Positions 1 through 37,803 of a stretch of DNA of 37,803 bases are shown in pieces. Position 1 is the first letter of the stretch, and every line of letters starts with the position of its first letter. The position numbers were made by a program, and so were the translations under genes. A model generated the notes under the pieces. That model worked only from the letters and a program-made list of their open reading frames with translations, had not been told where the DNA came from and ran no database searches. Source of the stretch: Gemmataceae bacterium (GTDB lineage Bacteria; Planctomycetota; Planctomycetia; Gemmatales; Gemmataceae); assembly GCA_019747685.1 (NCBI GenBank), contig JAIEQN010000257.1, forward strand, positions 1 through 37,803, in the 5' to 3' direction.

Positions 1-59
1 TGCATGCCTCATCCACGCCGCCAACGTTCGTTCTGAGCCAGGATCAAACCCTTCAACGT
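1..59 (-). rRNA. 16S rRNA gene, 5' end only (continues off the left edge)
   Basis: Reverse complement reads ACGTTGAAGGGTTTGATCCTGGCTCAGAACGAACGTTGGCGGCGTGGATGAGGCATGCA, the canonical 5' end of bacterial 16S including the 27F primer site and a planctomycete-like GGCATG-type continuation. Confidence 0.88.
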
Positions 60-240
60 GATCCCACGCCGGCCCGAAGGCCGGCCGCGATCCCGGCCGC
101 GCGGGTCCCCCCGCCCGGCCGGCCGGGCACACGCCCGACCACCACCAACCACACAGACTCCCAAAGACCGCGACCACTTCGGAGACGATTCAGAGAACCG
201 TTCCCGTTGCGATTGTCGCCGGGTGAGCGGCGACAACGGA

Positions 241-269
241 ATGATAAGGAAGCCCCCCGGGGGTGTCAA
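241..269 (-). promoter_or_regulatory. sigma70-type promoter for the 16S rRNA gene (TTGACA-N17-TATCAT)
   Basis: Reverse complement of 241-269 is TTGACA CCCCCGGGGGGCTTCCT TATCAT: perfect -35, 17-nt spacer, 5/6 -10. It lies about 180 nt upstream of the 16S 5' end in the right orientation. Confidence 0.65.
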
Positions 270-451
270 CACGCCCGGCGGAAAAAAGTGAACGGACCCC
301 ACTCCCCCCGGTTACGGCCCGTCGAGACGTGGGGACCGTCGGCAGCTCCGTCCGGCCCTCTGGTTGGGGGGGCAACGGGACGTTACAACGAGTTTGAACG
401 CCCCCGCCCGGGGCGTCAACGGCAAATCCCGACTTTCCCGGACTTTTCGTC

Positions 452-1222
452 ATGGCCACCCCCCGCGCGATCGTCCTCCGGGCCCCGGGCGCGAACTGCG
501 ACGAGGAGGCGGCCTTCGCCCTGCGGACCGCCGGGGCCGAGGTCGACCGCGTCCACGCCCGGGCCGTCCGCGCCGACCCGCGGTGCCTGCGGAAGTACCA
601 AATCCTGGTCATTCCCGGCGGGTTCAGCTACGGCGACGACGTGGCCGCCGGGAAGGTCGTTGCCCTGCAACTCCAGCACTTCCTGGCCGACTCCCTCCGC
701 CAGTTCCGAGACGACGAGAGGCTGATCCTGGGCGTCTGCAACGGGTTCCAGGCCCTGCTCAAGGCCGGGCTGCTCGTCCCGCCGGACGAGGACGGGCCGC
801 TGGCCACCCTGGGCCTTAACGACTCCGGCCGGTTCGGCGACCGCTGGGTCGACCTGGAGGTGACGCCGGGCAACTGCCCGTTCCTGACCGGGATCGACCG
901 GATGCACGTCCCGGTCGCCCACGGGGAGGGGAGGTTCGTGGCCCGCAAGGAGTGGATCCTCCGCGGGTTGGCCCAGAGCGGGCAGGTGGTGCTCCGTTAC
1001 GCCGCGAACGGGTCGCCGGGCGGCCGGCCGTACAACCCGAACGGGTCGCACGGGGACGTGGCCGGGCTGTGTGACGCCACCGGCCGGGTGCTGGGGCTGA
1101 TGCCCCACCCGGAGCGGCACGTCCTGCCGACCCAGCACCCGCAGTGGACCCGGCGGGGCTTGCAAGCCGAGGGCGACGGCCTCAAGCTGTTCCGCAACGC
1201 CGTCGAGTTCTTTGCGAAATGA
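452..1222 (+). CDS. purQ: phosphoribosylformylglycinamidine synthase subunit PurQ
   Basis: Class I glutamine amidotransferase: ILVIPGGFSYGDDVAAG, ILGVCNGFQALLKAGLL (Cys nucleophile), GLMPHPERH. Confidence 0.95.
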   Translation: MATPRAIVLRAPGANCDEEAAFALRTAGAEVDRVHARAVRADPRCLRKYQILVIPGGFSYGDDVAAGKVVALQLQHFLADSLRQFRDDERLILGVCNGFQALLKAGLLVPPDEDGPLATLGLNDSGRFGDRWVDLEVTPGNCPFLTGIDRMHVPVAHGEGRFVARKEWILRGLAQSGQVVLRYAANGSPGGRPYNPNGSHGDVAGLCDATGRVLGLMPHPERHVLPTQHPQWTRRGLQAEGDGLKLFRNAVEFFAK

Positions 1223-1233
1223 AGACCGGTCGG

Positions 1234-1530
1234 CTACTTCGCCGGCTTCGCCCCGGCCCCGGGGTTGGCGGCCGCGGATTTGATCTTCTTGGCCAGCCGG
1301 GACTTCAGCCGGGCCGCCTTGTTCTTGTGGATGTACCCCCGATCGGCCGCCCGGTCGAGGGTCTGCTGCACGGCCTTGAAGTCCTCGCCGATCTTGGCCG
1401 CGTCGCCGGCTTCCAGGGAGGCGGCGACCGCCTTCCGCTTGACCTTGATGGCCTTGGCCACCAGCCGGTTCCGGGCCTTCCGCTTCTCCGCCTTCCGCAG
1501 CCGCTTGGCCGCGCTCGCCGTGTGAGGCAT
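1234..1530 (-). CDS. rpsT: 30S ribosomal protein S20
   Basis: 98 aa basic protein MPHTASAAKRLRKAEKRKARNRL...RGYIHKNKAARLKSRLAKKI, typical of S20. Confidence 0.95.
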   Translation of the reverse strand: MPHTASAAKRLRKAEKRKARNRLVAKAIKVKRKAVAASLEAGDAAKIGEDFKAVQQTLDRAADRGYIHKNKAARLKSRLAKKIKSAAANPGAGAKPAK

Positions 1531-1595
1531 CGGTCCGCCGCTCCGTGAGTCTCTGGCCGGGGCCGCCGGCCGTGGGTATTAGGGTATTGTGCCGG

Positions 1596-2459
1596 TCAAA
1601 GGGCGACGGCCCCGACCTTGAACCGGACGAACCGGACCGGCTCCAGCCCGGCCTTGTGCAGGGCCTGGCCGACGGTGGTGTTCGGGTACTTGCCGGCGTT
1701 GGCCATCGGCTGCTCGGTCAGCACCACCTCGGCCAGCCGGGTCTTCAGCTTCCCCTCGGCGATCTTCTCCAGGATGTTGGCCGGCTTGGAGGCGTTCTTC
1801 GGGTCGGCCTTCAGCTCGGCGTCGACGAACCCTTTCTCCTTGGCCAGCACGTCGGCCGGGACGGTCGCCGTGCTGACGTAGGGCGGGTTCAGGGCGGCGA
1901 CGTGGGCGGCCACGTCCTTGAGCAGCTCGTCGTTGGCCGCGGCCCCCTTGCACTCGACCATGACGCCGACCGACCCGTCGTGGTGGACGTAGGCGCCGTA
2001 GACCCCGCCCTCCAGCCGCTGGAACTTGTGCAGGACCATCCTCTCCCGGATCACCCCGACCACGTCGTTGATCCGGTCCTGGACGGTCCCGGACCCGCCG
2101 GGGAGCGGCTGGGCCAGGGCGGCCGCCACGTCGGCCGGGTTCTTCTGGGCGACGAACTTGGCCAGCTCGTTGGCCAGGGCGACGAACTGGTCGCTCTTGG
2201 CCGACGGGGCCGACTCGCACCGCATCTCGACGATGGCCGCGGCCTTGGCGGCGTTGTCGACGAACGCCCCGATCCGGCCCTCGGCCGTCTCGTTCCCCTC
2301 CCGCTTGACCCCCATCTTGCTGTTCTGGGCCCGCAGCCACTCGATCGCCTGGTCCAGGTCCCCGGCGTTCTGGTCGAGGGCCTGTTTGCACAGCCCCATC
2401 GGCTGGTCGGTCCGGTCGCGGAGCTGCTTGACGAGCTGGGGGGTCACGGGGGTGGCCAT
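1596..2459 (-). CDS. tsf: translation elongation factor Ts
   Basis: N-terminal VKQLRDRTDQPMGLCKQAL UBA-like segment and EF-Ts core; located directly downstream of rpsB. Confidence 0.94.
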   Translation of the reverse strand: MATPVTPQLVKQLRDRTDQPMGLCKQALDQNAGDLDQAIEWLRAQNSKMGVKREGNETAEGRIGAFVDNAAKAAAIVEMRCESAPSAKSDQFVALANELAKFVAQKNPADVAAALAQPLPGGSGTVQDRINDVVGVIRERMVLHKFQRLEGGVYGAYVHHDGSVGVMVECKGAAANDELLKDVAAHVAALNPPYVSTATVPADVLAKEKGFVDAELKADPKNASKPANILEKIAEGKLKTRLAEVVLTEQPMANAGKYPNTTVGQALHKAGLEPVRFVRFKVGAVAL

Positions 2460-2587
2460 CGGTCTCCGAGCCTCGGGAGTACTGCGTACTCGGTATTAAG
2501 TTACGAACCCCGGCAGCCGGAACTAGGCCGCCGGGGCGGGATGGGCGGCGGGTCCGTTAGGCCCGCCCGGCCGGATTCGGGATCGAC

Positions 2588-3508
2588 TTAACCGACCGCC
2601 GGGGCCGCGGCCGGGTTCGGGGCCGGCTCGGCGGCCCCGTTGGCCTGCGGCTGGGGCTGGGCCGGCGGGGCCGCCGGCTGCGGCCGCTGCTGTTGGCGGG
2701 GCTTGATCATCCCCTGCTGCTCCGGCGGCAGGGCGGCCCGGCCCTCCAGGCAGGCGTCGGCCATCTTCCCCAGCACCACCTCGATCGACCGGATGCTGTC
2801 GTCGTTCCCCGGGATCGGCAGGTCCACCGTGTCCGGGTCGCTGTCGGTGTCGATCAGGGCGATCGTGGTCACGCCCATCCGCCGGGCCTCCTTGACCGCG
2901 ATGTGCTCCTTGTTCGGGCCGACGATGACCAGGGCGTCGGGGAGCTTGATCATGTCCCGGATGCCCATCAGGTTCCGGCGGATCTTCAGCAGCTCCCGGC
3001 TCAGGCTGGCGATCATCTTCTTCGAGTGCGTCCGGATGTCCGACGTGTCCGGGGCCTTGTTCGGGTCGAGCTTCCCGGACTCGGTCATCATCCCGGCCAT
3101 GTAGGCGTTCAGGTCGACCCGGCTCGGGTTCTCCCCGGCCGGCAGCCACATGGCCTCCAGCTCCTGGAGCCGCTTGAGCCGGTTGCGGATGGTCCGGTAG
3201 TTGGTCAGGGTGCCGCCCAGCCACCGCTCGCTGACGAACGGCATGCCGGACCGCTGTGCCTCCCGCTCCACGACCTCCTTGGCCTGCCGCTTGGTCCCGA
3301 CGAACATGACCAGCCCGCCGCGGGAGACGGTCTGGGACAGGTAGCGGTAGCCGCGGAGCAACCCGCGGACGGTCTCCCGCAAGTCGATGATGTGGATCAG
3401 GTTCCGCTTGCCGTAGATGTACGGCCGCATCTTCGGGTTCCACCGGCTGGCCCGGTGCCCGTAGTGGACGCCCGCGTCGAGCAGCTGCTTGACATCGACT
3501 AGAGCCAC
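2588..3508 (-). CDS. rpsB: 30S ribosomal protein S2 (probable GTG start at 3508)
   Basis: [43 protein letters not shown]... is classic S2. The longer ORF start at 3598 is unlikely: GTG at 3508 has GGAGGTG (3514-3520) just upstream. Confidence 0.94.
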
Positions 3509-3670
3509 GACGCCACCTCCGAGGACCCGCTGACGATCACGCACGGCTGTCGCATGATAAGTCTTGGCCTCCGAACGGGAGAGGAACGCCCCCAACACGG
3601 TTTCTGGGGCACCAGTTTCCGCAGGGCGTGGGCGCGGCGGGGCCGTGCCCGGGCCGATCCGGAAGCGAGT

Positions 3671-3699
3671 ATTGTAATCCGGCCGCCACGGGCGTCCAA
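3671..3699 (-). promoter_or_regulatory. candidate promoter for rpsB-tsf (TTGGAC-N17-TACAAT)
   Basis: Reverse complement gives TTGGAC, 17-nt spacer, TACAAT about 160 nt upstream of the rpsB start. The -35 match is weak (3/6). Confidence 0.4.
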
Positions 3700-3830
3700 C
3701 CGACTTTCACCGATTGTCGCGGGCTCCGGGTTTCGGGCGGCCGGCTCGGATTGGTTTGGTTCGGCAACACGCACACCCTGTGGCCGAACCAATCAACCTC
3801 AACCAACCGACGAACGCTTGCGGCTTCCTG

Positions 3831-4709
3831 ATGCTCACCCCGGCCGAACCGACTGAATGCCGACCGCCGCAGATCATCCCGGTAATCGACGTGATGAACG
3901 GGGTGGTCGTCCGGGCGGTCGGCGGCCGGCGGAGCGAGTACCGGCCGGTCCGGAGCAAGTTGACCGACTCGACCGATCCCGTTGAGGTGGCCCGGGTATT
4001 GGTCGCCCTGACCGGCTCGGACATCCTTTACCTGGCCGACCTGGACGCGATCACGAAACGGGTGCCGTCGGAAGTCTCCGCCCGGCTGGCGGACGCCTTC
4101 CCGAACGTTTGGGTGTGGGCCGACATCGGGTTACGGGACAAGCCGGACATCCGTCGTTTCCCCGAGTGGAGGCGGCGGGAAACCCACTGGCCGTGGCGAC
4201 GGTGGGAGCTGAGGCGAAGCCTACTGCCAGTGATGGGGACCGAAACGCTCGACGGTGAGAAGGCCGCCGGCCGGGTCGGCGGCCGGTTCGCCCCGAACAT
4301 GGTCGTGTCGCTCGACCTCCGCGACGGCCTCGTCCTGGGGTATTCGGAAGAGTGGCGGAAAGTCTGGGGCGTGGAGGGTGCCGGGGACATCGACCGGATG
4401 GTCGACGCCCTGCGGATGATGACCGGGGCGGGCCAGTTCATCGTGCTCGACCTGTCCGATGTCGGCTCCGGGAACGGCACGACCACGAACTACTGGTTGA
4501 AGCGGATCAAGTGCGGCCGGCCGGAGCTGGCCGTGGTCGGTGGTGGCGGCGTCCGGACGTGGACCGACATCGACCGACTCGCCCGCTGTCACGTCGATGG
4601 GGTTCTCGTCGCGTCGGCGCTGCACGACGGTCCGCTCGACACACCGTACAAACTCGCTTGCCAGCCAGCCTGGCCGGACGCCGTTGTCCGCCACCCCCGA
4701 GGTGTTGTC
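3831..4709 (+). CDS. HisA/HisF-related TIM-barrel protein (3' end uncertain; frame stays open to 7079)
   Basis: IIPVIDVMNGVVVRAVGG, DILYLADLDAI, WADIGLR, VMGTETL, VVSLDLRDG, FIVLDLSDVGSGNG, ELAVVGGGGVRTWTDI, VDGVLVASALHDG fit a HisA-like half-barrel pattern. Start taken at ATG 3831; no in-frame stop before 7079. Confidence 0.7.
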
Positions 4710-4710
4710 G

Positions 4711-6237
4711 ATGCGGTTGGACGTGCGGTCCGGGCTGCTCGCGGCGGTCGTGGTTGCGGTCGTGACGGCCACCACCCCGAAGGTCGGCGGCTATGTGCTG
4801 TTCGGGGTCGTCCTACTGCTCGCCGGGCTGGCCGGCGGGCTGGTCGCCCTGTCCATGCGGTCGGCCCGGACGCTCGTGCTGCCCGCCCTCGCGGGCCGTG
4901 CCGTCCTCGTGGTCGGCGTCCTGCTCGCCGCCACCCTGCCCCGCCTCGTGTTGGGGTACGAGCCGAACGCCGGCACCGTCACGCACATCGTACTGTCCGG
5001 GCTCCTGATCTTCGGCTTGCTCCGGGTCCGCCGCCCAATGTTCGCCGACGCCCATCCCGTTCTCGCCCTGGCGGGGCTCGTCCTGCCGTGCGGGGCCGCC
5101 TGTTGGGACGGGATCGCCTACCCGACCCCCGACTCGCCTGCGCACCGGCTCGTGCCCTGGGTCGGGCTGGCCCTGTACGCGGCGATGGCGGTGGCCGTCA
5201 CACGGCCGGTCGAACACCTGGAGCGGGCGGCCGGCGTCTGGCTGCCGGCCTTGCTGGTCCTCGGCGGCGGGGTTCGGCTGGCCGGCGTGGTCGCCTCGCC
5301 CGACCCGGTCGTCGACGTATGGGTGTGGCGGCGGGACGCCCCGCAGTACCTTCTCCGCGGGGCCAACCCCTACGGCGCGGAATACCCGAACGTGTACGCC
5401 ACCGACCGCGCCCGGGCCTACGACCTGTTCAAGCCCGACGCGCCCGCGACGGTCCGCGACCTGCCGACCTACCCGCCGCTGCCGGTCTACCTGAGCCTGC
5501 CGTTCGCGGCCGCCGGACTCGACGTGCGGTACGCCGACGTGTGTTGCGACCTGCTGGCCGCGGCCATGATCGCGGCCGCCGGGTACACGGTCCGGAACCG
5601 GGCCGTCGGGGTCGTCGCGGCCGGGGTGTACCTCGGCTACCCGCTCGCCGCCCGGATCCTCGAACAGGGCTGGTACGAGCCGATGCCGGCCGCCCTGTTC
5701 GGGGCCGGGCTGGTGCTCACCCAACGCGGCCATCGCGTCGGCGGGCTGCTGCTCGGGTTCGGGCTGGTCGGGAAGCAGTTCGGGCTGGTGATCGCCCCGG
5801 CCTGTTTCGTGGCCTGCCGCCGGTCGTGGCGGCCGCTGGTCGTCGGGACGGCAGCCGCCGCGGCGTTGTGCCTGGGAGTATTCCTCGTCTGGGACGCCGA
5901 GCCGTTCCTCGACATCATCCTGTTCGGCCACGCCCGGATGGGTCCGCGGCCGGACTCGCTGACCGTCACCAGTTTGTTCATCCACGAGTTCGGCGTCGTC
6001 CCGCCGAGGCCGCTCCTGTGGGCGGGGATGCTGACCATGTTGGGATGGGCGGTCGCCCGGACGCCACGAACCCCGATCCCCGGGGCGGCCGGGATGGGGG
6101 TGGCCCTGCTCGCCTTTTGCCTGTTCAACCTCCAGGCCAACTACAACTACTTCTACCTCGTCAGCTACCTGCTGTTGCTCGGCCTCGTCGGGCTGGCCCC
6201 GGCCAGCCCCGTCAGCGCTTCGCCGGACAGCCGGTAG
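4711..6237 (+). CDS. polytopic membrane protein, GT87/DUF2029-like putative glycosyltransferase
   Basis: Many hydrophobic segments from MRLDVRSGLLAAVVVAVV onward; periplasmic-loop motif WRRDAPQYLLRGANPYGAEYPNVY...PTYPPLPVYLSLPF resembles GT-C/GT87 proteins. Confidence 0.7.
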   Translation: MRLDVRSGLLAAVVVAVVTATTPKVGGYVLFGVVLLLAGLAGGLVALSMRSARTLVLPALAGRAVLVVGVLLAATLPRLVLGYEPNAGTVTHIVLSGLLIFGLLRVRRPMFADAHPVLALAGLVLPCGAACWDGIAYPTPDSPAHRLVPWVGLALYAAMAVAVTRPVEHLERAAGVWLPALLVLGGGVRLAGVVASPDPVVDVWVWRRDAPQYLLRGANPYGAEYPNVYATDRARAYDLFKPDAPATVRDLPTYPPLPVYLSLPFAAAGLDVRYADVCCDLLAAAMIAAAGYTVRNRAVGVVAAGVYLGYPLAARILEQGWYEPMPAALFGAGLVLTQRGHRVGGLLLGFGLVGKQFGLVIAPACFVACRRSWRPLVVGTAAAAALCLGVFLVWDAEPFLDIILFGHARMGPRPDSLTVTSLFIHEFGVVPPRPLLWAGMLTMLGWAVARTPRTPIPGAAGMGVALLAFCLFNLQANYNYFYLVSYLLLLGLVGLAPASPVSASPDSR

Positions 6238-6668
6238 ACGGTCCAGTCGTCCAGGGCCTCGGCCCCGAGCGACTTGTAAAAGTTGATCGACGGCTCGTTC
6301 CAGTCCAGCACCGCCCACTCGACCCGGCCGCAGCCGCGCTCGACGGCGAGCCTCGCCAGCTCGACGAACAGGGCCTTGCCGTGGCCCTTGCCGCGGTGGG
6401 CCGGCTCGACGAACAGGTCTTCGAGGTAGAGACCCGGTCGGGCCAGGAACGTCGAGTAGTTGTGGAAGAACAGGGCGAACCCGACCACCCGGCCGGCGTC
6501 CTCGGCCAGCAACACCTCGCAGTACGACCGCGGCCCGAACAGGTGGTCGCGGAGCCGGGCCTCGTCGAGCGCGACACGATCCGCGAGCCGTTCGTATTCG
6601 GCCAGCGCGCGGATGAGCCGGGCGATGGTCGGCACGTCGGCCGGGGTGGCGGGGCGGATCATCGACAC
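6165..6668 (-). CDS. GNAT family N-acetyltransferase (diamine acetyltransferase-like)
   Basis: MSMIRPATPADVPTIARLIRALAEYERL...LYLEDLFVEPAHRGKGHGKALFVELARLAVERGCGRVEWAVLDWNEPSINFYKSLGA, GNAT acetyl-CoA site and SSAT-like C-terminal motif. Confidence 0.92.
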   Translation of the reverse strand: MSMIRPATPADVPTIARLIRALAEYERLADRVALDEARLRDHLFGPRSYCEVLLAEDAGRVVGFALFFHNYSTFLARPGLYLEDLFVEPAHRGKGHGKALFVELARLAVERGCGRVEWAVLDWNEPSINFYKSLGAEALDDWTVYRLSGEALTGLAGASPTRPSNSR

Positions 6669-6711
6669 CTCATGGCGAACGGACCGTCATCAACCGGCGG
6701 GTGTGTTTTGC

Positions 6712-6913
6712 CTTCGGCCCGAAGAGCCCGTTCCGCCAGCCCGGGCAGAAGGCCCGGGGATGGGGCGATCGAAACCCCCGACCCTGAACGGGTCGTCCCA
6801 GACCGTGCCGGGTGGGGGGGGTATGGGAACGGCCCCTTCAGGGCCGAGGTCCTCGCGGTACGCCGACCCGGGCCTGCGGCCCGGGCTGGCAGAACCGGCC
6901 CTTCGGGCCGAAG
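6712..6913. repeat. Imperfect long inverted repeat: arms 6712-6759 and 6866-6913 (48 nt each)
   Basis: Reverse complement of arm 1 ccccgggccttctgcccgggctggcggaacgggctcttcgggccgaag aligns ungapped, with a handful of mismatches, to arm 2 acccgggcctgcggcccgggctggcagaaccggcccttcgggccgaag. Confidence 0.75.
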
Positions 6914-6999
6914 ACAACCAGCACCCCGAAGAGGCTCCCCGGCCCACCGCCGAGGAGAATCCTCGGCCACCGGCCGGCTCGCGTCTACCGCCCGCCAAC

Positions 7000-9996
7000 T
7001 CATTTCCGGCTACACAGGTATTCCAGCAGGTCGGCGGCTTCCTGCGGGGTCAGCCCGGCCAGCAGCCCCTCGGGCATGAGCGACTGCCGGGCCGGCTGGA
7101 CCGCCTCCACGTCGGCCGCCGCCAGGGCGTGCTCCTTCGCCTCGGCGTCGCGGATGACGACCTGCTTGTCGTCCCGCTTCACGAGCAGCCCGGTCAGGCT
7201 CCGGCCGTCGGCCGTCCGCACCAGGTACGCGGCGAACTGCGGCTCGATCCGCCGGGACGGCTCCAGAATGCCTTCGAGGATTTCCGCCCGGGTCCGGGTC
7301 TTGCCGATGGCCGTCAGCTCCGGGCCGACCGCCCCGCCCTTGTCGCCGACCTTGTGGCACTTGGCGCACTGGTTGGCCTCGGCGAAGAACAGCTTCTCGC
7401 CGTTAGCCGGGTCACCCGTGCGGGCGAGAACCGTCGCCGGGCGGGGGTTCGGGCCGAGCTTCCGGCCCTTCGGGTCGGGCGGCAGGTAACCCTCGAACAG
7501 GTCGCGGACCGCCCCCGGCGGGACCTTTTCGACCGCGGCGACGACCTTTGCCCGCTCGGCCGGCGGGAGCGTCCCGGCCCCCAGCCCGCGGGCCAGCGCC
7601 AGTGCCGAGCCCGGGGCCGCCAGCGCCTTCTCGTAGCCGTTCGCCTCGGCCGGCGGCCGGGAGAACGGCACCTTGCCCGTCGAGCAGATCCACTCGTTGA
7701 CCAACTCCAGCCCGAACGGGTCCGGCACCTCCGACCCGAGGTGCGGCATCCGCCCCCGGCCGAACTTGGCCATCCGGTAGAACATCACGCTCCGCTCCGG
7801 GTGGCCGGGGGCGATGATCCGCGGGTCGGGCAGGCCGAAGTCGCCCTGCCGCGGCCGGGCGTCGAACGCCATCGTCTCCTCGAGCGGCTTGAAGGCGTCG
7901 AGTTCGAGCAGCACCGCCCCGCCTCCGCCGCCGAACCGGTGGCAGTGGGCGCAGTTGGCGTGGATGTAGCCCCGGGCCCGCTGGTCGAGGGTGTACTTGT
8001 CGTCCCGGTGCGGGTCCGGGATAGCCGGCTCCGCCTCGACGGTGGCCGGGTCGAACGGCGGCAGCGGCTGGCCCTTGTCGTCCACCCGGCGGATGAGGCC
8101 CATCTGCGTGAAGTGGACGAGTTGGTTCGGGACCGGGCCATCCCCCTTGCCGTTGAGCTGCTCGCGGTTGAACGCCAGGGCGTACTCGGCCCAGGCGTTG
8201 TGGCAGCTCAGGCACTGGTTCCGGCTGCTGAAGTTCCAGGCCCATTCCCGGGCCTTCCCGGGGGCGGAGGCGTCGTGGACCTTGTAGACCTTCTCGCCGC
8301 CCTCGGCCGGGACGAGGTCGGCGTCGCTCTCGTCGTCCCGCCAGGCGTAGGTGTACCCCCGCCAGTCCTCGCCGTCGAAGTGAAGCAGTTGCGTCTCGAC
8401 GGCCTTCGGGAACGACGGCGACTCGTGGGCGGCGAACCGGCCGGGCAGCCGGATCGTCTTGACCAGTACCGTGTCCTTCGGGAAGTGGTGCCGGAAGTTG
8501 TGCCAGAACACCTGCCCCGGCAGCGGCTTCGGGTCCTTGTTCAGAATAACGGAGCCGTCACCGGGGATGGCGATGAAGTGCTCGGCCTCGGCCCCGTCCA
8601 GCCACTGCCGCGAGTTCGGGGCGAACCGCACCACCCCGTCGGCCACGAACCCGACCTGCCCCGGCAGGAACAGGCCGGTGTCGCTGAGCTTGGTCGGGAA
8701 GTTGGCGTTCTTGGCCCCGGCGTCGTTCCGCTCCAGGGTGTACACCAGCCCGGTGTCGTAGTCGAGCAAGTACAGCTCGCCGGCGTTGTCCTCGCCGAAC
8801 GCCGACATCCGGACCTGCGGCCGGGTGATCTCGGGCAGCTCCTTGACCCGGTCGCCGTCGAACCGGGCGGCCCACGCCCGGCGGGTCTCCCAGTCGCCGA
8901 ACACATACGCCCCGACCAGCTCCGGGAACTTCTTGCCGCGGTACACGTAGCCGCCGGTGACGCTGGCCGCGATGGTGTGCGGCAGCTCGATCACCGGCGG
9001 CCGGATCGGCGTCGGCCCCGGCTTCTGGTCCGGCTTGATCGTCTGTCGGGCCTCGACGATGCTCCACCCGTAGTTCCCGCCCTTTTCGATCTTGTGGACC
9101 ATCTCCCACAGTTCCCAGCCGACATCGCCCACCCACAGGTTGCCGGTCGGCCGGTCGAAGCTCATCCGCCACGGGTTGCGGAACCCGTAGGCCCAGATTT
9201 CGGGCCGGACGCCGTCCATCCCGACGAACGGGTTGTCCTTCGGAACCGCGTAGTTCTTGCCCGGGTCCTTCTTGTCCACGTCGATCCGCAGGATGGACGA
9301 CAGGAGGTCGGAGCAGTCCTGGCCGGTGTTCAGCGGGTCGGGCGGGTTGGGGCTGGCGGCGTCCCCGGTCGAGACGTACAGCATCCCGTCGTTGCCGAAG
9401 TGGAGGTCGCCGCCGTTGTGCCCGCCGCCGGGGAAGGTGATGATGACTTCTTCGCTGGCCGGGTCGAGCCGGGGCGGGTCGGTCTTCGCCACCACGAACC
9501 GGGACACCCGCGACCCGTCCGGGACGAGCGGCGGCCCGCCCTCCTTGCCCCGCAGCGTGTAGCAGACGTAGGCGACGCGGTTCTCCTCGAACTTCGGGTG
9601 GAAGACGAGGCCGTACAGCTCGCCGATGCCCGTGGCCGCGGGGTTCTGGGCGACCGTCTTGATCTCCTTCGGCAGGTCGAGGAAGACCTCCGGCTTGGCG
9701 TCGGGCGAGTTCTTCAGCGAGTAGAGCTTGCCGGCCTGCTCGCCGACGAAAACGCGGTCGGTGCCGGGGCACTTGGCGAACAACAGCGGGTGGTCGAACT
9801 TGGCGTCGGGCCAGACCCGGACGTACTTGAACGGCGGCGGCGGCTCCGGCGACCCCGTCACCTTCGACGTGGTCAGCGGCTTGCGGGCCGGCGGCGGGGC
9901 GTCGGCGGCCGGCTTGGGCGGGTCGGCGGCCCAGACGGCGTACCCGAGGCCGACACCGGCCAAGGCGAGCAGTGATCCGAGGAGTCGGCGTGACAT
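7000..9996 (-). CDS. secreted PQQ-type sugar/sorbosone dehydrogenase fused to cytochrome c-like and planctomycete-type heme-binding domains
   Basis: Signal peptide MSRRLLGSLLALAGVGLGYAVWA; beta-propeller segment (FLDLPKEIKT...GELYGLVFHPKFEENRVAYVCYT...GGGHNGGDLHFGNDGMLYVSTGD); three CxxCH sites (CLSCH, CAHCH, CAKCH); C-terminal domain resembling TIGR02603. Confidence 0.9.
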   Translation of the reverse strand: MSRRLLGSLLALAGVGLGYAVWAADPPKPAADAPPPARKPLTTSKVTGSPEPPPPFKYVRVWPDAKFDHPLLFAKCPGTDRVFVGEQAGKLYSLKNSPDAKPEVFLDLPKEIKTVAQNPAATGIGELYGLVFHPKFEENRVAYVCYTLRGKEGGPPLVPDGSRVSRFVVAKTDPPRLDPASEEVIITFPGGGHNGGDLHFGNDGMLYVSTGDAASPNPPDPLNTGQDCSDLLSSILRIDVDKKDPGKNYAVPKDNPFVGMDGVRPEIWAYGFRNPWRMSFDRPTGNLWVGDVGWELWEMVHKIEKGGNYGWSIVEARQTIKPDQKPGPTPIRPPVIELPHTIAASVTGGYVYRGKKFPELVGAYVFGDWETRRAWAARFDGDRVKELPEITRPQVRMSAFGEDNAGELYLLDYDTGLVYTLERNDAGAKNANFPTKLSDTGLFLPGQVGFVADGVVRFAPNSRQWLDGAEAEHFIAIPGDGSVILNKDPKPLPGQVFWHNFRHHFPKDTVLVKTIRLPGRFAAHESPSFPKAVETQLLHFDGEDWRGYTYAWRDDESDADLVPAEGGEKVYKVHDASAPGKAREWAWNFSSRNQCLSCHNAWAEYALAFNREQLNGKGDGPVPNQLVHFTQMGLIRRVDDKGQPLPPFDPATVEAEPAIPDPHRDDKYTLDQRARGYIHANCAHCHRFGGGGGAVLLELDAFKPLEETMAFDARPRQGDFGLPDPRIIAPGHPERSVMFYRMAKFGRGRMPHLGSEVPDPFGLELVNEWICSTGKVPFSRPPAEANGYEKALAAPGSALALARGLGAGTLPPAERAKVVAAVEKVPPGAVRDLFEGYLPPDPKGRKLGPNPRPATVLARTGDPANGEKLFFAEANQCAKCHKVGDKGGAVGPELTAIGKTRTRAEILEGILEPSRRIEPQFAAYLVRTADGRSLTGLLVKRDDKQVVIRDAEAKEHALAAADVEAVQPARQSLMPEGLLAGLTPQEAADLLEYLCSRK

Positions 9997-10553
9997 GAGG
10001 TGCGCCCCGAGCGGTCTGGAACCGGACAGGTCCGGACAGTGTACCCGCGGGCCGGATGGGCGGAAACCACGAACCACCATCCGGATGCAGTTGGGGTTGG
10101 ATCGGACCGGTTGATACCCCCTCCCCCCTTCGTTTTTCACAGCACGCCCGTCCGGACCGAACCCCAATCGACATGACCACTTCGGACCGATAAGCCGACT
10201 CCCCGTACCGTCGTGCTCGGCCAAATTTGGGGCCGCAAGTCCTTGTCAGCAATTATCTTGCGATCCGTAACTTGCTGTCCCGTACCCTGTCGTGATCGCC
10301 CCGACTGCTGGTGAGGGTTGATTGCTTCGTGCAAAACGTCGGCGGCACGATGACCCCGCCCGACCGCGATCACGGCGGCCGAGCGACGCCTCGGTCTTAA
10401 CTGTACAAAATATCACTACGATCGACTGTTCGTCAACCTCGGTTGCCGGGACCCGTGGCCCGGTGTGGTCGGAATGCGGTCCGGGTAGACTGAACCTCGT
10501 CCGACCCGGGCCGGTCTGTTCTCCGACCCGACTTTCACCCCGTCGGAGGCGCC

Positions 10554-11366
10554 ATGCCACTCTCCCTCTACGTCGTCGATGCCTTCACGGACCGGCCGTT
10601 CGGCGGCAACCCGGCCGGTGTCTGCCTGCTCGACCGGGCCTGGCCCTCGGACCGGTGGCTGCAACTGGTCGGCCGGGAGGTGAACCTGGCCGAGACCGCG
10701 TTCCTCGTCCGCCGGTCGGCAGCCGAGTACGACCTGCGGTGGTTCACCCCGGCCGTCGAGGTGGACCTGTGCGGCCACGCCACCCTGGGGTCGGCCCACG
10801 CCCTGTGGGAGAACGGCCCCGCCCCGCGGGAGCGGCTGACCTTCCACACCAAGAGCGGCCCGCTCACCGCCGCGCCGGCCGTCGGCGGGCAGATCGAGCT
10901 CGACTTCCCCGTCACGCCGTCGACCGCATGTGAACCGCCGGCGGGTTTGCTCGACGCGCTCGGGGCGGCCGCCGGGTGGGTCGGCCGGAGCTGCTTCGAC
11001 TACCTGGTGGAAGTCGGCTCGGACGCCGAGGTGCGGGCCCTGCGGCCCGACTTCCGGCGGCTGGTGGCCCTCGGCTGCCGGGGCGTCATCGTCACTGCGA
11101 AGTCCGCCGACCCGGCTTACGACTTCGTGTCGCGATTCTTCGCCCCGGGGGCGGGGATCGACGAGGACCCGGTGACCGGCTCGGCCCACTGCTGCCTGGC
11201 GGACTACTGGGGGAAGAAGCTCGGGAAGGACGAGATGGTCGGCTTCCAGGCGTCCGAGCGGGGCGGGGTGGTGCGGGTGATCCGCCGCGACGACCGGGTC
11301 GGGCTGGTCGGCCGGGCCGTTCTAATGTCTCGGGGCGAATTACTCGTCAAACCGGAGGAGGGGTGA
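10554..11366 (+). CDS. PhzF family isomerase/epimerase-like protein
   Basis: YVVDAFTDRPFGGNPAGVCLLD, NLAETAFL, RWFTPAVEVDLCGHATLGSAHAL, DEDPVTGSAHCCLADYW are PhzF hallmarks. Confidence 0.94.
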   Translation: MPLSLYVVDAFTDRPFGGNPAGVCLLDRAWPSDRWLQLVGREVNLAETAFLVRRSAAEYDLRWFTPAVEVDLCGHATLGSAHALWENGPAPRERLTFHTKSGPLTAAPAVGGQIELDFPVTPSTACEPPAGLLDALGAAAGWVGRSCFDYLVEVGSDAEVRALRPDFRRLVALGCRGVIVTAKSADPAYDFVSRFFAPGAGIDEDPVTGSAHCCLADYWGKKLGKDEMVGFQASERGGVVRVIRRDDRVGLVGRAVLMSRGELLVKPEEG

Positions 11367-11383
11367 CGGGGATGGGCGTCGAA

Positions 11384-11465
11384 TGACCCGGGCGGGACTC
11401 GAACCCGCACGCCTTGCGGCACAGGCTTCTAAGACCTGCATGTCTACCAGTTCCATCACCGGGCC
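11384..11465 (-). tRNA. tRNA-Leu (anticodon UAG)
   Basis: Reverse complement GGCCCGGTGATGGAACTGGTAGACATGCAGGTCTTAGAAGCCTGTGCCGCAAGGCGTGCGGGTTCGAGTCCCGCCCGGGTCA folds as cloverleaf: acceptor GGCCCGG/CCGGGTC, anticodon loop CTTAGAA, class II variable arm, T-arm GCGGG-TTCGAGT-CCCGC. CCA is not encoded. Confidence 0.94.
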
Positions 11466-11958
11466 GCGCCGCCCCGTCCCTTCTTACAGTAACTCTCCGT
11501 CTGGGAATGGCAATTCGGACACAGGAAGCGGAGGTTCTCCAGCCGGTTGTCGTTGTTCACGCCGTTGACGTGGTCGAGGTGGAGGCTGAGCGGGCAGCCC
11601 TGCCACTCGCTAATCCCACAACGGGTACAGGCGGAAACGCGGCCCAACCGGAGGAGCCGGCGGGTGAGCCGGACGCCGTTGCATTCCGACGAGTTCTGAA
11701 CGAAAACCTCACCATCCGGCCGCCGCATCCGTCGGCCACGAACGGCAACCGCTCGTCCGTGGCCGTCGTTTCGCCCCTGGACCACCCCTGACCCCGAAAG
11801 TGGTCCGTGGAAACCCCGAAGAGACGGAGCCGCGAGTTGATGTGACGGTAGTTCCCGCCCGTGGCTTGGAGGCCGAGCTTGCGGAGGACCTAAGCCACCG
11901 ACCGCGATTCTGACGCAACCGGGGCTAGGAGTTCGCGGGTGTATTTCGGGCGTCGCAT
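11456..11958 (-). pseudogene. HNH endonuclease, degraded (in-frame TAG and a frameshift)
   Basis: From ATG 11958: MRRPKYTRELLAPVASESRSVA*VLRKLGLQATGGNYRHINSRLRLFGVSTDHFRGQGWSRGETTATDERLP, then in another frame ...GEVFVQNSSECNGVRLTRRLLRLGRVSACTRCGISEWQGCPLSLHLDHVNGVNNDNRLENLRFLCPNCHSQTESYCKKG (HNH zinc-binding core). TAG at 11890-11892. Confidence 0.78.
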
Positions 11959-11996
11959 CCCGTCGGCCCTCAAGGGGGTGGGAGGATGCTAACCCA

Positions 11997-12596
11997 TCAC
12001 CGGTCGCCCGTCGAGGACGGTGGTTCGGTTTTCCACCGCGGACGGTAGGCCCTCAAGTACCCCTCGATGTGTTCGTGCATGTCCTCCGGGTCGAACCCGT
12101 AGACCTGCGTTTCGGCGATGGCATTGTCGGCCGGCCAGCGGTGGTACTCCATCCGGAAGACGGCGCACATCGTCCCGGTCCGGTGGATGCCGGCGAAGCA
12201 GTGGACCAACACCGGATGATTGGCCGGGTCGTCCAACACCGCCAGGAACGCCCGGACGTTCTCGTCGGCCGGGACCTCGCCCTTCTCGTCCACCCCCCAC
12301 ACTTTCGGCACCAGCCGGACGTGCTTCAAGCCCTTCGCCCGGCAGACTTCCTCCTCCCACCCGTCCGGGTACGGGAGGCCCGGCGTCCGGACGCTGCGGA
12401 GGGTGATGACCGTCTTAATGCCGTAGTCGTGCAGGACCCGTTCGAACCCGGCCGGGCTGAGCTGGCCGCTGCGGTAGAGGACGCCGTCCTCGACCACCCG
12501 AACGTTCCGCAGGGCGGTTTGCCGGTAGGACGAGTACAACACCGGCGGGGCCGCAACCAGGGCCAGGACCACCGCCGCTAACGCCGCCCGCCGCAT
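11997..12596 (-). CDS. tyrosine/dual-specificity phosphatase family protein
   Basis: HCxxxxxR signature VLVHCFAGIHRTG; N-terminal hydrophobic segment AALAAVVLALVAAPPVLY. Confidence 0.85.
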   Translation of the reverse strand: MRRAALAAVVLALVAAPPVLYSSYRQTALRNVRVVEDGVLYRSGQLSPAGFERVLHDYGIKTVITLRSVRTPGLPYPDGWEEEVCRAKGLKHVRLVPKVWGVDEKGEVPADENVRAFLAVLDDPANHPVLVHCFAGIHRTGTMCAVFRMEYHRWPADNAIAETQVYGFDPEDMHEHIEGYLRAYRPRWKTEPPSSTGDR

Positions 12597-12599
12597 CGT

Positions 12600-12622
12600 T
12601 CCCCCGGGTTCGAGCCGGGGGA
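12600..12622 (-). promoter_or_regulatory. hairpin overlapping the putative Shine-Dalgarno of the phosphatase gene
   Basis: tcccccgg-gttcgag-ccggggga perfect 8-bp stem; the GGGGGA strand lies about 4 nt upstream of ATG 12596. Confidence 0.35.
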
Positions 12623-12653
12623 CTCTACCACCGCCGCCGGTCGCGGGGAAGCC

Positions 12654-13979
12654 CTACACCGCCAGCTCGTTCGAGGTGTTCGCCCCGCGGGCCGGCCGGA
12701 CCTGCCGCCACGCCACCCCGGCCCACCGCCGCACCAGCCCCCCGCCCGGCACCACCACCGGCGGCTCGTGCCCGGACAGGTTCGGCCGCAGCACCATCAG
12801 CAGGACGAGGGGGAGATACCACAGGACGTACACCCCGCCCCGGTCCGGGTGCCAGAGCTGCACCCCGAGTAGGACCGCCGCCGACAGGGCGATCAGGTGG
12901 GACAGGTTCTTCGGGGTCGGCCAGACGGCCAGGGTCAGGGCGAACGCCAGGTAGACCAGGAAGACCGGCAGCCGGTACGCCCCGTGGACCCCGGCCCACA
13001 GGCCCTCCCCCGCCGGCCGCCGCCACGGCAGCCAGTCGGTCGCCGCCGCCGCGGTCAGCCCGGAGGTCAGCCACCCGTCCCACCACAGGGCCGCCGCCAC
13101 CACCCCCAGGCTGGCCCCGAGGCCCCCGGCGAACGCCCCGGCAAACCGCCCGGCCCCCCGCCGGGCGTAGAACCCGGCCCACAGCGGGAACAAGAGCAGC
13201 GGCACGAACGCCGTCCCGGCCGCGACCCCCAGCAGCCAGCCGCTGAGCACCGGCCGGCGGTAACAGCAGACGGCCCAGGTGACGAACGCCGCCGGCCAGG
13301 CCAGGTGGAACTGGCCGATGTGATACGCCGTGTACGGGACGAGCAGGTAAAGGGTCCCGGCGGCCATCCCGGCGGTCGCGTCCCCGAAGTGCCGCAGCCC
13401 GATGAACAACAGCCCGAGGATGACCGCCAGGTGGCAAACCATCGCCAGCGACCGCTCGACCCAGAACCGGGCGTCGACCGGCACCGCCTGGGTCTGCCGG
13501 ACCACCTCGTCGGCCGCGTTCTTCACCTGCTCGATCGGCAGCGGCCGGGTCCCGACCGGGCCGACGACGACCGCCTCACCGGCCGGCCGGAACGCCACCG
13601 CCGCCAGGCACGCGAACAGGGCGACGCCCAGGAACCCGAGGCCCGGGGCCGACAGGTTGGGCCGTAGGACCGGCCGGCGGACCAGGGCCAGGTCGACCAC
13701 CGCCCGGGCGAACCAGTAGGCCGACCCCGCCACCAGCCAGGTGTACCCGGTCGCCTGCCCGCGGCCGGCCCGGGCGGTGTCCCCCCGGGCCGCCAGCTCG
13801 GCCGCCTCCTGGAGTAGCAAAAAGCCCGGGACCAACAGGAACAGGCCCAGGAGGTCCAGGTTGCGGACCGACAGGACGCCGGCGAATTGGAAGAACAGGG
13901 CGACGGTCAGGATGAGCGAGAAGTAGAACCAGGTGACCGCGTTCGGCAGGTTGAAGTCGAGGAAGATCGACGGCTCCAC
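12654..13979 (-). CDS. polytopic membrane protein of unknown function
   Basis: 441 aa with multiple TM segments (FYFSLILTVALFFQFAGVL, LLGLFLLVPGFLLLQ, LGFLGVALFACLAAVAF etc.). Confidence 0.7.
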   Translation of the reverse strand: MEPSIFLDFNLPNAVTWFYFSLILTVALFFQFAGVLSVRNLDLLGLFLLVPGFLLLQEAAELAARGDTARAGRGQATGYTWLVAGSAYWFARAVVDLALVRRPVLRPNLSAPGLGFLGVALFACLAAVAFRPAGEAVVVGPVGTRPLPIEQVKNAADEVVRQTQAVPVDARFWVERSLAMVCHLAVILGLLFIGLRHFGDATAGMAAGTLYLLVPYTAYHIGQFHLAWPAAFVTWAVCCYRRPVLSGWLLGVAAGTAFVPLLLFPLWAGFYARRGAGRFAGAFAGGLGASLGVVAAALWWDGWLTSGLTAAAATDWLPWRRPAGEGLWAGVHGAYRLPVFLVYLAFALTLAVWPTPKNLSHLIALSAAVLLGVQLWHPDRGGVYVLWYLPLVLLMVLRPNLSGHEPPVVVPGGGLVRRWAGVAWRQVRPARGANTSNELAV

Positions 13980-14222
13980 GGCCGACCCCCTGCACGCACC
14001 GGGTACGGTGGGACGGTCCCGGGGCGTCGGAACCTGTTGTACCGGTACGACCTCCGCCCGCCGGTGGCCACCCCTCGCCCGGGGCGGCCCGACCGCGGGT
14101 CAAGGCGGGCGGCCGAACTTCCGATTGACAGTGGGAGTCCGGGCCGGGTATCCCCAGCCCGCCCGGACGGCCCGGTCGGGACCCGCCCCGCCCGCCTTAC
14201 CCACGAGCCGCGACCGCCCGCC

Positions 14223-15245
14223 ATGAAGACCCTCGTCACCGGCGCCGCCGGGTTCATCGGGAGTTACCTGGTCAAGGAGCTCTTGGCCCACGGGCACCAG
14301 GTGGTCGGGGTCGACAACTACTCGAAGTACGGCCCGGTCCGGCAGGACTGCGACACCCACCCGCGGTACAAGCTCGTCGTCGGCGACGCCAAGGACGGCA
14401 AGCTGCTCCGGTCGCTGCTCGACGGGTGCGACCAGTTCGTCGCCGGGGCGGCGATGATCGGCGGCATCTCCTACTTCCACACCTACGCCTACGACCTCTT
14501 GGCCGAGAACGAGCGGCTGACCGCGGCCGCGTTCGACGCCGCCGTCGACGCCTACAAGACATCCGACCTGAAGAAGATCACCGTCATCTCGTCGTCGATG
14601 GTGTTCGAGAACGCCACCACCTTCCCGAGCAAGGAAGGCGACCAGCGGCTCTGCCCGCCGCCGGCCTCGACCTACGGGTTCCAGAAGCTGGCCGCCGAGT
14701 ACTTCGCCCAGGGGGCCTACGAGCAGTACGGGCTGCCGTACACCATCGCCCGGCCGTTCAACTGCGTCGGCATCGGCGAGCGGCGGGCCCGTGGCGAAGA
14801 CGAAATCTACTCCGGCAACGTCAAGCTGGCGATGAGCCACGTCGTCCCGGACCTGGTCCAGAAGGTGCTCAAGGGCCAGGACCCGCTGCACATCCTCGGC
14901 AGCGGCAAGCAGGTCCGGCACTACACCTACGGCGGCGACCTGGCCCGGGGCATCCGGCTGTGCGTCGAGCACCCGAACGCCCTGAACGAGGACTTCAACC
15001 TGTCCACCCCGACCTCGACCACCGTGGTCGAGCTGGCCGAACGCATCTGGCACAAGATTCACGGGACTTCCCGGCCGTTCCGCTACACCGCCGACCAGGC
15101 GTTCCGGTACGACGTGCAGTGCCGCATCCCGGACGTGACCAAGGCCCGGGAGCTGCTCGGGTTCGAGGCCGCCACCGACCTGGACGCCATCCTGGACGAG
15201 GTCGTCCCGTGGATCGCCGACCAGATCAAGGTCGGGGTGATTTAA
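14223..15245 (+). CDS. NAD-dependent epimerase/dehydratase (extended SDR)
   Basis: MKTLVTGAAGFIGSYLVKELLAHGHQVVGVDNYSKYG with Rossmann GxxGxxG; downstream YGFQKLAAE (YxxxK) and RPFNCVG. Confidence 0.93.
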   Translation: MKTLVTGAAGFIGSYLVKELLAHGHQVVGVDNYSKYGPVRQDCDTHPRYKLVVGDAKDGKLLRSLLDGCDQFVAGAAMIGGISYFHTYAYDLLAENERLTAAAFDAAVDAYKTSDLKKITVISSSMVFENATTFPSKEGDQRLCPPPASTYGFQKLAAEYFAQGAYEQYGLPYTIARPFNCVGIGERRARGEDEIYSGNVKLAMSHVVPDLVQKVLKGQDPLHILGSGKQVRHYTYGGDLARGIRLCVEHPNALNEDFNLSTPTSTTVVELAERIWHKIHGTSRPFRYTADQAFRYDVQCRIPDVTKARELLGFEAATDLDAILDEVVPWIADQIKVGVI

Positions 15246-15252
15246 GACGAAG

Positions 15253-15352
15253 ACTGGGCCGCTGATGACGCAGATTTCAGCGCAGATGAAACCAGATAAA
15301 ACAAGGTTTGTTTCAATCTTGGTTTCATCTGCGCTGAAATCAGCGGCCCAGT
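15253..15352. repeat. Intergenic inverted repeat with nested loop palindrome (arms 15253-15294 and 15320-15352)
   Basis: actgggccgctgat[gacgcagat]ttcagcgcagatgaaacca versus tggtttcatctgcgctgaaatcagcggcccagt: complementary apart from a 9-nt insertion; loop contains aaacaa-ggt-ttgttt. Confidence 0.88.
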
Positions 15353-15371
15353 CGTCTCCTGAGCTGCCAAC

Positions 15372-16115
15372 GTGCTGAACCTGATCGTCCCCGTCTACAA
15401 CGAGGCCGAAAACTTCCCCCGGCTCGTGCGGGAGGTCGAGCGGCACGTCCCGCCGCCGTTCACCCTTCACGCCGTCTATGACTCCGAAGCGGATACCACG
15501 CTGCCGGTGGCCCGCGGGCTGATGGCGGCCCGGCCGTGGCTGCGGCTCGCCCGCAACCGTGGCACCGGCGTCGTCGGGGCCTTGCGGACCGGGTTCGAGG
15601 TCGCCGGCACCGGCCCGGCCCTGGTCGTCATGGCCGACCTGTCCGACGACCTGTCGGTCGTCCCCCGGTTGCTCGACCTGTACCGCGAGGGGTTCCGGGT
15701 CGTCTGCCCGAGCCGGTATTGCCCCGGCGGTCGGCAGGTCGGCGGGCCGCGGCTAAAGAAGGCGTTGAGCCGACTGGCCGGGGCCAGCCTGCACCTGCTC
15801 GCCGGGTTCCCGACCCGGGACGCGACGAACAACTTCCGGCTCTACGATGCGGCACTGGTGAACGCCCTGGGGATCGAGAGCCGGGGCGGGTTCGAGGTGG
15901 CCCTGGAGCTGACGGCCAAGGCCTTCCGCCGCGGCGTCCGCATCGCCGAGGTGCCGACCACCTGGCGGGACCGGACGGCCGGCGAGTCCCGGTTCCGGCT
16001 GCGGAACTGGCTGCCGCGGTACGCCTACTGGTACGGGTACGCCCTGCTCGCCGGGCTGGGGCGGCGGGCCGGGCTGGGACCGGGTCGGAAACTCGCGGAG
16101 GGGCGGCCGTGCTGA
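15372..16115 (+). CDS. glycosyltransferase family 2 (GTG start)
   Basis: LNLIVPVYNEAENFPRLVREV, ARNRGTGVVGALRTGFEVA, ALVVMADLSDDLSVVPRLL, CPSRYCPGGRQVGGPRLKKALSRLAG, ATNNFRLYD: polyisoprenyl-phosphate sugar transferase-like GT2. Confidence 0.88.
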   Translation: MLNLIVPVYNEAENFPRLVREVERHVPPPFTLHAVYDSEADTTLPVARGLMAARPWLRLARNRGTGVVGALRTGFEVAGTGPALVVMADLSDDLSVVPRLLDLYREGFRVVCPSRYCPGGRQVGGPRLKKALSRLAGASLHLLAGFPTRDATNNFRLYDAALVNALGIESRGGFEVALELTAKAFRRGVRIAEVPTTWRDRTAGESRFRLRNWLPRYAYWYGYALLAGLGRRAGLGPGRKLAEGRPC

Positions 16116-17191
16116 GCGTCCTGCGGATGACCCCGGCCGGGCGGCTGGCCCGGCACGTCCGGTGGTGCCTGGCCGGGCCGCCCCGGGGCGAGCTGACCGG
16201 CCGACTGTCCGTCCGGTCGGCCCCGCCGACGGCCGAGGTCGGCGTCGCGTCCGATTGGGTCGTCCGGGTCGAGAACCACTCCCGCCGGGTCTGGCCGCGG
16301 GCCGGGGCCGGCCGGGTCGCGGTCCGCGGCCGGTGGATCACCCGGAACGGTGGGGATTACGGTGGGCCGATCGAAGCCGCCCTGCCCCGCACGCTCCTGC
16401 CCGGCGACTGGGCCGACATCCGGGTGGCCGTGCCCGGGCCGGCCGCGGTCGGCGACTTCACCCTGGCCTGGGACCTGACGGCCGGCAGCCAGGCTGTCAC
16501 CGGCAGCCCGGCCGAAGTGATCCCGGTCCCGGTGACGTTCCCCCGGGCGACCGACATCGACTACCACCGGGTCTTCCGGTCGGCCGACCTGGACGCCAAC
16601 TCCTGGTGGGTGGTCGGGGCGTACCACAGCCGGGAGGAGTACGAGCGGTCGGCCGCGGCCCGGCGGGGGATGCTGGTCGAGCAGGGGCTGACCCCGGACT
16701 CGCGGGTGCTGGACATCGGCTGCGGGACCGGGCAGATGGCGCTGGCCCTGGAGGGCTACCTGTCCGACCGGGGGGCGTACTACGGCACCGACATCGGCCG
16801 GGAGGCGATCGAGTTCGCCCGCCGGACGTACCGCCGGCCGAACTTCGTGTTCGCCCCGGGCGAGATGACCCGGGTGCCGTTCCCGGACTCGGCCGGGCCG
16901 TTCGACCTGGCCATCTTCTTCAGCGTCTTCACCCACACCTTCACCGACGAGTCGGTGTTGCTGCTTGCCGAGGCCCGGCGGCTGCTCGGCCCGCGGGGGA
17001 CGGTGATCGCCGACGTGATCGTGACGGACCTGGCCGACCGGGCGGCCGGGCACCGGGGCGAGATGCGGGTCAACCGCGGCCACTTCCTCCGGCTGGCCGG
17101 AGCGGTCGGGTTCGGGGCCAAGGTGATCGGCACGTTCCCGTGGGCGGCCGGGGCCGAGCGGCTGATGATCCGGTTCGACCGCACCCGGTAA
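16109..17191 (+). CDS. SAM-dependent methyltransferase with N-terminal Ig-like beta domain
   Basis: GTG start overlaps the preceding stop (GTGCTGA). C-terminal half VLDIGCGTGQMALALEGYL...DLAIFFSVFTHTF; N-terminal half VASDWVVRVENHSRRVWPRAG...TLLPGDWADIRVAVPGPAAVGDFTLAWDL. Confidence 0.86.
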   Translation: MLSVLRMTPAGRLARHVRWCLAGPPRGELTGRLSVRSAPPTAEVGVASDWVVRVENHSRRVWPRAGAGRVAVRGRWITRNGGDYGGPIEAALPRTLLPGDWADIRVAVPGPAAVGDFTLAWDLTAGSQAVTGSPAEVIPVPVTFPRATDIDYHRVFRSADLDANSWWVVGAYHSREEYERSAAARRGMLVEQGLTPDSRVLDIGCGTGQMALALEGYLSDRGAYYGTDIGREAIEFARRTYRRPNFVFAPGEMTRVPFPDSAGPFDLAIFFSVFTHTFTDESVLLLAEARRLLGPRGTVIADVIVTDLADRAAGHRGEMRVNRGHFLRLAGAVGFGAKVIGTFPWAAGAERLMIRFDRTR

Positions 17192-17201
17192 GGACGGCTC
17201 C

Positions 17202-18983
17202 GTGCTCCGAACCCGTTTCGCCTGGCGGCCCGCCCCGGTGGTGACGACGCCGGACCCGGCACCCGAACCGGCGTCCGACCGGATCGCCTTCGGGGTGGTG
17301 ACAGCGGTCTGGGTCGTCTGCCTGGCGCTGCTGCTGGTGTTCGCCGCCCGGGCCGCGACCCGCCTGCCGCTCCTCGACGAGCACTTCAACGTCCCGCTCC
17401 TGGCCGACCCGTTCGGGTCGTGGCGGGCGTACTGGCACCAGCACAACGAGCACCGCATCCCGGTCCCGAAGCTCCTGTTCGTGGCGGCGGTGAAGCTGGC
17501 CGGGAACGACTTCCGGGCGCCGGTGTTCATGAACGCCGTGTTGGTCGCGGCGACGGCCGCCGTGCTGGCCCGTGCGGTCGCAAAGGCCCGCGGCCGGTGG
17601 GCCGTCACCGACGCCGCCGTCCCGCTGGCGGTGATGAACCTCGGCCAGTGGGAAAACCTCCTCTGGGGGTTCCAGATTCAGTTCTTCGCCTCGACCCTCC
17701 TGGCTTTGATGATGCTCGCATTGGTGATCGGCCGGGGGTTCGCCGGCTCGCCGGCGCGGGTGGCGGCTGCCGGGCTGGTGACGCTCCTCCTACCGCTGTG
17801 CGGGGCGAACGGGCTGGCCCTCACGCCGGCGTTCGCCTGCTTCCTGCTTTATGTCGGGGTGGTCAACCTTCGGACCGGCCGGCGGCTGGCCGGCGGCATC
17901 GCCCTGGCGGCGGCCGCCGCCGGGCTGGCCCTGATCCCGCTCTACTTCCAGGGCCTCCGGCCGCCCGCCCACCACACCACCGCCCGGTCGCTGCCGGTCA
18001 TCGCGGTGAACGCGGTCAACTTCGTCGGCCTGGGGTTCGGGTCGGTCGGGCTGACCGTTCACGGGCCGGGGCCGGGGGTGACGGCCTACGCCGCGGGGAT
18101 GATGACCCTGCTGGCGGCCACCGCCGGGCTGCTGGCACTCCGGCTCCGCTCGCCCGAGCATCGGGTCGCGGCCGTCGGCATCGGGTGCGTGGTCGGCGGG
18201 GTGCTGTGCCTCGGCCTCGGGCTGGCCTACGGCCGGGGGGCGATGACCGGGGTGCTGGCGGCCAACAGGTACACCACCCTGGCGATGCCGCTGGTGGCCG
18301 CGGCCTACATCGCCTGGGCGGTCTTCCCGTCCCGCCCGGGCCGGTGGATCACCGCCGGCGTGCTGGCAGTACTGATCGCCGGGAGTTGGGCGAACGCCCG
18401 TGAGGCGTTCGCCGTCGGCCGGTTCTGGCGGGACAAGCAGGCCCGGACGGAGGCCGAAATCCGGGCCGGGCTGCCGGTCACGTTCGTGGTCGACCGGCAC
18501 GTCCCGCCGGCCGAGCGGGACTACATCCGGGCCGCCTATCTGTTGCTGCGCCGGGAGGGGTTCTCGGTCTTCCGAGACCTCGTGCCGGACGCCCCGTTGG
18601 CCGAAACCCCGGTCCCGGTCCGGGTCGTCCGGGCCGAGGGGCTGGAGGAACGGGACGGCTGGTTTCGGGTCGTCGGCCCGAAGCCGGGGCATCTCGTCGT
18701 GGCCCTGCCCGACCGGCGGTACGTGTACGGGCTGAGGCTCGACTACGAGGCCGGGTCGCCCCGGCCGATCGGGCTGGTGTCGCTGGTGAGCTGGGACGCG
18801 GACGGGTCCTACCCTCCCCGCCCGGGGTACGGCATCATCGACAACCTCTACCCGACGCACGGCACCCCGGCCGACGCCCACGTCTTCGTCGACCGGGAGA
18901 CGGACCTCGTGCGGATCGACCTCGGCGACCCCGGGTCCGCCCTCCGCCTCCACGCGGTCACGATCCTGTCCTGCCGCGAATAG
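17202..18983 (+). CDS. large polytopic membrane protein, putative GT-C-like
   Basis: 593 aa, many TM segments, motif YWHQHNEHRIPVPKLLF in the first large loop, soluble C-terminal domain. Confidence 0.75.
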   Translation: MLRTRFAWRPAPVVTTPDPAPEPASDRIAFGVVTAVWVVCLALLLVFAARAATRLPLLDEHFNVPLLADPFGSWRAYWHQHNEHRIPVPKLLFVAAVKLAGNDFRAPVFMNAVLVAATAAVLARAVAKARGRWAVTDAAVPLAVMNLGQWENLLWGFQIQFFASTLLALMMLALVIGRGFAGSPARVAAAGLVTLLLPLCGANGLALTPAFACFLLYVGVVNLRTGRRLAGGIALAAAAAGLALIPLYFQGLRPPAHHTTARSLPVIAVNAVNFVGLGFGSVGLTVHGPGPGVTAYAAGMMTLLAATAGLLALRLRSPEHRVAAVGIGCVVGGVLCLGLGLAYGRGAMTGVLAANRYTTLAMPLVAAAYIAWAVFPSRPGRWITAGVLAVLIAGSWANAREAFAVGRFWRDKQARTEAEIRAGLPVTFVVDRHVPPAERDYIRAAYLLLRREGFSVFRDLVPDAPLAETPVPVRVVRAEGLEERDGWFRVVGPKPGHLVVALPDRRYVYGLRLDYEAGSPRPIGLVSLVSWDADGSYPPRPGYGIIDNLYPTHGTPADAHVFVDRETDLVRIDLGDPGSALRLHAVTILSCRE

Positions 18984-18997
18984 CCGACGGCTCGTGG

Positions 18998-19016
18998 CAC
19001 GGGCATCCTGCCCGTG
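18998..19016. repeat. short palindromic element cacgggca-tcc-tgcccgtg
   Basis: Perfect 8-bp stem, 3-nt loop between the membrane-protein stop and surE. Confidence 0.6.
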
Positions 19017-19067
19017 TGGCCGCCAATCCGTGTAATGACCTCGGGGCATTCACGGAGGCGGCCGGCC

Positions 19068-19838
19068 ATGCGCATCTTGCTGACCAACGACGACGGCATC
19101 TACGCCCCCGGGCTGCGGGCACTCCGCACCGAACTTCAGAAGCTCGGAACGGTCACGGTCGTCGCCCCGGCCACCGAACAGAGCGCGGCCGGGCACTCGG
19201 TCACGCTGCTCAACCCGCTGCTGGTCAGCGAGGTGTTCGAGGACGACGGGAAGACGTTCGTCGGCTGGGCGGTCGAGGGCCGGCCGGCCGACGCGGTGAA
19301 GCTGGCCCTGCTGGAGCTACTCCCCGACCCGCCCGACCTGATCGTCAGCGGCATGAACGCCGGGTCGAACGCCGGCATCAACGTGCTCTACTCCGGGACG
19401 GTCGCGGCCGCGGTGGAGGGGGCGTTCTTCCGCCGCACGGCCATCGCCGTGTCGCTGGAGTACGACCAGAAGATCAAGGACTACCCGGCCGGGGCCCGGC
19501 TGGCCCGGCAGGTGATCGAGGGGATCGCCGCCCGCAACCCGCCCGAGGGGTCGTTGTTCAACGTCAACATCCCGGTGCTGGAGCGGGGGCCGATCCGGGG
19601 GGTCCGGGTGGTGCCGCAGAACAGCAGCCCGTACCAGGAGAAGTTCGACCGGCGGGTGAACCCCCGCGGCCGGACGTACTTCTGGGCCGGCCCGGACTTC
19701 CTCTGCCCGAACCCGACCCCCGGGACCGACGTGGAGGGGCTGGCCGACCAGTACATCACCGTCACCCCACTGAAGTTCGACCTGACGGACGCAGAGCGGC
19801 TGCGAGAGATGAAGGGCTGGGAGTGGCAGGTGGGGTGA
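19068..19838 (+). CDS. surE: 5'/3'-nucleotidase SurE
   Basis: MRILLTNDDGIYAPGLRAL, VVAPATEQSAAGHSVTL, DLIVSGMNAGSNAGINVLYSGTVAAAVEG are SurE signatures. Confidence 0.96.
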   Translation: MRILLTNDDGIYAPGLRALRTELQKLGTVTVVAPATEQSAAGHSVTLLNPLLVSEVFEDDGKTFVGWAVEGRPADAVKLALLELLPDPPDLIVSGMNAGSNAGINVLYSGTVAAAVEGAFFRRTAIAVSLEYDQKIKDYPAGARLARQVIEGIAARNPPEGSLFNVNIPVLERGPIRGVRVVPQNSSPYQEKFDRRVNPRGRTYFWAGPDFLCPNPTPGTDVEGLADQYITVTPLKFDLTDAERLREMKGWEWQVG

Positions 19839-19983
19839 ATGCCTGCACCGTTCGGGATGCCGGTGTTCCCGGAACCGGGCGGAGGTCGCACGGAGATACC
19901 GGCCGGTGACGGGTCCCGTCTTCGGCCCGTCGGGCCGGAAACAATCCTACAACCCACCCGCCAGTTGACCCCGGGCCGCCCGT

Positions 19984-21300
19984 TCACTCGTCGGTCAGCC
20001 GCTTCCGCCGGAGCTGGTGGTGGTAGTGCTGGGCGAACCGGTGGGCCTCGTCACGGACGTACTGCAACAGCCGCAGCGCCGCCGAGTGCCGGCTCAGCTT
20101 GATCGACTCGGCCTCGCCCGGGCGGAAGATTTCCTCCTCCTGCTTGGCCAGCGAGATCACGCACGGCGGGTCGATGCCCAAGGCCCTGAACGCCGCCACC
20201 GCGGCGTTCAACTGCCCCTTCCCGCCGTCGATGAGCAGGATGTCGGGGAAGACCTCGTCCTCGTCCCGCAGCCGCCGGAACCGCCGGCTGACCACCTCCC
20301 GCATCGACGCGAAGTCGTCCACCCCGGGGACCGTCTTGACCTTGAACCGGCGGTAGCCGTTCTTGAACGGCAGCCCGTCCAGGAACGACACCAGGGAGGC
20401 GACGGTGTCCGTCCCGCCGAGGTGGGCGATGTCCATCCCCTCGATCGTCCGCGGGGCCTTCTCTAGCCCGAGGACCTTCCGCAGGCCCAGCAGCCCCTTC
20501 TTCGGGTCGATCCGGACGACCGACGGCTGGATGTCGGTCTCGGCCTCGCCGCGGAGGGCCAGCTTCTGCAGCGCGGCGATCTCGTCCCGCACCCGCCGGG
20601 CCTTCTCGAAGTTCAGGGCCTCGGCGGCGGCCGCCATGTCGGCCTCCATCCGCCGGACCAGCTTGGCCTTCTTCCCCTCCAGGATGAAGATCAGCTTCTT
20701 GACCTGCCGCCGGTACTCCTCGCGGGACACCCGGAAGTTGCACGGGGCGGTACACCGGCGGATGCTGGCCAGCAGGCACGGCCGGAACCACCGCCAGCGA
20801 TCGTCGGACGACTTGATGTCCAGCCTACAGGTACGGAACTGGAACACGCCCTGAAGGACTTGCACGGCCGCCCGGAGGGCTTTGGCGCTGGTGAACGGGC
20901 CGTACAGCCGGACCCCCTTCCGCCGCGGCTTGCGGGTGATCTCGACCCGCGGGAACTCCTCCCGGGTGCGGATCTGCAGGTACGGGTAGGTCTTGTCGTC
21001 CTTCCGGTCCTTGTTGAACTTCGGCTGATGAAGTCGGATCCACTCGGCCTCGTACAACAGGGCCGCGATGTCGTCGTCGGTCTCGATGAAGTCGATGTCG
21101 GCGACCAGCCCGATCCAGTCCCGGATGCGGGCGTCCTTGTGGGCGGCCTGGAGGAAGTACGACCCGGCCCGGGCGCGGAGGTTCTTGGCCTTGCCGACGT
21201 AGACCACCGCCCCGGCCGCGTCCTTCATCAGGTAGACGCCGGGCTTGCGGGGGAACGTCTTGACCTTCTCGGCCGGGCCGGTCGGGGCGGTGTCGGGCAT
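19984..21300 (-). CDS. uvrC: UvrC-type excinuclease subunit, compact (438 aa, no C-terminal HhH)
   Basis: GIY-YIG domain KPGVYLMKDAAGAVVYVGKAKNLRARAGSYF, UVR motif LNFEKARRVRDEIAAL, C-terminal endonuclease core IEGMDIAHLGGTDTVASLVSFLDG...DILLIDGGKGQLNAA...VRDEAHRFAQHYH; stops shortly after. Confidence 0.9.
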   Translation of the reverse strand: MPDTAPTGPAEKVKTFPRKPGVYLMKDAAGAVVYVGKAKNLRARAGSYFLQAAHKDARIRDWIGLVADIDFIETDDDIAALLYEAEWIRLHQPKFNKDRKDDKTYPYLQIRTREEFPRVEITRKPRRKGVRLYGPFTSAKALRAAVQVLQGVFQFRTCRLDIKSSDDRWRWFRPCLLASIRRCTAPCNFRVSREEYRRQVKKLIFILEGKKAKLVRRMEADMAAAAEALNFEKARRVRDEIAALQKLALRGEAETDIQPSVVRIDPKKGLLGLRKVLGLEKAPRTIEGMDIAHLGGTDTVASLVSFLDGLPFKNGYRRFKVKTVPGVDDFASMREVVSRRFRRLRDEDEVFPDILLIDGGKGQLNAAVAAFRALGIDPPCVISLAKQEEEIFRPGEAESIKLSRHSAALRLLQYVRDEAHRFAQHYHHQLRRKRLTDE

Positions 21301-21401
21301 GAGCGGATACCATGACGACGTGCGGGCCCCGGTATTTTATCCCCGGGCCGGCGAATAACCCATTCGGCCCCGCCCACCAGCCCCGACCCGAACCGGAACC
21401 C

Positions 21402-22775
21402 ATGAGCATCTTCCGGGTAAAGACGACCGAATGCCGGGTCGGGGTCGTTGGGCTGTACAACTCCGGCAAGACGGTCCTGCTCACCTCGCTCGTCAACCAC
21501 CTCCAGGACCACGACGGTGACCGGTTCGCGCTCGGCGGCCGGGACACCAAGCTGCGGAAGTTCGTCACCCTCTCGCCGGACGATGACTGGGAGGCGTTCC
21601 CGTATGCGGCATCGCGGGATGCCCTCGTCCACGGCGGCCGCTGGCCGGGCAAGACCCGCGACCGGTCGCAATTCGCGTGTCGTTTCGAGCGGTCCGACTG
21701 GCGGTTCAGCGACTGCCTCTTGAAGCTGTACGACCTGCCGGGTGAGCGGGTCGCCGACGCGGCCATGCTCGGCCGGGACTTCGCCGGGTGGTCCGACCAC
21801 GTCCACGCCCAGATCGCCGCCGACGCGGCCACCCGGGGGTTGCATGCCCCGTTCCTCGACGCTCTCGGCCGGCCGGATGTCGCCGAACCGGACCTGCTCC
21901 GGGCGTACAAGGTCGGGCTGGCGAACCTGATCCTGAACTTCAAGCCGCAGGTGTCGCCGTCGGCCTTCCTGCTCGACGCGAAGGGCCAGCCGGCCCGTCC
22001 GGACGCGCCCGAGGTGCTGGCCGACGCCCGGTTCAGCGGCCTCGGGCCGGGGGCCGAGTTCGCCCCGCTGCCGGCCGCGGTCCGGGCCGCTCGGCCGGAC
22101 CTCGCAGCCGTGTTTGCGCCGCGCTACGAGGAGTACGTCGAGCGGCTCGTGCGGCCGGCCATCCAGGCCCTGAAGTCCTGTACCGCCCTGGTGGTGATGG
22201 TGGACGTGACGATGCTCCTGGCCGGCGGGGTCGGGATGTACGACGACACTCGGCTGATCGTCCGCGACCTGCTCGACGTGCTCTCGCCCGGCGAACACCC
22301 GGTCTTCGGGCCGCTCGCCCGCGGGCTGAGCACCCTGCTCCTGCCGCACCAGCTCCGCCCCGGGTGGATCACCCGGCTGGCGTTCGCCGCCCCGAAGCTC
22401 GACCTCGTCCACCCGTCGGACCGGGACCGGATGCTGCTCCTGGCCCGGCGGATGGTCGAGCGGTACGCCGACAGCCGGGACGGCCTCAAGTTCGAGTTCT
22501 TCAACCTGGCGTCGGTGGTGTCGACGCGGCCGCTGCCGCTCGAAAACGGCCGGCGGTTCCTGACGGGCGTGCCGTTGCGGGAAGCGGACGGGAAGAAGGT
22601 GCCGCCGGGGCCGGAGCAGCGGTTCGGCGTCTCGGGACTACCCGACGACTGGCCGGCCGACTGGCGGCCCGGGGAGTACACGTTCCCGGACGTCTACCCG
22701 CGGATGCCGCCGCGGAAGGACTACCCGCCGGAGCAGGTGAACTTGGATCGGCTCGCGGCGTTCGTCATCGACTGA
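21402..22775 (+). CDS. YcjX-like P-loop NTPase (DUF463 family)
   Basis: CRVGVVGLYNSGKTVLLTSLVNHLQDH P-loop; LKLYDLPGERVADAAMLGRDFAGWSDH; family-like C-terminal FEFFNLASVVSTR. Confidence 0.85.
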   Translation: MSIFRVKTTECRVGVVGLYNSGKTVLLTSLVNHLQDHDGDRFALGGRDTKLRKFVTLSPDDDWEAFPYAASRDALVHGGRWPGKTRDRSQFACRFERSDWRFSDCLLKLYDLPGERVADAAMLGRDFAGWSDHVHAQIAADAATRGLHAPFLDALGRPDVAEPDLLRAYKVGLANLILNFKPQVSPSAFLLDAKGQPARPDAPEVLADARFSGLGPGAEFAPLPAAVRAARPDLAAVFAPRYEEYVERLVRPAIQALKSCTALVVMVDVTMLLAGGVGMYDDTRLIVRDLLDVLSPGEHPVFGPLARGLSTLLLPHQLRPGWITRLAFAAPKLDLVHPSDRDRMLLLARRMVERYADSRDGLKFEFFNLASVVSTRPLPLENGRRFLTGVPLREADGKKVPPGPEQRFGVSGLPDDWPADWRPGEYTFPDVYPRMPPRKDYPPEQVNLDRLAAFVID

Positions 22776-22785
22776 ATCGGGCAAC

Positions 22786-22891
22786 GGCCCAGGGGCTCGC
22801 GCCCCTGGCTACGGTCCGCCGCTCCGCGGCTCGGGGCTTCGAGTCCCGGAGGGGCGGCCAGCGCGTAACCAGGGGCGTGAGCCCCTGGGCC
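22786..22891. repeat. Long inverted repeat, arms 22786-22812 and 22865-22891, each arm itself a hairpin
   Basis: ggcccaggggctcgcgcccctggctac versus gtaaccaggggcgtgagcccctgggcc: 25/27 complementary. Each arm contains ccaggggc-N4-gcccctgg. Confidence 0.85.
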
Positions 22892-22909
22892 TATCTCATC
22901 GGACCGGGA

Positions 22910-23263
22910 TCAACGAGCCCACCAGGCGAGCCCGGCCGCGAGGACCGCGAGCCACAACACGAGGCTGCCGACGGCGAGGGCGACCCGGCGCGGCGTCTCC
23001 TCGGCGGCGAACCGCCGCACCACGAAGACCGAGTACACCGCGGGCTTGAACAGAAAGGCTGCGGCGAACAACCAACAGAAGGCGAGCGGGAACTTCGCCC
23101 CGGCGCCAAAGTTCAGTACCGAGTTGGCGACGAGCAGCGACAGCCCGGCCACGGCTGCGGACAGCAAGACCCCGAGATACGCTACTACGAGTTCATCGCG
23201 CCACCGGCGGGCCGCAACCGCCCCGCCGGCAACTCGCAGGGAGCCGTTCGACGTATGAACCAC
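22910..23263 (-). CDS. small membrane protein of unknown function
   Basis: Hydrophobic segments ELVVAYLGVLLSAAVAGLSLLVA, LAFCWLFAAAFLFKPAVYSVFVV, VALAVGSLVLWLAVLAAGLAWW; probable GTG start at 23263. Confidence 0.55.
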   Translation of the reverse strand: MVHTSNGSLRVAGGAVAARRWRDELVVAYLGVLLSAAVAGLSLLVANSVLNFGAGAKFPLAFCWLFAAAFLFKPAVYSVFVVRRFAAEETPRRVALAVGSLVLWLAVLAAGLAWWAR

Positions 23264-23279
23264 TTTCGGGCCTCCCAGT

Positions 23280-25562
23280 TTACGGCCTGGTGACGAACTC
23301 GGTCGTGTTGAACAGGACGACGCACAGGTCGGCGAGGGCCCGCGTCCGGACCTCGTCATCCGACAAGGGTAGCTTCGCGCCGAAGAGTGACCGGGTCGGC
23401 CCGGCCTCACGGATCACGACCCCCTGCCCGACCAGAAATTCCCGCCCCAGCTTCGCCTCGGCGTCGGTCGGCGACCGGCCCAGCGTCCGCCGGTAGAGGG
23501 CGGCGAGTTGCTTCGCCGGGTCGTCGCCGGCCTCGCGGACCAGGGATCGCGCCATCGCCCGACCCTGCTCCTGCACGAACGGCCCGTTCATGAGGATGAG
23601 GGCCTGCGGGGCGAACGTGCTGACCGGCCGGGCGGCGCACGAGTTCAGCGTGTCCGGCTGGTCGAACGCCTCGAACAACGGCAGCCGGACGTTCCGCTTG
23701 GCCAGCAGGTAGATCGACCGGCGGACGTGTTCCGTGGCGTCCGGCGTCACCGGCCAGAGGCCGTCCGGCTCGCCCTCGGTGAAGATCAGGTCGTACACCT
23801 CGGGCTCCAGCGGCACCCGGACCGACGGCCCGCCGGCCTTCGGGTTCAGCGTCCCGGCCGCGGAGAGGACCGAGTCGCGGAGCGACTCGGCTTCGAGCCG
23901 CCGCCGGGGCATGTGGCTGAACAGCTTGTTCTCCGGGTCGTCGGGCCGCGGGGCCGACGCCTGCCGGTAGGTGGCGCTGGTCACCATCAGCCGGTGCATC
24001 CGCTTGAGCGACCAGGGGTCCGCCCCCTTCGCCCACGGGCAGGAGTCCGTGGGCTTAGTCGGCTCCACGAACTCGGCCGCCAGCCAGTCGAGCAGTTCCG
24101 GGTGCGTCGGACGGTCGCCGCGGGTGCCGAAGTCGTTCGGGCTGCCGACGATCCCCCGGCCGAAGTGCTGCTGCCAAAGCCGGTTGACCATCACCCGGGC
24201 CGTCAGCGGGTGGTCCGGGCGGGTCAGCCAGCGGGCCAACTGCGTCCGCGTCTTGGCCTCGGCGTCGGCCGACACCAGCACCCGCGGGGCGGCCGGGCCG
24301 ACCGCCCCCCACTTGTGCTTGGTGCTGCCCCGCTTGAGGACGTGCGTCTTGGGCTCGCCGTCATTCTTGATCGCCCAAGCGGCCGCGGTCGGCGGCGGCG
24401 TCCGGGCCTCGATCGCGTGCAGCCGCTCCCGCAGGGCCGCCCGCTCGGTCTTGTCCGGCCCGGACATCCCATCGAGGATTTCGTCCCAGCTCACCTTGAT
24501 GAGGGTTTCGGCCTCGCCGGCCAGCATCTTCTGTTCGGCCGTCCGCTTCCCCTTGGGGGTGTCGAGGGCGTCCCGGTACTTCGGCTCCAGGGCCGCCCGC
24601 TTGGCCGCCCCCACCTTCGCCCGGTACGGGGCGTCGATCGCCTCGACCCGCTTCTTGAGCGGCCCGGCCTCGGCCTCCAGCCCGGCCACGACCGCTTCCC
24701 GGGCCGTCTTCTCCTCGTCCGTGGCCAGGTTCACGTCGGCGTACTGGGTGCCGGCGAAGTACGCCTGGAGGCGGTAGTAGTCCCCCTGGCTGAGCGGGTC
24801 GAACTTGTGATCGTGGCAGCGGGCACAGCCCATCGTCAGCCCCAGGGCCGCGGCGCCGAGCCCGTTGACCATCTCGGTCATGACCTCCTGCCGGACCATC
24901 TCCTTGTCCAGGTTCCCGCTGACGACGTGGACCGGCCCGCACCGGTGCATCCCGGTGGCCGCCCACAGGTCGGCGCACTCCCGCGGGTCCTTCCCGGCGG
25001 CCAGCTCGTCCCCGGCGACCTGCTCGGTCAGGAACATGTCGTAGGGCTTGTCGGCGTTGAAGCTCCGGACGACGTAATCCCGGTACCGCCAGGCGTGCGG
25101 CCGGTCGCCGTCCATCTCGTACCCGTTCGACTCCGCGAACCGCACCACGTCGAGCCAGTGCTGGGCCTGCCGCTCGCCGAAGTGCGGCGAGGCGAGCAGC
25201 CGGTCGACCACCCGCTCGTAGGCGTCGGGCCGGTCGTCCTTGAGGAACGCCTCGACCTCGGCCGGCGTCGGCGGTAGCCCGGTCAGGTCGAGCGTGACGC
25301 GGCGGATAAGTGTCAGCCGGTCGGCCTCCGGCGACGGCCTCAACCCCTTCTCGGCCAGCTTGGCTCGGGCGAACGCGTCGATCGGGTTCGAGAAGGCGGT
25401 GAGGCGGTCGCCGATGTCCGGGATGGGTGGCCGCTTCACCGGCTGGTAGGCCCAGTGGCCCCGCTCGGCGGGCGTGATCTCCGGGTCCTCGTAGTCGTCG
25501 CCGCGGACGGCCGGGACGACGGCGGCGAGGCAGACGACCGCGAGCGGTGCGAGGCGGGTCAT
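23280..25562 (-). CDS. DUF1549/DUF1553 (PSCyt2/PSD1) domain secreted protein
   Basis: Signal peptide; IDAFARAKLAEKGLRPSPEADRLTLIRRVTLDLTGLPPTPAEVEAFL, ERQAQHWLDVVRFAESNGYE, GCARCHDHKFDPLSQGDYY, VNRLWQQHFGRGIV, LFSHMPRRRLEAESLRDSVL: standard planctomycete PSCyt2/PSD1. Confidence 0.93.
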   Translation of the reverse strand: MTRLAPLAVVCLAAVVPAVRGDDYEDPEITPAERGHWAYQPVKRPPIPDIGDRLTAFSNPIDAFARAKLAEKGLRPSPEADRLTLIRRVTLDLTGLPPTPAEVEAFLKDDRPDAYERVVDRLLASPHFGERQAQHWLDVVRFAESNGYEMDGDRPHAWRYRDYVVRSFNADKPYDMFLTEQVAGDELAAGKDPRECADLWAATGMHRCGPVHVVSGNLDKEMVRQEVMTEMVNGLGAAALGLTMGCARCHDHKFDPLSQGDYYRLQAYFAGTQYADVNLATDEEKTAREAVVAGLEAEAGPLKKRVEAIDAPYRAKVGAAKRAALEPKYRDALDTPKGKRTAEQKMLAGEAETLIKVSWDEILDGMSGPDKTERAALRERLHAIEARTPPPTAAAWAIKNDGEPKTHVLKRGSTKHKWGAVGPAAPRVLVSADAEAKTRTQLARWLTRPDHPLTARVMVNRLWQQHFGRGIVGSPNDFGTRGDRPTHPELLDWLAAEFVEPTKPTDSCPWAKGADPWSLKRMHRLMVTSATYRQASAPRPDDPENKLFSHMPRRRLEAESLRDSVLSAAGTLNPKAGGPSVRVPLEPEVYDLIFTEGEPDGLWPVTPDATEHVRRSIYLLAKRNVRLPLFEAFDQPDTLNSCAARPVSTFAPQALILMNGPFVQEQGRAMARSLVREAGDDPAKQLAALYRRTLGRSPTDAEAKLGREFLVGQGVVIREAGPTRSLFGAKLPLSDDEVRTRALADLCVVLFNTTEFVTRP

Positions 25563-25626
25563 GCCGGGTCGGCTCCAGGGGCGGGCCGTGTTAGTTTACC
25601 GAAACCCCCGCCACCTGCTCAAGCAT

Positions 25627-27402
25627 TTAGCCGACAAAGATGCCGTAGGCCCGGCCGGGTTCGTCCGGCGGCAGGTACTCCGTCTCGGCCGACAGCCCCG
25701 GGTAGGCCCGGACCGAGACCGCTGCCCCGACCCCGGACCCGACCAGCAGCCGACCCCCGCGGATGGCCAGCCGGACACCCGCCCCGCCGTCCTCCGGGCC
25801 GGCGAAGTAGCTCGCCCGGGGTTGGCCCACCGCGTCGAACACCTGGACCCTCGGAACGCCGACCGCCGGGGCGGCCGCGACCTCGGCGAACCCGTCGCCG
25901 TCCAAGTCGCCGGCGGCGACGGCCAGCCCGCCCACGTCCGCCGGGTCGAAGGCGAAGAACGACGCGGCCGGGGTGTCCGACCCGAACGGGAAGAGGCGGA
26001 CGACCGGACCGCCGCCCCGCCCGGCCCCGGTGACGACCGCCGGGCCGACGCCCGCGAACACCCCGGCCGCCACGTTGACGCCGCCCCGGAACGTCTCCTC
26101 GTAGGCGGCGAACCGGCCCACCTCGGCGAAGTCGCCGCCGTGGTACACGGCCACCACCGGTCCGCCGCCGTCCCCGGCCCCGACCACCACCTCGGCCGTC
26201 CCGTCGCCGTCCAGGTCGGCCGCGGCCACGCTCCCGACCCCGCCCCGGAACGACCCCTCGAAGGCGAAGAAGCTGGCGACCACCGACCCGTCCGCCCCGC
26301 TGAACACCCTCACGGCCGGCCCGCCCCCCGGCCCGGCCCCGGCGACGATGTCCGATATGCCGTCCCCGGTCACGTCGGCGACCGCCACCCGCACCCCACC
26401 GGCGAAGGTCGGCTCGAACGTCAGGAACCGGTTCACCTCCCGCCCGGTGTCGGCGTCGTACACCCCGACGACCGGACTCTGCCCGATGTCCCGGCCGGCC
26501 GCGTACACCGTCCGCCCGGCGAGCGAGGTCCAGGAGTCGCTGACCGCCACCGCCTCCGGCCCGGCCCCGGCCACCTCCCGCCGATACCAGTCGAGGACCT
26601 GCAACGCCCCGAGGTTGTGGGTGTTCTGGCCGTACAGCAGGCTGGCCCCGACCAGCCCGTCGTTCCCGTCGGCGTGCGTCAGGTGGACCCCGCCGGCCTC
26701 CAGCCCGGCGTTCGGCAGCCCGGCCGTCTGGGCGAACAGGTTCCACAGCGGCAGGTTCTCGGCGTCGGCCACGTCGGCGATCACCTGGTTGAACACCCGG
26801 GTCGGGGCGGCCAATGTGCCGCCCCCGTAGCGGTTGTCCGGGATCGTGCTGAGGACCGGCACCACCCCGGCACCGGCCAGCGTCCGAACGGCCGACCGGA
26901 GTAGGTCGCGGAATCGGCCGGCGTCGCCGTACACGGTGATGTCGTTGGTCCCGATCGCCACCAGGGCGACCCCGCCGTTGGTCGCGGCGATCTCGCCCGG
27001 CAGGGCCGGCAGGATGTTGGGCAGCGAGTACCCGGGGTAGGCCGTCGTACTCGGCCGGTTCCACGAGTTGAACAGCCCGTCCACCGGCGCCCGGAACGTC
27101 GCCCAGGTGTCGATCAGGCCTGGGCCGTAGCTGGTCAGCCCGGAAGTGATCGGATTGAAGCCCGCGGCCCCAAGCGGCTTGAGGTAGCCGTTCGACCCGA
27201 ACGGGCCGTAGTCGGTGTTGCTGTCCCCGACCTTGATGAACACGTCGGCCCGCCGGCCGAGGAGCCGGCCCCGGGCGGCGATCGCCCGGGCGTGGTCGAG
27301 GGCCGCCGGGTCGCCGGTCGGCAGGATTGGGAGCGAATCGAACGCGGCGGCCGGGACCTCCCGGGCTTCGAGCGGCTCGGCCGCGAGACGGACAGGCGGC
27401 AT
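25627..27402 (-). CDS. secreted SGNH/GDSL-like hydrolase with C-terminal FG-GAP/VCBS-type repeats
   Basis: N-terminal MPPVRLAAEPLEAREVPAA motif, DVFIKVGDSNTDYG (GDS), VALVAIGTNDITVYGD, GGVHLTHADG; repeated GAGPGGGPAVRVFSG...FRGGVGSVAAADLDGDGTAEVVVGAG blocks. Confidence 0.85.
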   Translation of the reverse strand: MPPVRLAAEPLEAREVPAAAFDSLPILPTGDPAALDHARAIAARGRLLGRRADVFIKVGDSNTDYGPFGSNGYLKPLGAAGFNPITSGLTSYGPGLIDTWATFRAPVDGLFNSWNRPSTTAYPGYSLPNILPALPGEIAATNGGVALVAIGTNDITVYGDAGRFRDLLRSAVRTLAGAGVVPVLSTIPDNRYGGGTLAAPTRVFNQVIADVADAENLPLWNLFAQTAGLPNAGLEAGGVHLTHADGNDGLVGASLLYGQNTHNLGALQVLDWYRREVAGAGPEAVAVSDSWTSLAGRTVYAAGRDIGQSPVVGVYDADTGREVNRFLTFEPTFAGGVRVAVADVTGDGISDIVAGAGPGGGPAVRVFSGADGSVVASFFAFEGSFRGGVGSVAAADLDGDGTAEVVVGAGDGGGPVVAVYHGGDFAEVGRFAAYEETFRGGVNVAAGVFAGVGPAVVTGAGRGGGPVVRLFPFGSDTPAASFFAFDPADVGGLAVAAGDLDGDGFAEVAAAPAVGVPRVQVFDAVGQPRASYFAGPEDGGAGVRLAIRGGRLLVGSGVGAAVSVRAYPGLSAETEYLPPDEPGRAYGIFVG

Positions 27403-27482
27403 CGTGGGGAACCTGGGGTAAAGATTTCCCGTCTTACCCAGATTCCCAACCCACCCCCGAATCGACAAGCCCGGTAAAACCC

Positions 27483-28520
27483 CTACAACCCCTCAGGTAG
27501 GACCTCAGCCGGGTCGGTGAAGATGGCCGGCACCCCGCCCGTGTGGACGAAGACTAGCGCCGACCCAGGCGCATATCGGCCCGCCCGAACGTCGGCGATC
27601 AGGGCGGCCATCGCCTTCGCCGAGTAAACCGGGTCGAGCAGGATGGCTTCGGTCGTGGCCAGCAGGTGCAGGGCCTCCCGCCCGGCCGGCGACGACTTCC
27701 CGTAGCCCGGCGCGATGTACCCTTCGTCGGCGTCGATGTCGGCCGCGGCCAGCCGGTGCGGCAGCTCGAGCAGCCCGGCCGCGGCGTTGGCGTCGGCGGC
27801 GACCGCCTCCGGGATCGGCCACGGCCAACTCATTGGGCAGGTCAGTCGGGCCGGACACTCCAGCCCGAGGACGGCTTTACCGAGGGTCACCCCGGCCCCG
27901 GTCGCCCCGGACGACGACACGTACAAGGCGGACGGAGCCAGCCCGAGGGCGGCCAGTTGCCCGACGATTTCGGCCACGCAGACGACGTAGCTGACCGCCG
28001 CCAGGGGCACGACCCGCGGCCGGTGCCAGACGTAGGGCCGCCGCCCGGCCCGGCGGAACCCGTCGGCCTTTGCGGCCAGCAGGGCGTCCAGCTCCGGCCC
28101 GATCGCGGCGTCGGTGAACTCGACGTGGGCACCCACCAGGTAATCGAGCAGCAGGTTGCCTTGTGGCTCGGTCGAATAGTGCCCGCGGCTGAGGTAGAGC
28201 CGGCATTCGAGGCCGAGCTTGGCGCAGCCGGCCGCCGTCTGCCGGCAGTTGTTCGACTGGACACCGGCCCCCCAGACGACCAGGTCGCAGCGCTGATCGA
28301 CGGCGTCGCCGAGCAGGAACTCGTTGTGCCGGGCCTTGTTCCCGCCGAGCAACAGTCCGGTGCAATCGTCCCGCTTCACGAACACCCGGACTCCGCCGCC
28401 GATCCGCTCGGCGAACCGGGGCGCTTCTTCCAGCGGCGTCGGCAGGTGGGCCAGCCGGACTCGGGGTAACCGGTCGGCGGCGGCGAACAGGTCGGCCGGG
28501 CGGAGGATCGGCGCGGGCAT
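27483..28520 (-). CDS. PLP-dependent D-cysteine desulfhydrase / ACC deaminase-like enzyme
   Basis: RVRLAHLPTPLEEAPRFAERIGGGVRVFVKRDDCTGLLLGGNKARHNEFLLGDA, GVQSNNCRQTAAGCAKLGLECRLYL. Confidence 0.9.
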   Translation of the reverse strand: MPAPILRPADLFAAADRLPRVRLAHLPTPLEEAPRFAERIGGGVRVFVKRDDCTGLLLGGNKARHNEFLLGDAVDQRCDLVVWGAGVQSNNCRQTAAGCAKLGLECRLYLSRGHYSTEPQGNLLLDYLVGAHVEFTDAAIGPELDALLAAKADGFRRAGRRPYVWHRPRVVPLAAVSYVVCVAEIVGQLAALGLAPSALYVSSSGATGAGVTLGKAVLGLECPARLTCPMSWPWPIPEAVAADANAAAGLLELPHRLAAADIDADEGYIAPGYGKSSPAGREALHLLATTEAILLDPVYSAKAMAALIADVRAGRYAPGSALVFVHTGGVPAIFTDPAEVLPEGL

Positions 28521-28542
28521 GACGACTCCGGGAGGGCCGGCT

Positions 28543-28559
28543 ACCGATCGGGGATCGGT
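28543..28559. promoter_or_regulatory. palindrome accgatc-ggg-gatcggt in the divergent intergenic region
   Basis: Perfect 7-bp inverted repeat between the DcyD-like gene (-) and the first crt gene (+). Confidence 0.3.
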
Positions 28560-28676
28560 CCGGGTATTCTGCGGCGTCGGGAGAACGGAACAACCCGGCC
28601 GGCGGTGGAATTCCCCGGCCCCGTTTCCCTACCATCGATCTGTGCCGGCCGTCGCCGCCCGCCCCCGGATCACCGC

Positions 28677-30275
28677 ATGCCCGCACCGGCCGCCACCGTC
28701 GCCCGCCCCACCGTACCGACCGGCCGTCGGCCGCAGAAGGTGCTGGTCATCGGGGCCGGGCCGGGCGGGCTGGCCGCGTCGCTCTTGCTGGCCCGGGCCG
28801 GGCTGGAGGTCCACGTCGTCGAGCGGCTGCCGCGGGTCGGCGGGCGGTGCAGCGCGATCGAGGCCGACGGCTTCCGGTTCGACCTCGGGCCGACCTTCTT
28901 CCTCTACCCGCGGGTGCTCGAGCGCATCTTCAAGCTGGTCGGCCGGGACCTCTTCCGCGAGGTCCCGATGACCCGGCTCGACCCCCAGTACCGGCTCGCC
29001 TTCGGCACCGGCCAGACCCTCGACTGCACCGCCGACGTGGCCCGGATGGAGGCCGAGATCGCCCGCATCGCCCCGGCCGACGCGGCGGGCATCCGGCGGT
29101 TCCTGGCCGAGAACCGGCGGAAGATGGACGGCTTCCGCCCGATCCTGGAGCGCCCGTTCCTCCGCTGGCGGGACCTGCTGAGTTGGGACCTGCTGAAGAT
29201 GCTGCCGGTGCTGCGGCCGTGGAACTCGGTGGACGCCGAACTCGGCCGGTACTTCGCCGACCCCCGCATCCGGCTGGCGTTCACCTTCCAGTCGAAGTAC
29301 CTCGGGATGTCGCCGTTCAACTGCCCGAGCCTGTTCTCGATCCTGTCGTTCCTGGAGTACGAGTACGGCGTCTGGCACCCGACCGGCGGTTGCTCGGCCG
29401 TCTCCGAAGGGATGGCCCGGGTCGCCCGCGAACTCGGCGTCACCTTCTTGCTCGGCGAGGAGGTCGAGGAAATCCTGTTCGACGGCCGGCGGGCGGTCGG
29501 GGTCCGGACCGCGGCCGGCGAGCACCGGGCCGACGCGGTGGTGGTGAACGCCGACTTCGCCCGTGCCATGACCCGACTCGTCCCGGACCGGCTCCGCCGC
29601 CGGTGGACGGACGACAAGATCGGGAAAAAGAAGTTCTCCTGCTCGACGTTCATGCTGTACCTCGGCGTCGACGGCCGGTACGACGACCTGTCGCACCACA
29701 CCATCTACACGGCCGAGGACTACCACGCCAACCTGGCCGACATCGAACTCCACCACCGGCTGACCGAGGACACCTCGTTCTACGTCCAGAACGCCGCCGT
29801 CACCGACCCGACCCTGGCCCCGCGGGGGATGAGTACGCTGTACGTCCTGGCCCCGGTGTCGCACCAGCACCCGAGCATCGACTGGAAGCACGAGGCCCCG
29901 CGGTTCCGGCGGCAACTGCTCGGCCAGCTCCGAAAGATCGGCCTGGCGGACGTGGAGCGGCGCATCCGGTACGAGAAGGTGGTGACGCCGGACGACTGGC
30001 AGGGCGGCTACGAGGTCTACCGGGGGGCGACGTTCAACCTGGCCCACACCCTCGGCCAGATGCTCCACCTGCGGCCGCGGAACCGGTTCGACGACCTGGA
30101 CGGGGTCTACCTGGTCGGCGGCGGCACCCACCCCGGGAGCGGGCTGCCGGTCATCTACGAGTCGGCCCGGATCACCGCCCGGCTGCTCCTGGAGGACTTC
30201 GGCCGGGACGCCGGCTGGCTCGGGCTGCCGGGCGCGAAGGACCTGCCGCTGACGGCCGGGGTGCCGGCCGGGTAA
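28677..30275 (+). CDS. CrtI/CrtN family carotenoid (phytoene/diapophytoene-type) desaturase
   Basis: KVLVIGAGPGGLAASLLLARAGLEVHVVERLPRVGGRCSAIEADGFRFDLGPTFFLYP; C-terminal GVYLVGGGTHPGSGLPVIYESARITARLLLED. Confidence 0.9.
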   Translation: MPAPAATVARPTVPTGRRPQKVLVIGAGPGGLAASLLLARAGLEVHVVERLPRVGGRCSAIEADGFRFDLGPTFFLYPRVLERIFKLVGRDLFREVPMTRLDPQYRLAFGTGQTLDCTADVARMEAEIARIAPADAAGIRRFLAENRRKMDGFRPILERPFLRWRDLLSWDLLKMLPVLRPWNSVDAELGRYFADPRIRLAFTFQSKYLGMSPFNCPSLFSILSFLEYEYGVWHPTGGCSAVSEGMARVARELGVTFLLGEEVEEILFDGRRAVGVRTAAGEHRADAVVVNADFARAMTRLVPDRLRRRWTDDKIGKKKFSCSTFMLYLGVDGRYDDLSHHTIYTAEDYHANLADIELHHRLTEDTSFYVQNAAVTDPTLAPRGMSTLYVLAPVSHQHPSIDWKHEAPRFRRQLLGQLRKIGLADVERRIRYEKVVTPDDWQGGYEVYRGATFNLAHTLGQMLHLRPRNRFDDLDGVYLVGGGTHPGSGLPVIYESARITARLLLEDFGRDAGWLGLPGAKDLPLTAGVPAG

Positions 30276-30308
30276 GATGGCGGCGTCCCCAGGCCGGAGG
30301 TGCCGCCC

Positions 30309-30908
30309 ATGGCGTACCGCGAGTTCACGTTCCCGGAAGTCGAAACCCGGCTCGGGCTGCGGATGACGACCGACCGACTGTTCCGGGACGTGCCGGCCGT
30401 GACGCCGGACCCCGACCTGTTGTCGCGGCTGGAGGACGGGGTCGAACTCGGCACCGGGATCAACACCGAGAAGGCCCGGTCCGAGTTCATCGTCGCCCTA
30501 ATCCTGTTAGAGTTCCGCCGGCTCGTCCACCGGCGGCACGCAGTCTTCTCGGGGGTGACGTTCGATGTCGACCCGGTCCTCGGGTTGAACGGGTACTGCG
30601 ACTTCCTGATCACCCGCAGCCCCCGGCTCGACGTCGTCACCGCCCCCGTGGTGGCGGTCGCCGAGGGCAAGAACGGGGTGGTGACCGACGGCCTCGGCCA
30701 GTGCATCGCCGAGATGCGGGCGGCGTGGCTGTTCAACACGGCCAAGGGGGAGCCGGTCCAGCAGGTCTACGGCGCGTGTACGACCGGGACGAACTGGAAG
30801 TTCCTGCGCCTCCGCGACCTCGATCTGGCGATCGACCTCGACGAGTACACGATCAACGCCCCGGGGAAGATCCTGGGCATCCTCCTGCACATGGTGCAGA
30901 CGGCGTAA
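30309..30908 (+). CDS. hypothetical protein, PD-(D/E)XK nuclease-like motif
   Basis: MAYREFTFPEVETRLGL...INTEKARSEFIVALILLEFRRLVHRRHAVFSGVTFDVDPVLGLNGYCDFLITRSPRL...PVVAVAEGKNGVVTDGLGQCIAEMRAAWLFN: D...ExK...Q arrangement. Confidence 0.72.
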   Translation: MAYREFTFPEVETRLGLRMTTDRLFRDVPAVTPDPDLLSRLEDGVELGTGINTEKARSEFIVALILLEFRRLVHRRHAVFSGVTFDVDPVLGLNGYCDFLITRSPRLDVVTAPVVAVAEGKNGVVTDGLGQCIAEMRAAWLFNTAKGEPVQQVYGACTTGTNWKFLRLRDLDLAIDLDEYTINAPGKILGILLHMVQTA

Positions 30909-30923
30909 CGAAAGGCGGCGGCG

Positions 30924-32486
30924 ATGGGCGGGGCGGACCGGGTCGGGGTGGTCGGCGGCGGGCTCGGCGGGCTGGCGGCGGCCTGCGTGCTGGCCGCCCG
31001 CGGCCACCGGGTTGTACTGTTCGAGGCCAGCCCGTGGCTGGGCGGGAAGGCCGCGGTCCTCAACGACGCGGGGTTCCGCTTCGACACGGGGCCGACGATC
31101 CTGACCATCCCGTCGGTGCTGCGGCGCATCTTCGCCGAGGCCGGCCGCGACCTCGCCGACTACCTCGACCTCGTCCGACTCGACCCGCAGTGGCGGTGCT
31201 TCTTCACCGACGGCTCGGTCCTCGACCTCGTCGAGGATGTCGACACGATGGCCGGCCGGCTCGACGCCTACGCCCCGGGCACCGGCTCGGGGGCCGGCTA
31301 CCGCGACTTCCTGGCCCTGTCGGGCCGGCTGCACCGCATCTCCGACACCTACTACTTCTGGAAGTCGATCGGCGGCATCCGGGACATGATGGACGTGCGG
31401 GCCGGGTTCTCGCCGAAGATTCTCGCCGACATCCTGGCGATGCGGATGGGGCGGTCGGTCGCGGGCACCGTCCGGAAGTTCAACCCGGACCCCCGGGTCG
31501 CCCAGATGCTCGACCACTTCACCCAGTACGTCGGGTCGAGTCCGGCCGCGTCGCCGGCGGTGCTGTGTGGCATCGCCCACATGCAGACCGGCGAGGGCGT
31601 CTGGTATCCCCGCGGCGGCACCCGGGCCGTCCCGGAGGCCCTGGTCAAGCTGGCCGAGGAACTCGGCGTCGAGTTGCGGCCGAACTGGGGCGTCCGGCGG
31701 ATCGTGACCGACGCCGGCGGGAAGGCGGTCCGCGGCGTCGAGGCCGAAACCGGCGAGGTAGTCGAACTGGCGGCGGTGGTAGCGAACGCCGACAGCGTCC
31801 GCACCCACCGCGAACTGCTGAACGGCTCGGCCCCGAAGGCGACCCGCCGGTTCAACAAGCGGCGGGCTTACGAACCGGCCTGCTCCGGCGTGGTCCTCTA
31901 CCTCGGGCTGAGCAAGGGGTACGACCACCTCCTCCACCACGACTTCGTCTTCAGCCGCGACCCGGAAGAGGAGTTCGAGTTCATCTACAAGCGGGGCGAG
32001 CCGGCCCCGGACCCGACCTGCTACCTGGCGGCCACCGCCCGCACAGAACCCGAGACCGCCCCGCCCGGCGGCGAGGCCCTGTACGTCCTCGTCCACACCC
32101 CGTACCTGCGGCCGCACCACGACTGGGCGAAAATGCTCCCGGCCTACCGGCGGGTCATCCTGGACAAGCTGAAGACGACCGGGAAGATGCCGGACCTCGA
32201 GGACCGGATCGTCTTCGAGCGGCGCCTCACCCCGCAGGACATCCACGACCGCTACCGGGTGCTGGACGGGGCCATCTACGGGTTGGCCAGCCACGGCCGG
32301 TGGACCGGGGCGTTCAAGCCGGCTAACCGGTCGCCGGACGTGCGGGGGCTGTACCTGGCCGGCGGGGCGGCACACCCCGGCCCCGGGATGCCGATGGTCT
32401 TGATGAGCGGGTGGATCGCCGCCGACACCCTCGACCGCGACCGGGCCGCCCCGAAGTTCGCCGCCGAACGCGCCGCGGCCGTATGA
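30924..32486 (+). CDS. second CrtI-family desaturase/oxidase (CrtP-like candidate)
   Basis: VGVVGGGLGGLAAACVLAARGHRVVLFEASPWLGGKAAVLNDAGFRFDTGPTILTIPSVL; C-terminal GLYLAGGAAHPGPGMPMVLMSGWIAADTL. Confidence 0.9.
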   Translation: MGGADRVGVVGGGLGGLAAACVLAARGHRVVLFEASPWLGGKAAVLNDAGFRFDTGPTILTIPSVLRRIFAEAGRDLADYLDLVRLDPQWRCFFTDGSVLDLVEDVDTMAGRLDAYAPGTGSGAGYRDFLALSGRLHRISDTYYFWKSIGGIRDMMDVRAGFSPKILADILAMRMGRSVAGTVRKFNPDPRVAQMLDHFTQYVGSSPAASPAVLCGIAHMQTGEGVWYPRGGTRAVPEALVKLAEELGVELRPNWGVRRIVTDAGGKAVRGVEAETGEVVELAAVVANADSVRTHRELLNGSAPKATRRFNKRRAYEPACSGVVLYLGLSKGYDHLLHHDFVFSRDPEEEFEFIYKRGEPAPDPTCYLAATARTEPETAPPGGEALYVLVHTPYLRPHHDWAKMLPAYRRVILDKLKTTGKMPDLEDRIVFERRLTPQDIHDRYRVLDGAIYGLASHGRWTGAFKPANRSPDVRGLYLAGGAAHPGPGMPMVLMSGWIAADTLDRDRAAPKFAAERAAAV

Positions 32487-32490
32487 TCCG

Positions 32491-32556
32491 GCACAGGCCG
32501 GGAGGCCTGTGCCACCGCAGTTCGGTTCTTAGTGGCACAGGCCTCCCGGCCTGTGC
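32491..32556. repeat. Perfect 25-bp inverted repeat with 16-nt loop; each arm is also a palindrome
   Basis: gcacaggccgggaggcctgtgccac (32491-32515) and gtggcacaggcctcccggcctgtgc (32532-32556) are exact reverse complements. Confidence 0.93.
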
Positions 32557-32564
32557 GCGGTTTC

Positions 32565-33386
32565 ATGCCCTCAACTCCCCAACCTCGCCCGGTCGACTTA
32601 CCCCGCCGCTGGCCGTGGCTCGTCCGCGGCTTCCGCAAGTACGCCCGGCGGTACGCCCGCAAGCACTTCCACGCCGTCCGGCTGTCGAAGGCCGGCCACC
32701 CGTTCCCGCCGGCCGATGAGCCGGTGTTGGTCGTCCTCAACCACCCGTCCTGGTGGGATCCGCTGACCGGGCTGATCCTGAGCGGCAGCTTCACCGCCCA
32801 CGAGCACTTCGCGGCCATCGACGCCGTCGCCGTCGAGCGGTACGGGTTCTTCAAGCGGCTCGGGTTCGTCGGCGTTGACACCCACTCGCTCCGCGGGGCG
32901 GCCGAGTTCCTCCGGGTCGGGGCGGCGATCCTCGCCGAACCCGGCCGGGCGTTCTGGGTGACGGCCCAGGGGCGGTTCACCGACCCGCGGGCCCGACCGC
33001 TCGGGCTGCGGTCCGGGGTCGGCCACCTCGCCGCCCGGCTCGGCCGGGGGGTCGTCGTCCCGGTCGCCTTCGAGTACCCGTTCTGGGACGAGCGGACGCC
33101 GGAAGCCCTGCTCCGGGTCGGTAAGCCGGTTCGGGCGGCCGACCACCCGGGCCTCGGCGGCAAGGAGTGGACGGCGGTGATCGAGGACGCCCTGACCCGG
33201 ACGATGGACGGCCTGGCCGTCGATGCCATGACCCGCGACCCGGCGACGTTCACCGAGCTGGTCGGCGGCCGCACCGGGGTCGGCGGGGTGTACGACCTGT
33301 GGCGGTGGGCCAGGGCGTTCGTCCGGGGCGAGCGGTTCGACCCGTCCCACGCGGCCGCCACCGCCGGCCGGGGGGCCCGGCCGTGA
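32565..33386 (+). CDS. PlsC-like 1-acylglycerol-3-phosphate acyltransferase family protein
   Basis: VLVVLNHPSWWDPLTGLIL (NHxxxxD), GFFKRLGFVGVD, AFWVTAQGRFTDPR, GVVVPVAFEYPFWDER. Start taken at ATG 32565, because the GTG at 32532 lies inside the inverted repeat. Confidence 0.87.
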   Translation: MPSTPQPRPVDLPRRWPWLVRGFRKYARRYARKHFHAVRLSKAGHPFPPADEPVLVVLNHPSWWDPLTGLILSGSFTAHEHFAAIDAVAVERYGFFKRLGFVGVDTHSLRGAAEFLRVGAAILAEPGRAFWVTAQGRFTDPRARPLGLRSGVGHLAARLGRGVVVPVAFEYPFWDERTPEALLRVGKPVRAADHPGLGGKEWTAVIEDALTRTMDGLAVDAMTRDPATFTELVGGRTGVGGVYDLWRWARAFVRGERFDPSHAAATAGRGARP

Positions 33387-34519
33387 CGCTCCTCGCCCTA
33401 TCGCTCGCCGGCCTGGGCTGCGCCGCCGCCCCCGCCCTGCTCTGCCTGTGGAACCGGTCTTACTTCCGCCCACCGCCCCGGCCGGCGGCCGACGCCCCGG
33501 CACACCGCGTCTCAGTGCTGATCCCGGCCCGGAACGAGGAGGGGTCGATCGGGGCGTGCGTCGAGTCGGTGCTGGCGTCCGAGGGCGTCGAGTTGGAGGT
33601 GATCGTCCTCGACGACCACTCCACGGACCGGACGGCCGAGGTGGTCCGCGAGATGGCGGCGAAGGACCGGCGGGTGCGGGTCGAGCCGGCCCCGCCGCTG
33701 CCGGACGGGTGGTGCGGCAAGCAACACGCCTGCTCCGCGCTGGCGAAGCTCGCCCGCTTACCGCTCCTCACCTTTCTCGACGCCGACGTGCGGCTGACGC
33801 CCGACGCCCTGGCCCGGATGGCCGCCTTCCGCGAGCGGACCGGGGCCGGCCTCGTCAGCGGCTTCCCCCGCCAAGAGACGGGCACCCTGCTGGAAAAGCT
33901 GGTCATCCCGCTCATCAACTGGTTGTTGATGGGCTACCTGCCGATGGTCGGGGTGCGGCGGACGAACTGGCCCGGGTTCGGCGTCGGCTGCGGCCAGTGG
34001 TTCCTGACCACCCGCGAGGCCTACGACGCCGCCGGCGGCCATTCGACCGTCCGGTCCTCGCTCCACGACGGCCTGACCCTGCCGCGGGCCTACCGCCGGG
34101 CCGGGTTCCACACCGACATCTGCGACGCCACCGACTTGGCCGTCTGCCGGATGTACCGGTCGGCGGCCGGGGTCTGGAACGGCCTGGCCAAGAACGCCCG
34201 GGAGGGGATGGCGGCAACCGGCCAGATCGGCTTCTGGACGGTCGTACTGCTCCTCGGGCAGGTGCTACCGGCGCCGCTGCTGGTCGCCGCCCTCGCCGCC
34301 GGTGACATGACCGCCGCGGCCGGCGCCGGGTCGGCAACCGTCCTGTCGTACTTGCCGCGCCTATTCGCCACCCGGCGGTTCCGGGCGTCGTGGCTCGGGG
34401 CGGTCTTGCACCCGATCGGCGTCCTCCTGCTGCTGGCGATCCAGTGGTACGCGGTGGGGCGGGCGGCGATCGGCCGGCCGGTCGGGTGGAAAGGTCGGCC
34501 GCACCCGGCCCGGCCGTAG
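33383..34519 (+). CDS. glycosyltransferase family 2, membrane-associated (CrtQ/HpnB-like)
   Basis: VSVLIPARNEEGSIGACVESVLASEGVELEVIVLDDHSTDRTAEVVREM, LLTFLDADVRLTPDALARM, C-terminal TM segments. GTG start overlaps the preceding TGA. Confidence 0.9.
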   Translation: MTLLALSLAGLGCAAAPALLCLWNRSYFRPPPRPAADAPAHRVSVLIPARNEEGSIGACVESVLASEGVELEVIVLDDHSTDRTAEVVREMAAKDRRVRVEPAPPLPDGWCGKQHACSALAKLARLPLLTFLDADVRLTPDALARMAAFRERTGAGLVSGFPRQETGTLLEKLVIPLINWLLMGYLPMVGVRRTNWPGFGVGCGQWFLTTREAYDAAGGHSTVRSSLHDGLTLPRAYRRAGFHTDICDATDLAVCRMYRSAAGVWNGLAKNAREGMAATGQIGFWTVVLLLGQVLPAPLLVAALAAGDMTAAAGAGSATVLSYLPRLFATRRFRASWLGAVLHPIGVLLLLAIQWYAVGRAAIGRPVGWKGRPHPARP

Positions 34520-34529
34520 CTAGTAGCCA

Positions 34530-37500
34530 TCAGAAGGCGTGCTGGAGGCCGAACCAGAGCTGGAACGGCGTGTTGTCGTTCACCGTCTTGGCCACGTCGA
34601 GCCGGAGCGTGGCCCGCTCGATGAAGCTGAACACGGCCACGTCGACCCGCACCCCGGCCCCGAGGGCGTGGGCCACCCGCCCGCCGACGCTGCGGCCGTT
34701 GGCGTAGACGTCGCCCATGTCGTAGAACCCGGCCAGCCAGACGTTCCGCGCCCCGACACAGTGGTCCAGCACGTCCCAGGTGACGTGTCGGGCGAGCGGG
34801 TAGCGGAGTTCGGCATTCGCCACCCACAAGGCCGAGCCCTGGCGCTGTGCCAGGTCGTAGCCGCGGAACAGGGTGCCGCCGCCCAGGGCGTAGAACTGGC
34901 CGCGGTCCGGCAACGCCCCCTCGGCCACCACGCGCCCGGCCAGCCGGGCCTCGCCGAGCCAGTCCGGGAGCTGTTTCACCCCGGCCAGCTCGGCCCGTAG
35001 CCGGCCGGTGGCGGTCGAGTTCGGCACCCGCGTCTCGCCTGCCGCGGCGGTGAAGTCCGCCCAGACGCCCTCTTCCGGGTCCCAGTACGGGGTGTACAGG
35101 TTCAGCCGGAAGTGCCAGCCGCCCTCCCAGACGGAGTCCGGCCGGACCGCCCCGGGCGTGGTCGTCCGGGCGAACGGCAGGAAGTTGTCCGAGTACTGGG
35201 CGAACGCCTCGTGGTAGACCATCGGCGGCAGGTACAGGCTCGACCCCTGCTTGACCACCCACCGGTGGTACAGGGCGCCCCGCTGGGCGCCGCCGTCGCC
35301 GTCGGTGTTGTCCCACGGCCCGGCCACCCGCCGCTCGTAGTTGAACCCGGTCTCTTGCAGCCGCCCGGGGAGGACCGCGTCGACGCCGAACACCAGGTCG
35401 CGGAACCCGGTCCGGTAGGCGAGGTAGGCCCCGGTCCGGAAGTCGTTCGGGCAGTTGGCCCCGGCCCGCAGCCCGATCAGGGTGGACCGGGTGTACCACG
35501 GGTCGGTGTACGACGCCCCCCACAGCCACGGCCCGGCGGTGACGGTGCAGCGGTCGTAGTCGCTGGTCAGGTCGGCCTCGTCGAGCATCGTGTAGACGGC
35601 GGTGGCCCGGAGCTTCGGCGGGTTCTTCCAGGCGTTGTTCTTCGGGTCGGCGTCGAGCAGCACCCGGTCCGGGTCGACCTCGACCTGCTCCAACTCGCCG
35701 TAGCTGGCGAACCGGACTTCGACGGTCTGGTCGCCGACCGGCTCGATCGATACTTCCAGGTCGCGGCCGGACGGCGTCGGCAGCGCCAGCCGCTGCGGGC
35801 CGGCACCGACGACCACCGGGACCCGGACCGGGAACCCCTCCTGGCCCGAGAACCGGACCCCGAGGACGGTCGGCTCGGCGTACTCGCCGGACTGCCGGAG
35901 TCGGACCCGAACGTGCTTCGTCCCGACCGGGGCCGCGATGGGAACCTGTCGCTGTACCCACGGCACCTCGTCCCGGACCTCGACCCGCTCGACCGCCCAG
36001 TCGGTCATCCCCTTGCCGTACACCCACCGGTCGAAGAACTCGCCCCAGTCCCGGCCGGTGTACTCCTCCAGCTCCCGCCGCAGGTCGGCGGCGCTCAGCA
36101 CCCGCCAGCCGTATTTGCCGACCAGCAGCCGCGTGAAGTCGAGAAACGCGACCTCGCCGAGCCGGTCCTCGATCATCCCGAATACCTTCGACCCGCGGTC
36201 GTAGGCCCCGGTGAACAGCCCGAACAGGTGGCCGTACCGGGGCAGGTCCTGGGCGGCCGGGTGCATCTGGCCGTTGCGGACCGCCGAGTACATCCCGCCG
36301 TACCGGTAGTTCTCCCGGCGGATGTTCGGCAGCCACCCGAGGCCGTCCGGCCACTTCAGGAGGGCGTTGTTCTTGCCGTGCTTGCGGTCGAGCAGCCGGT
36401 GGGTGAAGTAGGTCGCCGCCCCCTCGTCCAAAAACGGCTCGGAATAGCCGTTGGTGCCGACCAGGTTGTACCACCACTGGTGGCAGGTCTCGTGGGACAC
36501 CAGGTACTCGACGTACCCGCGGGCCAGGTGCGGCATCCCGAACACCCGCTCGTCGATCATGACGAGGCCGGCGCACTCGTTCCCGTTCCACCCGAAGAAC
36601 GACTCGGCCACGGTGAACTGGTCGTAGGGGAACGGCCCGAGCCAGTCGGAATACGCCGGCAGGGCCTCGCCCGCGATCCTCAGAATCTCGGTGGCGTAGA
36701 ACTCGTGCTCGGCGAAGGCGAAGCAGCGGAGGGCGACCGCCCGGCCGCCCGGCAGCTCGGCCGTGTGGCGATATTCCTTGAACCGCTTGCTGCACAGGAC
36801 GGCGAAGTCGCGGCCGACGAACGGCTCGGTGACGACCCGCTTGCGGCCCGGGGCGGTCGGCGTTTCGGACCGGGTCACCGCCGGGGTGACGAGCACCTCG
36901 TCGGCCGGCAGGGTGATCGACGCCTCGAACACCCCGGCCTCGGCGAACCACGGCTGGTGCCACGGGACGAACGGCATCGGCCGCCAGCCGGCCTCGTCCC
37001 GGACGGCCAACAGCGGTAGGGAGTTGGTCAGGTAGGTGACGCCGGCCCACTGCCCGAGCCGACCCTGCTTCTCCGGCAGGTGGAGCGAACAACCGAGTTC
37101 GACCGTCACCGAGCCACCCGGCAGGACGGGTTCGGGCAGCGGGAAGCGGAAGGTGGTCGGATCGTAGTGGTCGAACTCGAACGGCAGCGGAACCGGTTCC
37201 GGCCGCGGGCGGCCGCCGGCGGCGACCAACTTCGCCGAGGTGATGACACCGTGCCGGCCGCACCGGTCGATCCCGAGCGACGGCTGGAGGCGGAGCAGTT
37301 CGAGCGTCTTGGCCAGGAGGACGTGGTCGCCGGCCGGGATGCGGTAGTGCGGGTAGAAGGTGAAAACGAGGTCGGAAACAGGCTGCCGGGTCGGGTTCGT
37401 CCAGGTGACGGCTTCGAGGACCCAGGCCCGCCGGCCGGCCGGGTCGAGGGTGATGTCGAGCTGGTAGCGGGGCAGGCCGGCCGGGATCGGAGGGGTGGCG

Positions 37501-37580
37501 GACGCAGGTGCCGCGAACACGGCCAATATGACCGCGACGCCCGCGAACCGGGCGGCCGAGGTCGTCAGGCCGTCGCGCAT
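34530..37580 (-). CDS. M1 family metallopeptidase fused to a C-terminal Omp85-like beta-barrel
   Basis: Signal peptide; YLVSHETCHQWWYNLVGTNGYSEPFLDEGAATYF (HExxH-x18-E type), GNECAGLVMIDERVF; C-terminus GGGTLFRGYDLAQRQGSALWVANAELRYPL...WLAGFYDMGDVYA...AHALGAGVRVDVAVF...FGLQHAF ending in Phe. Confidence 0.87.
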   Translation of the reverse strand: MRDGLTTSAARFAGVAVILAVFAAPASATPPIPAGLPRYQLDITLDPAGRRAWVLEAVTWTNPTRQPVSDLVFTFYPHYRIPAGDHVLLAKTLELLRLQPSLGIDRCGRHGVITSAKLVAAGGRPRPEPVPLPFEFDHYDPTTFRFPLPEPVLPGGSVTVELGCSLHLPEKQGRLGQWAGVTYLTNSLPLLAVRDEAGWRPMPFVPWHQPWFAEAGVFEASITLPADEVLVTPAVTRSETPTAPGRKRVVTEPFVGRDFAVLCSKRFKEYRHTAELPGGRAVALRCFAFAEHEFYATEILRIAGEALPAYSDWLGPFPYDQFTVAESFFGWNGNECAGLVMIDERVFGMPHLARGYVEYLVSHETCHQWWYNLVGTNGYSEPFLDEGAATYFTHRLLDRKHGKNNALLKWPDGLGWLPNIRRENYRYGGMYSAVRNGQMHPAAQDLPRYGHLFGLFTGAYDRGSKVFGMIEDRLGEVAFLDFTRLLVGKYGWRVLSAADLRRELEEYTGRDWGEFFDRWVYGKGMTDWAVERVEVRDEVPWVQRQVPIAAPVGTKHVRVRLRQSGEYAEPTVLGVRFSGQEGFPVRVPVVVGAGPQRLALPTPSGRDLEVSIEPVGDQTVEVRFASYGELEQVEVDPDRVLLDADPKNNAWKNPPKLRATAVYTMLDEADLTSDYDRCTVTAGPWLWGASYTDPWYTRSTLIGLRAGANCPNDFRTGAYLAYRTGFRDLVFGVDAVLPGRLQETGFNYERRVAGPWDNTDGDGGAQRGALYHRWVVKQGSSLYLPPMVYHEAFAQYSDNFLPFARTTTPGAVRPDSVWEGGWHFRLNLYTPYWDPEEGVWADFTAAAGETRVPNSTATGRLRAELAGVKQLPDWLGEARLAGRVVAEGALPDRGQFYALGGGTLFRGYDLAQRQGSALWVANAELRYPLARHVTWDVLDHCVGARNVWLAGFYDMGDVYANGRSVGGRVAHALGAGVRVDVAVFSFIERATLRLDVAKTVNDNTPFQLWFGLQHAF

Positions 37581-37671
37581 TCGACCCACGGTAGCCCATC
37601 CGGCCGGTACGGGATGGGCGAGCTATAGCAGGGACACGGCCCGAACGCCAGTCAAGATGTGCGTAAACGCA

Positions 37672-37709
37672 CCCGGCCCGGGGTTTTCTTGCGAGAGCCC
37701 CGGGCCGGG
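37672..37709. terminator. GC-rich stem-loop, terminator-like or attenuator hairpin
   Basis: cccggcccgggg...ccccgggccggg perfect 12-bp stem, extendable by G-U/A-U pairs; no clear T-tract after it. Confidence 0.5.
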
Positions 37710-37803
37710 AGTGCGACCTTTGAGTCAGGCCGGTGTGGGTGGTGGTGTGGGTGTGTGCCCGGGGCATGGCGGCTGTCCCCCTGGCGGGGGCGCCGCTGGT
37801 GTC

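Follow-up and report, generated by a model that had tools for sequence, protein, structure and literature searches.

Gene X, a small open reading frame lodged between two CrtI-family genes of a Gemmataceae bacterium, is probably a passenger nuclease of the PD-(D/E)XK type that belongs to a separate family, has a Uma2-like lifestyle and plays no part in pigment formation. This reading is preferred because the family members are solitary and are gained and lost at numerous unconnected places of bacterial genomes. It removes the tempting but wrong interpretation of a nuclease working in pigment synthesis. Moreover, since sites with X intact, decayed or absent were found in close relatives, the proposal of 2005 that such genes are selfish elements becomes directly testable at the bench.

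The window, i.e. the whole stretch of DNA that was analysed, comprises 37,803 nucleotides (contig JAIEQN010000257.1). Here “gene X” or “X” denotes the open reading frame under study, L-numbers denote loci and G-numbers denote genomes. The crt region of the window contains the following features:

28740..30275, + strand, CrtI-family carotenoid desaturase/oxidase upstream of X (longest ORF from 28605)
30276..30308, + strand, left spacer of the X slot, 33 nt
30309..30908, + strand, gene X, stand-alone PD-(D/E)XK-type protein of 199 aa with E54, E59, D98, E119, K121 and Q131
30909..30923, + strand, right spacer of the X slot, 15 nt
30924..32486, + strand, CrtI-family carotenoid desaturase/oxidase downstream of X
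32565..33386, + strand, acyltransferase (PF01553), the operon gene after the downstream CrtI-family gene, syntenic in L032 and L033
33383..34519, + strand, following operon gene, glycosyltransferase-like by inspection, syntenic in L032 and L033

X starts with ATG and stops with TAA, and its longest in-frame start is a GTG at 30300. Both flanking CrtI-family genes score above the TIGR02734 crtI_fam cut-off of 238 bits (551 bits upstream and 399 bits downstream). The open reading frame is a real gene and not a product of chance, since 132 related stretches were found in public genomes by a genome pattern search, dN/dS among intact family copies amounts to 0.07-0.34 (pairs where estimable) and so indicates purifying selection, the codon score is gene-like, and the GC3 of 0.945 is similar to that of the neighbours. 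The initial annotation had given the position, the length of about 200 aa, the common strand and both spacings correctly. It had also read the D...ExK...Q motif correctly, and this motif is conserved across the family.

From 65 aligned relatives of X an AlphaFold2 model was built that has a mean pLDDT of 96.1 and a pTM of 0.92. Its elements are in order helix 54-72, strands 79-84, 96-102 and 113-119, helix 125-145 and strand 153-158, which is the alpha-beta-beta-beta-alpha-beta succession of the PD-(D/E)XK core. Among solved structures the top Foldseek match is the nuclease domain of the restriction enzyme DrdV (7lo5; E 2e-4, TMq 0.46), from which X differs by an identity of 11% and by the length of the DrdV chain (about 1000 residues). 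Overall TM scores are modest, and after DrdV come mitoribosomal chains with large rmsd. The PD-(D/E)XK-like fold that had been assumed for X is thus upheld by the core order of the model and by the DrdV match. The expected active-site positions rank among the most conserved ones in the 65-sequence alignment: D98, E119 and K121 are kept in 61 relatives, and the complete signature of E54, E59, D98, E119-x-K121 and Q131 is present in 59. X possesses the conserved D, the (D/E)xK and the acidic helix residue typical of PD-(D/E)XK enzymes, and the catalytic residues are intact in the copy at the crt locus. From the model and these conserved residues X is predicted to be a metal-dependent DNA endonuclease of this superfamily. 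Residue losses occur in a few copies (E119V in L042 and in one L104 copy, D98N in L023, E59V together with K121E in L004), as expected for decaying genes.

Searches of Pfam, NCBIfam and PDB sequences revealed no real match for X, and PHROGs delivered weak, scattered matches only. The X family represents a further large set of solitary PD-(D/E)XK genes that is covered by no Pfam or NCBIfam model. The PADLOC profile PDLC01472 (‘PD_DExK’) matches 65 of 65 family members with a best value of 5.5e-55, and in X itself it covers residues 53-197 (3e-42). This profile is listed as CRISPR-Cas associated; in contrast with this listing, cas genes or arrays are not a feature of the X family's neighbourhoods, as judged from the listed neighbour matches and the loci scanned. 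The layout of D, ExK and Q is similar in HSDR_N (PF04313, PF13588), the nuclease domain of type I restriction subunits, but X has no match to these two models and contains no helicase domain.

A further comparison is that with Uma2 (COG4636, PF05685). Both families are of the PD-(D/E)XK type, have multiple copies with patchy occurrence in freshwater cyanobacteria, are found at scattered sites, include some tandem and disrupted copies and are mostly without a fixed partner; one X member even directly adjoins a Uma2 gene. Feder and Bujnicki described COG4636 as horizontally transferred, proliferating PD-(D/E)XK nucleases at erratic positions, which are maybe selfish elements spread via DNA breaks (PMC551604), and Makarova et al. 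considered COG4636/Uma2 as likely solo toxins that formed cassettes of paralogues (PMC2701414). The lifestyle of solo nuclease genes that are multi-copy, patchy, scattered, partnerless and decaying is found in the X family as well. Most Uma2 members have a migrated catalytic lysine (PMC551604), whereas X shows the canonical D...ExK order (E119-x-K121), and Uma2 is absent from the Pfam matches of all 65 members at a threshold of E 0.1. Because of this canonical lysine and the missing profile match the X family is, as judged from sequence, not Uma2; by analogy its mode of life appears to be the same.

In the genome pattern search the top 80 loci belong only to planctomycetes (nearly all of them Gemmataceae), cyanobacteria (mostly filamentous, including Nostocales) and large gammaproteobacteria, e.g., Methylococcaceae, Thiotrichaceae and Competibacteraceae. 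Within Gemmataceae, 41 of 95 genomes contain members with 1-15 copies per genome, several genomes being fragmented assemblies, so that absence is less certain in the incomplete ones. The genome of the window harbours six members, and several members in Gemmataceae are broken. A phylum-wide sample of 199 genomes yielded only one genome with members besides the window's own. Thirteen cyanobacterial plasmids carry X, five of which are conjugative; in phages and IMG/VR no relatives were found. A diverged subfamily with 25-28% identity to X is represented by L006 1432-2049, L026, L047 3459-4058 and L052 8637-9248, and some loci contain its members in tandem, either with one another or with an ordinary X copy.

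The immediate neighbours around 111 X-family genes fall into 138 clusters without any recurrent partner. According to tallies of the 25 commonest families, with neighbour genes called by our own script, the commonest Pfam family accounts for at most 3 of 116 cyanobacterial and gammaproteobacterial neighbours and for at most 3 of 71 Gemmataceae neighbours, and many neighbours are housekeeping genes. When each context is counted once, the gene upstream of X is co-directional in 80% of the cases versus 64% in the background (p 0.002), and downstream there is no preference in orientation (59%). The upstream gap is shorter (66 versus 110 nt). An arrangement of DUF3727, X and a YqeG-like phosphatase was observed in 22 Nostoc-type loci. 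A CRISPR association of the family was also considered and found to be weak: the window contains no CRISPR array, no Cas family is among the neighbour matches listed (first 25), and a simple repeat scan of 106 related loci detected a single clear array. This lone array (L111 from about 2530), whose repeat ends TAATCCCTATTAGGGATTGAAAC and occurs 18 times, is separated by a few kb from an X member.

As a less likely but serious alternative, X may be a solo defence nuclease beneficial for its host, which cuts invading DNA or kills infected cells. Such a gene would spread horizontally like other defence genes and be lost when costly, and the crt operon would be a convenient site of expression. Several copies reside in defence operons (DISARM, type I RM, DUF1156/DUF499), which suits a defence role and speaks against a mere passenger. 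One DISARM system shows the order DrmD, X, methyltransferase; hsdS adjoins X in four loci; and a Planktothrix plasmid (L152 3778-5603) carries the cassette DUF1156 - HSDR_N-type - Uma2 - X - DUF499, in which X is accompanied by a stand-alone HSDR_N-type gene. Furthermore, a match to Gabija GajB and matches to DISARM occur among the neighbours, and the CRISPR-associated listing of the PADLOC profile, the conjugative plasmids and the purifying selection are in line with defence. Nevertheless, most neighbours are not defence genes and none of the defence genes recurs, a fixed methyltransferase, antitoxin or immunity partner was not found, and the rarity of clear CRISPR arrays points in the same direction. 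The data are compatible with a selfish passenger as well as with a solo defence gene; the passenger is ranked higher because most sites are outside defence loci and there is no recurrent defence partner. In the Planktothrix cassette the HSDR_N-type, Uma2 and X genes form a row of three distinct small PD-(D/E)XK-type genes.

In Nostocales, X copies with 92-97% identity in DNA are located at unrelated sites. Their similarity ends 59-160 nt upstream and up to 81 nt downstream of the open reading frame, and the upstream ends are the tail of a 540-aa HTH gene. On cyanobacterial plasmids this gene is situated 27 nt upstream of X and encodes a product of 536-545 aa with a C-terminal HTH as its only assigned part:

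L108 6363-7973, gene of the 536-545-aa HTH protein before X
L155 3363-4973, gene of the 536-545-aa HTH protein before X
L157 3360-4973, gene of the 536-545-aa HTH protein before X

Remnants of this gene mark chromosomal X copies. At a cofH-like locus within one Dolichospermum-type genus, genomes are either empty, contain X with a short tail or, in two cases (G069 and G071), retain longer remnants of the 540-aa gene; therefore, a larger piece was probably inserted and then trimmed while X was kept. Transposition with variable ends was considered on account of the ragged left ends, but the remnants in G069 and G071 make trimming after insertion at least as likely. Since the Nostocales copies carry pieces of the 540-aa gene, their movement may be due to plasmid fragments with later trimming and not to X itself, which argues against the passenger reading. 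Decay of copies is visible at the DUF3727-YqeG slot. YqeG similarity served to sample 30 Nostocaceae loci: X is intact in two and frameshifted, internally deleted or residual in four, and none was detected in the rest. Purifying selection on intact copies together with such broken and empty slots means that copies are kept functional for some time and are then lost.

Four crt loci have X between their CrtI-family genes, namely those of the window, G003 (= L032), G384 (= L033) and G041, whose copy is 44% identical to X. In G003 the crt slot contains two tandem copies, which are separated by a long palindrome (L032 8601-8844). Thus 4 of 46 sampled crt loci have X and it is absent in 42, of which five show the downstream gene alone, so that the slot is not informative there. 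The closest relative G005 (crtB 90% identical) has a crt slot without X, which is occupied by a short spacer containing an inverted repeat of 21 nt without mismatch (L112 1971-2055), and the crtA-crtB spacers of G004 and G021 are short and also without X. The crtA-crtB gap of G002 (L113 1940-2410) comprises two palindromic elements, the first of which has 39-nt perfect arms of the TTCACCACAGAGTCACAGAG type, and a second, incomplete copy of the crtB start. A search for remnants of X in G002, G004, G005 and G021, whose crt slots are empty, found none. G384 possesses two crtI-type pairs (L210, L211) with about 89-93% protein identity, one with and one without X; therefore, X is not needed for the pair.

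All crt-slot copies form one clade in the X tree (97/91). At silent sites they are about as diverged as the crt genes on either side (dS about 1-2, near saturation), and X evolves faster than its crt neighbours. A crt tree of 23 loci suggested one gain and four losses; the sample of 46 loci raises the losses to a dozen or more, counted from the tree, which weakens the inference of one gain. We infer from the trees a single old arrival before at least three genera split, followed by loss in most lineages. Against this stands that plain parsimony gets along with four changes, and X may instead have been transferred into this slot from lineage to lineage in ancient times.

A strict free-standing homing endonuclease would cleave alleles that lack X at one target site and enter them through repair copying; this would explain the repeated presence of X at the same crt slot, yet we regard it as unlikely. 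Same-site alleles with and without X do exist both at the crt slot, with G384 uniting the two states in one genome, and at the DUF3727-YqeG slot with its pattern of invasion, decay and loss. Moreover, the loci with a filled slot lie dispersed over the crt tree of 46 loci (minimum of four changes in X presence), although their X copies are one clade. However, no co-conversion tract of the flanks is seen beside the crt slot in the identity profiles of window/G005 or of G384 with and without X, where power is limited by divergence, and the silent divergence of X, matching that of the crt genes near saturation, argues against recent transfer. A specific target site common to the insertions is not apparent either, as the near-identical Nostocales copies have unrelated flanks. 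Strict homing is disfavoured because of this lack of co-conversion and of shared targets. Similarly improbable is that X genes are genuine homing elements, free-standing in bacterial chromosomes, which enter fixed intergenic slots (crt-crt, DUF3727-YqeG) again and again by cleavage of the empty alleles.

In the passenger reading, the X family moves between genomes and sites, as its distribution and the near-identical copies at unrelated sites show. It settles in short intergenic gaps, more commonly than expected behind a co-directional gene, and would so be expressed from a host operon. Copies persist for a time under purifying selection before they decay or are deleted, as both the intact and the broken ones show. 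In Nostocales X appears to be carried along with the plasmid-borne neighbour gene. The likeliest reason for the spread of a solo gene with PD-(D/E)XK fold would be nuclease-stimulated recombination, as proposed for Uma2. In the crt operon X would take no part in carotenoid synthesis; its long persistence there under purifying selection could nevertheless mean a benefit for the host, which counts against a passenger.

That X contributes to the carotenoid operon as a working component (repurposed fold or regulator) is very improbable despite its tight co-directional spacing, the arrangement retained in G003, G384 and G041 (44% X identity), and the purifying selection, since regular presence in crt operons is not observed (absent in 42 of 46 sampled loci, five of them with the downstream gene only, and in the sister genome G005), members elsewhere adjoin unrelated genes, the active-site residues are kept and X evolves faster than its crt neighbours. 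The initial annotation held up with respect to the fold, to the frequency of homologues in cyanobacteria, which the genome pattern search bears out, and to its suggestion that a selfish or defence-type gene had been captured, as the family is patchy, mobile, partnerless and decaying. Its notion of a special feature of pigment operons finds no support, the insertion not being conserved in related crt loci, and that of a repurposed fold disagrees with the intact catalytic residues. On the other side of the upstream CrtI-family gene a PLP-dependent enzyme (window 27483-28520, - strand) matches models of D-cysteine desulfhydrase, cysteate sulfo-lyase and coenzyme M synthesis, all under cut-off, and its gene is a neighbour retained in L033 and other relatives.
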